DNA of 64,000 nucleotides from Methylomonas sp. AM2-LC. Lineage in GTDB: Bacteria; Pseudomonadota; Gammaproteobacteria; Methylococcales; Methylomonadaceae. The stretch is from positions 1,674,001 through 1,738,000 of the forward strand of contig NZ_CP157005.1 of assembly GCF_039904985.1 (NCBI RefSeq), in the 5' to 3' direction. Shown one piece after another: positions 1 through 64,000 of the stretch (within the stretch, counting starts at the first letter, position 1; every line of letters starts with the position of its first letter). The translations under genes and the position numbers were made by a program. The notes beneath the pieces are model-generated. The model was not told the DNA's origin. It made no database searches and saw only the letters and a list, made by a program, of their open reading frames with translations.

Positions 1-1
1 C

Positions 2-448
2 GTATGGGCATTGCGTTTATCCAATATAGAATTTGGTATTGAAGGTGTTGCCGATGTAGTGGAATATCATCGTCAAGAAGCAGGTATAGAAATACCGTAT
101 CCAATTGAATACAAACGCGGTAAGCCTAAAACGCATCGCGCTGATGAAGTGCAGCTTTGTGCTCAGGCACTTTGTCTGGAAGAAATGCATGGAGTTGATG
201 TGACTGATGGTGCACTTTTCTATGGTGAGGTACGAAGGAGACACCCCGTGCATTTTGATGCTGAATTGCGTAACTTGACGATAGAAATAATTTTGGCATG
301 TAGAGCTATTGTGCAATCAAAAGTTACGCCAAAAGCATTTTACGAAGCAAAAAAATGCAATGGATGTTCGTTAATCGACCAGTGCCATCCAGAACGTTTT
401 AGGAAGTCTGCTTCTAGTTGGTTGGCAGCACAATTAAAAAAGGATTAA
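2..448 (+). CDS. cas4: Cas4 exonuclease, type I-C (5' truncated by window edge)
   Basis: Cas4 helps trim and orient prespacers (PAM selection) during CRISPR adaptation. The frame is open from base 2 with no start in the window, so only the C-terminal ~148 residues are present. Visible are the RecB-like nuclease stretch 'GVADVVEY' (the Asp lies in the metal-binding core), 'YPIEYKRGKPK' with the E-x-K pair of a PD-(D/E)XK fold, and the C-terminal cysteines of 'CNGCSLIDQC' expected for the Fe-S cluster. It ends 2 bases before cas1, so the two are almost certainly co-transcribed. The other type I-C genes (cas3, cas5, cas8c, cas7) are expected upstream, outside the window. Confidence 0.88.
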   Translation, partial: VWALRLSNIEFGIEGVADVVEYHRQEAGIEIPYPIEYKRGKPKTHRADEVQLCAQALCLEEMHGVDVTDGALFYGEVRRRHPVHFDAELRNLTIEIILACRAIVQSKVTPKAFYEAKKCNGCSLIDQCHPERFRKSASSWLAAQLKKD

Positions 449-450
449 AC

Positions 451-1485
451 ATGCGCCCATTACGAAATGTTATTTATGTTCAAACGCAAAACTCATGGCT
501 ACATAAAGATAACGAAAACCTCGTTTTAAAAGTGGATAAAGAAACCATAGCACGAATACCCATTCATAAATTACAAGGTTTAGTTTGTTTTGGGCAGGTG
601 TCTGTTTCTCCATATCTTATGGCGCATTGTGCGGAAAATGGCGTAACAATTACTTTTTTAAATATGTTCGGCAAATTTTTGGCACGGGTAGAAGGTCCAG
701 TCAGTGGGAATGTATTGTTACGCCGGACACAGCATTTAGCTGGGAATAGTTCGGAAAGTAGCGTCAATATCGCCCAAGTTATGTTAACAGGTAAGTTGTA
801 TAACCAACGCTATGTAATAAGAAGATACTTACGTGATCATGGCGAAACTATTACTGATAAGAAGGTACTTTTCGATTTGCAAACTGCTGAAAAACGGTTG
901 TCGCGGTGTTTAACACAAATTACAGACTGTACAACTATAGATACCTTAATGGGGCGGGAAGGAGAGGCTGCACAAGTGTATTTTGGAGTATTTAATCATT
1001 TAATCCGACAAAAAGATTTCGAGTTCGATATTCGAAGACGTAGACCACCTTCAGATCCAGTAAATGCGTTGCTATCATTTTGTTACACTTTACTTATTCA
1101 TGATTGCCGCTCTGCACTCGAAACTACAGGACTTGATCCTGCCAGCGGTTTTTTACATCAATTGCGAAGTGGAAGACCCTCGTTAGCGTTAGATATTGCA
1201 GAAGAGTTTAGGCCATTGATTGATCGATTTGTATTGACTTTGATTAACAAGCGTCAGTTGGTTGTTAAAGATTTTGAAACATGGCCAAATGGTTCGCTAA
1301 CGCTAAAAGATGAACCCCGTAAAACACTGTTAGCCGCTTGGCAAGATCGTAAGCAAGATACTATATTACATCCTTGGTTTGAAGAAACAGTACCAATTGG
1401 AATACTCCCTTGGCTACAATCTCAAATTCTAGCGCGTTTTTTACGGGGTGATTGTGATAGCTATGTACCGTTTCTATGGAAATAA
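451..1485 (+). CDS. cas1: CRISPR-associated endonuclease Cas1, type I-C
   Basis: Cas1 is the integrase of the Cas1-Cas2 spacer acquisition complex. The product is 344 residues, the usual length for the I-C subtype. The N-terminus 'MRPLRNVIYVQTQNSWL' and the segments 'GREGEAAQVYF' (catalytic Glu), 'PPSDPVNALLSF' and 'ALDIAEEFRP' are typical Cas1 features. I choose ATG 451 rather than the in-frame TTG at 418, because 451 matches the family N-terminus and follows the cas4 stop by 2 bases, with a GGA-type ribosome site just before it. Cas2 follows after 14 bases. No frameshift or missing catalytic segment is seen, so it looks functional. Confidence 0.97.
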   Translation: MRPLRNVIYVQTQNSWLHKDNENLVLKVDKETIARIPIHKLQGLVCFGQVSVSPYLMAHCAENGVTITFLNMFGKFLARVEGPVSGNVLLRRTQHLAGNSSESSVNIAQVMLTGKLYNQRYVIRRYLRDHGETITDKKVLFDLQTAEKRLSRCLTQITDCTTIDTLMGREGEAAQVYFGVFNHLIRQKDFEFDIRRRRPPSDPVNALLSFCYTLLIHDCRSALETTGLDPASGFLHQLRSGRPSLALDIAEEFRPLIDRFVLTLINKRQLVVKDFETWPNGSLTLKDEPRKTLLAAWQDRKQDTILHPWFEETVPIGILPWLQSQILARFLRGDCDSYVPFLWK

Positions 1486-1499
1486 TTTAGGTATTAAAC

Positions 1500-1790
1500 A
1501 TGATGGTTTTAGTGACTTATGATGTCAGCTTTAAAAGCGAAAACGGACCGAAACGTTTGCGAAGAATAGCCAAATTATGTCTAGTTTATGGACAGAGAGT
1601 GCAATACTCAGTATTTGAAATTGAAGTTGACATAGCACAATGGACAAAACTAAAAAATGATTTAATTTCCACAATGGATGATGAATTTGATAGCTTAAGG
1701 TTTTATTACTTAGGAAGTAATTGGAAACGAAAAGTTGAGCATATAGGGGCTAAAACAGTATTGGATTTAAACGGTTTGTTACTATTGTAA
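1500..1790 (+). CDS. cas2: CRISPR-associated endoribonuclease Cas2, type I-C
   Basis: Cas2 dimers scaffold the Cas1 integrase during spacer acquisition. The 96-residue product has the ferredoxin-like opening 'MVLVTYDVS' with the conserved Asp after the first strand, then 'GPKRLRRIAKLCLVYGQRVQ' and 'SVFEIEVD', all characteristic of Cas2. Two consecutive ATG codons (1500 and 1503) are possible starts; the family usually begins M-[IV]-L-V, favouring 1503 by a hair, but no ribosome site distinguishes them. It is the last cas gene; the CRISPR leader begins immediately after it. Cas4, Cas1 and Cas2 together form the complete adaptation module of this locus. Confidence 0.96.
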   Translation: MMVLVTYDVSFKSENGPKRLRRIAKLCLVYGQRVQYSVFEIEVDIAQWTKLKNDLISTMDDEFDSLRFYYLGSNWKRKVEHIGAKTVLDLNGLLLL

Positions 1791-1964
1791 TGCGAAACAC
1801 AAGTTAACATAAAATAGAAGAAATTCGCGTTAGCTATAAGATATTGAATTAAAACAATTTATATTTTTTTGATAAATTATTTATAATACTCTAAGTAGAT
1901 GTTTTTATTGATTCGCATTTTATTGGTATTTCGATTAATATAATCAATGATTTAAGCATATGCT
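1791..1964 (+). promoter_or_regulatory. CRISPR leader (AT-rich, between cas2 and first repeat)
   Basis: These 174 bases are strongly AT-rich and non-coding and lie between cas2 and the first perfect repeat, the usual place for a type I-C leader. A TATAAT hexamer at 1882-1887 is a candidate -10 element for the pre-crRNA promoter; a matching -35 is not convincing. The leader side is assigned to this end because the degenerate repeat lies at the other end (5570-5600) and the repeat ends ATTGAAAC on the + strand. New spacers should therefore enter next to base 1965. Confidence 0.75.
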
Positions 1965-5600
<3,636 letters not shown>

Positions 5601-5739
5601 CAGAGTTTTTGATCAGGTGTAATCAAAATCTAATATCTTTTTAATGGGTGTCTTTAAGCTCATGCTAATTTCTATATTTTGATAAAATGGGGAAAATTAG
5701 CGACTATAAATGGTACGGAATAACTGTTCCTTCCGGATG

Positions 5740-6045
5740 TCAGTGAACTGTAACCTGCATATATTCTTGATCAATGTGACTAAGAATCGTTATTAGCCTA
5801 TCAATGGTATATCGATCTAGTTTTTCTTGCATTTCGAGAAAAATCAGCTGCGGCATTACCTGTTATGTCTTCAACTTTTCGTGCTGTATATGCTCGGTTC
5901 TCTAATACGCCAATAATCTCTGCGGACAGTAGCGTTTTCAATTGTTCACTACTGCGTTGGGATGGTTGAAGTCAGCAAAGCTATAACTACTGCTGTGGAT
6001 CAATTCAAACGGTACATCATTCATCTCAACATTTCCTTTAGTCAT
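5740..6045 (-). pseudogene. Decayed XRE/HigA-type antitoxin (two frameshifts)
   Basis: Read on the minus strand from an ATG at 6045 to a TGA at 5740-5742, three frames in turn give 'NDVPFELIHSSSYSFADFNH', then 'EQLKTLLSAEIIGVLENR' and 'ITGNAAADFSR', then 'KLDRYTIDRLITILSHI'. Together these match, in order, the family of short XRE-type regulators found as antitoxins (Phe-Glu-Leu-Ile start, Asn-Ala-Asp Gln-Leu-Lys helix, Ala-Ala-Asp-Phe-Ser-Arg recognition helix, Arg-Phe-Thr-Ile-Asp-Arg-Leu end). Two frame changes, near the 'HPN-A' segment and after 'DFSR', break the gene. Family assignment is from memory of the pattern. Nothing convincing is left of a partner toxin upstream (6046-6140). Bases 5601-5739 hold no gene that I recognise. 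Confidence 0.7.
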
Positions 6046-6164
6046 TTTATACGCACATGTTTAAGTTCTTTCATCTTGTGGTGTTTGGAAGCCTTGGTCT
6101 CATTAAAATGCTAGAATAACTTTAGCTATTATTAAGTTAATCATTGTTTTGCCGGGGCCAATAT

Positions 6165-6419
6165 ATGCAACAAACAGTCATTATCGATTGTCCGCCAGAA
6201 ATACTACTTGGGCTACATTTAGATGCAGAATGCTTTGCCGATTATATAAAAAAACAAGCGGCTATCAATTTGTTTAAAGAAGGCAAGCTTTCCTCTGGTT
6301 CGGCAGCAGCATGGTTAGGTATTGGTCGCGTGGCTTTTTTACATATTGCTTTTTCTGCGGGCGCCACGTTACTAGAAGATACCTCGGATGACTTCGCGCG
6401 TGAAACCGCATTACTATGA
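6165..6419 (+). CDS. UPF0175 family protein (probable antitoxin)
   Basis: The 84-residue product begins 'MQQTVIIDCPPEILLGLHLD' and continues 'IKKQAAINLFKEGKLSSG' and 'AAAWLGIGRVAFL', the hallmark of UPF0175 proteins: a short N-terminal strand followed by a helix-turn-helix-like segment. These proteins are commonly paired with DUF3368 PIN-like toxins, and a DUF3368 gene follows with a 4-base ATGA overlap, so antitoxin is the likely role. I prefer ATG 6165 over the TTG at 6144 because family members start at this position. The gene itself is intact although its partner is broken. Confidence 0.82.
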   Translation: MQQTVIIDCPPEILLGLHLDAECFADYIKKQAAINLFKEGKLSSGSAAAWLGIGRVAFLHIAFSAGATLLEDTSDDFARETALL

Positions 6420-6887
6420 TTGTATTTTCGAATACAACCCCGGTCATAGCGTTGAGCAGTATTAACTGCTTGCATTTATTGCCAAGATTATTCGTGAAAT
6501 TTATCTGGTCACAGAAGTTATTGATGAGTGTACTGTGGTCCCATTTTTGTACCGAAACTTCATGATTTAGACTGGATAAAACCCGTGAAATCAAGTCCAA
6601 TTAAGCATACAAGTATTTTATTGGAGCTGGATAAAGGCGAAAAGCATACATTGGATATGGCTTGTCAATATCAAGCGGATTGGGTAATCATTGATGAAAA
6701 AATCGGTCGAAATATGGCTGAATATTTGGGATTAAATGTAACGGGTACACTAGGTATTCTGCTTAAAGCAAAACAGCAAGGTTTGATTATATCATTTTTG
6801 GATAATGTCAAAGCCATGCAAGCTCAAGGAATATACTATCAAGAGTCTTTGATACGGAAACTTGCAAAATCAGTAGAAGAAGGATGA
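6416..6887 (+). pseudogene. DUF3368 PIN-like toxin, broken by two frameshifts
   Basis: The gene starts with the ATG at 6416 that overlaps the UPF0175 stop. Frame one gives 'MIVFSNTTPVIALSSI' with the PIN-type N-terminal Asn/Thr pattern; a second frame gives 'REIYLVTEVIDEC'; a third gives 'GPIFVPKLHDLDWIKPV', 'LELDKGEKHTLDMA', 'ADWVIIDEKIGRNMAEYLGL' and 'GTLGILLKAKQQGLI'. In that order they reconstruct a complete DUF3368 protein. The frame changes lie near 6485-6500 and near 6525-6535. The last part is open from an internal ATG at 6528 (119 residues), but lacks the N-terminal acidic motif, so a working nuclease is unlikely. Sequencing error cannot be excluded from one sequence. Confidence 0.75.
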
Positions 6888-7009
6888 ATTCAAATAGTAT
6901 TGTACGTGATGGTGTAGTGCATATCGTTAAAGATGGATTCCAGCAATCTTGCATGCAAATTCCATCATTTGATCAAACACAAATCACTTTCCGCAGCAGA
7001 ATAAATTAA
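6884..7009 (+). CDS. Short ORF overlapping the DUF3368 stop (41 aa, unknown)
   Basis: An ATG at 6884 overlaps the TGA that ends the DUF3368 frame (ATGA) and opens 41 codons, 'MNSNSIVRDGVVHIVKDG' and so on, to a TAA at 7007-7009. The overlap suggests translational coupling, but the product is not recognised and no domain is evident; it could be chance. Nothing follows on this strand, and the next gene is convergent. Confidence 0.25.
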   Translation: MNSNSIVRDGVVHIVKDGFQQSCMQIPSFDQTQITFRSRIN

Positions 7010-7018
7010 TAATACGCT

Positions 7019-7468
7019 TTAACCATCCTCTGCAACCAGCTCATTTTCAAACCGATAATTAATCTTTAAGCAGTGATCCAGCCATTTATCCAGAAAATAA
7101 TTTAGCCGCCATTTATAGTCGCGGATTTCACGCAGGTAGGCGGGGGTTTTATAGACGTGTTCAACGGCTGGATGTTCGTGATCGCGGATTACTTCCGCCA
7201 GTTGTGCATCCAGATAAATGCGTATTTTTACTCCAGGCTCAATTAACTCTGATAAGTTATGGCTAAAGCAATGATTTAATTCAATAGTCAGGGTATAGGG
7301 GTTGCGTTCCAGTACATACAGATACAAGGCTGGTTTGTTCTGGGTATGGCCGATGGCTATTTTGTCGAACGAGCGTAAATTCGGTATCAGGGTAAACAGC
7401 TTCTGATAATTGGATTCACAGATTTTTTCCAGACATAAAGAGGTATTTATGGGCCGGAACTGACTCAT
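7019..7468 (-). CDS. DUF1249 protein (YqiB family)
   Basis: The 149-residue product fits DUF1249, the YqiB family of gammaproteobacteria: 'LEKICESNYQKLFTLIPNL' near the start, then 'LYVLERNPYTLTIELNHCF' and a basic C-terminal region 'YLREIRDYKWRLNYFLDKWL'. The biochemical role of the family is not established; in enterics it sits beside a nucleotide pyrophosphatase and a cAMP hydrolase. Here it lies one base downstream of queD on the same strand, so the two form an operon. A GGAAG ribosome site precedes the ATG at 7468, inside the end of queD. No anomalies seen. Confidence 0.82.
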   Translation of the reverse strand: MSQFRPINTSLCLEKICESNYQKLFTLIPNLRSFDKIAIGHTQNKPALYLYVLERNPYTLTIELNHCFSHNLSELIEPGVKIRIYLDAQLAEVIRDHEHPAVEHVYKTPAYLREIRDYKWRLNYFLDKWLDHCLKINYRFENELVAEDG

Positions 7469-7469
7469 T

Positions 7470-7874
7470 TTAATCTTCCCGGTAACAGGCGCAAGCGCTG
7501 GCAGTTTCCCAAAGTACTACCTGATCTACATTAAAACCTTGCTGCTTAACATGCTGATAGATCATTTTGCTGAGTACTTCAGCTGTTGGGTGTTCGTCTA
7601 TGGCTAAAAACTGTTCGTTTTGGGCAAGCAGTGCGGGGATGATGGGGTCGTCCTTGTGTAGCAGAAAGTTATGGTCCAGTATTTTATTAATAAAACCATC
7701 TACGCACTCTTTGACATCGGCAAAATCGCACACCATACCTTGCTCGTTCAGCGTTTCTTGTTTGATGGAAATGCTGGCTTTAACACTGTGTCCATGCAGA
7801 TTGCGGCATTTGCCGGGATGATTCATCAACCGGTGGCCGTAACAGAAATAGACTTCTTTTGTAATGATGAACAT
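7470..7874 (-). CDS. queD: 6-pyruvoyl-tetrahydropterin synthase / 6-carboxytetrahydropterin synthase family
   Basis: QueD converts dihydroneopterin triphosphate to 6-carboxy-tetrahydropterin, the first committed step toward queuosine. The 134-residue product has the zinc ligands of the family: His14 and the pair His27/His29 in 'GKCRNLHGHS', with the catalytic Cys23 in the same stretch, followed by 'VCDFADVK', 'LDHNFLL', 'PTAEVLSKMIY' and the C-terminal 'WETASACACY' with its conserved Glu. It is the first gene of a two-gene minus-strand operon with the DUF1249 gene. In a methanotroph a pterin role other than queuosine (for example in the methanopterin branch) is conceivable, but nothing in the sequence supports that over QueD. 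Confidence 0.88.
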   Translation of the reverse strand: MFIITKEVYFCYGHRLMNHPGKCRNLHGHSVKASISIKQETLNEQGMVCDFADVKECVDGFINKILDHNFLLHKDDPIIPALLAQNEQFLAIDEHPTAEVLSKMIYQHVKQQGFNVDQVVLWETASACACYRED

Positions 7875-8252
7875 GGATGCGTTTGATTCGATGCTGGATT
7901 TAATTAAGAGGTTAGGCGGTAAGTAACTTTTTATGTACAGGGTAAGTTAAAAATTGGGTAACGATTCAGAGTAAAGGTAAACTTTTATAGAATGTACCCG
8001 CGTTAGGAGGTAACTCTACAGCCTAGCTAACCCACCCTGCGCTGGGTATTTATAAAAAATTATAACGTATATTATTTTACATTATAGGTCTTTTGGACTG
8101 TAAAGCTGTAATGTGGATGCTGGCTCACAAAATAAGCATTCCATCAATTAAGCAGGGTAATTAATGCTGGGTTAATTGTCGCTGCAAAGTTATGCAAGCA
8201 GTCATCACATGCATTACAATTCTCATTATATTTACCGAACGAGAATCAGGAC
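7875..8252. other. Intergenic region between divergent queD and a small membrane protein gene
   Basis: About 380 AT-rich bases that must hold the promoters of both divergent units. I see a short inverted repeat around 8028-8045 (ACCCA/TGGGT) but no convincing riboswitch or coding frame. The region just before queD was examined for a preQ1-type element and none was recognised. Confidence 0.4.
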
Positions 8253-8411
8253 ATGACCGAACACAAAGCAACTGATGCAAGCAAGAAAGTAAAAACTATT
8301 GCAGCTGTTATTTATTTGCTGGTATTGGTTTTTTTAGTGGGTGGATCCTATCTTAATCAACAGTCTCAAGCCCAAGCAACGGCAACTGATAAGGCTGTTG
8401 CGCAACAATAA
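8253..8411 (+). CDS. Small single-pass membrane protein (52 aa), unknown
   Basis: An ATG at 8253 with an AGGA-like site just upstream opens 52 codons. The product has a charged N-terminus 'MTEHKATDASKKVK', one hydrophobic segment (about residues 15-32, 'TIAAVIYLLVLVFLVGG') and a Gln/Ala-rich tail. This layout (soluble basic head, single helix, polar tail) is that of a genuine small inner-membrane protein, and codon choice is like the neighbours. No family is recognised. The 239 bases between it and the next gene hold no recognised gene or clear promoter. Confidence 0.55.
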   Translation: MTEHKATDASKKVKTIAAVIYLLVLVFLVGGSYLNQQSQAQATATDKAVAQQ

Positions 8412-8650
8412 ATTGCTTTTTTTGACAATTATTTGCCAAAATCTCAGCGCTTGAAATTGACAATGGTCTGTAACACCAGTACCTTAGCGCATTTTTGTTA
8501 GAAGTTGTTTAAAAGTCCGCCTTGGTCCATTAGGGCAGGTGCTAAGTATGTCAGATGAAAATGGTCTGCCTAATTTCTTATCGCTACTGCTCAGCTAGCC
8601 CAAGTTTTTAACCTGTTCTACTTATTACTTAAAACCGACACAAGAGCCTA

Positions 8651-9835
8651 ATGGAAGAATTTCACCGTATCAGTCGTCTGCCTCCTTATGTTTTCAATAT
8701 TGTTAACGAGTTAAAAGCCAAAGCCCGAGCGGATGGTGAGGATATTATTGATTTTGGCATGGGTAATCCCGATCAGCCGACACCGCCACATATCGTGCAA
8801 AAAATGGTGGAGGTTGCCGAGCGTGGAGATACTCATCGTTACTCTGTTTCCAAGGGGATACCACGTTTACGTAAAGCCATCTGTAGTTGGTATAAAAATC
8901 GCTTTGACGTTGATCTGGACTTTAATACCGAAGCCATTGTCACTATAGGTTCCAAAGAAGGCTTGTCGCATTTGGCGTTGGCAACCCTGGGTCCTGGCGA
9001 TGTGGTGCTGGTGCCAAATCCTGCCTATCCTATTCATCCTTACGGGGTGGTGATTGCGGGTGCAGATTTACGCCACGTGCCCATGACGCCGGGTACCGAT
9101 TTCTTTCAGGAATTGAATAATGCCATCGCCGAATGCTGGCCCAAACCCAAAATGCTGATTCTTAATTTTCCTGGCAATCCCACCAGCCAATGTGTGGAAC
9201 TGGATTTTTTCGAAAAAGTAGTCGCAGTTTGTAAAGAACAAAATATTTGGATTGTGCACGATATTGCCTACGCGGACATCGTTTTTGATGGTTATGTAGC
9301 ACCCTCTATTCTGCAAGTGCCGGGTGCCAAAGACATTGCTGTTGAATTTTTCTCCTTATCCAAAAGCTATAATATGCCCGGTTGGCGGGTAGGTTTTATG
9401 TGCGGTAATCCCACCTTGGTTTCTGCACTGACACGCATTAAGTCTTATATGGATTACGGTACTTTTACACCCATTCAAGTAGCGGCCATTACTGCGCTGG
9501 AAGGCCCACAAGATTGCGTTAAAGAAATTTGCGAAATGTATCGAGTGCGCCGCGATGTGTTGTGTGATGGCTTAAATGCCATGGGTTGGGCAGTGGAAAA
9601 ACCCAAAGCCACTATGTTTGTCTGGGCGCCTATTCCAGAAGCTTATCGAGAGATGGGTTCTATTGAGTTTGCCAAAAAATTGATTATTGATGCCAAGGTA
9701 GCGGTATCGCCGGGTATCGGTTTTGGAAAGCTGGGTGATGATCATATACGCTTCAGTTTAATTGAAAACGAACACAGAACCCGGCAAGCCTTGCGCAGCA
9801 TCCGTAATATGCTGAAGAAAGACAACGTAGTATAA
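8651..9835 (+). CDS. alaC: Alanine/glutamate-pyruvate class I aminotransferase
   Basis: A fold-type I PLP aminotransferase of 394 residues close to AlaC, which interconverts pyruvate and alanine with glutamate. Visible are '[12 protein letters not shown]' near the start, 'NFPGNPTSQ' (substrate carboxylate and PLP contact), '[13 protein letters not shown]' and the PLP Schiff-base lysine, Lys238, in '[15 protein letters not shown]', with the C-terminal '[17 protein letters not shown]' containing the conserved carboxylate-binding Arg. AAGAG precedes the ATG by 5 bases. hom follows after 34 bases and then thrC, an arrangement known from other gammaproteobacteria and consistent with an aspartate/alanine amino-acid operon. 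Exact substrate is inferred. Confidence 0.87.
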
Positions 9836-9869
9836 TGCCTGAATTTGGGTTTATTGCTAGGAGTCGGGT

Positions 9870-11180
9870 TTGAAACCGGTAAAAATAGGCATTTTGGGAT
9901 TAGGGACCGTCGGCGGTGGTACAGTTAATGTACTAAAAAGAAATGCCGAGGAAATTGCGCGCAGGGCAGGACGAGAAATTGTCATTTGTTGCGCCTCTGC
10001 ACGTGATCTACAACGGCAACGTATTTGTGATACTCAGGGCATCATACTAACTACCGATCCGTTCGAGATTGTCAACGATCCAGACATTGATGTTGTAGTC
10101 GAATTGATGGGTGGGTATGATCCAGCCAAACAGTTGGTATTGACTGCAATCGCTAATGGTAAGCATGTTGTTACAGCCAATAAAGCCCTGATTGCCCTAC
10201 ACGGTAACGAAATCTTTGCCGAAGCCAGCAAAAAAGGGGTGATGGTATTGTTTGAAGCGGCTGTGGCAGGGGGTATTCCCATTATCAAAGCCATCCGCGA
10301 GGGTTTAAGCGGTAATCAGATTAAATGGCTGGCTGGCATTATCAATGGTACTGGCAATTTTATTTTGACCGAAATGCGCGACAAAGGCCGCGATTTTGCC
10401 GATGTACTGGCTGAGGCGCAGGCTTTGGGCTATGCAGAGGCCGATCCTACTTTTGATGTCGAAGGTATAGATGCGGGACACAAACTGACCATACTGGCCT
10501 CCATTGCTTTTGGTATCCCTTTGCAGTTCGATAAAGTATTCACCGAAGGCATTACCCAAATTACCCGTGCCGATGTGGAATATGCAGAAGCTTTGGGTTA
10601 TCGCATCAAACATCTGGGTATTGCTCGCAAAACAGCACAGGGCATAGAATTACGCGTACACCCTACCTTAATACCAAAACGCCGCCTAATTGCCAATGTG
10701 GATGGTGTGATGAATGCGGTTCTGGTGTGTGGTGATGCTGTCGGGCCTACTTTGTATTATGGTGCCGGTGCGGGTGCAGAGCCAACCGCATCTGCTGTGG
10801 TTGCCGATCTGGTCGATGTGGTTAGAGCCATGACCAGTGACCCAGAAAACCGCGTACCGCATCTGGCTTTTCAGTCCGATGCAATAGTCGATATTCCGCT
10901 GCTGCCTGCCGATGCTATTCAAACAGCCTATTATTTGCGCCTAACTGCGGAAGATAAACCAGGGGTATTGGCCGATGTTACCCGCATATTGGCAACGCAT
11001 CATATTAGTATAGAAGCCTTAATTCAGAAAGAACCGCTACCCGGTGAGTCTTCTGTACCCATTATTATGTTAACGCAGCTCACGCTGGAAAAAGAAATGA
11101 ATGCCGCCATCACTGAAATTGAGGCGTTAAGCACCGTGACTGGCAAAATTAATCGCATACGCCTGGAAACCTTAGGATAA
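9870..11180 (+). CDS. hom: Homoserine dehydrogenase
   Basis: Reduces aspartate semialdehyde to homoserine, feeding threonine and methionine. The 436-residue product has the NAD(P) site 'GILGLGTVGGGTVN' at residues 6-19, the catalytic region 'GTGNFILTEM' and 'AEADPTFDVEGIDAGHKL', and a C-terminal ACT domain starting around 'YYLRLTAEDKPGVLADVT', where threonine feedback acts in homologs. The start is a TTG at 9870, supported by AGGAG at 9859-9863 six bases upstream and the typical beginning 'MKPVKIGILGLG'. thrC follows after 3 bases, so they are coupled. This is the monofunctional form without an aspartokinase domain. Confidence 0.96.
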   Translation: MKPVKIGILGLGTVGGGTVNVLKRNAEEIARRAGREIVICCASARDLQRQRICDTQGIILTTDPFEIVNDPDIDVVVELMGGYDPAKQLVLTAIANGKHVVTANKALIALHGNEIFAEASKKGVMVLFEAAVAGGIPIIKAIREGLSGNQIKWLAGIINGTGNFILTEMRDKGRDFADVLAEAQALGYAEADPTFDVEGIDAGHKLTILASIAFGIPLQFDKVFTEGITQITRADVEYAEALGYRIKHLGIARKTAQGIELRVHPTLIPKRRLIANVDGVMNAVLVCGDAVGPTLYYGAGAGAEPTASAVVADLVDVVRAMTSDPENRVPHLAFQSDAIVDIPLLPADAIQTAYYLRLTAEDKPGVLADVTRILATHHISIEALIQKEPLPGESSVPIIMLTQLTLEKEMNAAITEIEALSTVTGKINRIRLETLG

Positions 11181-11183
11181 AAC

Positions 11184-12278
11184 ATGGCAACACAAACACG
11201 TTATACCGGATTAATTGAACGTTATCGAGACCGTTTGCCGGTAGCGGCCAATACCCGTCTGATCAGCCTTTGTGAAGGGCGGACACCACTGATTCAATTA
11301 CAAAATATTCCGCGCCTGATCGGTAAAGATGTGGATATTTATGTCAAGTTTGAAGGTTTAAATCCTACCGGTTCCTTTAAAGATCGCGGTATGACCATGG
11401 CGGTTACCAAAGCGGTGGAAGCAGGTAGTCAAGCCATTATCTGTGCTTCTACGGGCAACACCTCTGCTTCTGCTGCTGCCTATGCAGTACGTGCAGGCAT
11501 AAAAGCCTTTGTGTTAATTCCTGATGGCAAAATTGCGTTGGGTAAACTGGCACAAACCTTAATGTACGGTGCTCAGATTATTCAAATTAATGGTAATTTT
11601 GATGCCGGTATGCAACTGGTTAAGCAAGTGGCTGACCACGCGCCAGTGACTATTGTTAATTCCATTAACCCATTCCGTATTGATGGTCAAAAAACCGCTG
11701 CTTTCGAAATTGTCGATGAGTTGGGCGATGCGCCAGATTACCACTGTTTACCAGTAGGCAATGCAGGTAATATTACCGCTTATTGGAAAGGCTATACAGA
11801 ATATGCTACCGATTCTGCGACGCATAAAGCGGTGACGCAAAAACTACCTATTATGTGTGGTTATCAAGCAAGTGGTGCAGCGCCGTTTGTTCAAGGTAAA
11901 ATGATAGAGAATCCAGAAACTGTTGCTACCGCCATTCGGATTGGTAGCCCGCAGTCCTGGGATTTCGCCTGGAATGCACAGAAAGAATCAAAAGGTTGGT
12001 TTGATGCTTGTACAGATACAGAAATTTTGCATGCGCAAAAAATGCTGTCGCAATATGAAGGTATCTTCTGCGAACCCGCTTCCGCTACTTCGTTAGCAGG
12101 TTTGTTAAAAGATCTGGCGTCCGGCAAAATTCCAGAAGGTAGTCGTATTGTTTGCACACTGACGGGTAATGGTATCAAAGATGCCGATATTGCTATTGCG
12201 CAATGTAAAGATTCGCATCCGGTGACCATTGATGCCAGTTTAGATGCAGTGAAAAAAGCCATATTGGACTCTTTGTGA
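11184..12278 (+). CDS. thrC: Threonine synthase
   Basis: Converts O-phosphohomoserine to threonine, the last step of the pathway whose earlier enzyme is encoded just upstream. The 364-residue protein is a fold-type II PLP enzyme: the PLP lysine is Lys66 in 'NPTGSFKDRGMT', the phosphate-binding loop is 'ASTGNTSASAAAYA', and 'PVGNAGNITAYWKG' and 'TLTGNGIKD' close the active site. Its short length and sequence style place it in the class widespread in Gammaproteobacteria and Gram-positives, not the longer E. coli type. A clear terminator 21 bases after the stop ends the alaC-hom-thrC unit. Confidence 0.96.
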   Translation: MATQTRYTGLIERYRDRLPVAANTRLISLCEGRTPLIQLQNIPRLIGKDVDIYVKFEGLNPTGSFKDRGMTMAVTKAVEAGSQAIICASTGNTSASAAAYAVRAGIKAFVLIPDGKIALGKLAQTLMYGAQIIQINGNFDAGMQLVKQVADHAPVTIVNSINPFRIDGQKTAAFEIVDELGDAPDYHCLPVGNAGNITAYWKGYTEYATDSATHKAVTQKLPIMCGYQASGAAPFVQGKMIENPETVATAIRIGSPQSWDFAWNAQKESKGWFDACTDTEILHAQKMLSQYEGIFCEPASATSLAGLLKDLASGKIPEGSRIVCTLTGNGIKDADIAIAQCKDSHPVTIDASLDAVKKAILDSL

Positions 12279-12298
12279 GCGTAAAATTATGCAGTTTT

Positions 12299-12321
12299 AG
12301 CCGGCTAATGCCGGCTTTTTT
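12299..12321 (+). terminator. Rho-independent terminator after thrC
   Basis: AGCCGGC and GCCGGCT form a perfect 7-bp GC-rich stem with a 4-base loop, followed by six T. It separates the amino acid operon from recJ. Confidence 0.92.
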
Positions 12322-12349
12322 ATGAGAGATAGATCCAGTAATTCCAGTT

Positions 12350-14104
12350 ATGGCTGTTAATCTGTATTTGCAAGGCGTTAAAAAACAGATAGTGCCGCGA
12401 CCCGTTTCCGCCAAGTCGCATCTGCTAGAAATGAGTCCGGTATTGCAGCGTATTTTCAACAGTCGCGGCGTACAAAACCCCGAGGATTTGGAACGCAGTT
12501 TACAAAACCTACCGTCTCCCTGGCTATTGGGGGGTATGCAGTCCATGGTTGAACATCTGGTTATTGCTATCAAAACCCAAAAAGCCATCACTATAGTGGC
12601 AGACTTTGATGCCGATGGTGCTACCAGTTGTGCAGTAGCTATGCGCGGTTTGGCTATGTTAGGCGCACAAAACCTGAATTTTGTAGTACCCAACCGCTTT
12701 ACCTATGGTTATGGATTGACGCCTGAAATTGTGGAACTGGTTAAGCAGCAAAATGCCGATATTATTCTCACCGTAGATAACGGTATCTCCAGTTTGGAGG
12801 GAGTGCAAGCCGCTAAACAAGCCGGTATGCAAGTCTTGATTACCGATCATCATTTACCTGGGGCCGATTTGCCTGCCGCTGATGCCATTGTTAATCCAAA
12901 TTTAGTGGATGATAAATTTCCCAGTCGCCATATAGCTGGGGTTGGGGTTATGTTTTATGTATTAATGGCCTTGCGTATTCGACTCCGAGAACTGCACTGG
13001 TTTGAAAAAAATAAACAGCTAGAACCTAATCTTGCACAGCTATTGGATTTTGTGGCTTTGGGTACTGTGGCCGATGTCGTGGCATTGGATCAGGTTAACC
13101 GTATCTTGGTACATCAAGGATTGCTCCGCATTCGTGCCGGGCAATGCCATATTGGCCTGAAATTGTTGACAGAGATTGCAGGGCGTTCCTTATCGCGTTT
13201 ATATGCCAGCGATTTGGGATTTGCTTTGGCTCCCAGGCTAAATGCAGCCGGACGTATGGATGATATGTCTTTGGGTATTCAATGCCTTTTAACGGATGAC
13301 CCTGCGACTGCGCGGCATATTGCCCAACAACTGGATACTCTGAATCAAGATAGAAAAGAAGTTGAAGGGCAGATGAAAAACGAAGCCATGCTGTTGTTGG
13401 CTGATATGCAGCGTATCGACGAGAAACACAGCTTGGCTGGGATTTGTATGTACGATGCTAGCTGGCATCAAGGTGTAATTGGTATATTGGCCGCTCGTAT
13501 CAAAGACCGCTTGCACCGCCCCGTTATTGCTTTTGCGCCAGCAGAATCGGGAGAAATTAAGGGGTCTGCACGTTCTATCAATGGTGTGCATATTCGTGAT
13601 GTGCTGAGTGATATTGCTGCTGCCCATCCGCACATTTTGAGTAAATTCGGCGGTCATGCCATGGCGGCTGGACTAAGTATCAAATTATCTGACTATCCAC
13701 ATTTTGCACTGTTATTTGGTGAAGCTGTCGCCAGCAAGCTGGAAAGCTTGGATTTGGCACAACAAATCCATACCGATGGCGAATTACAAGAAAGCGATAT
13801 GACTCTGGAGTTTGCGGAAATGCTGCAACAGGCTGCCATTTGGGGGCAAGGTTTTCCTGAGCCAGCATTTAATGGGATATTTGATGTCGTGCAGTGTCGT
13901 ATTGTTGGTGCCCAGCATCTTAAATTAGTGTTGCGTTTGCCTTTTAGTAGTCTGTTACTGGATGCCATCGCTTTTTTTGCCGATCACACCGAAAACTGGC
14001 TGGGTTGCCGGAAAGTGAATGCCGTGTATAAGCTGGATATAAATGAATTTCGCGGTCAACGTAGTTTGCAGTTGCAAATTCACTATCTGGAAAAATTAGA
14101 GTAA
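12350..14104 (+). CDS. recJ: Single-stranded-DNA-specific 5'-3' exonuclease RecJ
   Basis: RecJ degrades single-stranded DNA 5' to 3' in recombination and mismatch/base-excision repair. The 584-residue length is normal. The DHH phosphoesterase core is visible: 'VADFDADGATS' (motif I), 'TVDNGISS' (II), 'ITDHHLPG' (III, the DHH motif) and 'DFVALGTVADVV' (IV), then 'APRLNAAGRMDDM', and the DHHA1 motif 'KFGGHAMAAGLS'. The C-terminal OB-fold region ends near 'QLQIHYLEKLE'. The gene order hom-thrC-recJ is common in gammaproteobacteria. The next gene starts 4 bases after its stop, so membrane genes downstream may be co-transcribed. Confidence 0.97.
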   Translation: MAVNLYLQGVKKQIVPRPVSAKSHLLEMSPVLQRIFNSRGVQNPEDLERSLQNLPSPWLLGGMQSMVEHLVIAIKTQKAITIVADFDADGATSCAVAMRGLAMLGAQNLNFVVPNRFTYGYGLTPEIVELVKQQNADIILTVDNGISSLEGVQAAKQAGMQVLITDHHLPGADLPAADAIVNPNLVDDKFPSRHIAGVGVMFYVLMALRIRLRELHWFEKNKQLEPNLAQLLDFVALGTVADVVALDQVNRILVHQGLLRIRAGQCHIGLKLLTEIAGRSLSRLYASDLGFALAPRLNAAGRMDDMSLGIQCLLTDDPATARHIAQQLDTLNQDRKEVEGQMKNEAMLLLADMQRIDEKHSLAGICMYDASWHQGVIGILAARIKDRLHRPVIAFAPAESGEIKGSARSINGVHIRDVLSDIAAAHPHILSKFGGHAMAAGLSIKLSDYPHFALLFGEAVASKLESLDLAQQIHTDGELQESDMTLEFAEMLQQAAIWGQGFPEPAFNGIFDVVQCRIVGAQHLKLVLRLPFSSLLLDAIAFFADHTENWLGCRKVNAVYKLDINEFRGQRSLQLQIHYLEKLE

Positions 14105-14108
14105 ACAC

Positions 14109-15632
14109 ATGCTGGATAAAACTTTACGTTGGTTGGATACCCATATTCTGCTGTTTTTGGTGTTGATATGTGTATTGCGTATCGGTTTTTTGTTTAGCAG
14201 TGGTTTGGTTTTAGTTGGGGATGAAAGTTATTATTGGGATTGGTCACGCCAGCCGGATTGGTGTTATTTCAGTAAACCGCCTATGGTGGCATGGCTGATT
14301 GGCTGCTTTACTTGGTTGCTTGGGGATTTTACTCCGGTATTACGTCTGCCTGCCGTACTGTTAAGCACCGTGTTTCTTGCTTATTTTTATGCCACGGCCA
14401 AAGCTTTTTATGGTACACGTGCCGCGGGTTTTGCCCTATTACTGTTATTAGCTACGCCTAATAATGTGTTGGCTAATATCTTTATGACTATTGATCCGCC
14501 GCTATACTGCTTCTGGATGATGTGTGTGTATTATTTACAGCAGGGCATTTTTGCTCACCATGCTCGTGCCTGGTGGTGGGCAGGTTGTGCGGGCGCAATG
14601 GCGTTACTCAGTAAACAGGTAGCCATTGCCTTGCCCTTATTAGTGCTAGTGTTTATTTTTTTGGATAAACAGCGCTATCAATGGTTAAAAAAAGAGTTTT
14701 TGTGTTTTTTACTACCCATGTTACTGGCAGCCTTGCCACTTTTACTGTGGAATAAGCAGCATGATTGGGTGATGTTTGGACATATTAAAAGTCACTTTAC
14801 ACCATCGACAGCTAGTGGCTTTGCATTTGACTGGCACAATATTTATAACTATGTATTCCAGCAATTATTGTTGATTTCGCCTGTGCTGTTCGGTCTGGTT
14901 ATCGTAATGAGTGTGCAATATTTTCTAAATTTTAAACGCCTGACTGCCGAATCACAGTTTTTGTTCTTGTTCGGGCCGCTACTGGTGTTAGGGGTTTTAT
15001 TACTAAGTTTTAAGCAAAAAGTGCAAGGTAACTGGCCGATGCCGTTTTATTTTACCGCTTTAATTTTATTGGCGGGAATCTGGCAAACCGGGCGTTGGAA
15101 AAAAATACAGGAATTTGCTTTAAGCTTTGGCTTGATATTGGTTGCCGTGACCTATTTATTACCTGTTTTGTTATCGATATTCCACTTGCAAGAAAGTAAA
15201 TTTAATCCGCTGAGACGTTTTGGGCATTGGCAAGAATTGGCTGTAAATATCCAGATTCAGCGTCAGCAGTTTATGCCGCTAACCGATAACAGTTTTATTT
15301 TGGCTTTGGGGCATCGTAATCTGGCCAGTGAAATGGCCTTTTATTTGCCGGATCACCCCAAGGTTTTCCGTTATGAAGCCGATGGTGCAGTGGTATCCCA
15401 ATACGAAGTCTGGCGGGGGCCACAATCCTTTCTGGGCGGCAATGCGTTAATTATCAGCGATAATGATCATCCAGTACCTGCCGAGATTAAAAGCGCTTTC
15501 CAAAATTATCGATTCGTGGCCGAAGTTGCGAATCCTAAGCAGGTCAGCTCACCTTTTTACCTGTCAGTTGGGGAGAATTTGCAGCACTGGCCCAGCCCTG
15601 AACAGCATCCCGTTTTCGAGGAATCACAATGA
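14109..15632 (+). CDS. Family 39 glycosyltransferase (ArnT/PMT-like integral membrane protein)
   Basis: A 507-residue multi-pass membrane protein of the GT39/ArnT type, which uses a polyprenyl-phosphate sugar donor on the periplasmic side. The first loop carries the acidic catalytic motif 'VGDESYYWDWS' (Asp38, Glu39), followed by 'YFSKPPMVAWLIG', both standard for this family. About ten hydrophobic helices follow and a soluble C-terminal part begins near residue 360. The PAP2 phosphatase gene overlaps its stop by 4 bases (ATGA), suggesting joint work on lipid A or another lipid-linked glycan. The acceptor and sugar cannot be told from sequence. Confidence 0.85.
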   Translation: MLDKTLRWLDTHILLFLVLICVLRIGFLFSSGLVLVGDESYYWDWSRQPDWCYFSKPPMVAWLIGCFTWLLGDFTPVLRLPAVLLSTVFLAYFYATAKAFYGTRAAGFALLLLLATPNNVLANIFMTIDPPLYCFWMMCVYYLQQGIFAHHARAWWWAGCAGAMALLSKQVAIALPLLVLVFIFLDKQRYQWLKKEFLCFLLPMLLAALPLLLWNKQHDWVMFGHIKSHFTPSTASGFAFDWHNIYNYVFQQLLLISPVLFGLVIVMSVQYFLNFKRLTAESQFLFLFGPLLVLGVLLLSFKQKVQGNWPMPFYFTALILLAGIWQTGRWKKIQEFALSFGLILVAVTYLLPVLLSIFHLQESKFNPLRRFGHWQELAVNIQIQRQQFMPLTDNSFILALGHRNLASEMAFYLPDHPKVFRYEADGAVVSQYEVWRGPQSFLGGNALIISDNDHPVPAEIKSAFQNYRFVAEVANPKQVSSPFYLSVGENLQHWPSPEQHPVFEESQ

Positions 15633-16315
15633 AATTACTACAACGCGCTCAGCTAGAACTATTGGTTTGGATGTTACTAGCGATAGCCACAACCCTGCTG
15701 TTTTGGTTTACTGATCTGGATATAAAAGCAGCTGCTCACTTTTACCATCCGGAAAATAGTGCTGATGTTTGGCCAGAGCGACACTGGTGGTTATGGCAAA
15801 TTTTGTTTGATTACGCTTTCCCCTTTACCGTGGCAGCGGGTATCGCCGCTTTTAGCGTATTTCTGATCAGTTATTTTTTTGCACCCAGTCTGCGCTTTCG
15901 TAGACAAGCTTTGTATATTGTGCTGGTAATCGCCATTGGGCCGGGTTTAGTCGTAAATTTAATTTTTAAAGATCACTGGGGCAGACCCAGACCCATGCAT
16001 ATCACCCAATTTGGCGGTGAATATCAATACATTCCACCTATACAGATTGGCGATACACCGGATAAATCTTTTGTGTGTGGACATTGTTCGGTGGGTTATG
16101 CGTTTTTTGCCTTGTATTTTCTGGCGCAAAATTACCGTATCGCCTATTTTTTACTGACCTTGGGTTTGGCATGGACAATGGGGTTTACGCGCATGACCTC
16201 AGGAGGACATTTTGTGTCGGATATTTTATGGTCTGGCTATCTGGTGTTTTTGGTTGCTTTTATCTTGTATTATGGCTGGTACGCACGCGTACCTAAAGTC
16301 AATAAAAACCAATGA
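15629..16315 (+). CDS. PAP2-superfamily membrane phosphatase
   Basis: A 228-residue integral membrane phosphatase of the PAP2 type, likely dephosphorylating a lipid such as lipid A or undecaprenyl diphosphate. The three signature blocks are present: '[10 protein letters not shown]', then '[10 protein letters not shown]' near residue 150, and '[12 protein letters not shown]' with the Arg and His of the catalytic triad. The middle block departs from the usual Pro-Ser-Gly-His (Val-Cys replaces Pro-Ser), though the His is kept. Hydrophobic helices flank each block. It overlaps the upstream glycosyltransferase by 4 bases and the downstream UPF0178 gene by 4 bases, forming a tight three-gene unit. 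The precise substrate is inference. Confidence 0.85.
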
Positions 16316-16761
16316 AAATTTGGGTAGATGCAGATGCCTGTCCCAATTTGATTAAAACTGTCTTGTTTCGGGTAGCGCAAAAAAAACAACTGCTGCTGGT
16401 GTTGGTAGCTAATCAATTTGTTGCCACACCCCCAGGCAAATATATCCAAATGATACGCGTTAGTGGCGGTTTTGATGTGGCGGATGATTATATCGTGCAA
16501 CATTTAACAGCGGGTGATCTGGTGATTACTGGCGATATACCACTAGCAGCAAAAGTTATCGAGCAACAAGCCCATGCACTTAATCCGAGAGGTATGACGT
16601 ATACCAAACAAAATATCGGTGAAGTATTGGCAATGCGCAATTTTATGGAAGAAATGCGCAATGCCGGTCAGGTGAGTGGCGGAGCGGCTGCTATGAGTAA
16701 CAAGGATGTGCAACAGTTTGCCAATGCACTGGATAGGTTTTTAACCGCAGCCAAACTATAA
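16312..16761 (+). CDS. UPF0178 family protein (YaiI/YqxD)
   Basis: A 149-residue protein of family UPF0178. It opens '[15 protein letters not shown]', the family signature, and contains '[11 protein letters not shown]', '[15 protein letters not shown]' and '[20 protein letters not shown]', also diagnostic. The acidic residues at both ends of these motifs resemble a PIN/NYN-type nuclease fold, but no function has been shown that I can cite. It overlaps the PAP2 gene stop by 4 bases, so it is translated from the same message. Length and all motifs are complete. Confidence 0.92.
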
Positions 16762-16883
16762 GCTTGGTCTAAATCTTATATAAAATTGATTCCGAGCCCA
16801 TTGATTCTAACGAGTTGGCGGCAAGATATATAGAGCTTCTAAAAGCAATTGAAGACTGCGAAATTGAATTTTAGGGGATGAGA

Positions 16884-17441
16884 ATGAAAATAAATGTAAT
16901 CATTTTGTTTTATGTATTTTGGATATTTGTACCTACGCAAGCACAATCATCAGATTCTCAACAATCCAAAGTTGTTGACTGTTCCCATGCAACAATTTCT
17001 AGACCGAAAATAGGTAATTCATTCCAAGGATTAATCATAAATGAAGACTATGCATTCACTGTAAAAATTCCAGGCGGTTACACAGGATGGGATGGAGTAG
17101 ACCAAAATGCACCTTTCCATGGGTTCACAATTTTTCTAGATCAGAAAATGGATGCGTGCATTAACTTCGAAATTCACATACAAGTCGATGAAGCTGAAGC
17201 ACCTAAGCCCCCTAGATCAGCAAAATTGCTAAGACTTGGTGAATCGCAGGCTTGGCAATCTATTAGTAAAGACCAAGTTGGAAAGATAACAATGGTTAAT
17301 ATTAGGACTTCGTTTTCGTTTAAGCAAGCAAAACAGATTGATAATGGAGAAGTTATTTTGGTTACTCCTATATCGCATTTGTCAGAGACAAAACATATCT
17401 ATGATGATTTCGTCCGATCACTAATTTTCCGTACCAAATAA
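16884..17441 (+). CDS. Secreted hypothetical protein
   Basis: 185 residues with a clear signal peptide: 'MKINVIILFYVFWIFVPTQA' then 'QSSDS', so export to the periplasm is likely. The mature part contains three cysteines and is beta-strand-rich with no recognised domain. An ATG at 16878 is also in frame, but it directly abuts the AGGGG at 16873-16877, whereas 16884 lies 6 bases after it, so 16884 is the better start. Upstream, 16774-16873 is an open stretch ending '...ELLKAIEDCEIEF' and a stop, without a start, which may be the tail of a lost gene. The gene is more AT-rich than its neighbours and may be acquired. Confidence 0.65.
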   Translation: MKINVIILFYVFWIFVPTQAQSSDSQQSKVVDCSHATISRPKIGNSFQGLIINEDYAFTVKIPGGYTGWDGVDQNAPFHGFTIFLDQKMDACINFEIHIQVDEAEAPKPPRSAKLLRLGESQAWQSISKDQVGKITMVNIRTSFSFKQAKQIDNGEVILVTPISHLSETKHIYDDFVRSLIFRTK

Positions 17442-17583
17442 TCAAAAAATCAATTTTGTCAGTGTGAAATATTTTTTTAATCCTTTAAAAACAATGAATT
17501 ATATATAACTCAATCCGACCCCATTTATTTTATAAATAACCCGTAACATACCGATTTATCTGTTTTATTATGGGCGTCGCTGT

Positions 17584-17838
17584 TTAGGGTTGAGGACCCG
17601 CCGCTTTTTCACTTCGAATATGTTCAATCCTAGCACCAAGTCCTTGGGGTTGAAATAATCCACTAGCAAAGGCAATAAATAATAAAATAAACAAAACCAG
17701 TGACAGGCTTATGCGTACTGTCAGCATCTTAGCGGTTTTACCAGACTCATCGCCATCTGGGTGTTTAACCAGATGATATAAAGCCGAGCCTAAACTGCCC
17801 AAAATGGCAATAAAAACAATAATAACGAGAATTTTCAT
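17584..17838 (-). CDS. DUF2909 twin-transmembrane protein (oxidase-associated)
   Basis: An 84-residue protein with two hydrophobic helices, 'ILVIIVFIAILGSLGSALYH' and 'LSLVLFILLFIAFASGLF', separated by a short polar stretch 'LVKHPDGDESGKTAKMLTVR'. This is the layout of DUF2909 proteins, which in many Gammaproteobacteria lie between coxC and the SURF1 gene. Here the SURF1 gene is divergent and adjacent, agreeing with that link. ATG 17838 is preferred over an upstream GTG because it gives the family N-terminus. A role in cytochrome c oxidase assembly is inferred from location only. Confidence 0.75.
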   Translation of the reverse strand: MKILVIIVFIAILGSLGSALYHLVKHPDGDESGKTAKMLTVRISLSLVLFILLFIAFASGLFQPQGLGARIEHIRSEKAAGPQP

Positions 17839-17934
17839 AACTATGACTACATTAAAAACCAAAAAAGTACAGCCATTCTCAACTATACGCGCTATCTTGC
17901 CAATAAATTTAGTGATTAATAAACTGAGAAATAT

Positions 17935-18672
17935 ATGAAGCTGTTGATTGCAAATCGAGAATTACGATTATCGCTACTGGGTATTAGTGTCTATATAGTG
18001 TTATTGGTGCTGTTATGCAGTTTAGGCTTTTGGCAGTTGGATAGGTCTGAGCAGAAACGCCAATTTCTGGAAAAACAACAACAAGCCATGGCTGATGAGA
18101 CTGTTATAAACTTGAATCAACAATCTGTTATAGATTTGGCCGTTAGTCGTTACCTGAAAGTGCAAGTGCACGGTCATTATGATGTTGGGCACCAGTTTTT
18201 AATTGATAACCAGATGCAAGACGGAAAGCCCGGCTATTATGTATTAACGCCGTTTTTAATTGATAACAGTAATCGAGCTGTTCTAGTAAATCGTGGCTGG
18301 TTGCCTTTGGGTGCAGAGCGTAGCCATTTACCCGCAGTTGAAATTAACACAGCAGTATCAGAAATTAATGGTCGCATTAACCAGTTTCCAGCAGTAGGCA
18401 TTAAATTAAAAGGTGCAGAAATTCCAACCAATAGTTGGCCTGCATTAGTGCAAGTGGTTGATAGTGAAGTATTAGCAGCTAAATTGGCTTATGGCTTATA
18501 TAATTTCCAGATAGAATTGGATGCAGAGGCCAGCGAGGGTTATAAACGGCAATGGAAAATTAGTGCCATTATCTCGCCTGAAAAACATCTGGCCTATGCA
18601 GTACAATGGTTCGGTTTAGCCTTGGCCTTAACCGGTTTGTTTATTTGGATCAGTAGTAGAAAATTGAAGTGA
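17935..18672 (+). CDS. SURF1 family cytochrome oxidase biogenesis protein
   Basis: SURF1 (Shy1) proteins assist heme a insertion into subunit I of aa3-type oxidases. The 245-residue protein has the family architecture: an N-terminal helix (residues ~14-34) followed at once by 'LGFWQLDRSEQKRQ', a periplasmic domain with 'DGKPGYYVLTPF' and 'AVLVNRGWLP', and a C-terminal helix beginning 'YAVQWFGLALALTGLFIW', all diagnostic. The next gene starts with a GTG that overlaps its stop (GTGA). It begins an oxidase-assembly operon that runs into ctaA-ftsY. Confidence 0.93.
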   Translation: MKLLIANRELRLSLLGISVYIVLLVLLCSLGFWQLDRSEQKRQFLEKQQQAMADETVINLNQQSVIDLAVSRYLKVQVHGHYDVGHQFLIDNQMQDGKPGYYVLTPFLIDNSNRAVLVNRGWLPLGAERSHLPAVEINTAVSEINGRINQFPAVGIKLKGAEIPTNSWPALVQVVDSEVLAAKLAYGLYNFQIELDAEASEGYKRQWKISAIISPEKHLAYAVQWFGLALALTGLFIWISSRKLK

Positions 18673-19265
18673 ATAGTCAACATAAAAAAAATAAAATCAC
18701 CATTTTAGTGATATTTGCAATGTCTATCATACCGTTTGGAATTGCCTGGTATTTTGCTAGCAATCCAGAAATGCTGACTTTAGGCAAAAGTAATGGCGAT
18801 TTAATTACGCCGCCTCTAACTTCTGAGATAAGAGATTTTACTGGGTATGATCAATTTTCAGCAGATAATATAAAAGAATTATCCGGACATTGGGTGCTGA
18901 TCAATCTGTTGCCCGAATCGGCTTGCCATGAAGTTTGTGTGGAGGCACTATATAAAACTCAGCAAATTAGTTTGATGCTTGGCAAAGATATTTCCAGAGT
19001 TAGACGCGTTGCTGCTCTGTACAGTAAAACCGATCACCCCGTATTTAATGCAGAGTGGCAAGCAGATGGCCATTTGTTAAAAATGGTGTTATCACCCGCC
19101 TTGCAAGAAAAAGTCAATTCCGTACTCGCTACACCGTTAGCGGAGGGTATGTTGCTGTTAATGGATCCGTTGGGTAACCTGATGATGAAATACCCATCAG
19201 GCTATGATGCATATAAAGTTAAAAGCGACATCAGTAAATTATTAAGAATTTCTCAAATCGGTTAG
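18669..19265 (+). CDS. SCO-like thioredoxin-fold protein of the oxidase cluster
   Basis: A 198-residue membrane-anchored protein: one helix (about residues 10-29, 'ITILVIFAMSIIPFGIAWYF') then a periplasmic domain. Residues 74-96 read 'HWVLINLLPESACHEVCVEA', with a Cys-x3-Cys pair at 86 and 90 in the position of the copper-binding cysteines of SCO proteins, followed by 'RRVAALYSK'. A protein of this kind regularly sits between the SURF1 and ctaA genes in Gammaproteobacteria. A copper-delivery or thiol role in oxidase assembly is inferred. GTG start overlaps the SURF1 stop; ctaA-ftsY begins 4 bases after its own stop. Confidence 0.75.
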   Translation: MNSQHKKNKITILVIFAMSIIPFGIAWYFASNPEMLTLGKSNGDLITPPLTSEIRDFTGYDQFSADNIKELSGHWVLINLLPESACHEVCVEALYKTQQISLMLGKDISRVRRVAALYSKTDHPVFNAEWQADGHLLKMVLSPALQEKVNSVLATPLAEGMLLLMDPLGNLMMKYPSGYDAYKVKSDISKLLRISQIG

Positions 19266-19269
19266 AAAC

Positions 19270-21264
19270 ATGTTTAAAAAAATAACGTTTTTTGGCGCGC
19301 TATTGGCGCTGGTGGTGATTATCTTCGGTGCATATGTCAGATTGTCGAATGCTGGCTTGGGCTGTCCAGATTGGCCCGGTTGCTACGGACAGGCAATAGT
19401 GGACGACAGCGCACAATTTAAAAATGCCGCTGAACTAAGCTTTCCTGCTGCACCGCTTGATACTGGCAAAGCCTGGAAAGAAATGACACACCGCTATCTG
19501 GCGGGTGGCTTGGGTCTGATAGTACTTGCACTGCTACCCTTGGGTTGGGGGCAACCCGCGCAGCGCAAACTGGCAATCAGTTTGTTGCTGTTGGTGGTTG
19601 CACAAGCGGCGTTGGGTATGTGGACGGTTAATCTTAAAGTTATGCCGATTGTCGTGACTGCACATATGTTGTTGGGTTTTATGACTTTTTGGTTATTAAG
19701 CTGGACTTATCTACGTGGGCAAGTGGATAGTGTGCCACGCTTAATAAGCGCTGGTCCTGTATGGTTTACTCGCTTTGCCATATTGATTTTAATCCTGCAA
19801 ATAGTCTTAGGTGGCTGGGTTAGTTCCAATTACGCTGCGTTGGCTTGTAGCGATTTTCCGCGCTGTAATGGCAGTTGGTGGCCCACGGCTGATTATGAAG
19901 GCGCTTTAAACTTATTGCATGGCTTAGTGGTTGGCGATGCCTCTATCCTTGATAGTGCTGCACAATTAGCTGCTCACACCCTGCATAGACTGGGTGCGGC
20001 AGTCAGTTTTATCTTATTGTTTTTGCTGATGCTGGTGGCAACAGACCAAAAATATCCTCCTGCCGTGCGTCGATCAGGCACTCTGCTCAGCGTGCTGTTG
20101 CTGCTGCAAATTGTGCTGGGTATTCTCAATATTAAATATTCGCTACCTTTGTGGACAGCCATTGCCCATAACGCTTTTGCCGCTTTATTAATGCTACCGT
20201 TGCTGGGCATTTATTTTTACAGTAAATACAGCTTACCGGCTACTGAGGTGCAGACTCCATTAGCCGAACAGTTGCTTGATGAGAGTATTGCACAACCTTT
20301 AGAAACAATTGTATCCGCAGAAAATTTTACCGCCGTTGAGCCTGAGTCACTGTTTTTAAGACTGAAAACCCAGTTGAAAAAAACCCGTGGTGGTTTGGGG
20401 GCGGTGTTAAACAGTTTGGCGTTTGGACAAAACGCAGTAACTCGTGATTTACTGGAAGAAGTAGAAACCAGTTTATTAACAGCTGATATTGGGATGGAAA
20501 CCACTAATAATATCATCAAAAAACTGACTGAAAGTCTGGAACGCGATCAACTGAAAGATGGAGCCGCGCTTAGTCTAGCCCTGAAACAGAATCTGTATGA
20601 AATGTTACAACCCAGCAGTTTACCCTTACAAATCCCTAAACAGGATAATCCGTTTGTGATACTGGTAGTGGGTGTCAATGGTGCAGGAAAAACCACCTCT
20701 ATTGGTAAACTGGCGCACCGACTGCAAGCACAAGGCCATAGCGTCATGCTGGCTGCGGGTGATACCTTCCGTGCGGCTGCGGTTGAACAATTACAAACTT
20801 GGGGTGAAAGAAATAATGTACAGGTGGTTGCGCAGCAATCGGGTGCTGATTCGGCCTCGGTAATTTTTGATGCCTTACAATCGGCTAAAGCCAAAGGCAT
20901 TGATGTATTGATAGCTGACACAGCCGGTAGATTGCATACCAAATCCAATTTGATGGAAGAACTTAAAAAAATTAAGCGTATCATGGGTAAACTGGATGCC
21001 GATGCTCCGCATGAAGTACTACTGATTCTCGATGCGGGGACTGGTCAAAATGCCTTGTCGCAAGCTCGTTTGTTTAATGAAGCGGTAAATTTGACCGGTA
21101 TTGCCTTAACCAAACTGGATGGAACCGCTAAAGGTGGGGTTATTTTTGCACTGGCAAATCAGTTGGGTTTGCCTATTCGTTTTATCGGCGTCGGTGAAGC
21201 GATAGAGGATTTGCAGGATTTCGACGCACAAACTTTTGTGGATGCTTTGTTTGTAAAAGACTAA
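19270..21264 (+). CDS. ctaA-ftsY: Fusion: heme A synthase (CtaA/COX15) + signal recognition particle receptor FtsY
   Basis: One uninterrupted frame of 664 residues. Residues 1-320 are a complete CtaA, which oxidises the heme O methyl group: eight hydrophobic helices, the cysteine pairs 'CPDWPGC' (32/38) and 'CSDFPRC' (193/199), and heme-ligand histidines 74 ('EMTHRYLAGG'), 132 ('VTAHMLLGF'), 239 ('AHTLHRLGAA') and 300 ('IAHNAFAALL'). Residues ~321-355 are a Glu-rich linker. Residues ~358-664 are the FtsY NG domain: P-loop 'GVNGAGKTTS' (468-477), 'AAGDTFRAAAVEQL', 'DTAGRLH' (from 550) and 'TKLDGTAKGG' (614-623). FtsY normally begins with an acidic A domain; here CtaA takes its place. ftsE starts 4 bases downstream. 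A stop or frameshift was not seen at the junction. An in-frame GTG in the linker could give free FtsY, but its ribosome site is weak. ctaB (cyoE) is not in the window. Confidence 0.9.
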   Translation: MFKKITFFGALLALVVIIFGAYVRLSNAGLGCPDWPGCYGQAIVDDSAQFKNAAELSFPAAPLDTGKAWKEMTHRYLAGGLGLIVLALLPLGWGQPAQRKLAISLLLLVVAQAALGMWTVNLKVMPIVVTAHMLLGFMTFWLLSWTYLRGQVDSVPRLISAGPVWFTRFAILILILQIVLGGWVSSNYAALACSDFPRCNGSWWPTADYEGALNLLHGLVVGDASILDSAAQLAAHTLHRLGAAVSFILLFLLMLVATDQKYPPAVRRSGTLLSVLLLLQIVLGILNIKYSLPLWTAIAHNAFAALLMLPLLGIYFYSKYSLPATEVQTPLAEQLLDESIAQPLETIVSAENFTAVEPESLFLRLKTQLKKTRGGLGAVLNSLAFGQNAVTRDLLEEVETSLLTADIGMETTNNIIKKLTESLERDQLKDGAALSLALKQNLYEMLQPSSLPLQIPKQDNPFVILVVGVNGAGKTTSIGKLAHRLQAQGHSVMLAAGDTFRAAAVEQLQTWGERNNVQVVAQQSGADSASVIFDALQSAKAKGIDVLIADTAGRLHTKSNLMEELKKIKRIMGKLDADAPHEVLLILDAGTGQNALSQARLFNEAVNLTGIALTKLDGTAKGGVIFALANQLGLPIRFIGVGEAIEDLQDFDAQTFVDALFVKD

Positions 21265-21268
21265 AACT

Positions 21269-21931
21269 ATGTTGAGATTCGAGCACGTTTTTAAACGTTA
21301 TCCCGATGCTGGCGAAGCGTTGTCGGATGTTAGCTTTCACCTGGAACGCGGTGAGATGGCTTTTTTAACGGGCCGCTCTGGAGCGGGCAAAAGTACGCTG
21401 TTAAAGTTAATCGCCATGATGGAGCAGACCACCCGTGGTACTGTCTCTTTAGATGGGCAGAATATCAGTCGCATTAGTGATCGGCGTATCCCTTATATGC
21501 GCCGTAACCTTGGGCTGATATTTCAAGATTACAAGCTGTTGAATGACAGAACCGTATTTGATAATGTTGCTTTGCCCTTAATTGTGTGTGGTGTCAGTCA
21601 TCAAGAGATTTCGCGGCGGGTGAGGGCAGCACTGGACAAAGTCAGTTTGTTGGGCAAAGAATGGAAATATCCGCTGGCTTTGTCGGGCGGTGAACAGCAG
21701 CGTGTGGGGATTGCCCGCGCCATTGTTAATAAGCCTAAGCTGATCCTGGCGGATGAACCCACCGGGAACCTAGATCCTGATTTGTCTGCTGAAGTAATGC
21801 ACATGTTTGAAGAGTTTATCCAGGTAGGCGTTACGGTATTAATCGCCACGCATGATATCGAGTTAATCAATAGCCTTGGGCATCGGGTATTAACCCTGGA
21901 TAAAGGCCATTTAATAACGGGTGGCATATGA
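21269..21931 (+). CDS. ftsE: Cell division ABC transporter ATPase FtsE
   Basis: FtsE with FtsX forms an ABC-type complex at the division septum that activates peptidoglycan hydrolases through EnvC. The 220-residue protein has Walker A 'GRSGAGKSTLLK', the Q-loop in 'LIFQDYKLL', the signature 'LSGGEQQRVGIARAI', Walker B 'LILADEPTGNLDP' and the switch His in 'IATHD'. It opens 'MLRFEHVFKRYPDAGEAL', usual for FtsE. It overlaps ftsX by 4 bases (ATGA) and follows the ftsY part of the fusion, preserving the standard ftsY-ftsE-ftsX order. Confidence 0.97.
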   Translation: MLRFEHVFKRYPDAGEALSDVSFHLERGEMAFLTGRSGAGKSTLLKLIAMMEQTTRGTVSLDGQNISRISDRRIPYMRRNLGLIFQDYKLLNDRTVFDNVALPLIVCGVSHQEISRRVRAALDKVSLLGKEWKYPLALSGGEQQRVGIARAIVNKPKLILADEPTGNLDPDLSAEVMHMFEEFIQVGVTVLIATHDIELINSLGHRVLTLDKGHLITGGI

Positions 21932-22890
21932 AAGCAAGACGCGCCAAAGGTTTTATCGACCGTATCAAAGAAAAACTGGAAGCCTATCTGCTGAACCATG
22001 CACATGGTTTGTTTTCCAGCTTAGGGCGTTTGAGTAGAACGCCGTATACCACCGCTATGACGGTATTGGTGTTGACGGTTGCTATTTCACTGGCAGGTGG
22101 TTTTTATATTGTGGTTGCCAATATTCAGCAGCTAACGGGCAATCTGCAAGCCACTAACCAGATGTCGTTATTTTTAATGGATAACATTAACGAAAACGTG
22201 GGCCAGAAGTTGGCCGACCAGATTCGGCAAAACCTGAATGTAGAATCGGTAAAATTCATCAGCAAAAAACAAGCGATGGACGAGTTTAAACAAAATAGTG
22301 GTTTTGGCGATGCGCTAAACGCTTTGGATACTAATCCGTTGCCGAATGTGATACAGGTATTGCCCAGAAATACCCTGGAAAATAACGACGAAGTGAGTAA
22401 ATTGTTAACCGAATTTAAGCAAATGCCGCAAGTGGCGTTAGTGCAGGTGGATATGCAATGGATGGAGCGTTTGCAGACCATTATGACTATTGCCAGTCGG
22501 GGTGTTACGCTGGTAGCTATTTTATTGAGCTTTGCTGTTACCTTTATTACTGGTAATACCATACGTTTGGAATTACAGAATCGCCAGAACGAAGTATTTA
22601 TTTCCAAACTAGTCGGTGCCACGCTGGCCTTTATTCAGCGTCCGTTTCTATACACTGGCTTTTGGCTGGGTTTTCTGTCGGGTTTTTTAGGCTGGGTGGT
22701 GATTACCATTATGTTGTTTTTAATCGAATCGCCCGTAGAAAAACTATCCAGCCTCTACAACAGCAATTTTCAGCTGTTATTTTTAAGTTTTTCTGAGTTT
22801 TTACTGATGCTAATCATTTCGTCATTTTTGTCCATATTGGGTGCCGGAGTGGTTTTGCATGTTCAGTTACGTCAATTAAAACCACAATAA
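21928..22890 (+). CDS. ftsX: Cell division protein FtsX
   Basis: The membrane partner of FtsE, 320 residues. It has a cytoplasmic N-terminal part, a first helix 'TAMTVLVLTVAISLAGGFYI', a periplasmic loop of about 100 residues with 'NQMSLFLMDNINE' (the region that contacts EnvC in enterics), and three C-terminal helices around 'IASRGVTLVAILLSFAVTFI', 'GFWLGFLSGFLGWVVITIML' and the last 25 residues. The segment 'NTIRLELQNRQNEVFISKLV' is the FtsX/MacB coupling motif. In E. coli rpoH follows; here ycgN follows after 4 bases instead. Confidence 0.96.
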   Translation: MKARRAKGFIDRIKEKLEAYLLNHAHGLFSSLGRLSRTPYTTAMTVLVLTVAISLAGGFYIVVANIQQLTGNLQATNQMSLFLMDNINENVGQKLADQIRQNLNVESVKFISKKQAMDEFKQNSGFGDALNALDTNPLPNVIQVLPRNTLENNDEVSKLLTEFKQMPQVALVQVDMQWMERLQTIMTIASRGVTLVAILLSFAVTFITGNTIRLELQNRQNEVFISKLVGATLAFIQRPFLYTGFWLGFLSGFLGWVVITIMLFLIESPVEKLSSLYNSNFQLLFLSFSEFLLMLIISSFLSILGAGVVLHVQLRQLKPQ

Positions 22891-22894
22891 GCTG

Positions 22895-23326
22895 ATGAAG
22901 TTCTGGGAAAGCAAAACACTGGCAGAAATGACCACAGAAGAATGGGAATCGTTATGCGATAACTGTGGCAAATGTTGTTTACATAAGCTAGAAGACGAAG
23001 ATACCGGCGAAATTGCTTTTACGCGAGTGGTCTGTGAATTTATCGATCTGGAAAGCTGCCGCTGTACCCGTTATAAGGACCGCACTATTCTGGTGCCAGA
23101 CTGTATCGATCTTAAACAGCACGATTTTGCTGCTTATACCTGGCTACCGGCCACCTGCGCCTATCGCCTGTTAACCGATGGCAAACCCTTACCAGATTGG
23201 CATCCGTTAATCAGCGGTACTGCTGAGTCGGTGAAAGATGCTGGCGTATCCATTACCAGCTATGCCATTAAAGAATCGCAAGTGGAGGATTTGGAAGATC
23301 ATATTATTGCTTGGTTGGATAAGTGA
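22895..23326 (+). CDS. ycgN: UPF0260 family cysteine-cluster protein (YcgN)
   Basis: A 143-residue protein of the UPF0260/YcgN family. The cysteine cluster is visible in 'CDNCGKCCLHKLED' and continues with 'VVCEFIDLESCRCTRY' and 'VPDCIDL'; 'WLPATCAYRLL' is another family block. The arrangement suggests a Zn or Fe-S site, as in the wider YkgJ family, but the function is unknown. It starts 4 bases after ftsX and may share its message. The product is complete at both ends. Confidence 0.9.
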   Translation: MKFWESKTLAEMTTEEWESLCDNCGKCCLHKLEDEDTGEIAFTRVVCEFIDLESCRCTRYKDRTILVPDCIDLKQHDFAAYTWLPATCAYRLLTDGKPLPDWHPLISGTAESVKDAGVSITSYAIKESQVEDLEDHIIAWLDK

Positions 23327-23408
23327 TTTGATTCTTTTCCATCAAGTCCATAAGATGCAATCAAAACACATATGTTTATTAGCAAGCTTATGGTAGCCAT
23401 CGAAAAAT

Positions 23409-24356
23409 TTATTGCTCGAAAATATCCTCAAGTTGACTGGCATCCAGCGCCCGATCAAACCAAATTTCAATTTCTGTAAGGGAGGCGTTGGCGATTTTGG
23501 CTGTAATATACGGGGAAATTGCTCCAAAACGTTTGGCCAATACTTTTTGCAGTGCAAGCATTTCGCCTTCTGCCTTGCCTTCTGCCTTGCCTTCTGCTTT
23601 ATAAGCAAGCGCCCATTCTTCCATTTTATCTGCCAACATAACTTTTAGCTCCAATAAATCATTAACTTCGGGTATTAAAATAGCGTATTTTTTATCGCGC
23701 AGCAAAGTTTTTCGTATCCAGCGAGCAAAGATGCGGCTTAAGTCCGGACGGTCGATTAGCCAAGACTGCAAGCTGGTGATCAATTCCTGTACCGCCGTAG
23801 GCGAAACAGGATGTTCCAGGCGGAATACGGCCGCTACCAAATTCTTAAGCGATGCCAAATCACTATCTGCGTAAGTGTTTTCGTCTACCAAATAATAAGC
23901 GACACTGGGAATGAGTTTTTCCATCATGCCAGGAGCAGCTTCTATCAAGTCTTGGATATTTAAAGGGGCAGTCCAGTTCCGTTTGCCATTGTAGAGCACG
24001 ATAGGCAGTATAGGCGGCAAGCGCCCATTCGCCAAAACCTCCCCCTGCTTAATCAATGACTGATAGAGCAGCCCTATATACACCATCATGCGCAACGCCA
24101 TGTATTTATCTACACGACTTTGGAATTCGATCAGCACATACAAATATACCCAGCGTTCACCCACTTTTACTCGCCAAATGACATCTTCATGTCGCTGGGC
24201 AAAATCTTCTGTAACAAAGCTGGCATTGACAGCCTCCAGAGATGTGTAGTCCAGGGAATGTAGCCATTCGTCTGGCACAAAACCTAAAATAAGATCACGC
24301 ACCAATTCAGGATTGGAAAAAAGCGCTTTATAACTGCCGTCATGATTATTTTGCAT
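23409..24356 (-). CDS. Rpn-family PD-(D/E)XK nuclease / putative transposase
   Basis: A 315-residue protein of the Rpn (recombination-promoting nuclease, formerly transposase_31) family. It opens 'MQNNHDGSYKALFSNPELV', the usual family start ('H D x x Y K x L F'). The nuclease core shows 'HEDVIWRVK' and 'YLYVLIEFQSRVDKYMALRM', where Asp and Glu-x-Gln are the PD-(D/E)XK residues. Near the C-terminus a run of three KAEG units (from 12-bp DNA repeats at 23565-23600) precedes 'LQKVLAKRFGAI', another family trait. No ribosome site is obvious at ATG 24356. It lies alone, convergent with ycgN, next to an apparently decayed regulator, and looks like a mobile or accessory gene. Confidence 0.88.
   Translation of the reverse strand: MQNNHDGSYKALFSNPELVRDLILGFVPDEWLHSLDYTSLEAVNASFVTEDFAQRHEDVIWRVKVGERWVYLYVLIEFQSRVDKYMALRMMVYIGLLYQSLIKQGEVLANGRLPPILPIVLYNGKRNWTAPLNIQDLIEAAPGMMEKLIPSVAYYLVDENTYADSDLASLKNLVAAVFRLEHPVSPTAVQELITSLQSWLIDRPDLSRIFARWIRKTLLRDKKYAILIPEVNDLLELKVMLADKMEEWALAYKAEGKAEGKAEGEMLALQKVLAKRFGAISPYITAKIANASLTEIEIWFDRALDASQLEDIFEQ
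23565..23600. repeat. Three tandem 12-bp units inside the Rpn-family gene
   Basis: The unit GCCTTCTGCCTT occurs twice exactly and once with one change (GCCTTCTGCTTT). Read on the minus strand it encodes the repeated KAEG tetrapeptides. A multiple of three keeps the frame, so copy number can vary without breaking the gene. Confidence 0.9.
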
Positions 24357-24776
24357 CGAGAAAATAGTAATTAACTTAAATTTTTGCGAAAAACTGAAAG
24401 TTTTTTTAAAGTGTACAGTAAACAGAACCCTTTCGACGTGATAGATTTTGACAAATGGTATTAGTCTTTATGTTTTGAAAAACAGCACCCCCGTCAAGTT
24501 CTTTCAATATTAGTTTCTGCATCAAAATTCTTGTCTGTATTTTCGATCGTTTTAAGCTGGATTTCTAAAATTTGATACGTGCAGATCATGCCTCGGAACT
24601 CTTTGCCTATTGGGGCAATAATCTGATTTTTTGGCTTAGACTAAGCCTGTCAATATGAAACGCTTTATGTGTCTTTTTATCAATTTTTCTGCGCAGCTCG
24701 TCGCATGTGAAAAAGGCGATAATGCCTTGTCCATACAGAAACACCAAGCAGCTTAGAAAATTGGCGCTGAGTTGGT
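24357..24776. other. Intergenic stretch with a degenerate HTH reading frame
   Basis: About 420 bases without an intact gene. At its right end, minus strand from 24772 downward, a frame shifted by one from the small gene at 24777-24989 reads 'TQRQFSKLLGVSVWT', which looks like the helix-turn-helix of HigA-like XRE regulators; it then loses the pattern. The rest is AT-rich and shows nothing I recognise. Confidence 0.4.
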
Positions 24777-24989
24777 CTAGTATTTATGTGTGTGCTGGTA
24801 CGCTAAGGTCATTATTTCATTTCTCACTAAAGAGCCATCAGCCAATGTTACCAATCGGCGAATTTTGCCATCCGCTTGTAGTAAAAACTCGGTTTTTCTT
24901 CCCCAGACTCCATCTTTCATCTGTCTAACAGATTCCAGTAGTTTTTCACCTAGCTCTTCACCGTACATAGTGGTATTAGATTTAGACAT
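24777..24989 (-). CDS. Small protein with antitoxin-like N-terminus, possibly a gene remnant
   Basis: A 70-residue frame with a good ribosome site (AAGGAGA, 10 bases before ATG 24989). The first part, 'EELGEKLLESVRQMKDG', resembles the N-terminus of HigA-type regulators that continue into an XRE helix-turn-helix. Here the frame goes on with 'LVTLADGSLVRNEIMTL' and stops, while HTH-like sequence follows in another frame (24772 downward). It is therefore either a short independent protein or the front of a frameshifted antitoxin. No partner toxin is recognised nearby. Confidence 0.45.
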   Translation of the reverse strand: MSKSNTTMYGEELGEKLLESVRQMKDGVWGRKTEFLLQADGKIRRLVTLADGSLVRNEIMTLAYQHTHKY

Positions 24990-25068
24990 AACTAATTGTC
25001 TCCTTGATAGCTTTCAATAAACGCCCTGGTATATAGACTTGCTCATTCTTTCTCTTGAGTAAGCGGTT

Positions 25069-26490
25069 TTATTGGTTCTCTCCACCCTCGGCTGTTTTAT
25101 TACTTTTTTTCAAAGTACTCCCCGCTGGCTTAAAGGTATGCAAATCCACTTTAGACTCGGTAGTTTGTTCCGCACAGCCCCAATTCAAGCGTTGATCTTG
25201 CGTATAACGTTTGCCCAATTGCCAGGAAATTTCTGCCCGTGCCAGTTCCACACCCAGATAAAAAGCATGTCCACCATCGCTTTCAACGTGTAGTTTTGGA
25301 TATAAGTCAAACGGGTCTAGAGCGGTATGCATACCATCCCGATTAAACACATGTAAGCCGTTGCTACTGGTCTGTATACGGTAGCTGGGGTCTTTAATTT
25401 CAGCGGCAATAGCAGCTATTTCGTCCTGACTATAGGGGAATGGGGCGGTATCATGCACGGTAAGCAAGTCTGCACTGATGTGTTTGGGTAAGCTGTTTTG
25501 TTGTTTGGCGGCATACATGATGCGTCGTGCACGGTCTGCTTCACGAATGGCGCGACACGCATGTTTGCTCACTTCGGTTGCCAAAATATGATTAATGTTC
25601 AATTCGGAGCAGATGCCTAACAACAGGGCATTCATACCCACTGTGTCTGCGTGGGTCAGTTCGGTAATATTGCCCACTCCCAGCATCATTTCAACGTCTG
25701 GATAGCGTTGCCTAAAATTATGGTTACGTACGATGGATTCGGTAAAACCGAAATGGATGGGGTCTAAAATCGGGTCGACAATAAAGGCGCGGTTTTTAGC
25801 TTGTAAAATCTGTATGGATTTATCCAGCGAAGTTAAATCGCCGTGCTGATCAGGAATCACAATCGGTGTGGCTGCTACTTCATCGGCTACCCATAGGGTC
25901 GAGCTGGTCAGGCTCAGCATATAATCGGCTCCAGCCTTGCCGCCAGCGATCAGGTCGCTGCTGTCCAGAGAGTCGATGCTGACTTTAAAACCAGCCTGTT
26001 TTAAGCTGCTAATCGCTTCGCTTAAATGTGGAAACTGCACGCCGGGCTGACAACCAATGTCGATGACATCGGCACCATTGCTTTGGTAATAGTGGGCGCG
26101 TTCCAAAATGGCTTCGATACTCAGAAAGGGCGCGTCTACAATTTCGGCAAAAATTTTAGTTTGATACTGATTTAAATCATAGTGATGGGCATTTTTACCA
26201 AAATACAGGGGTAAATCTTTTACTTCTTCAGGTCCACGTTCTACCGGAATGCCAATTTGCTCGGATAAAACCGCAAGATCACCTCTGCACCTGCCCGGTA
26301 TGATCATGCGCGTTGCGCCAAATGTATCTTTTAGGCGGCGCGCAATCATTTCAGTCGTCATTAACGCCGCTACTTTTACGCCCATCTCCAAGACTCTGTA
26401 GCTAAATTCCGGCTGCATAGCGGCCAGAATTTGGCGTAATTGTTTTTCGGCTAATTTACCGGTTAAAAACAGGATGCGCTCTTCTGTCAT
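25069..26490 (-). CDS. Dihydropteroate synthase-like protein (DUF6513), H4MPT-associated
   Basis: A 473-residue protein related to dihydropteroate synthase, of the type found in methylotrophs with the tetrahydromethanopterin C1 pathway. The N-terminal ~120 residues ('MTEERILFLTGKLAEKQLR') are the DUF6513-type extension; the TIM-barrel core follows with 'NGADVIDIGCQPGVQFPH', 'FKVSIDSLDSSDLIAGGKAG' and 'FIVDPILDPIHFGF', matching pterin-binding blocks. A biosynthetic role in methanopterin is the usual proposal; direct proof is not known to me. Its ATG overlaps the stop of the flavoprotein gene upstream by 4 bases, so the two work together. A C-terminal polar tail of ~40 residues appears extra. 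Confidence 0.85.
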   Translation of the reverse strand: MTEERILFLTGKLAEKQLRQILAAMQPEFSYRVLEMGVKVAALMTTEMIARRLKDTFGATRMIIPGRCRGDLAVLSEQIGIPVERGPEEVKDLPLYFGKNAHHYDLNQYQTKIFAEIVDAPFLSIEAILERAHYYQSNGADVIDIGCQPGVQFPHLSEAISSLKQAGFKVSIDSLDSSDLIAGGKAGADYMLSLTSSTLWVADEVAATPIVIPDQHGDLTSLDKSIQILQAKNRAFIVDPILDPIHFGFTESIVRNHNFRQRYPDVEMMLGVGNITELTHADTVGMNALLLGICSELNINHILATEVSKHACRAIREADRARRIMYAAKQQNSLPKHISADLLTVHDTAPFPYSQDEIAAIAAEIKDPSYRIQTSSNGLHVFNRDGMHTALDPFDLYPKLHVESDGGHAFYLGVELARAEISWQLGKRYTQDQRLNWGCAEQTTESKVDLHTFKPAGSTLKKSNKTAEGGENQ

Positions 26491-27026
26491 AACAATGAGG
26501 TTAGACGTTGATTGACAGCTATTTTTAATGCATCGACACTGTCCACTACCTGAGTGTAGGGAAAATGACGTAATTTGGCGGTGGCTTCCAAATCGATAGG
26601 GCGCGGATAAACCATTACTTTACGGTGACCAGGGGCTGTAGTTTCCATGGTTGGCGCAATATCGCAAGGGTAGACGATGCTGTTAATCCGGCATTTGCCT
26701 GCTTGAGAATACAGGTTGGTAACCAGTGAGTCAGCAATGCCCAGCACGCATTTAGCCACAGTATTAGAGGTGGTTGGGGCCATAATTAAGGTGTGATAAT
26801 AACCTTTATAAAATAAGCCGACTGGTGGTGCAGAGGCTGCTTTGTCTCGATAGACAGGTATGGTGTCTTTAAGTGATTTAAGCTCTATACCATACATTTT
26901 CAGCACTTCTTCACCCGCTTGACTAAGGTATAAATCGACATTATCCAGAGTCAGCATAAACTCAAGACATTCTTCAATATAGTGGCCAGAGCCAGTAAGG
27001 GCCCAGGCAATACGGGGTGCAGACAT
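26487..27026 (-). CDS. DmrB-like dihydromethanopterin reductase / flavoprotein
   Basis: A 179-residue protein of the flavoprotein family (UbiX/Dfp-like fold). 'MSAPRIAWALTGSGHYIEE' provides the N-terminal flavin loop, and 'LIMAPTTSNTVAKCVLGIAD' is the family's second flavin-binding stretch. In methylotrophs and methanogens such proteins reduce dihydromethanopterin to tetrahydromethanopterin (DmrB). It is the first gene of a pair with the dihydropteroate synthase-like gene (4-base overlap), which supports the pterin assignment. Alternative: a generic archaeoflavoprotein-type redox protein. Confidence 0.75.
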   Translation of the reverse strand: MSAPRIAWALTGSGHYIEECLEFMLTLDNVDLYLSQAGEEVLKMYGIELKSLKDTIPVYRDKAASAPPVGLFYKGYYHTLIMAPTTSNTVAKCVLGIADSLVTNLYSQAGKCRINSIVYPCDIAPTMETTAPGHRKVMVYPRPIDLEATAKLRHFPYTQVVDSVDALKIAVNQRLTSLL

Positions 27027-27123
27027 GGTGTTTAGCTAAAGCTACAAAAAGGCTGCATTATACGTTAATGCATAAGGGCTATGGTTTTGGATTGTTACAA
27101 TCCACCGAAAAGTTATTTTAGAC

Positions 27124-27822
27124 TTAAGCCCTGGCACAAACCCACACGTCCACTCTGCTAATACCACTTTGTTTTAGAACTTTGGCTAACGAGGCTACGC
27201 TGGCTCCTGTGGTCATCACATCATCAAGAATGGCTACATGTTGTACATTCAGGGGTTTGATTACCTGGAAAGCCTTGTGCATATTTTTATGGCGTTGTTT
27301 GGCAGGTAAGCTGGTTTGATGGGCCGTGTCACGTTGCCGGATACAGCTGGATAGGTCTAGAGGAATCGCTAGTTTTTTAGATACATGGCGGGCAATTTCG
27401 ATGGACTGATTAAATTGCCGTTCCCGATAACGGTTGATATGTAAGGGCATGGGGATGATAGATTCCGGAAACTGCGCGTTGCTGGCCAGATGTTGCGCTA
27501 ATAAATTGCCTAATAAACGCGCGTTTTTATATTGCTGGGCAAATTTTAGTTGCGTCACCAGATAGCGCATGTGGCCTTGATATAAAAATGGAGCCAATGT
27601 GTCGTCAAAATCGGGTGTTTCGCTTAGACAATGACCACATAATTGCGGTGCGGTTACCTCAAAATCAAAACTTTCTGCACAGCGATAACAGCAGTGTAAG
27701 TTACGGGGTAGCTCCTCAAAACAGTCTTTGCACAAGTCAAACTCCCCAAAACCAGTGTCTTCGCATAAGATACAACGTGGCGGAAGTAATTTGTTCTGTA
27801 TAATATTAAGCCAGTTGTTCAC
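27124..27822 (-). CDS. comF: ComF family protein (phosphoribosyltransferase-like)
   Basis: ComF/GntX proteins support DNA uptake and use of DNA as nutrient. The 232-residue protein has an N-terminal zinc-finger-like region with cysteine pairs ('PPRCILCED', 'LCKDCFEELPR', 'CCYRCAES', 'LCGHCLSE') and a C-terminal PRTase domain with 'RYRERQFNQSIEIAR' and the PRPP-binding loop 'VAILDDVMTTGASVASLA'. GTG 27822 is the start; no strong ribosome site is seen. It is divergent from bioB, a neighbourhood shared by many Gammaproteobacteria. Confidence 0.92.
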   Translation of the reverse strand: MNNWLNIIQNKLLPPRCILCEDTGFGEFDLCKDCFEELPRNLHCCYRCAESFDFEVTAPQLCGHCLSETPDFDDTLAPFLYQGHMRYLVTQLKFAQQYKNARLLGNLLAQHLASNAQFPESIIPMPLHINRYRERQFNQSIEIARHVSKKLAIPLDLSSCIRQRDTAHQTSLPAKQRHKNMHKAFQVIKPLNVQHVAILDDVMTTGASVASLAKVLKQSGISRVDVWVCARA

Positions 27823-27894
27823 TAAATTTTATTAAATAGGTTGATAAGTGGTTTTTACTACTATTAAGCCTGAATTTGCTTGGAGATGGTCAGA

Positions 27895-28884
27895 ATGAAT
27901 GCTAACCCGAAACAGATAACAATTCATAGTTCTTTACGCCACGATTGGCAGTTATCCGAAGTTGAGGCATTGTTCGCTTTGCCATTTAACGATTTGCTAT
28001 TTAAAGCGCAAACGGTACATCGGGCGAATTTTGATCCGAATCAAATTCAGGTGAGTAGTTTATTAAGCATTAAAACCGGCTCCTGCTCAGAAGATTGCGG
28101 TTATTGCCCACAAAGCGCCCGTTACGATTCGGATTTAACCCCAGAAGCTCTAATGCCTGTTGCTACGGTATTGAAAGCGGCTCAGCAAGCCAAAGCCGAT
28201 GGTGCTTCGCGGTTTTGTATGGGTGCCGCCTGGCGTAGCCCCAAAGATCGTGATATTGAACGCGTGGTAGAAATGGTGCAAGGCGTTAAAGCCTTGGGCA
28301 TGGAAACTTGCGTCACCTTGGGTATGTTGACGGATACGCAAACACAGGCTTTAAAAGACGGTGGTCTTGATTACTACAATCATAATTTGGATACTTCGGA
28401 AGACTACTATTCAGAAGTCATTACCACGCGTACTTATCAGGATAGACTGGATACACTGGCACGCGTTCGGGATGCCGGTATCAATGTGTGTTGCGGTGGT
28501 ATTGTTGGAATGGGCGAATCTGCACAGGATAGGGCTAAGCTGTTACAAGAACTGGCTAATCTGCCTAAACACCCAGAAAGTGTTCCTATCAATATGCTGG
28601 TACAAGTAGAAGGTACACCGTTATTTGGTTTGGATGCACTCGATCCTTTAGTCTTTATCAGAACAATTGCGGTAGCGCGGATTTTGATGCCAGAATCGCG
28701 AGTACGCTTGTCTGCCGGTCGTAAAGAAATGAGCGATGAAATGCAGGCTTTATGTTTTCTGGCGGGTGCTAATTCAATTTTTTACGGTGAAAAACTATTA
28801 ACGACCGATAATCCCATGACTAACCACGATAAACAGCTATTTGCACGGTTAGGTCTAAACACAGGTGGTTCTAGTTATAACTAA
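27895..28884 (+). CDS. bioB: Biotin synthase
   Basis: BioB inserts sulfur into dethiobiotin by radical SAM chemistry, the last step of biotin synthesis. The 329-residue protein has the radical SAM cysteines 64, 68 and 71 in '[13 protein letters not shown]', then '[13 protein letters not shown]' and 'YYNHNLDTS', and Arg in 'RLSAGRKEM' that binds the second cluster. ATG 27895 is chosen because GGAG at 27882-27885 lies 9 bases before it and homologs start here; TTG 27880 is an alternative. The stop overlaps bioF (TAATG). It heads a bioBFHCD operon; no operator for a biotin repressor was recognised upstream. Confidence 0.97.
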
Positions 28885-30044
28885 TGCAGAATAGTTTCTA
28901 CAATTTTGCCGACCCGCTAGAACAGTTAAAGCAACAAAGTTTGTACCGTAGTCGCTGTGTACAAGAGGGGCCACAAGCCGTGGTACTTAATCTTGACGGT
29001 CGGCAATTGCTTAATTTTTGCAGCAATGATTATTTAGGCTTGGCTAATCATCCCGCTGTTTGTGCCGCCTTTCAGCAGGCTGTTAATAGCTATGGCGTAG
29101 GCAGTGGCGCTGCCCATTTGATTTGTGGTCATTCAACTGCACATCACGCTCTGGAAGAAGAGTTGGCTGCTTTTACCGGTCGTAGTAGGGCGTTATTGTT
29201 TTCCACTGGTTATATGGCGAATTTAGGCGTTATTTCTGCCTTATTAGGGCGTGGCGATAGTCTGTTTGCCGACCGGCTCAATCATGCGTCCTTGGTTGAT
29301 GGTGCCTTATTGTCACGCGCACGTTTGCAGCGCTATGCACATGCCGATATGGATGCTCTACAAACGCAGTTAGCCACTTGTCAGAGTAAAGCTTTGCTGG
29401 TGAGCGATGGTGTGTTCAGTATGGATGGCGATTTAGCACCGCTGGAAAAGTTAGCACATTTAGCCGCGCAGTATCAAGCCGGTTTGTTAATCGATGATGC
29501 ACATGGGTTTGGAGTATTGGGTGCTCAGGGCGGAGGAGTGGTCGAACATTTTGGCTTATCTCAGCAAGATGTGCCAATCCTAATGGGTACTTTAGGTAAA
29601 GCTTTTGGTACCTTTGGAGCCTTTGTAGCGGGTGCTGATGATCTTATTGAGTTTTTAATACAAAAAGCCAGAACCTATGTGTTCACTACGGCTTTGCCTC
29701 CCGCTGTGGCCGCTGCCAGTCGGGTTAGTTTGCAATTAGTGCAAACTGAAACTTGGCGTCGTGAGAAATTACAACAGTTAATCTTGCGCTTTCGCTCCGG
29801 CGCCGAGCAGCAAGGCTTGCCTTTGCTGGATTCCTTTACCCCCATCCAGCCGTTACTAATTGGCGATAGCGAGCGGGTAATGGCGATAAGTAAGCAATTG
29901 CTGGCATTGGGATTTTTGGTTAGTGCTATTCGCCCACCTACGGTACCTGCGGGAACAGCCCGATTACGCATCACGTTTTCCGCCCAACACCAGGAAAGCC
30001 AAGTTGATGCCCTATTGGACGTATTGGCTAAGGTTGTGCGGTGA
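28884..30044 (+). CDS. bioF: 8-amino-7-oxononanoate synthase
   Basis: Condenses pimeloyl-ACP with alanine to 7-keto-8-aminopelargonate. The 386-residue PLP enzyme has 'FCSNDYLGLANHP', 'GSGAAHLICGHSTAHHALEE', 'ADRLNHASLVDGA', 'IDDAHGFGVLG' and the PLP lysine in 'TLGKAFGTFGAF'. Its ATG overlaps the bioB stop by one base, and its own stop overlaps the GTG start of bioH (GTGA), so translation is coupled throughout. Length is normal for the family. Confidence 0.97.
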   Translation: MQNSFYNFADPLEQLKQQSLYRSRCVQEGPQAVVLNLDGRQLLNFCSNDYLGLANHPAVCAAFQQAVNSYGVGSGAAHLICGHSTAHHALEEELAAFTGRSRALLFSTGYMANLGVISALLGRGDSLFADRLNHASLVDGALLSRARLQRYAHADMDALQTQLATCQSKALLVSDGVFSMDGDLAPLEKLAHLAAQYQAGLLIDDAHGFGVLGAQGGGVVEHFGLSQQDVPILMGTLGKAFGTFGAFVAGADDLIEFLIQKARTYVFTTALPPAVAAASRVSLQLVQTETWRREKLQQLILRFRSGAEQQGLPLLDSFTPIQPLLIGDSERVMAISKQLLALGFLVSAIRPPTVPAGTARLRITFSAQHQESQVDALLDVLAKVVR

Positions 30045-30802
30045 CAACTCTAAATATACAAGTTTTTGGGCAAGGTCAGGCCGTGGTGTTAGTTCATGGC
30101 TGGGGAATGCATACAGGTGTATGGTTAGGATTTGCCCAGCAATTAGCCGCAGACTATCAGGTCATTTGTGTGGATTTGCCAGGACACGGAAGTAGTGACA
30201 AGCTGGTTTCCTATAGTCTGGATAGTATGAGTCAGGCTTTGCTGGCAGCAATACCCGTTGAAAAATTCATAGTACTGGGCTGGTCTCTGGGGGCTACACT
30301 GGCAATCGCCATGGCGGAACGTAGTCCGCAGCGGGTTGATGCGCTGTTTATACTCGCCGGCAACCCATGCTTTGTGCAAACGGCCGATTGGCCAGGAGTA
30401 CTTCCGGATATTTTGGATGCTTTTATTGAGCAATTAGCCGTTAATGCACAGGTAACGCAACAACGTTTTTTAGCACTACAGGTCTATGGTCAGACAAATT
30501 GCAGACAATTATTGCAAACATTAAAGCAACAGTTGCAATTAGCTCAATCGCCAGATATTGAGGCGCTTACGGCTGGTTTACAAATTCTTAAACAGAGTGA
30601 TTTGCGCAGTGCCTTGATGCATATAAATTGCCCTGTTATTGTCATTTTGGGTGCTGAAGATAAATTGATACCACAGGCGACACTGCAAGCGCTGCAGCAG
30701 ATAATGCCCCAAATTAAGCTACATAGTATAGAAAATGCAGGGCATGTACCGTTTCTTACCCATAATGAACAGTTGCTGGCACTGCTACGGGCGGCACTAT
30801 GA
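30041..30802 (+). CDS. bioH: Pimeloyl-ACP methyl ester carboxylesterase
   Basis: BioH removes the methyl group from pimeloyl-ACP methyl ester, releasing the product made by the BioC route. The 253-residue alpha/beta hydrolase shows the oxyanion region 'LVHGWGMHTGVW', the nucleophile elbow 'LGWSLGATLA', Asp in 'ILGAEDKLIP' and the catalytic His in 'ENAGHVPFLTH'. A GTG start lies in the bioF stop overlap. It ends in an ATGA overlap with bioC, its functional partner. Confidence 0.95.
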   Translation: MTTLNIQVFGQGQAVVLVHGWGMHTGVWLGFAQQLAADYQVICVDLPGHGSSDKLVSYSLDSMSQALLAAIPVEKFIVLGWSLGATLAIAMAERSPQRVDALFILAGNPCFVQTADWPGVLPDILDAFIEQLAVNAQVTQQRFLALQVYGQTNCRQLLQTLKQQLQLAQSPDIEALTAGLQILKQSDLRSALMHINCPVIVILGAEDKLIPQATLQALQQIMPQIKLHSIENAGHVPFLTHNEQLLALLRAAL

Positions 30803-31590
30803 AGCCTGAATGTCTATTGGATAAAGGTAAAATTAAACAGGCGTTTACTGAGGCGGCACAAAGCTATGATGCCTTTGCGGGCTTGCAACGCCAAGTAGGC
30901 GATACTTTGCTGCAAAAATACCCGATGCAAGCCCAATCTGGCCTTGTGATGGATTTGGGTTGCGGAACTGGTTATTTAACCCGGAAAATGGCTGAACACA
31001 GTGCCCAACATGCTTTGTTGGCCGTGGATATTGCTTTACCCATGTTGCAAACGTGTCGGCAGAAAAACATAATCAGTCCAGTGGCTTATGTCTGTGCCGA
31101 TGCAGAGAATCTTAGTTTTTCTGCACAAAGCATACAACAGATTTATTCAAATCTGGCTGTGCAATGGTGCCAGAATTTAGGTGCGGTATTTGCGAATTGT
31201 CAGCGTATGCTAAAGCCTGATGGGCAATGGGTATTTAGTACCTTTGGCCCCACTACTTTGCAGGAGTTAAAAACTGCTTGGGCAGCAGTTGATGACTACG
31301 CGCATGTCAATAGTTTTTATACTTCCACGCAAATCGTTGAGTTTTTACAAGAATCAGGTTTTGTGTCGATTGAATATGAATGCATCAGTTATCAAAGTTT
31401 ATATCCGTCGGTGTTGGCTTTAATGCAAGAATTAAAAGCCATTGGTGCGCATAATGTTTCTAGCGGTAGAAACAGAAAGCTCACTTCTCGCTCTCATTTA
31501 CAGCAGATGATAGCGAATTACGAACGCGCTATGTCAACTGGAGCGCTGCTGGCTACTTACGAGATTATTTTTGTTCGGGCCAGGGTATAA
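30799..31590 (+). CDS. bioC: Malonyl-ACP O-methyltransferase
   Basis: BioC methylates malonyl-ACP so that it can enter fatty acid synthesis as a primer for the pimeloyl chain. The 263-residue methyltransferase has the BioC opening 'KGKIKQAFTEAAQSYDAFA', SAM motif I 'VMDLGCGTGYLTRKMA', 'YVCADAENLSF' and 'SNLAVQWCQNL', all typical. Starts in the bioH stop (ATGA); overlaps the upstream part of the bioD frame, whose own start lies 4 bases after its stop. Confidence 0.96.
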   Translation: MKPECLLDKGKIKQAFTEAAQSYDAFAGLQRQVGDTLLQKYPMQAQSGLVMDLGCGTGYLTRKMAEHSAQHALLAVDIALPMLQTCRQKNIISPVAYVCADAENLSFSAQSIQQIYSNLAVQWCQNLGAVFANCQRMLKPDGQWVFSTFGPTTLQELKTAWAAVDDYAHVNSFYTSTQIVEFLQESGFVSIEYECISYQSLYPSVLALMQELKAIGAHNVSSGRNRKLTSRSHLQQMIANYERAMSTGALLATYEIIFVRARV

Positions 31591-31594
31591 AAAC

Positions 31595-32260
31595 ATGGCA
31601 TCCAGTTTTTTTATTACAGGAACAGATACTGATATTGGAAAAACCTGGGTAACAGTGGCATTGATGCGACATTTTAGTCAGCAAGGTTTTAATGTTGCAG
31701 GTATGAAGCCTGTAGCTGCTGGCTGTGAGTGGCGGTCAGGACATTGGGAAAATAATGATGCTTTAATGCTGCAACAATATGCTACTCTGCCCTTTACCTA
31801 TCAGCAAATTAACCCTTATGCGTTTGAATTACCCCTCTCTCCGCATATCGCTTGTGGTGAAGTAATGGTTGAAGAAAGCCGCATCTTATCAAGCTACGAA
31901 ACCATGCAAAGTCAGGTAGATAGGATTCTGGTTGAGGGTGCCGGGGGCTGGTTTTCGCCTTTAAGTCAGTCTCTGGATAATGCCAGACTGGCTCAGATTC
32001 TGCGATTGCCAGTCATTATTGTGGTTGGTATACGGTTAGGATGTATCAATCATGCTCGTTTAACCTTGCAAGCAGTGCAGGCAGCAGGAGTAGAGTGTGC
32101 AGGTTGGGTGGCGGTGGAAATAATTCCTGATAGGGTAGATTATCAAGCAAATGTTGAGTATTTACGCGGATGTTTACATGTGCCGTTGTTAGCCGAGATG
32201 CCGCATATGGTTGTTGCCGATTTCGATGTGCTAGCCAGTAAATTTGAGATGTGTATCTGA
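31595..32260 (+). CDS. bioD: Dethiobiotin synthetase
   Basis: Carboxylates and closes the ureido ring of 7,8-diaminopelargonate using ATP. The 221-residue protein has the P-loop 'ITGTDTDIGKTWVTVALM', 'GMKPVAAGCEW', 'PLSPHIACGE', and 'LVEGAGGWFSPL', the standard BioD blocks. ATG 31595 is preferred to the earlier in-frame ATG at 31571, which lies inside bioC and adds residues absent from homologs. It closes the bioBFHCD operon; bioA (the aminotransferase between BioF and BioD) is not in this window. Confidence 0.96.
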   Translation: MASSFFITGTDTDIGKTWVTVALMRHFSQQGFNVAGMKPVAAGCEWRSGHWENNDALMLQQYATLPFTYQQINPYAFELPLSPHIACGEVMVEESRILSSYETMQSQVDRILVEGAGGWFSPLSQSLDNARLAQILRLPVIIVVGIRLGCINHARLTLQAVQAAGVECAGWVAVEIIPDRVDYQANVEYLRGCLHVPLLAEMPHMVVADFDVLASKFEMCI

Positions 32261-32267
32261 AAAAAAA

Positions 32268-32325
32268 TTGATTTAGATCAAAATTAAACAGCTTAAGCAG
32301 ACGACAATGCAATCTCCACTATAAT
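32268..32325 (+). promoter_or_regulatory. FNR/Anr-type box and -10 element upstream of bacteriohemerythrin
   Basis: TTGAT-TTAG-ATCAA at 32268-32281 is a perfect match to the FNR/Anr consensus (TTGAT-N4-ATCAA). A TATAAT at 32320-32325 lies 38 bases after it; the box centre falls about 57-60 bases before the predicted start, near the class I activator position. This suggests induction of the hemerythrin gene under low oxygen. Regulation is inferred from the sites only. Confidence 0.75.
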
Positions 32326-32346
32326 AATACAAACGGGAGATATGTT

Positions 32347-32742
32347 ATGGCCTTAATTACTTGGACAGAAGCACAATACGGTACCGGAGTTGGCTTTGCT
32401 GATGATGAGCACAAAACTTTATTTGGTTTACTTAATAAACTTTACGATGAAGCAACGGGTGGTGCAGCTCGCGCGACTATTGGTGCCTCACTGGATGCTT
32501 TAATTGCTTATGTAGTTGATCATTTTGCTCATGAAGAAAAAGAAATGATCGCCAAAGGATTTGGTGGTTATGATCGCCACAAAGCAGAACATGTTGCTTT
32601 AATTGGTATTTGTGCCGATTTACAGAAAAAATTTCACGCGGGTGAAGCGGAAGTGACTGAAGATGTAGGTCAATTGGTTAAAGGCTGGTTGGATAATCAT
32701 ATTCCAACATTCGATAAAGCCTATTCAGATGCGTTAAAATAA
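32347..32742 (+). CDS. Bacteriohemerythrin
   Basis: A small cytoplasmic di-iron O2-binding protein of 131 residues, like that of Methylococcus capsulatus, thought to ferry or store O2 for methane oxidation. All seven iron ligands are in place: His22, His59, Glu63, His78, His82, His118 and Asp123 ('DDEHKTLF', 'DHFAHEEKEM', 'DRHKAEHV', 'DNHIPTFDKAY'). GGGAGA precedes the ATG. It has its own promoter with an FNR-type box and its own terminator, and lies just upstream of the cytochrome oxidase operon, which suits a role in oxygen supply. Confidence 0.96.
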   Translation: MALITWTEAQYGTGVGFADDEHKTLFGLLNKLYDEATGGAARATIGASLDALIAYVVDHFAHEEKEMIAKGFGGYDRHKAEHVALIGICADLQKKFHAGEAEVTEDVGQLVKGWLDNHIPTFDKAYSDALK

Positions 32743-32770
32743 TGTTCGAATAAGCCTTAGAGGGTGTTAA

Positions 32771-32806
32771 AAGGCTTGCGGGCAGTCATGTTCGCAGGCC
32801 TTTTTT
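32771..32806 (+). terminator. Rho-independent terminator after bacteriohemerythrin
   Basis: AAGGCTTGCG pairs with CGCAGGCCTT (one G-T wobble) around a loop of about 10 bases, followed by six T. It isolates the hemerythrin transcript from coxB. Confidence 0.88.
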
Positions 32807-32986
32807 ATGTGTACCTTAAAAAACTGTTAAAGCTCTTCTGGTTTAGAGTTGTGTCATAGGTTAGAATTGCCCAGTTAATTTGTGATAATTATTGTAAATG
32901 GAAATTGTTGTCTACTGCTTTGGACGCTAAAATTACAAAAAAATATAACGCATACAAGTTTATAACTACTATCGGGAGGCTGCTCC

Positions 32987-34129
32987 GTGAAAAAAACAAA
33001 GCAACTGTTCGTATGTTTGGTGTTAATGGTGTTAAGCCTGAATACTGCGCATGCTGACTATACACTCAACCTTATGCGTGGCGAGACAACGCTTAGTCAT
33101 GAAATTTATGACTTGCATATGCTTATTTTGTGGATTTGTGTGTTTATTGGCGTCGCTGTATTTGGCACCATGTTTTACTCGATCATACATCACCGTAAAT
33201 CAAAAGGGCATGTTGCAGCACAATTTCACGAAAATACTAAAGTTGAAATTATCTGGACAATTATTCCTACTCTGATTCTGATTGGTATGGCGATACCTGC
33301 CACTAAGGCCTTAGTAGATCTGGATAAAACCCAGGAATCCGACATGACTATTAAAGTCACCGGAAAACAATGGTATTGGGATTACGAATATCTGGATAGT
33401 GGTGTTCATTTTGAAAGCCATCTGGACGAAGTCAGTGAAATTGGGCACCGTATTAAGAATAATGATCCGCGTAAATCTGATTCTGCTGAAAAGCCTTATT
33501 TGTTAAGTGTTGACAAGCCTTTGGTAGTACCTGTTAAAAAGAAAATTCGTTTTCTGTTTACCAGTCAGGATGTTATTCACTCTTGGTGGGTGCCTGATTT
33601 AGGTTGGAAAAAAGATGCAAATCCAGGATTTGTTAACGAGGCCTGGACATCAGTCGATAAAGCCGGTACCTATCGTGGTCAATGTACCGAGTTATGTGGC
33701 CGAGATCATGGCTTTATGCCGATTGTAGTCATTGCTATGGAGCAGCCTGATTATGATAAATGGGTAAAATCAACGCTGGATAATCAGAATAAAGCCCCAG
33801 ACTTAAGTGATGAAGAGCGTTCGGTATTAATGACCAACGGTGCTTCCGTCTATATTAAAAATTGTGTGGCCTGTCATCAAATTGATGGTAAGGGCATCTC
33901 TGGCTGGTATCCTGCATTACGTGGTAGTGCTAAAGTAACTGGCAGTATGGATCAGTTGATAGGCTTTGTTCAGGCAGGAACCAGTAAAATGCCAGCATTC
34001 CGTAAATTGCCTGATAATCAGTTAGCAGAATTGCTTACCTATATCAGAAATGCACCGGAGCTGGGTAATAATGTGGGTGATGAAATTCAACCCAACAAAA
34101 TTACGCCTAAATGGGACGACGATGAATAA
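32987..34129 (+). CDS. coxB: Cytochrome c oxidase subunit II with C-terminal cytochrome c domain
   Basis: Receives electrons from cytochrome c and passes them to subunit I. 380 residues: signal peptide ('MKKTKQLFVCLVLMVLSLNT', cleavage after AHA), two helices, the CuA cupredoxin domain with ligands in 'CTELCGRDHGFM' (Cys233, Cys237, His241) and 'QWYWDYEY', then a fused heme c domain with 'CVACHQ' (Cys293, Cys296, His297) and a distal Met in 'SKMPAF'. This is the caa3-like arrangement. The GTG start is supported by GGGAGG at 32974-32979, 7 bases upstream. It heads coxB-coxA-small ORF-ctaG-coxC. Confidence 0.97.
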   Translation: MKKTKQLFVCLVLMVLSLNTAHADYTLNLMRGETTLSHEIYDLHMLILWICVFIGVAVFGTMFYSIIHHRKSKGHVAAQFHENTKVEIIWTIIPTLILIGMAIPATKALVDLDKTQESDMTIKVTGKQWYWDYEYLDSGVHFESHLDEVSEIGHRIKNNDPRKSDSAEKPYLLSVDKPLVVPVKKKIRFLFTSQDVIHSWWVPDLGWKKDANPGFVNEAWTSVDKAGTYRGQCTELCGRDHGFMPIVVIAMEQPDYDKWVKSTLDNQNKAPDLSDEERSVLMTNGASVYIKNCVACHQIDGKGISGWYPALRGSAKVTGSMDQLIGFVQAGTSKMPAFRKLPDNQLAELLTYIRNAPELGNNVGDEIQPNKITPKWDDDE

Positions 34130-34182
34130 GCCAAGTACTTTCTCATTGTACGATTTTTCTAATTATTGTTGAGGTATAGAGT

Positions 34183-35811
34183 ATGTCTGCTGTCGTAGCT
34201 GAGCATGATGATCATCACGATCATGAACACGACCATGAACACCATGGCCCGGAAAAAGGTATTTTGCGCTGGATTATTACCACTAATCACAAAGATATAG
34301 GTACTTTGTATCTGTTTTTTGCACTGGTGATGTTTTTTGTCGGCGGTACCATGGCATTGATTATCCGTGCCGAATTATTTGAACCGGGATTACAGTTTGT
34401 TGATCCTAATTTTTTCAATTCAATGACCACCATGCATGCGCTGGTTATGGTATTTGGAGCGGTTATGCCTGCTTTTGTTGGGCTGGCAAACTGGCAGATA
34501 CCTTTGATGATTGGTGCGCCCGATATGGCGCTGCCACGCATGAATAACATGAGCTTTTGGATGTTGGTGGCGGGTATTTTACTGATTGCCAGCACCTTGT
34601 TTATGGAAGGTGGTGCGCCCTCCGCTGGCTGGACTTTCTATCCACCTTTGGTGATGCAAACTGGCAAAGCGTTTCCTTTTGCTGTTTTCGCTGTCCATTT
34701 GTTGGGTGTGTCTTCCATTATGGGGGCTATCAATATTATCGCGACTATTTTCAATATGCGTGCTCCTGGCATGACATTGATGAAAATGCCTTTGTTCGTC
34801 TGGACTTGGTTAATTACTGCGTTTTTGTTGATTGCCATTATGCCGGTGTTTGCTGGTGCCGTAACCATGTTATTGACCGACCGTTTCTTTGACACCAGCT
34901 TCTTTGATGCTGCAGGTGGTGGTGATCCGGTTCTGTATCAACATATTTTTTGGTTCTTTGGTCATCCAGAAGTGTATGTAATGATTCTGCCAACCTTTGG
35001 TGTTGCTTCTACCATTATTCCAGTATTTGCGCGTAAACCGTTGTTTGGTTATGCGTCTATGGTTTATGCAACAGGTGCTATTGCTTTCCTGTCTTTCATT
35101 GTGTGGGCGCATCACATGTTTACCGTTGGTTTGCCCATCGCGGGTGAGTTGTACTTTATGTACGCTACCATGCTGATTGCTATACCAACAGGTGTAAAGG
35201 TATTTAACTGGACAGCAACTATGTGGAAAGGTGCCATGACTTTTGAAACGCCTATGCTGTTTTCAATTGCCTTTGTGGTACTGTTTACTATGGGTGGTTT
35301 CACAGGTTTAATGATGTCTGTTGCACCTGTTGATTTCCAATATCATGATACTTATTTTATTGTTGCCCATTTTCATTACACTCTAGTACCTGCTTCCATT
35401 TTCATTTTGATGGCCGCTGGTTATTTTTGGTTGCCGAAATGGACTGGACACATGTACAACGAAAGAATCGGTAGATTGCATTTTTGGTTGTCAGTGGTAT
35501 CCGTGAATATTTTGTTCTTTCCACAACATTTTCTGGGTTTAGCAGGTATGCCACGTCGGATACCTGATTATGCTATCCAATTTGCGGATTGGAATATGGT
35601 GTCGAGTATCGGCGCATTTATGTATGGCTTTAGTCAATTGATATTTGTATGGATTGTTATTGATACCATCAAAGGCGGAACTGGCGAAAAAGTAACAGAT
35701 GAAGTATGGGAAGATGCAAGTAAGCACAGTCTGGAATGGACTTTGCCATCACCACTTCCGTATCATACCTTTACTACACCGCCTGAAGTTATCCCAACCG
35801 AGCACGTTTAA
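34183..35811 (+). CDS. coxA: Cytochrome c oxidase subunit I
   Basis: The catalytic subunit of the aa3-type oxidase, 542 residues with 12 predicted helices. Heme and CuB ligands are seen in 'TMHALVMVFG' (low-spin heme His), 'FWFFGHPEVYVMILP' (CuB His and the cross-linked Tyr), 'WAHHMFTVG' (two CuB His) and 'YFIVAHFHYTL' (heme a3 and a His pair). The N-terminal ~26 residues are strikingly rich in His and Asp ('EHDDHHDHEHDHEHH') before the usual 'ILRWIITTNHKDIGTLYLFF'. That tail could bind copper or other metals; this is inference. It is followed by a short membrane ORF and ctaG. Confidence 0.98.
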   Translation: MSAVVAEHDDHHDHEHDHEHHGPEKGILRWIITTNHKDIGTLYLFFALVMFFVGGTMALIIRAELFEPGLQFVDPNFFNSMTTMHALVMVFGAVMPAFVGLANWQIPLMIGAPDMALPRMNNMSFWMLVAGILLIASTLFMEGGAPSAGWTFYPPLVMQTGKAFPFAVFAVHLLGVSSIMGAINIIATIFNMRAPGMTLMKMPLFVWTWLITAFLLIAIMPVFAGAVTMLLTDRFFDTSFFDAAGGGDPVLYQHIFWFFGHPEVYVMILPTFGVASTIIPVFARKPLFGYASMVYATGAIAFLSFIVWAHHMFTVGLPIAGELYFMYATMLIAIPTGVKVFNWTATMWKGAMTFETPMLFSIAFVVLFTMGGFTGLMMSVAPVDFQYHDTYFIVAHFHYTLVPASIFILMAAGYFWLPKWTGHMYNERIGRLHFWLSVVSVNILFFPQHFLGLAGMPRRIPDYAIQFADWNMVSSIGAFMYGFSQLIFVWIVIDTIKGGTGEKVTDEVWEDASKHSLEWTLPSPLPYHTFTTPPEVIPTEHV

Positions 35812-35874
35812 TTTCGGCTGGAAGTCAATTAATAACCCCTCGGTTAAATAAAAGGCCGGGGGGTGGGTGAGATA

Positions 35875-35973
35875 ATGGATATAAAGAAAAAGAATATTCT
35901 GACCGCTATAATTTTGGTGATAGTCGCTGCTACCATTTACGTGTTTGCCGTATTAAAGGCAATGTCGCAATGA
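35875..35973 (+). CDS. Small single-helix protein of the cox operon (32 aa)
   Basis: An ATG at 35875, after a GGTGGGTGAG ribosome region, opens 32 codons: a basic start 'MDIKKKN' then one hydrophobic helix 'ILTAIILVIVAATIYVFAVL'. It overlaps the ctaG start by 4 bases (ATGA), a strong sign of real translation. Short proteins of this type between coxA and ctaG are seen in other proteobacterial cox operons; a role in oxidase assembly is likely but not shown. Confidence 0.7.
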   Translation: MDIKKKNILTAIILVIVAATIYVFAVLKAMSQ

Positions 35974-36512
35974 GTGAAGATCTGCAGCAAAAAAATACCA
36001 AACTGGCAAAAAAGTTGCTGATTTTGGCGGTATTAATGTTTGGTTTTGGTTATGCTTTAGTACCACTCTACGATGTACTTTGCGACCTAACTGGGCAAAA
36101 TATTAAACTAGAATCGGCTACCAATAGCGAAGAAGTGTTTGCTGTGGATGAAAGTCGGGAGATTAGGGTTGAATTTATTACTTCGGTTAACGAATCAACA
36201 CCTTTAACTTTTCGTGCCGAAACCAATAGTTTGAAAGTGCATCCTGGTCAATATTACACGGTAAATTTTTATGCTAAAAATAATACAGATCAAGCACTAA
36301 AAGCTCAGGCTATTCCCAGTATTTCGCCGGGGTTGGCAGAAGAATTTTTTAAAAAAGTGCAATGTTTTTGTTTTACAACCCAAACATTTGCGGGTAAAGA
36401 AGAAAAAACCATGCCGGTTCGGTTCGTGGTAAACCCAAAATTGCCTGAGCGTTATAAAACTATTACCTTGTCATACACTTTTTTTGACAGAACAAATATT
36501 ATTGAAAATTAA
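35970..36512 (+). CDS. ctaG: Cytochrome c oxidase assembly protein CtaG (Cox11)
   Basis: Delivers copper to the CuB site of subunit I. The 180-residue protein has one N-terminal helix ('LLILAVLMFGFGYALVPLYD') with 'YDVLCDLTGQN' directly after it, an immunoglobulin-like periplasmic domain, and the copper-binding motif 'KVQCFCFTTQ' with Cys-Phe-Cys-Phe, then 'PVRFVVNPKLP' and 'LSYTFFD', all Cox11 signatures. Its start overlaps the small ORF upstream; coxC follows after 14 bases, with a GGGGAAGGG ribosome region between. Confidence 0.97.
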   Translation: MSEDLQQKNTKLAKKLLILAVLMFGFGYALVPLYDVLCDLTGQNIKLESATNSEEVFAVDESREIRVEFITSVNESTPLTFRAETNSLKVHPGQYYTVNFYAKNNTDQALKAQAIPSISPGLAEEFFKKVQCFCFTTQTFAGKEEKTMPVRFVVNPKLPERYKTITLSYTFFDRTNIIEN

Positions 36513-36526
36513 CAAAGGGGAAGGGC

Positions 36527-37402
36527 ATGTCTACAAACATAGGTTATTATATCCCGCATAAGGCAGTATGGCCGGTGCTAGCTACCGCTGGTCTAATGTT
36601 TATGCTGATTGGTTTTGCAAATCATTTAAATGGTTCATCAATTGGGTCTGGCATGATGCTGACCGGATTTGTCGTTTTTATAGTGATGCTGGGTGCTTGG
36701 TTTGCCTTGCAAGCGAATGAAAGTGAATCTGGCATGTATAACCATGGCGTTGGTATTTCGTATCGGATGGCCATGATGTGGTTTATTTTTTCAGAAATCA
36801 TGTTTTTTGCAGTGTTTTTTGGTGCACTTTGGTACACCCGGAACCTGTCTGTTTCCTGGTTGGGTGAAACGGGTGCCTTAAGCGGTCCTGGTCGTTCTAC
36901 CCATGATACATTGTGGCCAGCGTTTCAGGCTGTATGGCCAACCAATGGTCCCGGTAAAGTGGGTGGTGATTTTGAGCCAATGGGCGCTTTTGGTTTACCA
37001 TTCTTAAATACCTTGCTGTTGTTATCCAGTGGTGTTACTTGTACCTGGGCGCATCATGGCTTATTGGCGAAAAACAGACCGCAACTGATTAAAGGCTTAA
37101 TTGCTACTGTTGCGCTGGGCTTTTTGTTCGTGGCTTGTCAAGCAACAGAATATTATGAAGCGTATCATGAAATGGGTTTAACTTTAGGTACCGGTATTTA
37201 TGGTTCTACCTTTTTTATGCTGACTGGCTTTCATGGTCTGCATGTCTGTATCGGTGCCATCATTTTATCGGTGGTATTATTCAGAAGTTGGAAAGGGCAT
37301 TTCACACCAGAAAATCATTTTGCGTTCGAAGCTGCAGCCTGGTACTGGCACTTTGTTGACGTGGTTTGGTTGGGACTGTTTGTCTTCGTTTACTTACTGT
37401 AA
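36527..37402 (+). CDS. coxC: Cytochrome c oxidase subunit III
   Basis: The third core subunit, 291 residues and seven predicted helices. Family blocks include 'YYIPHKAVWPVLATAGLMFM', 'WFIFSEIMFFAVFFGALWY', 'LNTLLLLSSGVTCTWAHHGL', 'ATEYYEAYHEMG' and 'FAFEAAAWYWHFVDVVWLGL'. It ends the operon: a strong terminator lies 18 bases downstream. In many relatives DUF2909, SURF1 and ctaA follow here; in this genome those genes are at 17.6-21.3 kb instead. Confidence 0.97.
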   Translation: MSTNIGYYIPHKAVWPVLATAGLMFMLIGFANHLNGSSIGSGMMLTGFVVFIVMLGAWFALQANESESGMYNHGVGISYRMAMMWFIFSEIMFFAVFFGALWYTRNLSVSWLGETGALSGPGRSTHDTLWPAFQAVWPTNGPGKVGGDFEPMGAFGLPFLNTLLLLSSGVTCTWAHHGLLAKNRPQLIKGLIATVALGFLFVACQATEYYEAYHEMGLTLGTGIYGSTFFMLTGFHGLHVCIGAIILSVVLFRSWKGHFTPENHFAFEAAAWYWHFVDVVWLGLFVFVYLL

Positions 37403-37420
37403 ATTTTCTGTTTTACCCAT

Positions 37421-37457
37421 AAAAAGCGTGCCTCTGCCCGGAGGTACGCTTTTTTTA
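37421..37457 (+). terminator. Rho-independent terminator after coxC
   Basis: AAAAAGCGTGCCTC pairs with GAGGTACGCTTTTT (one G-T wobble), giving a 14-bp stem with a 6-base loop and a T-run. It ends the cox operon. Confidence 0.93.
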
Positions 37458-37579
37458 TGTTTAAGGGTTTTATCCAGTAGAATGCCTATTCTTTCAAAAA
37501 ACCTAGCTTGATGAAAACTATGTTTGATAGCATGCTGTGAAATATACTTAGCTATTGACTTTTTTGGGTACCCATTTTT

Positions 37580-38275
37580 ATGGCCTTATGCATCAATAAT
37601 ACTTTGTATAAAGCAGTCATTTTTGATTTCAATGGTGTGCTTTTACTTGATTCGGCATGGCATGAAGAGGCTTGGTCTGCAACGATACAAAAGCTGTCTT
37701 CGCGAATTTGGACATCAGAAGAGATATCGCATTTTATGCATGGACGAACAAACCGAGACATCTTTTGCGCTTTGTTGGAAAGGCAAGTTGATGATCAGGA
37801 ACTCGCCGCTTTATCAGAATTAAAAGAGTCAAAATACCGCAGTATATGCATCGAAAAAGGGGCAGAATTCAGTCTTCCTCCTCGTGTCCCCGAGCTTTTA
37901 TCTTCGCTTAAGCATGCCGGAATTCCAATTGCTATTGCTACAGCCTCTGGTGAGATAAATGTGCGTTTTTTCTACGAAGCATTGTCGCTTGATAGATGGT
38001 TTGATTGGAATCATATTGTGTATGATGACGGGACTTTCTCTGGTAAGCCAGAGCCAGATATCTATATAAAAGCAGCGTCTCGTCTTGGCATAACACCAAA
38101 TAGGGTTATTGTTGTTGAGGATTCTGTAGCCGGTCTAAAATCAGCGAGAAATGCCGGAATAGGTCATATAGTCGCCACAGGTACTACGTTATTGCCGTCG
38201 GTAGCCAATAGCCAATTATTCGATACTCGACTGGAAAATATGGGTGATTTTTTACACTATGTCAAAGTGCTTTAA
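37580..38275 (+). CDS. HAD-superfamily hydrolase (beta-phosphoglucomutase-like)
   Basis: A 231-residue HAD hydrolase with a helical cap (subclass I). Motif I is 'VIFDFNGVLLLDS': the second Asp of the usual DxD is Asn, a variant known in some members, which may alter acid-base catalysis. Motif II lies in 'PIAIATASGE', motif III in 'FSGKPEPDIYIKAA', and motif IV in 'VIVVEDSVAGLKSARNAG'. The substrate is not predictable. It follows the coxC terminator by about 120 bases and has no strong ribosome site visible; the NUDIX gene lies 100 bases downstream. Confidence 0.85.
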   Translation: MALCINNTLYKAVIFDFNGVLLLDSAWHEEAWSATIQKLSSRIWTSEEISHFMHGRTNRDIFCALLERQVDDQELAALSELKESKYRSICIEKGAEFSLPPRVPELLSSLKHAGIPIAIATASGEINVRFFYEALSLDRWFDWNHIVYDDGTFSGKPEPDIYIKAASRLGITPNRVIVVEDSVAGLKSARNAGIGHIVATGTTLLPSVANSQLFDTRLENMGDFLHYVKVL

Positions 38276-38375
38276 TTGATGATGGATGCGGCTTTCTAGC
38301 TCTGGGAATAGCACGTTAAGGTTGTTTTTTGTAGCACAATAAATGATGTATTCTTTTTTATAACGAGGGGAAGAT

Positions 38376-38930
38376 ATGAATAGTAAGGATATCATTTGTA
38401 TTGATCGAAAATCGGTGTATGAAAATCGCTGGATGCGGGTTCGTGAGGACAGAATTCGTCGGACGAGTGGTGCTACGGGAATATACGGGGTAGTAGAAAA
38501 GCCCGATTTTGTTGTGATTGCGCCAATTCACAATGGTGTGATTTATCTTGTAGAGCAGTACAGGTATCCGGTGGAGGCGCGTTATTGGGAGCTTCCTCAG
38601 GGATCGTGGGAGAATAATAACGATGCAGAACCTCATGAAGTTGCCGCAGGTGAATTGCATGAAGAAACAGGCTTGTGCGCGCAAACGCTAACCTATGTAG
38701 GACATTTATTTCTGGCCTATGGTTTCTGCACACAAGGTTATCATGTTTTTTTGGCAACCGATATCAGCGATGCTCAGGTTGAGTGTGAGCGAGATCAGAC
38801 AGAAAAAGATCTTGTTGCGAAAGCGTTTAAAATCGCTGAGGTCGAAAAAATGATTGTGGATGGTGTGATAAAAGATGCAACGACCATTGCAGCCTTATCA
38901 CTTATTAAACAAAAAGGATTGCTAAGCTAG
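38376..38930 (+). CDS. NUDIX hydrolase (ADP-ribose pyrophosphatase-like)
   Basis: A 184-residue NUDIX protein. The core region reads 'PQGSWENNNDAEPHEVAAGE' and continues 'LHEETGL'. The EExG part is standard, but the first Glu and the Arg of the canonical box (G-x5-E-x7-RE) are Asn and Gly here, so the box is imperfect though the metal-binding Glu residues remain. 'IYLVEQYRYPVEARYWELP' upstream is typical for the ADP-sugar pyrophosphatase group. A GAGGGGA ribosome site precedes the ATG. ADP-ribose or a nucleotide sugar is the likely substrate; not proven. Confidence 0.85.
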   Translation: MNSKDIICIDRKSVYENRWMRVREDRIRRTSGATGIYGVVEKPDFVVIAPIHNGVIYLVEQYRYPVEARYWELPQGSWENNNDAEPHEVAAGELHEETGLCAQTLTYVGHLFLAYGFCTQGYHVFLATDISDAQVECERDQTEKDLVAKAFKIAEVEKMIVDGVIKDATTIAALSLIKQKGLLS

Positions 38931-39166
38931 TAATCGGAATGCATTGTCGATGTCGGTTTGTAAGTATTGACCAGTTGCAATCGTATGAGTATTTCTCAAA
39001 TGTTCTTTGACTTTAAGGGTTGCTTTTGCCGGGCAAATTTTCCTTAATTCCAGGGTATTGCTGTAACTCTCACAATCTTTTTCTATGGGTACCTTTCAGT
39101 AGTAGGGTTAGCCAAAGCATGCAATGTTCGTAATGACGTAATGAGCATTAATTTGGAAATTTAACC
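38931..39166. other. Short gene-free stretch
   Basis: On the minus strand about 55 codons are open without a start (38922 to about 39090), with 'CESYSNTLELRKICPAKATL' near the beginning. The product is not recognised; it may be another gene remnant, as the adjoining 1 kb is full of such fragments. Confidence 0.3.
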
Positions 39167-39400
39167 TTACTGTTCGACAGTCACAAACGATAACTTTCCC
39201 ACCCCCGAGCGCTGAGCGCTCGCCATTACCTTGGCAACGGATTCAAATATGGCTACTTTATCTGCTTGCAGTTGAATACTGATGTCTGGGTCACGTTCCT
39301 GGTGTGCCTTTAGTTCGGTTTCAAGGTAAGCGCAAATTTTTCCCCCCTCAAAAAATATCGAGATCGGTAGTACCTGATTAATCTTTCCATCAATGATCAG
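39167..39400 (-). pseudogene. ExbD/TolR C-terminal fragment
   Basis: A frame of 77 codons with no start reads 'LPISIFFEGGKICAYLETEL', then 'ERDPDISIQLQADKVAIFES' and 'VAKVMASAQRSGVGKLSFVT' before a TAA. This matches the C-terminal periplasmic domain of ExbD/TolR (Leu-x-x-x-Leu helix, 'IQLQADK', the 'VMxxAQRSGVxKLSFVT' end). The transmembrane N-terminus, which holds the proton-pathway Asp, is missing. The fragment begins right after the TAG that ends the Argonaute remnant, so a deletion probably joined the two. Confidence 0.75.
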
Positions 39401-39945
39401 CTACATATAATATCCATATCTAATTTGAGGCTGATCGTGCTCAGTCAAATATTTCATAATCTCGCCAACTTTTCAAGCACAACCAATAGTTACTGGATAC
39501 TTGCCATCGAACTGGGTATTGTTCCAATTCATTTTAGTTAAATCAAGAATCTCTTTTGCAATAAAGCTAGGCGATTCTTCAGACCTTACAATACGCAACT
39601 CTATCGGTTGAGGAACATAAAGACCTGGATAGGTTTTGTAATACCAAACTGAGCCCCGCGAATATAGTAGATGTCGAGTTTCGTCAAAATGAACAAATGT
39701 ACCTCTAAATGGTGGATACTTGCCATCTCTGAACAATCTTATCTTTGAATCCATTACAGTAACAAAATCAACACTATGGATTCTTAACGCTTTTGTTGCT
39801 TGGCTAAGTCCTTCTATTTCCTCATTAGAAAAATTTGCTGATTTATGGATAACAACTCTTGCTGGAAAATTACTTAAAGCAATTCGATATTCATTCAATG
39901 CCTCCGTCAACAAATCATAAGCTTGTTGCGATGATAAGCACCGAT
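39401..39945 (-). pseudogene. Prokaryotic Argonaute C-terminal (PIWI) fragment with nonsense mutation
   Basis: Minus-strand frame from about 39945. 'QQAYDLLTEALNEYR', 'ARVVIHKSANFSNEEIEGL', 'IRLFRDGKYPPFRGTFVHFD', 'LLYSRGSVWYYKTYPGLYVP', and 'LTKMNWNNTQFDGKYPVTI' are the last PIWI blocks of prokaryotic Argonautes. A TGA at 39473-39475 interrupts the frame in place of the usual Arg; reading on gives 'KVGEIMKYLTEHDQPQIRYG' and 'YYM' and then TAG at 39401-39403, the classical Argonaute end. The N-terminal, PAZ and MID parts are absent. 'HKSA' stands where nuclease-active Argonautes carry an Asp in an 'RDG' motif, so the ancestor was probably an inactive (long-B or short-like) type. Confidence 0.85.
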
Positions 39946-40152
39946 GGCAGAAAGTACAATCGTAAATATTCCAGGACCAATAACACATAGGTAGAAAACA
40001 ACAACAATCAGCGGGTAAAATGTGATAAAAACATGACCTGTTTCAATCGGTAAAATCTGTAGCCTGATTGCTAGTGCAATAGAGAAAAGAATGATTGCCA
40101 AACTATAGCGATAAAAAACACCTAATTTTGTATGGCAGTCATTTAAATTCAT
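39925..40152 (-). pseudogene. DUF4118-type sensor membrane domain, N-terminal fragment
   Basis: From ATG 40152 the frame gives 'FYRYSLAIILFSIALAIRLQ', 'FITFYPLIVVVFYLCVIGPG' and 'IFTIVLSAIGAY', which match the opening membrane domain (DUF4118) of sensor histidine kinases and diguanylate cyclases. The similarity stops at 'GAY'; beyond it the frame ends after a few residues (stop near 39907) and Argonaute sequence starts in another frame. It therefore is a 5' fragment cut by a deletion or insertion. Nothing of the kinase or PAS part is left. Confidence 0.7.
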
Positions 40153-40344
40153 CCAACGTATTCTCGATAGCTGTTTAAGGCATTGTAGATGGTAGCTATC
40201 TAGTTAACCATAATATTTTTAATAAAATACACGCATTGAACATAAACACAGGCAGAATGACATTGACTGATTATATTAAGAAATTTAACTGTCTGAATTT
40301 GGCTGATTTTCTGCCATCGGTAAAGTCAGGCGGATCGTCGCTTA

Positions 40345-40370
40345 GAGTCGACGGTAGCCATTCATGGGTA
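40345..40370. repeat. Imperfect direct repeat, copy 1
   Basis: GAGTCGAC...TAGCCATTCATGGGTA, 26 bases, resembles a second copy at 40464-40490 with the shared core TAGCCATTCATG. Spacing start to start is 119 bases. The unit may belong to a dispersed repeat family of this genome. Confidence 0.6.
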
Positions 40371-40463
40371 AAAAACGCACCGTCATTTGAACACTTGAAA
40401 AACTATAACACTTCACCAAAAACAACAATTCGTATATATACCTATAATCTACTTAGCATGCTG

Positions 40464-40490
40464 GAATCGACTGCTAGCCATTCATGAGTA
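40464..40490. repeat. Imperfect direct repeat, copy 2
   Basis: GAATCGACTGCTAGCCATTC followed by ATGAGTA, same orientation as the copy at 40345-40370, with one inserted base and a few changes. Confidence 0.6.
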
Positions 40491-40768
40491 AGCTGCCATT
40501 TGTAAATATGGTGCTTAAGGGGCGCCTTGTCTTTCGTTATACGATTAGATTGCAACTGGTTTTCTAAATTGTCAGATTTGGATTCTGACTTTTACATTAA
40601 TCCATAACGTGTAATCAAACAGCGTTTATTTTCATAGGGTGCAATCGCCTTCTGTCTTGTTGCTCGACTTGAATGCAGTTTGCCGTTATGCGCTGCGCTG
40701 TTGACGGACTATAAGGCTGTCGCTGTGATGATAGATTGGTCTAACTATCAGAAATGATTTGCCCTCAA

Positions 40769-43417
40769 TCAGGCTTCCTCATTTAATAGCTCTAGTATTC
40801 GCTTTTGAATATATTCTTTACGTTCTTCATCGATAATAGGGCGAGAACTGAGGTCTGTTACATAAAACATATCTTCGGCACGACTGCCAATAGTGGTTAT
40901 TTTTGCATCGTGTAATTGTATATCCAGTTCAGTAAAAGCACTGCCAATCTTGGATAATAGTCCCGCGCGGTCGGTGGCAACTAATTCAATAATCGTGTAG
41001 CGATTAAAAGCATCCTCCAAATACGTCAAGCAAGTTGGGATAGGAAAATGTCTTGCTTGTCTGGATTGTTTGTGAATATTCTTTGGATTTTTAATGGCTT
41101 GTTTGCTGAGTAGATTCTGACGTAACGAGGTACAGATATGGATTTCCTGATATAAATCTTTAATGGCTTCGCCAGATTGCTGCAAAACTTGAAAGCTGTT
41201 TAAAACATATTGGTCGGCGCTGGTAATAATGCGGGCATCCAGAATGGTTAAGCCTAATTGATCTATGCTGGAGGTACAGATGGAAAAAATACCGGTTTCA
41301 TTGTGCGCATAGACAAAAATTTCAGCACTTTTTCGATGAGTTTGTGGTCGCAACAGTACCAAGGGTAAATTACAGTCTTCAGACGCGGCTATGGCAACCG
41401 TATGCCAGGCAATTTCGTCTGCGGAATAGCGTAAAAAATAATCTTCACTTAAATGTTGCCAGGACTTTTCCAGTACAGCTTCTGAAATACCCAGTTTAAA
41501 TAATTCTTGTTTTGCCTCTTTAATGTTATCCAGCAAGCGTTCAGAACGGGCAATAGGATTATGTAAGCCACGATGCAAGGCATTATGCGTGGCAATGTGT
41601 AATTCTTTCAGTAAAGTATCTTTCCAAGAGTTCCACAGACTGGGATTGGTGGCGCGTATATCAGCCACTGTTAGTAGATACAGGTAATTTAAGTATTCGA
41701 TACTACCGACTTGAAGAGCGAAAGTATGGATGACTTCTGGGTCGCTAATGTCTTTGCGTTGAGCAGTCATAGACATTAACAGGTGGCTGCCGACCAGCCA
41801 AGATACCAGTTTGCAATCTTGAACTGGTAAGTCGTGCTGAACACAGAAGTCGTAAGCAATATGGCTGCCCAGTTGCGAATGATCGCCACCACGACCTTTG
41901 GCGATATCATGGAAAAGTGCCGCTATATATAATAATTCTGGTTTCGGAAGTAATAAAAAAACCTTACTGCAATAGGGGAATTCTTGGCTATGCTTTTCCA
42001 GCGAGAAACGGCGCAAGTTTCTGATTAATATCAGCGTGTGTTCATCTACGGTATAAATATGGAACAAATCATATTGCATACGCGCCACGATATTGGCGAA
42101 ATCCGGTAAATATGCAGCCAGAACACCATAGCGATTCATGCGTTTTAATTCATGGGTAATACCACGCGGCTGTTGTAATATTTTTAGGAACAGCCGATTA
42201 GCTTGTTTATCTGCTCTAAAAGCTGCATCAATGCGGTGAATATTTTTCCGGATCAAGCGCACTGTGCTGGCGCGTATGCCTTTAAGTGACGGAATTTGTT
42301 GGACCAGTAGAAATATTTCCAATAATGCCAACGGGTCCTCAGAAAAAACTTCTTTGTTAACTGCTTCAATATAGCCGTCGATAGATGCAAAATGGCTGTT
42401 AATCGGTATTGGTTTTAGATTGATTTTTTTACTGACCAGCTTTTCGTTTAGCAATTGCAGTAACATTTCATTCAGACGCTCAATATCAACGACTGTTTTG
42501 AAATAAAATTGCATAAAATTTTCAACATCAGGTTGCTGATCGGCATTGCAATAGCCAAATTGTTTAGCCAGCTCACGCTGATAATCGAAAAGCAAGCGGT
42601 CTTCACAGCGTTTGGTTAAGGTATGTAATGCATAGCGCAACCGCCATAGAATGTCGCGAGCCGTAATCAGGTTATCGTATTCTGACTTGGGTAAATAACC
42701 ATATTTAATTAATTCGCGAAGCGTAGAGGAATTGTAGTGACGTTTAAAGACCCAGGAAATGATTTGTAAATCGCGTAAGCCACCAGGACCTTCTTTGATA
42801 TTGGGTTCAAGATTGTATGCTGTGTCGTGGTATTTTTGGTATCGCTGTTCTTGTTCTGCTATCTTAGCTAGAAAAAATTGTTCGGACGGCCATAACTGGC
42901 GAGTGTTTAGTTGCAATTTTAAGGCATCAAACGAGGATTTGTTACCAGTGATTAGCCGCATTTCCAGTAAGCAAGTAAATATGGTTTGATCTTCAGCGGC
43001 AACTTCCAGGCATTCCTCTAAGCTCCGCACCGATTGTCCGGGTTTTAGGCCGATATCCCAAAGAAAGCGGCTAAAATTAGCCAGTTGGTCCTGATAGTGT
43101 TCTTTGTCGTCAGCGGTGGCGATAATCAGAATATCAATATCGGAATGCGGAAACAATTCATTGCGCCCATAACCGCCAGTGGCTACGAGCGCCAAAGAAT
43201 GCGCATGTGTGCCTAGAAAGTGTTGCCAGCAACACTCCAGTAGCTTATCGATGAATTTGGATTTGGCATTCAGCAAGGTGCTGACTGACTGATTAGGGTT
43301 AAAGTGCCGCTTTAGTGTTTGGGTTTGAACATTGATTAAATGTTTAAATTGAGCAATTGGGTTGGTCTGCTCGAAACAGCTTAAAACTGGGGTGTCGGGA
43401 GACAAGGCTATGCTCAC
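40769..43417 (-). CDS. glnD: Bifunctional uridylyltransferase / uridylyl-removing enzyme GlnD
   Basis: GlnD senses glutamine and uridylylates or deuridylylates PII proteins, controlling nitrogen metabolism. 882 residues with all domains: nucleotidyltransferase near residue 80 ('ATGGYGRNELFPHSDIDILI'), the helical linker, the HD domain ('LFHDIAKGRGGDHSQLGSHI') and two C-terminal ACT domains starting around 'ETGIFSICTSSIDQLGLTIL' and 'ELVATDRAGLLSKIGSAFTE'. The GTG start at 43417 overlaps the stop of map by 4 bases, so translation is coupled. Order map-glnD opposite rpsB is the classical gammaproteobacterial layout. Confidence 0.97.
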   Translation of the reverse strand: MSIALSPDTPVLSCFEQTNPIAQFKHLINVQTQTLKRHFNPNQSVSTLLNAKSKFIDKLLECCWQHFLGTHAHSLALVATGGYGRNELFPHSDIDILIIATADDKEHYQDQLANFSRFLWDIGLKPGQSVRSLEECLEVAAEDQTIFTCLLEMRLITGNKSSFDALKLQLNTRQLWPSEQFFLAKIAEQEQRYQKYHDTAYNLEPNIKEGPGGLRDLQIISWVFKRHYNSSTLRELIKYGYLPKSEYDNLITARDILWRLRYALHTLTKRCEDRLLFDYQRELAKQFGYCNADQQPDVENFMQFYFKTVVDIERLNEMLLQLLNEKLVSKKINLKPIPINSHFASIDGYIEAVNKEVFSEDPLALLEIFLLVQQIPSLKGIRASTVRLIRKNIHRIDAAFRADKQANRLFLKILQQPRGITHELKRMNRYGVLAAYLPDFANIVARMQYDLFHIYTVDEHTLILIRNLRRFSLEKHSQEFPYCSKVFLLLPKPELLYIAALFHDIAKGRGGDHSQLGSHIAYDFCVQHDLPVQDCKLVSWLVGSHLLMSMTAQRKDISDPEVIHTFALQVGSIEYLNYLYLLTVADIRATNPSLWNSWKDTLLKELHIATHNALHRGLHNPIARSERLLDNIKEAKQELFKLGISEAVLEKSWQHLSEDYFLRYSADEIAWHTVAIAASEDCNLPLVLLRPQTHRKSAEIFVYAHNETGIFSICTSSIDQLGLTILDARIITSADQYVLNSFQVLQQSGEAIKDLYQEIHICTSLRQNLLSKQAIKNPKNIHKQSRQARHFPIPTCLTYLEDAFNRYTIIELVATDRAGLLSKIGSAFTELDIQLHDAKITTIGSRAEDMFYVTDLSSRPIIDEERKEYIQKRILELLNEEA

Positions 43418-44178
43418 TGTTCTTCTGAGCGTAAGGTGAGTATTTCATAACCGTTTTCGGTTGCCAGTATGGTGTGCTCCCATTGAGCGGACAAGCTACG
43501 GTCTTTTGTGACAGCCGTCCAGCCATCATTTAGTATTTTCATGTGACGTTTGCCCAGATTCAGCATGGGCTCAATAGTAAAAATCATGCCAGGTTCAATG
43601 CGAGCGCCTTCGCCAGGTTTGCCAAAGTGCATAACGTGCGGCTCTTCATGAAACTTTTTGCCTATGCCATGACCACAGAATTCCTGAACGACAGAATAAC
43701 GATTGCTTTCCGCAAATTTTTGAATGGCGTGACCAATATCCCCGAAATGTGCGCCGGGTTTGATTTCTTCTATTCCGAGAAACAAAGCCTCGCGAGTAAC
43801 ATCCACTAATCTTTGCGCATGTGTAGAAACATTCCCTACACAAAACATTTTGCTGGTATCGCCATGATAGCCATCTTTAATAACCGTAATATCCACATTA
43901 ACGATGTCACCACTTTTCAATTTTTTCTCACTGGGAATGCCGTGACAAATCTGATGGTTTATCGAAGTGCAAATCGACTTTGGAAAACCCCTGTAATTTA
44001 AGGGTGCAGGAATAGCTTGTTGAATATTAACAATATAATCGTGACAAATCGTATCCAGTTCGTCGGTGCTTATTCCCACTTGTACATAAGGAGCAATCAT
44101 TTCCAAAACTTCCGCAGCCAGCTTTCCGGCAATGCGCATTTTGGCGATTTCGTCTGCGGTTTTAATGACAATACTCAT
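43414..44178 (-). CDS. map: Methionine aminopeptidase type I
   Basis: Removes N-terminal Met from nascent proteins. The 254-residue protein begins 'MSIVIKTADEIAKMRIAGKL' and has the metal-site residues in 'GDIVNVDITVIKDGYHGDTS' (two Asp), 'VQEFCGHGIGKKFHEEPHVM' (His), 'MIFTIEPMLN' (Glu) and 'QWEHTILAT' (Glu). ATG 44178 gives the family N-terminus; an in-frame codon at 44241 would add 21 unsupported residues. It is divergent from rpsB. Its stop overlaps glnD. Confidence 0.97.
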   Translation of the reverse strand: MSIVIKTADEIAKMRIAGKLAAEVLEMIAPYVQVGISTDELDTICHDYIVNIQQAIPAPLNYRGFPKSICTSINHQICHGIPSEKKLKSGDIVNVDITVIKDGYHGDTSKMFCVGNVSTHAQRLVDVTREALFLGIEEIKPGAHFGDIGHAIQKFAESNRYSVVQEFCGHGIGKKFHEEPHVMHFGKPGEGARIEPGMIFTIEPMLNLGKRHMKILNDGWTAVTKDRSLSAQWEHTILATENGYEILTLRSEEQ

Positions 44179-44274
44179 TTTTTGTGCGTCAGAAGTTGAA
44201 TTAAAAATGTTAAGTCTATGCGCTGATTTTAGTAACGACAAGCGCGTTGATCTCTCAGTCTAACAGATTCGAGC

Positions 44275-44303
44275 TTGTTGTGAAATCGTATTCGTGGTAT
44301 AAA
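44275..44303 (+). promoter_or_regulatory. Sigma-70 promoter for rpsB-tsf
   Basis: TTGTTG (44275-44280), 17 bases, then TATAAA (44298-44303). It lies 147 bases before the rpsB start. Confidence 0.65.
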
Positions 44304-44309
44304 GTTAAG

Positions 44310-44449
44310 TCCACTAGTAATTAAATACTCACGTCTGTCGACACGATAGGTGGGGTGCTGGTCTCCTTTATGGAGTCTGGTCACCTGTCGGGACAGTTCG
44401 GAGGCGTAACCCAAAGCCGAAAAATTCGGCAAAATCTTAGGAGAAATAA
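44310..44449 (+). promoter_or_regulatory. Structured rpsB leader
   Basis: The ~140-base leader holds an imperfect hairpin (GGTGCTGGTCTCC ... GGAGTCTGGTCACC, 44352-44384) and an AGGAG ribosome site at 44439-44443. A leader with such helices before rpsB is the expected place for feedback control by ribosomal protein S2, as in other Gammaproteobacteria. The fold was judged by eye only. Confidence 0.5.
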
Positions 44450-45193
44450 ATGGCAGCAGTGTCAATGCGTCAAATGTTGGAAGCCGGTGTGCATTTTGGA
44501 CATCAAACTCGTTATTGGAACCCAAAAATGGCTCCTTATCTGTTTGGTGCTCGTAATAAAATCCATATCATTGATTTGGAACAAACCCTTCCTTTGTTCA
44601 ACGACGCGATGAATTACCTCGGTCAAATGACCGCCAACAAAGGTACAATTTTGTTTGTTGGAACTAAAAAAGCAGCACGTAAAACGGTTGCTGAAGAAGC
44701 GAAACGTTGTGGTATGCCTTATGTCAACCATCGTTGGTTAGGCGGCATGCTCACCAATTTTAAAACCATCAAAAAATCTATCAATCGCCTGAAAGAGCTG
44801 GAAGCGATGAAAACAGATGGTACTTTATATCAGCGTTTTAGCAAAAAAGAAGCTTTGGGCATGGAACGTGAGCTGGAAAAGCTTGAGCGCAGCCTAGGTG
44901 GAATTAAAGATATGCGTGGTACACCAGATGTTATTTTTGTACTGGATGTTGGCTATGAAAAAAATGCCATCATGGAAGCAAAAAAACTCGGTATTCCTGT
45001 CGTAGGTGTGGTTGATTCTAATAACTCACCTGAAAAAATTGATTATGTAATCCCTGGTAACGACGACTCAATTCGTGCAGTATCTCTATATTGCCAGAGC
45101 GTTTGTGAAGCGGTGCTGGAGTCGAAAGCATTGCGAATGGATGCAGCTGTTAAAGCGGATGACTTTGTTGAAGAAGTTACTGTAGCTGAGTAA
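44450..45193 (+). CDS. rpsB: Small subunit ribosomal protein S2
   Basis: S2 binds the 30S subunit head-body junction and recruits S1. The 247-residue protein has the typical opening '[20 protein letters not shown]' and '[20 protein letters not shown]', '[17 protein letters not shown]', '[18 protein letters not shown]' and '[20 protein letters not shown]'. The acidic C-terminus is normal. AGGAG lies 6 bases before the ATG. An attenuating terminator separates it from tsf. Confidence 0.99.
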
Positions 45194-45258
45194 GTTCCGG
45201 TACCCGTATATCGGGTAGCAGTGTGCCTGCCCGATAATGACAGAATTGTAAGAATTTT

Positions 45259-45287
45259 AAACGCCTCCTTTGTGAGGCGTTTTTTTA
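45259..45287 (+). terminator. Terminator/attenuator between rpsB and tsf
   Basis: AAACGCCTC pairs perfectly with GAGGCGTTT (9-bp stem, 6-base loop) followed by more T. It probably lowers tsf expression relative to rpsB. Confidence 0.88.
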
Positions 45288-45311
45288 GTTAATAAACTTG
45301 AGGAAATAACG

Positions 45312-46190
45312 ATGACTATTAGTGCGGCAATGGTGAAGGAATTACGTGAACGAACCAGTTCAGGGATGATGGAATGTAAAAAAGCCTTGGTGGAAGCTAA
45401 CGGTGATATGGAGTTGGCTATCGAAAATATGCGTAAATCAGGTTTGGCAAAAGCAGATAAAAAATCTGGACGTATCGCAGCTGAAGGTATCATTGGTGCA
45501 AAAATTTCTGAAGATGGCAAAACTGTCGTATTGGTGGATGTCAACTCAGAAACCGATTTCGTAGCAAAAGGCGATGATTTTGTTGGTTTTGTAAATGACA
45601 TTACCAATGCGTTATTAACAACGGATGTGGCTGATGAAGAGCAGTTACAAGCATTAGTGTTGGCAAATGGCTCAACCGTTGATGAAACTCGTCGGGCACT
45701 GATTGCGAAACTGGGTGAAAATATTACAGTTAGACGTTTTATAAAATACACCAGCACTGATGGTGGCCAAGCATTTTATCTGCATGGCAGCAAAATTGGT
45801 GTAATTGTTGAATTGAGCAAAAATGATAGCGTGCTGGGTAAAGATATTGCTATGCATATCGCAGCTGCTAAACCAGAATATATCTCTGATAGTCAGGTTT
45901 CAGCAGAAATCATTGCCAAAGAAAAAGAAATATTCGCAGCTCAAGCTTTGGAAAGTGGTAAGCCAGCAGAAATCGTCGAAAAAATGATCGGTGGCCGCAT
46001 CACAAAGTTTTTGGCCGAAGTGACCTTACTGGGTCAGCCTTTCATTAAAGACGATAGCATGACTGTCGGTAAATTATTAACTTCAAAAGGTAATAGTGTT
46101 ACTCGTTTTGCTCGCTTCGAAGTTGGAGAAGGTATTGAGAAAAAAGAAGAAAACTTTGCTGAAGAAGTGATGGCGCAAGTAAGAGGTTAA
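45312..46190 (+). CDS. tsf: Translation elongation factor Ts
   Basis: EF-Ts is the guanine nucleotide exchange factor for EF-Tu. The 292-residue protein opens with the UBA-like domain 'AAMVKELRERTSSGMMECKK', followed by the core 'DVNSETDFVAKGDDFVGFVN', which contains the TDF motif that contacts EF-Tu, and 'LLGQPFIKDDSMTVGKLL' near the end. GAGGAAAT ribosome site upstream. It ends in a weak terminator before pyrH. Confidence 0.99.
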   Translation: MTISAAMVKELRERTSSGMMECKKALVEANGDMELAIENMRKSGLAKADKKSGRIAAEGIIGAKISEDGKTVVLVDVNSETDFVAKGDDFVGFVNDITNALLTTDVADEEQLQALVLANGSTVDETRRALIAKLGENITVRRFIKYTSTDGGQAFYLHGSKIGVIVELSKNDSVLGKDIAMHIAAAKPEYISDSQVSAEIIAKEKEIFAAQALESGKPAEIVEKMIGGRITKFLAEVTLLGQPFIKDDSMTVGKLLTSKGNSVTRFARFEVGEGIEKKEENFAEEVMAQVRG

Positions 46191-46201
46191 TGCTCAGAAA
46201 A

Positions 46202-46224
46202 ATCTGGTAATGCCGGGTTTTTTT
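46202..46224 (+). terminator. Probable terminator after tsf
   Basis: ATCTGG and CCGGGT form a 6-bp stem with two wobble pairs, followed by seven T. Weaker than the others in the window. Confidence 0.55.
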
Positions 46225-46387
46225 GATTTAGGAAAGTAACTGTTCAGTAGTACACTTGAATAAATAAATATCAGAGTATCTGGGTATGGCAATAACGGAA
46301 TTTTTTTTGAAATTGCTAGATATTCAGGCTGCTGAATAGTTACTTAAAACGTTGCTTCAACCTATTTAATAGCGGATATATTTGATT

Positions 46388-47113
46388 ATGAGTCAGACAA
46401 TTTGTCAGAGAATTTTACTTAAATTGAGCGGTGAAGCGTTGATGAGTGATCAGGGTGGCAGTATTGATCCTGATATTGTGCAACGATTGGCTCATGAAGT
46501 TAAAGACTTATGTGATGCAGGTATTCAGGTAGGTTTGGTCATTGGTGGTGGAAATATTCTACGTGGTGCCGAAAAAGCATCTGAAGGATTGAATCGGGTG
46601 ACCGGGGACCAAATGGGCATGTTGGCGACAGTGATTAATGCCTTGGCTATGCAGGATGCACTGGAGTTTTTGGGTCAACCAGTGCGTGTCATGACGGCAC
46701 TTAAAATCAATCAAGTATGTGAAGACTATATTCGCCGTCGTGCAGTTAGACATTTGGAAAAGGGCAGAGTCACCATTTTTGCTGCGGGTACTGGCAATCC
46801 ATTTTTTACCACGGATACCGCAGCGAGTTTGCGCGCTATAGAAATAGATGCTGAACTCATGATTAAAGCGACTAAGGTAAAAGGCGTGTATTCTGCCGAT
46901 CCACATAAAGATCCAGATGCCATTTTTTATCCGCGTTTAACCTATGATGAAGCGATTGACCAGCGACTGAATGTGATGGATACCACTGCACTGGTTTTAT
47001 GTCGGGAAAATAATTTACCTATGCGGGTAATGAATATTTTTGAACCGGGAGCCGTTATGCGGTTGATGCGCGGTGAAGATATCGGTTCCCTTATCGAGAG
47101 AAACATAGAATGA
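46388..47113 (+). CDS. pyrH: Uridylate kinase (UMP kinase)
   Basis: Phosphorylates UMP to UDP. The 241-residue protein has the amino-acid-kinase fold motifs: '[14 protein letters not shown]', '[12 protein letters not shown]', '[19 protein letters not shown]' and '[20 protein letters not shown]', with '[15 protein letters not shown]' near the end. ATG 46388 matches family N-termini; a TTG at 46382 is also in frame but less likely. The stop overlaps frr by 4 bases (ATGA). Confidence 0.98.
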
Positions 47114-47667
47114 TCAATGATATACAACAAGATGCTTCAATGCGGATGTTAAAAAGTATAGAAGCACTGCAAAAAGCATTTACCAAAATCAGAACAGGTC
47201 GGGCGCATCCCAGTTTGCTTGATCAAATTACAGTCACCTATTATGGTACAGAATCACCTTTATCACAGGTAGCCAATGTATCGGTAGAAGACTCAAGAAC
47301 CTTGAAAGTGGTACCCTGGGAAAAAGGTATGATACAGGCTATTGAAAAAGCCATTATGTCTTCCGGGCTTGGATTAAATCCAGCAACACAGGGTACTGTG
47401 ATACGCTTACCCTTACCCGCTCTGACTGAAGAGCGCCGTCGTGATCTGGTTAAAGTGGTTAAGAACGAAGCAGAACAAGGACGCGTGGCGATCAGAAATA
47501 TTCGTCGTGATGCCAACGCCTCTATAAAAGATGCTTTAAAAGATAAAGTAATCTCTGAAGACGATGCACGCCAGGCTGAAGAAAAAATTCAAAAATTGAC
47601 TGATCAGTATATTAAGGAAGTTGAAAAATATCTTGAAGAAAAAGAAGCTGATTTGTTGTCCATGTAA
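47110..47667 (+). CDS. frr: Ribosome recycling factor
   Basis: Splits post-termination ribosomes with EF-G. The 185-residue protein has the exact family length and motifs: '[20 protein letters not shown]', '[15 protein letters not shown]', '[20 protein letters not shown]', '[20 protein letters not shown]' and '[19 protein letters not shown]'. Its start overlaps the pyrH stop. uppS follows after 12 bases. Confidence 0.99.
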
Positions 47668-47679
47668 TTGAGAGAGAAT

Positions 47680-48444
47680 ATGCCTGCAACGCATGATAAT
47701 ACTAACGAAGTCAACGGCGTTGACCCACGGCACATTGCCATCATTATGGATGGCAACGGTCGTTGGGCGCAAAAACGACTTATGCCCCGCATTATGGGTC
47801 ATTATGCCGGTGTTAAAGCGGTAAGAAAAATAGTTGAATATTGCGCTCAGAAGAATATCGAAGTGTTATCGTTATTTGCGTTTAGCAGCGAAAACTGGCG
47901 ACGCCCTAAAGACGAGGTCAGTTTGTTAATGGAGTTATTTATGACAACATTGCAAGCTGAGGTGGATACGCTGGATAAAAATAATATACGCTTGCGAATT
48001 ATCGGTGATAAAAGCGCTTTTCCAGAGAAATTGCAGGAAAAAATTCGTCTTGGAGAAGCTCAAACGCAAAATAACACCGGCTTAACCTTGGTGATAGCTG
48101 CAAATTATGGTGGCCGTTGGGATATTACTCAGGCAGTTGCAAAAATAGCCGCTGCTGTAGAAAAAGGTGAATTAGCTGCGCAAGCAATAACCGAGCAATT
48201 AATCGATGAAAATCTGGTGACGGCAAACTTGCCAGAACCCGATCTATTTATTCGATCCGGTGGCGAAGAGCGCATTAGTAATTTCTTGTTATGGCAATTG
48301 GCCTACACCGAGTTTTATTTTACTGACAAACTGTGGCCAGATTTTGATAGGAATCAATTGGAACATGCCATTAAAAGTTTTAAAAGCCGACAACGGCGCT
48401 TTGGGCATACCGGTGAACAAATGGTCGGGATTAAAAATGCCTAG
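47680..48444 (+). CDS. uppS: Isoprenyl transferase (undecaprenyl diphosphate synthase)
   Basis: Makes undecaprenyl diphosphate, the lipid carrier for peptidoglycan and LPS O-antigen. The 254-residue protein has 'HIAIIMDGNGRWAQKRLMPR' (catalytic Asp), 'LSLFAFSSENWRRPKDEV', 'NYGGRWDITQAVAKIA', 'PDLFIRSGGEERISNFLLWQ' and 'YTEFYFTDKLWPDF'. ATG 47680 lies 5 bases after GAGAGAG; the TTG at 47668 is an unlikely start. It is followed by cdsA after 35 bases. Confidence 0.98.
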   Translation: MPATHDNTNEVNGVDPRHIAIIMDGNGRWAQKRLMPRIMGHYAGVKAVRKIVEYCAQKNIEVLSLFAFSSENWRRPKDEVSLLMELFMTTLQAEVDTLDKNNIRLRIIGDKSAFPEKLQEKIRLGEAQTQNNTGLTLVIAANYGGRWDITQAVAKIAAAVEKGELAAQAITEQLIDENLVTANLPEPDLFIRSGGEERISNFLLWQLAYTEFYFTDKLWPDFDRNQLEHAIKSFKSRQRRFGHTGEQMVGIKNA

Positions 48445-48479
48445 TCTCTGTATTTAATATAATAATTAGAAAATCAAAT

Positions 48480-49385
48480 ATGTTAATAAAACGCATCTTA
48501 ACCGCAATAGTCTTAGCAACTGTTGTCGTTCTGGCAGTATTCGAACTACCAGTCAACTATTTTTCCTTGTTTATTGCCATAATTATTTTGGGTGCAGCCT
48601 GGGAGTGGTTAGCTTTAACAGGCGTTGAAAAACTGTCTAAACGCTTATTTTTTCTGTTGATATTGGTGTTGCCTATGTTAGGCGTCACTTTTTGGACTGT
48701 ATTTTTGGAGTATGTTGGCGAAGTTTTAGAGTGGCCTGAAGTCAAAGATTATTCGGATGCTCTGGAATGGTTGGTGATAGCACCTGTTCTGTTTTGGTTA
48801 TTGGCTATGATTCTGATCAGAAAAGCGGAATCACAACTATTAAATATCGAATTTAAGCCGCGTTTTAAAAGTTTTGTAGGCTGGTTGGTATTATTGTCAG
48901 CTTGGATGTTTATGGTTAAATTGCGTGCTTATTATGGCTCCAGTATGGTGTTGTATTTTCTATTGCTGATTTGGGCTGCGGATATTAGTGCTTATTTTGC
49001 TGGCAAAAAATGGGGCAAAGATAAACTGTCTCCAGAAATTAGCCCTGGCAAAACCGTACAGGGCATGTATGGTGCTCTGGCGTCTGCTGTAGTCTGTGCA
49101 ATTTGTTTGCGTTTATATTATGGTTTAGCCCCCCTTGAAACTGACGAATCAAAGATAGCCGTGTTAATGTCGGTGGATCTGTTAATGTTATCGGTACTAA
49201 CCGTGCTGGTTTCCATCTACGGAGATTTGTTTTTTAGTCTGGTAAAAAGACAAAAAGGTGTTAAAGATAGCGGTAGTCTATTGCCAGGTCATGGTGGAAT
49301 TCTAGATAGAATTGATAGCCTGATTGCTGCAACTCCGTTTTTTTATGCAGGTATCGTATTAATTGGACGGAGTGTGTTTGCATGA
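48480..49385 (+). CDS. cdsA: Phosphatidate cytidylyltransferase
   Basis: Makes CDP-diacylglycerol for phospholipid synthesis. The 301-residue integral membrane protein has about eight helices and the signature region: '[20 protein letters not shown]', '[16 protein letters not shown]', and '[20 protein letters not shown]', the last holding the metal-binding residues. The stop overlaps the dxr start by 4 bases (ATGA). Confidence 0.97.
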
Positions 49386-50566
49386 AGGGTCTTTGCATTC
49401 TCGGTGCTACCGGGTCTATTGGCGTCAGTACTCTGGATGTGGTTAGTAGACATCCAGATCAATATAAAGTGATTGCCTTAACAGCTAATGCTAATATCGA
49501 TGTACTTTTCGAGCAATGTCTAAGCTTTCATCCCGAATATGCGGTTGTAGTAACCGAAAGTAAAGCGGAAGAATTTAAACAAAAAATTGCGGGATCTTCT
49601 GTTGCGGATATAAAAGTATTATCAGGTTCACAGGCCTTGGAACAAGTGGCAACCCTAAATAATGTTGACGCAGTTATGGCGGCTATAGTGGGGGCAGCTG
49701 GTTTGTTGCCAACCTTGGCTGCGGCGAAAGCGGGAAAAACCATTTTATTGGCGAATAAAGAAGCCCTAGTGATGTCTGGTCAGATTTTTCTGCAAGCAGT
49801 AACAGACTCAGGTGCCGTTTTATTACCCATCGATAGTGAACATAACGCAATTTTTCAATGTATGCCTGCTGGCTATACTACCGGGCAGGTTGCTAAACAA
49901 GCGCGTCGTATTTTATTAACCGCTTCTGGTGGACCTTTCCGAAAAACGCCTATCGCAGATTTGGCAACAGTGACACCCGAGCAAGCTGTTGCACATCCCA
50001 AATGGGATATGGGGCGGAAAATTTCGGTTGATTCAGCAACCATGATGAATAAGGGGTTAGAGCTGATAGAAGCCTGTTTGTTGTTCAATATGTCGCCAGA
50101 TGATATTCAAGTGGTTATTCATCCGCAAAGTATTATTCACTCTATGGTGGACTATGTGGATGGATCCGTATTGGCACAGATGGGTAATCCGGATATGCGT
50201 ACACCGATAGCTTATGCAATGGCTTGGCCGGAGCGCTTTGATTCCGGTGTAGCGCCACTAAATATATTTGAAGTAGCGCATATGGATTTTGAAGAGCCTG
50301 ATTTACAGCGTTTTCCCTGTTTGCGTTTGGCATATGAGGCTATTAAAGCGGGTGGAATTATGCCTACGGTACTTAATGCCGCCAACGAGATTGCAGTGCA
50401 GGCGTTTTTGGATGAGAAAGTACGTTTTGTGGACATAGCCACCATTATTGAACGAAGTATGGCGCAATTCAGGGCAGATAGCGCAGAGAATTTGGCCTTA
50501 ATATTACAAGCTGATCAGGAAGCCAGAGCCGTTGCCTTAAAAGTCATTGCGGAGTTGGCTAACTGA
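49382..50566 (+). CDS. dxr: 1-deoxy-D-xylulose 5-phosphate reductoisomerase
   Basis: Second step of the MEP isoprenoid pathway, forming 2-C-methyl-D-erythritol 4-phosphate with NADPH. 394 residues: '[16 protein letters not shown]' is the NADPH site, '[15 protein letters not shown]' and '[19 protein letters not shown]' hold metal ligands, then '[12 protein letters not shown]', '[20 protein letters not shown]' and '[19 protein letters not shown]'. One base overlap with rseP (TGATGG). Its product pathway feeds UppS encoded nearby. Confidence 0.98.
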
Positions 50567-51930
50567 TGGAAAGTTTGCACTCACTTTTTTACTTCATCAT
50601 TGCCATAGCCATTTTGGTTACTTTTCATGAGTTTGGGCATTTTTGGGTGGCACGTAAAATGGGTGTGAAAGTGCTGTGTTTTTCTGTTGGTTTTGGAAAA
50701 AAATTATTGATCAGACAAAAGTCACCCACTGATACTGAATTTGTCATTTCCGCTATCCCCTTAGGCGGCTATGTAAAAATGGTTGATGAGCGCGAAGGTC
50801 AAGTTGCTGCAGAGGATTTACCTTTTGCCTTTAATCGACAGTCGTTATGGGCCAGGACAGCCATAGTCGCTGCAGGACCTGTTTTTAATCTGTTATTAGC
50901 AGTGATACTGTTTTGGACCGTTTTGGTACTTGGCGAAGACGGTATTAGACCGATAGTCGGCAGCATAGAAGCGGGTACTTTGGCTGAGCAAGCGGGCTTT
51001 AATGAGCGGGATGAAATTCTTAGCATTAATCAAAAGCTAACACCCACCTGGATGGACACTTTAGATACATTATATTCACTGGCTATTAGTGGTGAACACG
51101 AGCTTGCCGTGGCAGTTAAAACGGTTGACGGCGATCAGCGTATCCATGTGCTGGCGATAAGTGATGAAGATGTACAGAATCCCGAAACTTTGCAAAATAA
51201 ACTAGGTTTAAAACCCTGGATGCCCATTATCAAACCAATTATTGGCAAACTGCTAGAAGAGGGCGTGGCAAAACAAGCCGGACTGCAGACAGGTGATTTA
51301 TTACTGAGTGCTGATGAAATACCGCTAAAAGATTGGCAGCAATGGGTTGATTATGTGCAAGCTCGACCAGATACGGCTATTAATCTACTGATTGAACGTA
51401 ATGACAGGCAGTTACAGTTAACAATTACCCCACGTAAGGAAGAGGTAAAAGGAAAGGCTGTTGGTAAAATTGGTGCAGGTGTTGATGTGCCTAAGGATTT
51501 ATTGGATAGCTTGCGCGTAACGCATTCACTCTCACCTTGGGAGGCAGTGCCTACGGCATTTGAAAAAACCGGTTTTTATATGCTGAGTACCCTGAAAATG
51601 ATGGGAAAAATGTTTGTTGGCGCAGCATCGGTACAAAATTTGAGTGGACCTATCAGTATTGCTCAGTATGCAGGGCAATCTGCAGATATGGGTATGACTG
51701 CGTTTTTAAAATTCTTGGGACTGGTTAGTGTGAGTTTGGGAGTGTTAAACCTACTTCCTATCCCCGTTTTGGATGGCGGACATTTATTGTTTTTTGCGTT
51801 GGAAGCAGTAAAAGGTAGTCCTGTATCTGAAAAAATACAGATGGTCTTTCAGCAATTAGGCATGTTTTTGTTGTTAAGTTTGATGCTGTTTGCTATGTAC
51901 CTTGATATTGGCAAACTATTTCAATCTTAG
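50566..51930 (+). CDS. rseP: Site-2 protease RseP
   Basis: Intramembrane zinc protease that cleaves RseA and signal-peptide remnants, governing the sigma-E envelope stress response. The 454-residue protein has the zinc motif 'VTFHEFGHFWVAR' (His21, Glu22, His25), 'VISAIPLGGYVKMVDE', two periplasmic PDZ domains (around residues 120-310, with 'AGFNERDEILSINQ' and 'AGLQTGDLLLSADE'), and the C-terminal 'LNLLPIPVLDGGHLLFFALE' that carries the third zinc ligand. The usual neighbour bamA does not follow; a dsbC-like gene does. Confidence 0.97.
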   Translation: MESLHSLFYFIIAIAILVTFHEFGHFWVARKMGVKVLCFSVGFGKKLLIRQKSPTDTEFVISAIPLGGYVKMVDEREGQVAAEDLPFAFNRQSLWARTAIVAAGPVFNLLLAVILFWTVLVLGEDGIRPIVGSIEAGTLAEQAGFNERDEILSINQKLTPTWMDTLDTLYSLAISGEHELAVAVKTVDGDQRIHVLAISDEDVQNPETLQNKLGLKPWMPIIKPIIGKLLEEGVAKQAGLQTGDLLLSADEIPLKDWQQWVDYVQARPDTAINLLIERNDRQLQLTITPRKEEVKGKAVGKIGAGVDVPKDLLDSLRVTHSLSPWEAVPTAFEKTGFYMLSTLKMMGKMFVGAASVQNLSGPISIAQYAGQSADMGMTAFLKFLGLVSVSLGVLNLLPIPVLDGGHLLFFALEAVKGSPVSEKIQMVFQQLGMFLLLSLMLFAMYLDIGKLFQS

Positions 51931-51994
51931 TAATGAACAAATATTCTGCACTGTAGTCTTACACATTATTTCTTAATCAATCAGAGATACTTTT

Positions 51995-52705
51995 ATGAAA
52001 ATTCTTACCCAAATTTTGGCAATGATTATGTTAGCGCTTTTCGGTGCTACAGTATCAGCTGATGATGCAGCCATTAAAAAAACCATAAATAGTTTTATTC
52101 CAGATAGTAAGGTTGAATCTATTAAGCCATCTGAAATCCCTGGTTTATATGAAGTTTCTGTAGGTGCATCTATCTACTATGTTTCTGACGATGGCAAATA
52201 TTTGATGCAAGGGCAGATGATTGACGCAGTTGCCAAGAAAAACATCACTGAAAGCAAGTTGAGTGATGTGCGTAAGCATGCGCTTGATCGAGTGGGTGTT
52301 GATAAAATGATTGTTTTTAAACCCGAAAATAGTAAGCATCAAGTCTCTGTTTTTACGGATATTGATTGCGGTTATTGCCGTAAATTGCATTCAGAGATGG
52401 ATCAGTACATGGAGCAAGGTATTACTGTACGTTATCTGTTTTTCCCCAGGGCCGGTAAAGGTTCCGATTCCTATAAAAAAGCGATATCAGTATGGTGTGC
52501 TTCCGATAAGCAAAAAGCTTTAACAGCGGCCAAAAAAGGCGAAACTCTAGAGGCTAAAAATTGCGAAAATCCGATTAATGAGCATATGCAGTTAGGTGAA
52601 GATTTTGGTATGAATGGTACGCCAATGATTATTACCGAAAAAGGTAATTTGTTGCCGGGCTATGTTCCTGCCAAGCAATTAGCGACTATTCTTAACAAAG
52701 AATAG
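51995..52705 (+). CDS. dsbC: DsbC-type periplasmic disulfide isomerase
   Basis: Isomerises wrong disulfides in the periplasm. The 236-residue protein has a signal peptide (first 22 residues, cleavage after VSA), an N-terminal dimerisation domain ('GLYEVSVGASIYYVSDDGKY'), and a thioredoxin domain with the active site 'FTDIDCGYCRKLHSEM' (Cys125, Cys128) and the cis-Pro in 'GMNGTPMIIT'. It follows rseP by 64 bases with its own terminator; whether it is in the same transcript is open. Confidence 0.93.
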   Translation: MKILTQILAMIMLALFGATVSADDAAIKKTINSFIPDSKVESIKPSEIPGLYEVSVGASIYYVSDDGKYLMQGQMIDAVAKKNITESKLSDVRKHALDRVGVDKMIVFKPENSKHQVSVFTDIDCGYCRKLHSEMDQYMEQGITVRYLFFPRAGKGSDSYKKAISVWCASDKQKALTAAKKGETLEAKNCENPINEHMQLGEDFGMNGTPMIITEKGNLLPGYVPAKQLATILNKE

Positions 52706-52721
52706 GTGGTTAGAATTTTGC

Positions 52722-52750
52722 GAAGATGATTTCAGTTTTTCATCTTTTAA
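52722..52750 (+). terminator. Probable terminator after dsbC
   Basis: GAAGATGA pairs with TCATCTTTT across a short loop, followed by T-rich sequence. Stem is AT-rich, so of moderate strength. Confidence 0.55.
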
Positions 52751-52814
52751 TCGTTTCAGAACATATGTTTAGATTTGATCTGTGCCAACAATGCAAAGCG
52801 CAGAGTAATTATTT

Positions 52815-52846
52815 CTGCTGTTCGACCTAATCAGGTCGAACAGCAG
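52815..52846. repeat. Perfect 14-bp inverted repeat (strong hairpin)
   Basis: CTGCTGTTCGACCT and AGGTCGAACAGCAG are exact inverted copies around the 4-base loop AATC. It lies between dsbC and tsaE, with only TGTTTTAAAG after it, so it lacks a proper T-run. It could serve as a bidirectional transcription block, an mRNA-stabilising hairpin or a protein-binding site. Confidence 0.9.
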
Positions 52847-53003
52847 TGTTTTAAAGTTTTCCAAATAAGTAATTCAGCTAGTCAGCATGGATTTTTTGTC
52901 TGGATGTGTAGTAGTTATATTACAATCTCTCAGTGATTGATTCAGATGCACAAGGTCGTGCGTCTGGTTCCAGTCTAAGTTTATCCAGTCAGGACAAGTC
53001 ATT

Positions 53004-53477
53004 TTGCAATTCCATTTACATAACGCTCAAGAGACAGAAAACTTAGGCTCTGTACTTTGGCGGGTATTACCCTCCAAAGCACTTGTATTTATGTACGGTG
53101 AGCTAGGTACTGGCAAAACCACTTTAATGCGTGGTTTGTTACGAGCAGCGGGTTACCAGCAAGTGGTCAGAAGTCCTACCTATAGTCTGGTTGAAGAATA
53201 TCAATTAGGTGATCGTAGTTTGTTTCATTTTGATTTATATCGATTAAGCTCTCCTGAAGAATTGGAATGGATAGGGATGGATGATTATCTGCAGCAAAAC
53301 GCTTTGTGTTTTATAGAATGGCCGCAACGAGGCTTGGGATTTTTGCCTGTGGCTGACGTAGAAATTCATTTGCAATATCATGAGTCTGACAGTAGGTTGG
53401 CAGAGATTATTGTTTTAGAGGCAAATTTAAAAAATAAAATACAACAGGGCTGTAAAAACAACAACATATTGCTATAA
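53004..53477 (+). CDS. tsaE: tRNA threonylcarbamoyladenosine biosynthesis ATPase TsaE
   Basis: TsaE works with TsaB and TsaD to make t6A37 in tRNAs. The 157-residue protein has the P-loop 'GELGTGKTTLMRGLLRAAG', 'VRSPTYSLVEEY', 'FHFDLYRLSSPEELEWIGMD' and 'CFIEWPQRG', typical of the YjeE family. The start is a TTG at 53004, supported by AGGACA about 8 bases upstream and by the family N-terminus. The amidase gene follows, as in many Gammaproteobacteria (tsaE-amiB/C). Confidence 0.95.
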   Translation: MQFHLHNAQETENLGSVLWRVLPSKALVFMYGELGTGKTTLMRGLLRAAGYQQVVRSPTYSLVEEYQLGDRSLFHFDLYRLSSPEELEWIGMDDYLQQNALCFIEWPQRGLGFLPVADVEIHLQYHESDSRLAEIIVLEANLKNKIQQGCKNNNILL

Positions 53478-53516
53478 TTAAAACAACATTCTCACTAATG
53501 GAATGCATGTATAACT

Positions 53517-55019
53517 ATGCTGCGGTTCTTTAAATATTTTTCTATGCTATTTCTATGGGTTGCACCTATAAAGGCGCATGCTGAGCATGCGCTATTAAAT
53601 AGGGTGACTTATGGAAATCAGTCGAATGGCAGCCTTGTGTTTCAGTTGTCGGCAATGTCACATCATCGCTATTTTGTAATGTCAAATCCTGATCGGTTGG
53701 TGATTGATTTTCTGGATACCCATCTGGCTCATCACTTGATACAGCCTCCAGTTGATCATCCCTTCTTTGAAAAGCTTAAAATGGGTGAGCATAATAATGG
53801 CAAAGATTTGCGCATCGTCATCCAGTTAAAAGAAAAAGTTGAAGCCTCTGACAATCAAATTAAAAAAGAAAATGGCAGTGAATTACAATTTAATGTGCTA
53901 AGCAAAGAAAAGCCTTTGGCTAAAGCGGAAAAAATTAAAATTCCTGAGCATGCGTCGCCTGATGTGATGGTTAAAAAAGCCAAGCAGAAAGAACCTGAAG
54001 AGCATGCGTCTAAGCGAGTAAATTTACCTGATCCAAAGCTTAAAGGACGAGATATTGTGGTTGCCATAGATGCTGGGCATGGTGGCAAAGATGTGGGAGC
54101 AGAAGGTGGAAATGGCACCCAAGAAAAGGATGTGGTTTTCGAAATTGCCAAACGTCTGGAAAGTTTGGTAAATAGTCAGCCCGGTATGAAAGCCTTGATG
54201 ATACGCAAAGGGGATTATTTCGTTAATTTACACGAGCGCGTTAATATTGCTCATGCTGGTAAAGCGGATTTGTTTGTTTCTATTCATGCGGATGCTTTTA
54301 ATGATAGCAGTGCGCATGGTGCCTCTGTCTATACTTTAGCCAATAAAGGTGCTTCCAGTGCTGGAGCAAGGTGGTTGGCGGACAGTGAAAACGCTGTAGA
54401 TAACGACGCTGGCAATGGAGGGTCAGAAAAAAATGAAACCCTTGCCTCTGTGTTGCAGGATTTGTCAAAATCAGCGGCCAAAGAAGCTAGTCAAAATGTG
54501 GGTAACAAGGTACTTAAAAATGTAAGGTTGGTGGGTCATGTACATAGGTCGTCAGTACAAAAAGCGGGTTTTGTGGTGCTAAAGTCGCAAGATATTCCCT
54601 CTATTTTAGTGGAAACTGCTTTTATCTCTAACCCTGAAGAAGAAGATCATTTGAATAGCCGTATTTATCAAGAAAAAATGGCAAGCGCTGTTTTTAGTGG
54701 CATTATGGCGCATTTTAAACAATACGCTCCAGCTAATACCTTATTAGCACAACTTTCCAAGGCGGGTAAAATTAACCGTTTGGCCGTGTTATCTGAGGAT
54801 CTGAAGATAGACGATAAAAAAGCTGGGTTGCAGATTGCAGCGTTATCGGCAAAATCAATGGAGTCTAATAAGTCGCGGCATGTGGTAAATCGTGGCGAAA
54901 CCTTGTCTGGCATAGCCCAGCAATATGGTATCTCTATGCGTGCTTTGCGTCTGGCTAATAATATGAGCGATGGTAATGTCAAAATCGGCGGTGTTTTGCA
55001 AATTCCGCATAATGGTTAA
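53517..55019 (+). CDS. N-acetylmuramoyl-L-alanine amidase (AmiC/AmiB type)
   Basis: Splits peptidoglycan between daughter cells at the septum. 500 residues: signal peptide ('MLRFFKYFSMLFLWVAPIKA'), an AMIN domain (about 28-130, 'MSNPDRLVIDFLDT'), a basic linker, an Amidase_3 domain (about 178-400) with 'VVAIDAGHGGKDVGAEG' (zinc His), 'LFVSIHADAFND' (zinc His) and 'PSILVETAFISNPEEE' (catalytic Glu), and a C-terminal LysM domain ('HVVNRGETLSGIAQQYG'). Activation by EnvC through FtsEX, also encoded in this window, is known for AmiB; here it is inference. Confidence 0.93.
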   Translation: MLRFFKYFSMLFLWVAPIKAHAEHALLNRVTYGNQSNGSLVFQLSAMSHHRYFVMSNPDRLVIDFLDTHLAHHLIQPPVDHPFFEKLKMGEHNNGKDLRIVIQLKEKVEASDNQIKKENGSELQFNVLSKEKPLAKAEKIKIPEHASPDVMVKKAKQKEPEEHASKRVNLPDPKLKGRDIVVAIDAGHGGKDVGAEGGNGTQEKDVVFEIAKRLESLVNSQPGMKALMIRKGDYFVNLHERVNIAHAGKADLFVSIHADAFNDSSAHGASVYTLANKGASSAGARWLADSENAVDNDAGNGGSEKNETLASVLQDLSKSAAKEASQNVGNKVLKNVRLVGHVHRSSVQKAGFVVLKSQDIPSILVETAFISNPEEEDHLNSRIYQEKMASAVFSGIMAHFKQYAPANTLLAQLSKAGKINRLAVLSEDLKIDDKKAGLQIAALSAKSMESNKSRHVVNRGETLSGIAQQYGISMRALRLANNMSDGNVKIGGVLQIPHNG

Positions 55020-55119
55020 GCTATTCATCAGTTGCTTAACTGATCGTAATCGCATTGTTAGTTTCTAGCTCTGCTTAATATCCCTGCTGGCAGTTTTAAG
55101 CCCCAATCGCAATATTTCA

Positions 55120-55148
55120 TTGCAATATAAATAGATGCTTATTATAAT
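55120..55148 (+). promoter_or_regulatory. Sigma-70 promoter for the rpsF operon
   Basis: TTGCAA (55120-55125), 17 bases, TATAAT (55143-55148), a near-consensus promoter 84 bases before the rpsF start. Confidence 0.8.
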
Positions 55149-55231
55149 GGTGAGTTTTTTGGGGTGACAAGCCTCAAATCCTTGCTTCACTGCCTGTTGG
55201 TGGGAAGCTATTTTAACCGAAAGGAGAAATC

Positions 55232-55669
55232 ATGCGTCATTATGAAATCGTCTTCTTGGTACATCCTGATCAAAGCGCTCAGGTACCTGCCATGATAGAA
55301 CGTTATAAATCCACCGTAGAAGATGCGGCTGGTAAAATTCACCGTTTGGAAGATTGGGGCCGTAGACATTTGGCGTATCCCATCAAAAAAATCCATAAAG
55401 CGCATTATGTTTTGATGAATATTGAATGTGATCAAAACACTTTAGAAGAGCTGGAAAGCGGTTTTCGCTTTAACGATGCCATTCTGCGTAGTCTGACTCT
55501 GGTTAAAAAAGAAGCAGTTACTGCACCTTCAGCTATTGCTATTAGCGGTAACGATGGTCAAAAATCATCTAGCCGTGTAAAAGAAGACATAGAAGAAGTC
55601 GAAGAAGAAGTCGAAGTGGATGCCATTGTTTCTGACGAAGCAGATGTCATCGTGGATGCTTCCGAATAA
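55232..55669 (+). CDS. rpsF: Small subunit ribosomal protein S6
   Basis: S6 binds S18 on the 30S platform. The 145-residue protein begins '[20 protein letters not shown]' and has '[20 protein letters not shown]', '[20 protein letters not shown]' and '[19 protein letters not shown]'. The C-terminal ~35 residues form an acidic tail rich in Glu and Val, comparable to the glutamylated tail of E. coli S6 but longer. GAAAGGAG ribosome site before the ATG. rpsR follows after 25 bases. Confidence 0.98.
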
Positions 55670-55694
55670 TCAACATAGATAGCAGAGAATTCTA

Positions 55695-55925
55695 ATGGCA
55701 CGAAATAATATCAGACGTAAAAAAGGTTGCCGCTTTAGTGGCGAAGATGCACTTGTAATCGATTATAAAGATCTTGATCTGTTAAGCGAGTACGTCACCG
55801 AAACAGGCAAAATCATTCCTAGCCGCATTACTGGCACCAGTGCAAAATATCAAAGACAATTAACGTCTGCGATAAAACATGCACGCTATATTGCTTTGTT
55901 GCCTTTTTGCGACGCGCATAAATAA
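55695..55925 (+). CDS. rpsR: Small subunit ribosomal protein S18
   Basis: The partner of S6 on the 30S platform. The 76-residue product ('[20 protein letters not shown]', '[20 protein letters not shown]', '[20 protein letters not shown]') is the full S18 of the Cys-containing (non-paralog) form. It sits between rpsF and the DUF2232 gene in the standard operon. Confidence 0.98.
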
Positions 55926-55945
55926 TTAAAAAGCGGAGATAAATC

Positions 55946-56857
55946 ATGCAGTTTCTGTCGGCCTACATCATGAAAGGCCGGATGCAGGCGATTCTCGTTG
56001 CATCAACACTGGCACTGTTAACGTTGATTTTACCTCCGCTAAGTGTAGTAAGTTCAGCGACCATAGCGTTGGTAACCTTACGGTTGGGCAGTCGCCAAGG
56101 CTTGTATGTACTGTTGGGCAGCTCAGTTGCGGTTGCGGTATTAAGTATCGTTATACTGGGTAGTTTTCAAGTTGCCTTAGTCTATGGTTTGCTAATAGGG
56201 CTGATGGTCTGGTTACCCATATGGTTAATAGCCATAGTGTTACGGGAAAGCAGGCAATTAGTATTGGCATTGGAAATTGCTGTGCTGTTAGGCATTGTGG
56301 CAGTCATCGGTTTTTACCTGTATCAACCGGAGCCGGCAAAGTTTTGGAGTGAAGTATTTAAAGTAATGCTTTCATTACTACTGCAAAACCAACCGGATTT
56401 GCCAGCGGATGTGTTGCAGCATTCTGCGGATGCTTTTGCCCCCTATATGACAGGTATGATGTCTGCCGGAGCTGTATTCAGTTTGTTACTGGGTTTGTTT
56501 CTGGCAAGATTGTGGCAATCCAATCTATATAACCCAGGTGGTTTTAAAGCAGAATTTTTGGCTTTGAAAGGTAATACCTACCTGGCTATAGCGACAGTGC
56601 TTATGATAGCTGTAAGCTATATTGCAGATTTGGAATTGTGCTGGAATATACTGGTGGTGCTTATAGTGTTTTATGCATCCCTCGGTTCGGCAGTGTTGCA
56701 TAGTTTGATTTCAACACTGAAAGGTGGTCAGTATTGGCTACTTATTTTTTATATGGTGTTGTTTTTCAGCCTGAAATTCATGGCGCTGATTGCTATCTGC
56801 GGTCTGATCGATACGTGGATAAACTTACGAAATAAATTCAAACCCAATGGGGCATAA
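55946..56857 (+). CDS. DUF2232 membrane protein of the rpsF-rplI operon
   Basis: A 303-residue polytopic membrane protein with seven or eight hydrophobic segments. Proteins of the DUF2232 family are encoded at this exact position between rpsR and rplI in many Gammaproteobacteria; 'FYASLGSAVLHSLISTLKGG' and 'MALIAICGLIDTWINLRNKF' near the C-terminus are family-like. The function is unknown; a link to ribosome or membrane biogenesis is guessed only from location. A GCGGAGA ribosome site precedes the ATG. Confidence 0.85.
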   Translation: MQFLSAYIMKGRMQAILVASTLALLTLILPPLSVVSSATIALVTLRLGSRQGLYVLLGSSVAVAVLSIVILGSFQVALVYGLLIGLMVWLPIWLIAIVLRESRQLVLALEIAVLLGIVAVIGFYLYQPEPAKFWSEVFKVMLSLLLQNQPDLPADVLQHSADAFAPYMTGMMSAGAVFSLLLGLFLARLWQSNLYNPGGFKAEFLALKGNTYLAIATVLMIAVSYIADLELCWNILVVLIVFYASLGSAVLHSLISTLKGGQYWLLIFYMVLFFSLKFMALIAICGLIDTWINLRNKFKPNGA

Positions 56858-56901
56858 GCTCCTGATTATTCGACAAAAGTCGATTACGAGGTATATTAAA
56901 G

Positions 56902-57348
56902 ATGGATGTTATTCTTCTTGAAAAAACAGCAAACCTGGGAAATCTGGGCGATAAAGTAACCATTAAAGCGGGTTACGGCAGAAACTATCTAATTCCGCAA
57001 GGTAAAGCAGTTCCTGCTACACCTAAAAAAATTCGCGAATTTGAAGAGCGTCGTGCCGAACTGGAAAAACAAGCGGCGGAAAAATTAGCGGCAGCTACTG
57101 CGCATGGCGAAGCATTAAGCAAGCTGAATGTGGTGATCACTCACAAAACTGGAGACGAAGGTCGTTTGTTCGGTTCTGTAGGTACTCAAAACATTGCAGA
57201 TGCTATAAGCGCTGCCGGTGTAAAAGTCGAAAAACATCAAGTACGTTTACCTAAAGGTGTTATTCGTCACATAGGTAGTTACGATATTGATATCAATCTG
57301 CATACCGACGTTGTTGCAACTTTGACTATCAAAATTGTTGCTGAATAA
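56902..57348 (+). CDS. rplI: Large subunit ribosomal protein L9
   Basis: L9 reaches from the L1 stalk base and helps frame maintenance. The 148-residue protein starts '[20 protein letters not shown]' and '[20 protein letters not shown]', followed by the long connecting helix and the C-terminal domain ('[20 protein letters not shown]', '[19 protein letters not shown]'). It ends the rpsF operon; hldD starts 6 bases later and may be co-transcribed. The usual dnaB does not follow. Confidence 0.98.
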
Positions 57349-57354
57349 GTTGTT

Positions 57355-58299
57355 ATGATCATCGTAACCGGTGGTGCTGGTTTTATCGGCAGTAATTTGG
57401 TCTTAGGACTGAATGCACGTGGTTACGATGATATATTGGTTGTTGATAATCTGCAAAATGGCCGCAAGTTTCGTAATTTGGTCGAAGCACGTATTGCTGA
57501 TTATATGGATAGAAGTCGTTTTCTGGAATGTATCCAGCAAGGCGTTTTCCAGCATGACAGTATAAAAGCTATTTTTCATCAGGGTGCTTGCTCCAGCACT
57601 ACCGAATGGGATGGCCGCTATATGATGGAAAACAATTATGAATACAGTAAAATTCTGTTTCATTATTGTCAACAACATGAAATACCCTTTATTTATGCAT
57701 CTAGCGCTGCTGTTTATGGCGCAGATTTGCAATTTAAAGAAGGCTTGGAGTATGAAAGCCCATTAAATGTTTACGGCTATTCCAAGTTTCAATTCGATCA
57801 ATATATTCGAAGACACACTCAGCACTTCACCTCGCAAGTTGTTGGGTTACGCTATTTTAATGTTTATGGTCCGCGAGAGGATCATAAAGGTAGCATGGCC
57901 AGCGTAGCGTTTCATCTCAATAATCAAATCAAGCAAGCAGATGCTTTGCGTTTGTTTGAAGGGTGCGATGGCTATAGCAATGGCGAACAGCGCCGCGACT
58001 TTATCTATGTTGGTGATGTGGTGGATATTAATCTCTGGTTTTTAGATAATCCACAGGTTTCTGGTATCTTTAACACCGGAACTGGTCGCAGTCAGACCTT
58101 TAACGACGTTGCCAACGCCGTTATTCGTTATCATCAACGCGGACATATCGAATATATTCCTTTTCCTCCGCATCTTCTTGGATGTTATCAAAGCTTTACT
58201 GAAGCCAATTTAGACAATTTACGTGCAAAGGGTTGTCGGCATGTATTTAAAAGTGTAGAGCAAGGTGTACAGCTCTATATGGAGTGGTTGAACCGCTAA
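57355..58299 (+). CDS. hldD: ADP-L-glycero-D-manno-heptose-6-epimerase
   Basis: Makes ADP-L,D-heptose for the LPS inner core. The 314-residue SDR epimerase has the NADP loop '[20 protein letters not shown]', '[20 protein letters not shown]', the catalytic Tyr-x3-Lys in '[12 protein letters not shown]', and '[19 protein letters not shown]', all standard for HldD. ATG 57355 lies 6 bases after the rplI stop. Downstream the intergenic hairpin GGGTTTTTTCAAAAATCCC is short and AT-rich. Confidence 0.95.
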
Positions 58300-58353
58300 T
58301 AAGGCTGTTTGTGTTGGCGCTTATTTGTTTAGGGTTTTTTCAAAAATCCCGCA

Positions 58354-61300
58354 GTGGTACAATCAAACCAATTATTAATTACTTTACTAAATCGGATGTC
58401 CCTGGATAGCCTAAACCTGCCTAATAGTGTTGATACACCAGCACGCTTGCGAGAAATTCCTTACAACTATACCTCATTTTCAGATCGTGAAATTGTTATA
58501 CGTTTACTAGGCGAAGAAAACTGGCAAATACTTGATTCCCTGCACGATGAACGTGTTACCGGTCGATCATCCCGTATGCTTTACGAGGTGTTAGGCGATA
58601 TCTGGGCAGTACAACGTAATCCTTATCTGGAAGATGACTTGCTGGAAAATCGCAAGCGTCGCTTGGCTTTGCTGGAAGCACTCCGTCATCGCCTCAAGCA
58701 AATGAAAAAACGTCATGCCGAACTTGAAAACCAAAACTCTGATCGCGCTAGTCGGGTAGCCATTCTAATTGAAGCGGCACATCAAGCCGTCAATGCCTTT
58801 GAAACACATTTTGAGAACACCCGTGCTATGCGGCGCAAAGCCTTGGCAAAACTTAGCAAGCATACGCGTAAAGATCATATTTGTTTCGATGGCTTTGCAC
58901 GGGTTTCACATGTAACCGATGCAACCGACTGGCGGGTCGAATACCCGTTTGTGGTACTTTATCCAAGCAGTGAAGAGGAAATTGGGCATCTGGTAAGAGA
59001 TTGTATCAGTTTAGGGCTAACCATCATTCCGCGTGGCGGCGGTACTGGCTATACGGGAGGGGCAGTGCCACTCACGCCGTATGCAGCCGTAATAAATACA
59101 GAAAAACTTTTGGATATAGGTGCGGTAGATTACGCCAGTGCGCTGCCAGGTATCACTGAGCGCTATGCCACCATCTATACCGGTGCAGGCGTCGTTACCC
59201 GGCGCGTAATGGATGTTGCCGATAATGCCGGGTTAGTATTTGCATGCGACCCCACCTCGGCAGACGCCTCTTGTATCGGCGGTAATATTGCCATGAATGC
59301 CGGTGGTAAAAAAGCTGTACTTTGGGGGACGGCGCTTGATAATTTATTATCCTGGCGTATGGTCACTCCAGATGGCAATTGGCTGGAAGTCATCCGACTC
59401 AATCACAATCTCGGTAAAATACACGATCAGGATCAAGTTAATTTTTTATTAAAACGTTTCGATGCGGAGGGTAAAAAATTACTCTCCGAAGAAACCTTGA
59501 CGATTCCCGGTCAGCATTTTCGTAAAGAAGGTTTGGGCAAAGACGTTACCGATAAATTTTTGGGAGGCTTACCCGGCATTCAAAAAGAAGGCTGTGATGG
59601 CATTATTACCTCAGCACGCTGGATTTTACATAAAATGCCTGCTCATACCCGTACCGTCTGTATGGAGTTTTACGGACAAGTTCGGGAAGCGGTGCCTGCC
59701 ATTGTCGAGATTCGTGATTATTTAAGTGCATTACCCAAGCAAGGGCCACAACGGGTTATGTTAGCGGGTTTAGAGCATCTTGATGAACGCTACGTAAAAG
59801 CGGTCGGTTATGCCACCAAAGCCAAACGCCATGGTAGGCCGAAAATGGTGTTGATTGGTGATATTGTTGGTGATGACGAAAACCAGGTTGCCATGGCCGC
59901 TTCTGAAGTGGTGCGCTTATGTAATGCCCGCAGTGCCGAAGGCTTTATCGCAGTTAGTCCAGAAACCCGTAAAACTTTCTGGCTGGATAGAGCGCGAACA
60001 GCTGCTATTGCCAAACATACCAACGCCTTTAAAATCAACGAAGATGTGGTCATACCATTACCACGTATGGGTGATTATTGTGATGGCATTGAACGCATTA
60101 ATGTTGAACTGTCTTTACGTAACAAAATTCGCTTATGCGATGCCTTAAGCCAATTACTGGCAGGCGATTTACCGCTACGCTCTTACGAAGATAGTGTCAA
60201 TAAAAACGAATTAATAGGTGATCGCCGCACTCGCGCCCTGGATGTAATAGCAACAGTACGTGAACGCTGGCAATGGCTGTATACTCATCTCGACATGCCT
60301 TTATTGCAGGCAGAAGCTGAGTTTTCGCGGCTGGGTATACAAACGGGTGAATTAAGCAATCGTGCCAGTACCCCTGTGCTGTTTCATCGATTACAAGATT
60401 ATTCGCTTAGAGTGTCTTGGAAAAAGGAATTGCTGCCAGCTTTGCAGGAAATTTTTGAAGGTGATAATTTTCGGCCAGTTGTTGAAAGTATCGAATCTGT
60501 ACATAAAGAAATTCTACGTGGACGCGTGTTTGTTGCCATGCATATGCATGCGGGTGATGGGAATGTGCATACCAATCTGCCTGTCAATTCTGATCATTAC
60601 GAAATGCTGAGCGAGGCGCATGCAGCCGTAGTACAGATTATGGCATTGGCTCGTTCTTTGGGTGGCGTAATTTCCGGCGAACACGGTATAGGCATTACAA
60701 AATATGAGTTCTTAACCACCGAAGAGCTGACCAGTTTTCATGCCTATAAACAGCGTATTGATCCAGAAGGGCGTTTTAATCGCGGTAAACTGATGCCAGG
60801 CGGCGACTTGCATACGGCATATACCACCTCATTCAGTCTGATGGGGTTTGAATCGCTGATTATGCAGCAAAGTGATATTGGTGCTATTTCCGATTCCGTT
60901 AAAGATTGTTTGCGTTGTGGCAAATGCAAACCTGTGTGTTCTACGCATGTACCCAAAGCTAATTTGTTGTATTCACCGCGGAATAAAATTCTGGCGACTT
61001 CCTTGCTGATTGAAGCCTTTTTGTACGAAGAGCAGACGCGACGCGGTATTTCCATAACACATTGGAAAGAGTTTGAAGACGTCGCTGATCATTGTACGGT
61101 GTGCCATAAATGTTTCAATCCCTGTCCGGTTGATATAGACTTTGGTGATGTGTCGATGAATATGCGCAATTTATTGCGCAAAATGGGCAAGCAAAGTTTT
61201 AATCCGGTTAAATATGCGGCGTTAGCCTTTTTAACCACCAGTCGCCCCAATGCGGTTAAAGCCATGCGCTTAACCTTAATTGAATGGGCCTACAAAGCCC

Positions 61301-62310
61301 AGCGTATTGCCAATGTTGTGTTAAAACCGTGGGGCAGGGCGCAACTGGCACAACCGCCATCCTCTACCGGTAAATCAGGGATACGCGAACAAGTTATTCA
61401 TTTTACCAATCGTAAAATGCCTGGTAAATTACCCAGTAAAACTGCTCGTGCCTTACTGGATATAGAAGATAACCAAATTGTTCCTATCATCCGTGATCGT
61501 AACAAAACCCGTACCGATTCCGAGGCAGTGTTTTATTTCCCCGGCTGCGGTTCCGAACGCCTGTTTTCGCAAGTAGGTTTGGCAACGCAAGCCATGTTGT
61601 ATGAAATTGGCGTACAAACGGTATTGCCGCCCGGTTATTTGTGCTGTGGATACCCTCAGCGCGCTGCCGGACAATTTGATTCTGCACAGAAAATCACGAC
61701 CGATAATCGCGTATTGTTTCATCGGGTGGCGACTACCCTTAACTACCTGGATATTAAAACTGTCATTGTCAGTTGTGGCACCTGTCTGGATCAGCTGCAA
61801 GATTATGAGTTTGGAAAAATATTTCCCGGTTGCCGATTAATCGATATTCACGAATACCTGTTAGAAAAAGGCATTAAACTGGATGGTTTAAGTGGCGTCC
61901 CTTATGTATATCATGATCCTTGTCACAGCCCCTTAAAGCAGCAAGACGCCATTAAAACTGTGAGTAGCTTGATGGGAAGCACAGTCATTAAATCGGATCG
62001 TTGCTGTGGAGAATCGGGGACCTTAGCCGTAGCACGTCCAGATATATCTACTCAGATACGCTACCGAAAAGCTAGCGAGCTTCAGGATAATACCGAAAAA
62101 CTGCGCGAAGACGGCTATACAGGCCCGGTAAAAATGCTAACCTCCTGTCCTTCCTGTGTACAAGGTTTACAACGCTATAAAGGCGATGTTGATAATCTGG
62201 AAGTGGATTATATTGTTGTGGAAATGGCGCAGCATATATTAGGTAAAAATTGGATGAAAGACTATATCAATCAGGCTAATCACGGCGGAATTGAACGGGT
62301 GCTGGTGTAA
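58354..62310 (+). CDS. Large FAD-binding / 4Fe-4S oxidoreductase with DUF3683 and CCG domains
   Basis: A 1318-residue soluble fusion enzyme. In order: a DUF3683 region (first ~150 residues, '[20 protein letters not shown]'); an FAD_binding_4 domain around 190-400 with '[16 protein letters not shown]'; the FAD-oxidase C-terminal domain to about 800 ('[17 protein letters not shown]', '[17 protein letters not shown]'); two [4Fe-4S] clusters ('[11 protein letters not shown]' from 852 and '[12 protein letters not shown]' from 914); and CCG domains ('[10 protein letters not shown]', 'CHSPLKQQ', '[12 protein letters not shown]'). The layout is that of D-lactate / glycolate dehydrogenases of the GlcD-GlcF type joined into one chain. 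The start is uncertain: GTG 58354 or ATG 58396. Substrate unknown. Confidence 0.85.
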
Positions 62311-62341
62311 GTCGCTGGATTGAGACCAATCTTTACCATGT

Positions 62342-62372
62342 TAAGCGAATACTTTTTATGGGTATTCGCTTA
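62342..62372. terminator. Inverted repeat after the oxidoreductase gene
   Basis: TAAGCGAATAC and GTATTCGCTTA are exact inverted copies with a 9-base loop. There is no long T-run, so it may act as a weak bidirectional terminator between the oxidoreductase gene and the convergent small gene. The rest of 62311-62604 shows nothing else I recognise. Confidence 0.6.
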
Positions 62373-62604
62373 TAGATAATCAGAAAATTATTTGCTGTTT
62401 TATACTCAATCACCGCTATTCACCCAGTCTGTTCGTCTAGAGTCCTTCGATGCCACTCAGGAGAGCGTTATCGAAGGATGTACAGTCTTTTTTAGGTGAT
62501 AACTTACTGAAACGATAATACCAAACCCCGATTTATTCCAGCTTAAATTAGCGTCGTATAAACTGATGTAGGTATTCGCATTCTGCCTGTTGGAAATTTA
62601 ATGC

Positions 62605-62832
62605 TTAACTTTCCAAGTTATCAATTGCCGCATTTTCTTTGGCTATAGCCATATCAACGATACGTGCGCTAAGTTGTTCGTCTTCTAAAACAAGGCTAAC
62701 CATAGATTCAACCACTAAACGCATTTTTAAACCATTTAATCTGGAAAATGTCTTTAACTGATCATAAGTGGGTTTATCAACGGAAATCTTTTTTCGCTCT
62801 GTCTTCATACTGTCAGTTTTGTTGTCTTTCAT
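62605..62832 (-). CDS. Small hypothetical protein, possible ribbon-helix-helix regulator
   Basis: A 75-residue protein with a very polar basic start, then 'KKISVDKPTYDQLKTFSRLN' and 'GLKMRLVVESMVSLVLEDEQ'. A short beta strand (KISV) followed by two helices is the ribbon-helix-helix pattern of small DNA-binding proteins such as antitoxins and copy-number regulators. ATG 62832 or ATG 62808 are both possible starts; neither has a good ribosome site. No toxin partner is adjacent. Confidence 0.5.
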   Translation of the reverse strand: MKDNKTDSMKTERKKISVDKPTYDQLKTFSRLNGLKMRLVVESMVSLVLEDEQLSARIVDMAIAKENAAIDNLES

Positions 62833-63181
62833 ATGTAATGGAAATTAATTCATTAAAGTTTGTGACACTAAATTTACCATTTTTAGAAAATTATTGTCAC
62901 CGTGTTGATAAGATTAATGCAGTATTTTTTGTTGTAATTGAAAAAATTGCCAAAAGCAGCATTTCCATCAGGTAAAAATAATGGCAACACCGAAAGGTCA
63001 GTTGTGCAATACTTATAGTCAGTTACGCTTTACTTGGCAATAAATCTTTTAATGCATTACTGTTTTATGTCGACTGTTAGGTCGTGCAATACAACGCATC
63101 CTCTCAATTTGTCTGATATGTTTGGATTGATAGTGGGTGGTGAACAGCCATTATTAATGTTATTTAATACAGGAATCCATC
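62833..63181. other. Intergenic region before the P-type ATPase
   Basis: About 350 AT-rich bases separating the divergent small gene and ATPase gene. It must hold the ATPase promoter; an AGGA ribosome site is at 63170-63173. An Mg2+-sensing leader was looked for and not recognised by eye. Confidence 0.4.
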
Positions 63182-64000
63182 ATGCGTAAACCAGTACCTA
63201 AGATAGATTTCCCCTTTTGGCAGCTTCCCCTGGAAACGCTTTTAGAAAAGCTGGGGACCACGCCGAAAGGATTGAGCAGTCACGATGCAGAAAGCCGATT
63301 ACAAAAGTTTGGACCCAATTTAATCCATTCCGAACATAAAACGGCGTTATTATTGCAATTTTTATCTAAATTTCTCAACCCGTTAGTCATTATTCTGTTG
63401 GTTGCCAGTGTGTTTTCAGCTATTACTGGCGATGTTCCCAGCTTCATTGTAATCAGCAGTATTATCCTTATTAGCGTAACGCTAGATTTCGTGCAGGAAT
63501 ATCGCGCCGGTCAGGCCGCCGATAAGTTGCGGCAGTCTGTCAGTGTGCGTGTACAGGCTCTGCGTGATGGTAAATCTGTAGAAGTTGCGCTTGCCGATTT
63601 GGTAGAGGGCGATGTAGCGTTACTCAGTGCAGGTAATATGATTCCCTGTGATGGCCGTTTATTGGAAGCAAAAGATTTCTTTGTTAATCAAGCCTTGCTG
63701 ACTGGGGAACCTTATCCGGTTGAGAAAACAGTCGGAGAATTACCAACAGAGAAAAACGTTCTCAACGCGACCAACTCGGTATTATTGGGAACATCCGTCA
63801 TCAGTGGTTCAGCTAAAGTACTGATGTGCCGAACTGGGCAAAATACTGAGCTGGGCGAGATTGCCGACTCGTTACTGGTTAAAGCACCTATTAGCGATTT
63901 TGATGAAGGCACACGCCGTTTCGGTCTTCTGATTATGCGTTTAACCATCATCATGGTGTTATTCGTGCTGCTGGTAAATGCTTTTTTAGACAGGCCCTGG
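63182..64000 (+). CDS. mgtA: Magnesium-type P-type ATPase, N-terminal part (cut by window edge)
   Basis: 273 codons of a cation-transporting P-type ATPase, open at the window end. The N-terminus has the cation ATPase amphipathic domain ('TPKGLSSHDAESRLQKFGPN'), the first helix pair 'NPLVIILLVASVFSAITGDV', and the actuator domain with 'LVEGDVALLSAGNMIPCDGR' and the Thr-Gly-Glu loop 'LLTGEPYPVEKT'. 'FGLLIMRLTIIMVLFVLLVN' is helix 3. The phosphorylation site (DKTGT) lies beyond the window. The MgtA/MgtB type is suggested by the 'DVPSFIVISSIILISVTLDF' block; general cation ATPase is certain. Confidence 0.85.
   Translation, partial: MRKPVPKIDFPFWQLPLETLLEKLGTTPKGLSSHDAESRLQKFGPNLIHSEHKTALLLQFLSKFLNPLVIILLVASVFSAITGDVPSFIVISSIILISVTLDFVQEYRAGQAADKLRQSVSVRVQALRDGKSVEVALADLVEGDVALLSAGNMIPCDGRLLEAKDFFVNQALLTGEPYPVEKTVGELPTEKNVLNATNSVLLGTSVISGSAKVLMCRTGQNTELGEIADSLLVKAPISDFDEGTRRFGLLIMRLTIIMVLFVLLVNAFLDRPW

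Follow-up and report, generated by a model that had tools for sequence, protein, structure and literature searches.

Why should the receptor of the signal recognition particle (SRP) share a polypeptide chain with a heme A synthase? The question is posed by one gene of Methylomonas sp. AM2-LC within a 64,000-nucleotide stretch of DNA (the window, in whose numbering all coordinates are given), which an initial annotation had read as a single-frame fusion of the heme A synthase CtaA and the SRP receptor FtsY. The frame at 19270..21264 on the forward strand, stop codon included, starts with ATG and stays open over 664 amino acids. Pfam assigns COX15-CtaA to residues 5-309 (PF02628; 19282..20196, forward strand), SRP54_N to residues 380-442 and the SRP54 GTPase domain to residues 461-661. 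The NCBIfam FtsY equivalog TIGR00064 scores the protein at 370.6 bits against a cut-off of 260.7, and the Ffh and FlhF models score it below their own cut-offs.

The predicted structure of the fusion consists of eight long CtaA helices, an unstructured stretch and an NG domain. The helices are modeled with high confidence: when residues 1-320 are divided into 32 blocks of ten, mean pLDDT is at least 90 in 30 of them. They form an N bundle, TM1-TM4 (residues 2-149; 19273..19716, forward strand), and a C bundle, TM5-TM8 (residues 164-319; 19759..20226, forward strand), which are taken as the substrate-heme half and the heme-b half respectively, following PMC7327177 and PMC8239418. The N bundle contains E71 (19480-19482), H74 (19489-19491), H132 (19663-19665) and the ECL1 cysteines C32/C38, all intact in the window and often lost in relatives. 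The C bundle contains H239 (19984-19986), H300 (20167-20169) and the ECL3 cysteines C193/C199, which are nearly invariant among fused proteins. The description of a complete CtaA with four heme-ligand histidines and both cysteine pairs is therefore borne out residue by residue, and Glu71 can be added to it. PF02628, the eight helices, both cysteine pairs, E71 and the four histidines are likewise features of the class B (type 1.1) enzymes such as B. subtilis CtaA and the free CtaA of Cycloclasticus, and with every class B residue in place the CtaA half of the window's species is probably active as well. Unlike those enzymes it is fused to FtsY, and most related genera have a damaged N-bundle site alongside a retained C-bundle site. 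The FtsY half fills the structure-search lists, which are for this reason uninformative on the CtaA fold; CtaA was assigned from Pfam together with a match of 50 bits to chain 8aw5, "Heme O oxygenase".

The remainder of the protein is a complete FtsY NG GTPase, as annotated (residues 358-664; 20341..21261, forward strand). It overlays the E. coli FtsY-NG with a TMt of 0.92 in the structure search, shares ~63-64% identity and the G motifs with the E. coli protein (PDB 2yhs, 2qy9), and has GTPase motif residues that are invariant in 50 aligned fused members. The halves are separated by a disordered acidic linker (residues 329-357; 20254..20340, forward strand; pLDDT <50), which measures 42 residues and has a net charge of -6 in the window protein when reckoned from the last helix to FtsY, again in agreement with the initial reading. 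The pTM of the model is only 0.56, so that the relative placement of the two halves is not predicted. The acidic A domain of FtsY is poorly conserved and not universal. The annotated lack of this domain stands in part: an E. coli-type acidic A domain was not found in the window protein, which has the eight-helix CtaA half and a short linker in its place, but the amphipathic alphaN1 helix is still there, since the alignment to the E. coli FtsY chain 2yhs begins at residue 341 and extends to residue 663. The strict alphaN1 motif occurs in 93 of 132 fused members, and the eight misses inspected among the other 39 are near variants.

The fusion is the only FtsY of its genome. The SRP54 family has three genes in this 5.39-Mb assembly (three contigs, 100% complete), namely the fusion, Ffh (TIGR00959) and a third of FlhF-like size, and a search of the whole genome for the family found no separate ftsY; nor did any of 54 fused genomes, among 61, have a further match above the level of Ffh. 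The same does not apply to CtaA, and the idea that the fused copy is the sole CtaA is ruled out by a second, free one, a 339-amino acid frame with PF02628 (G000 C1:3214840-3215733; locus L005, L256:8805-9806). In this protein asparagine replaces the first heme-ligand histidine and the ECL3 cysteine pair is absent. All 41 second CtaAs compared have both ECL1 cysteines, asparagine in the H74 column and a gap in the C199 column, which fits type 1.3 as given in Table 1 of PMC8239418 (ECL1 pair, no ECL3 pair, H60N). The gene for the free CtaA of this genome has an HDOD protein upstream and a DEAD-box helicase downstream among its nearest neighbours, and none of the three neighbours tested is an oxidase gene. 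A heme O synthase gene is present in the genome, and the window has coxB, coxA, ctaG and coxC at 32987-37399.

Although the initial annotation had treated the fusion as a novelty of one genome, searching Methylococcales genomes for CtaA and FtsY in one chain found it in 179 of the 181 genomes of families f1-f6, in an order sample of 201 that includes 20 genomes of families f7 and f8. For 150 of the 179 the evidence is a single listed match that begins within CtaA and continues in frame into FtsY; three came from another genome search and 26 of 28 from a further check, some being cut by contig ends. The count includes G193, with two matches inside one 634-amino acid frame, and G204, judged from a frame at a contig end. 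The two exceptions belong to family f4. In the draft genome G106 (locus L162, genus g45) the frame is broken into two overlapping frames and part of the FtsY C-terminal region is missing, possibly an assembly fault. G117 (locus L163, genus g43) has a lone CtaA with aspartate in the place of Glu71 and no FtsY behind it; neither FtsY nor Ffh was found in this 89% complete genome. Three CtaA matches occur in G100, which shares its genus with G117, and the lone CtaA of the L163 type is possibly a free copy derived from a fused one. None of the 20 f7/f8 genomes shows the fusion, seven having two separate genes and 13 being judged only by best scores, none of them higher than FtsY by itself would give; the names of closely similar CtaAs point to family f7 being Cycloclasticus-like. 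Among the matches listed from a class sample of 369 genomes, spanning matches occur only in the three f1-f6 genomes drawn and none lies outside the order; FtsY frames of 500-990 amino acids in that sample were rejected as fusions, as the query matched their FtsY half only. Since it is spread across nearly the whole order sample the fusion must be old, and fused proteins in a 50-row alignment are 44-75% identical to that of the window.

The sequences compared below come from 145 loci, namely 140 that map to 137 genomes and five named public loci (L036-L040). Thirteen are without a full fused frame (six f7/f8 loci, five contig-edge pieces, L162 and L163), which leaves 132 fused frames, from 127 genomes and the five named loci, all 132 with a CtaA match. 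L086 and L101, long FtsY frames of other phyla that had passed the length filter, were left out of the fused set. Three fused frames, L129 (G046), L196 (G091) and L034 (G005), are 775-878 amino acids long, with extra N-terminal length before CtaA and an uncertain start codon.

The gene lies between a SURF1/SCO-like pair and ftsE-ftsX, as had been claimed, and this order is general. Over 74 fused loci, some of which stop at contig edges, the neighbours are DUF2909 (17584..17862, reverse strand; 62 of 74), the cytochrome oxidase assembly gene SURF1 (17935..18672; 68 of 74) and the SCO-like gene (18669..19265; 70 of 74), followed by ctaA-ftsY and mostly then by ftsE directly downstream (21269..21931; 63 of 74) and ftsX (21928..22890; 61 of 74), all on the forward strand save the first; the 11 fused loci without ftsE are all of family f4. 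The SCO-like protein gives a weak match, 43 bits against a cut-off of 230, to the NCBIfam PA_0111/PP_0108 redox-active disulfide family. In the window the cox cluster follows the fusion at a distance of ~12 kb, while many other genera have coxA ~3-4 kb upstream of the fusion. At four f7/f8 loci ftsY-ftsE-ftsX faces ctaA, SCO-like and SURF1, and in a fifth f7/f8 genome the ftsY and ctaA groups are on separate contigs. The two gene orders suggest that one inversion joined the 3' end of ctaA to the 5' end of ftsY, which would account for both. In an FtsY tree of 121 rows, with genus g1 thinned so that 110 of the 127 fused genomes were kept, the 110 fused rows form one branch at an SH-aLRT of 94 (quick method), below the starred level. 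As a separate observation, free ftsY also faces an opposite-strand ctaA a few kb away in L096 (Herminiimonas) and L099 (Glaciimonas), as in f7/f8, so that such a neighbourhood may predate the order.

What the initial annotation missed is that the catalytic residues of the CtaA half have decayed in most fused genera. Among the 132 fused proteins the residues of the N half are kept in 103 (C32), 100 (C38), 53 (E71), 93 (H74) and 89 (H132), and those of the C half in 128 (C193), 128 (C199), 129 (H239) and 132 (H300). The only invariant CtaA positions in the 50-sequence alignment, G181, C193, P197, C199, H239, R240 and H300, are all in the C half. Among 120 free CtaAs, by comparison, E71 is present in 119 (one gap), H74 and H132 in every one, and H239 and H300 in 118 each (two gaps each). 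Part of this contrast reflects depth, as the free set, with mean pairwise identity ~0.62, is closer-knit than the fused set (0.34 in the N half and 0.42 in the C half). The 41 second CtaAs (0.71 and 0.59) are the fairer control because they come from the same genomes, that of the window and 40 other fused ones; E71, H132, H239, H300 and both ECL1 cysteines are kept in 41 of 41, with asparagine for H74 throughout. With gaps scored as loss, the fewest changes on the FtsY tree are 20 for E71, 18 for H74, 18 for H132, 2 for H239 and none for H300. Glu71, His74 and His132 are all kept in 43 of 127 fused genomes. Of 46 genera with fused sequence nine are intact throughout, three are mixed and 34 are without an intact member; the intact genomes include 30 of the 31 examined in genus g1. 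Tyrosine replaces H239 only in L142, L149 and L213, of genus g15, and the same three have lost the ECL3 cysteines. CtaA activity is stated in PMC8239418 to depend on the ECL1 and not the ECL3 cysteines, and to judge from the aligned residues conservation in the fused family is nearly the opposite of what that enzyme needs. A lost residue is not in itself proof of lost activity, given that Table 1 of PMC8239418 has free CtaA types with natural substitutions at E57, H60 or H123, and that the second CtaAs carry asparagine at H74; the N-half alignments are moreover unsure in the most decayed members.

The membrane helices are mostly retained through this decay. By hydropathy 99 of the 132 fused proteins have eight helices, 22 have seven, seven have six, three have nine and one has five. 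The fused protein of genus g32 is ~100 residues shorter, and in the model of L137 from that genus six helices are predicted, with TM2-TM3 and the E71/H74 site apparently missing and the four C-bundle helices kept. An even number of helices in the g32 type would keep FtsY on the cytoplasmic side.

The reading that we favor, at a probability of roughly 0.72, is that a working enzyme became the permanent anchor of FtsY and that its catalytic half then decayed repeatedly, with the heme-b bundle kept. The sole SRP receptor of the methanotrophic Methylococcales would be an eight-helix integral membrane protein because a cox-cluster ctaA was joined in frame to ftsY once, probably via an inversion in the common ancestor. 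Its CtaA half would insert in the membrane so that its C-terminus emerges on the cytoplasmic side, where some 30-40 residues of flexible acidic linker would replace the A domain in tethering the NG GTPase at the membrane. The alphaN1 helix would remain for SRP-triggered engagement, with SRP docking and GTP hydrolysis likely proceeding as in E. coli. Across most of the remaining genera, catalytic residues appear to have disappeared from the substrate bundle, a loss plausibly permitted by a second CtaA that stands free. The C bundle, which holds the heme-b histidines and the periplasmic pair of cysteines, would survive as a folded and probably heme-b-containing anchor; the retained ligands point to its still binding heme b, at least as a structural cofactor. 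The earlier proposal, that CtaA takes over from the A domain as a likely permanent anchor in the membrane, gains support. FtsY is described as acting only at the membrane (PMC2780400), and the A domain as restraining stable membrane binding of FtsY, a restraint that a short N-terminal motif overcomes (PMC5533587); with the CtaA half as anchor both the restraint and the motif would become unnecessary.

An account that overlaps this one, and differs mainly in denying the heme-b bundle a role, is that the fusion was an accident without benefit and the CtaA half is merely tolerated, with no way back for an essential gene, ftsY, that had lost its own start and A domain. A single origin with no clear reversal (179 of 181 genomes fused), the repeated change of the N half and the fast-changing linker seen in the pairwise dN/dS comparisons all agree with such a ratchet. 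A pure passenger would have no need of the heme ligands and ECL3 cysteines that are nearly invariant, however, and a simple helical anchor could have taken the place of the CtaA half. The C half is also under purifying selection. By a simple counting method with saturated values, applied to 18 chosen pairs (12 with damaged and six with intact sites), dN/dS is below 1 for every part of every usable pair; the N half has a higher value than the C half in all 11 usable damaged-site pairs and in 2 of the 5 usable intact-site pairs. Unusable were L182/L217 (damaged), without a C-half ratio, and L006/L008 (intact), without an N-half ratio. The FtsY value is the lowest or nearly so, save in one nearly identical pair. 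On this evidence tolerance alone is unlikely, although it has a minor chance of being right.

A more ambitious proposal starts from the C bundle, which is the trimer core in the Aquifex heme A synthase as described in PMC7327177, so that the fused receptors may be trimers. The bundle would then be a heme-b-binding, trimer-forming core that makes the SRP receptor oligomeric and heme- or redox-responsive, occupancy of H239/H300 or the state of the C193/C199 pair tuning ribosome docking, and the synthase site would be discarded where the second CtaA serves the oxidase. We regard this as a speculative and rather doubtful extension of the residue pattern.

The initial annotation had supposed that the fusion ties the targeting of membrane proteins to heme A production, with a working heme A synthase and SRP receptor in one bifunctional protein, through which the supply of heme A would be linked to the insertion of oxidase subunit I and other membrane proteins. 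Favorable to it are the catalytic residues, all intact in the window and in nearly all g1 genomes examined, and the position of the gene beside the SURF1 and SCO-like oxidase assembly genes. As a general explanation it is not supported: 84 of 127 fused genomes have lost at least one of E71, H74 and H132 and still have the fusion, so its persistence must have another cause than a coupling to heme A synthesis; moreover the second CtaA is unfused. The second-CtaA and COX1 surveys covered 72 chosen genomes. Of the 67 fused genomes checked for both the site and a second CtaA, 64 have a second and three have the fused CtaA only. A free second CtaA was found in 51 of 51 damaged-site genomes among those checked, and since 13 of the 64 genomes with a second CtaA keep an intact fused site, its presence does not force decay. 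All three genomes with only the fused CtaA keep the site, as coupling would predict, but they represent two lineages (g34 and f5), one of the three genomes, G040, being a 94% complete draft, so that the link to the second CtaA is suggestive and not proven. In G178 the Pfam model lists the second CtaA alone, the fused one having diverged too far to match it. In G184 (f1 g34), whose sole CtaA is the fused one with all catalytic residues, no COX1-family match was found in the 99% complete 1.7-Mb genome, and a need for heme A cannot then be the whole reason for the intact site there. A dual role is possible in the window's own species, where the site is intact; as an explanation of the fusion at large, coupling is a long shot.

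It is improbable that the permanent tether is undone by an internal start or by proteolysis in the linker, which would release FtsY as a separate product. Reportedly, to judge from the title of a 2008 paper by Weiche, the FtsY of E. coli has a cleavable N-terminal anchor, and the linker of the window protein contains one GTG, with another at the start of the N domain. The linker has no ATG, however, and neither GTG has a Shine-Dalgarno-like match. Over the fused set an ATG or GTG occurs in the region in 87 of 132 members and an upstream Shine-Dalgarno-like match in only 13, the matched starts falling at scattered places among the rows inspected; a conserved internal start with such a match was found in none of the positions of the 132 members, and this candidate was rejected. 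An assembly or sequencing artefact that joined two genes, to which only the two odd draft loci G106 (L162) and G117 (L163) might point, is refuted by the distribution, since 179 of 181 genomes, several of them assembled as one contig, join the two genes in frame in the same way.

A membrane-held FtsY is not without parallel. The integral-membrane FtsY of Actinobacteria, as described for S. lividans (PMC6022935, PMC2780400), is also a natural FtsY with a membrane segment, but there the segment is the protein's own hydrophobic N-terminus, whereas that of the fusion is an unrelated eight-helix enzyme domain, PF02628. FtsY tethered by a transmembrane protein works in E. coli, according to PMC2780400 citing Zelazny 1997; in that construct too the NG domain is held by a membrane protein and is functional in vivo, as cited, although it was made in the laboratory and CtaA-FtsY evolved and became fixed in a large clade. 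CtaA also shares one chain with another protein in the CtaA-CtaB fusions of Table 1 of PMC8239418, where the partner is an enzyme of the same pathway and not an SRP component. FtsY is essential and nearly universal, and how firm its membrane seat must be has long been argued. A large clade whose only SRP receptor is seemingly fixed in a permanently anchored form, with no A domain and no cytosolic pool expected, would offer a natural system in which to test anchoring, and the repeated damage to the catalytic half with the heme-b half kept looks like a many-times-repeated case of an enzyme turning into a scaffold.

That no such fusion was known still holds for the open-access full-text literature searched, where the titles and abstract starts of the papers listed show no report of a CtaA-FtsY fusion; FtsY does not appear in the main text of two CtaA papers, PMC8239418 and PMC9145763. 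The fusion is already in the databases, labelled by one half only. Five of 80 named public loci are fused (L036-L040, with titles naming Methylobacter, Methylococcus, Methyloprofundus, Methylococcales and Methylococcaceae) and 75 match the FtsY end only, and in Methylomonas, Methylomarinum and Methylosarcina the public name is "signal recognition particle-docking protein FtsY". As these names give FtsY only, surveys of oxidase biogenesis can overlook the CtaA or score a dead copy as present.
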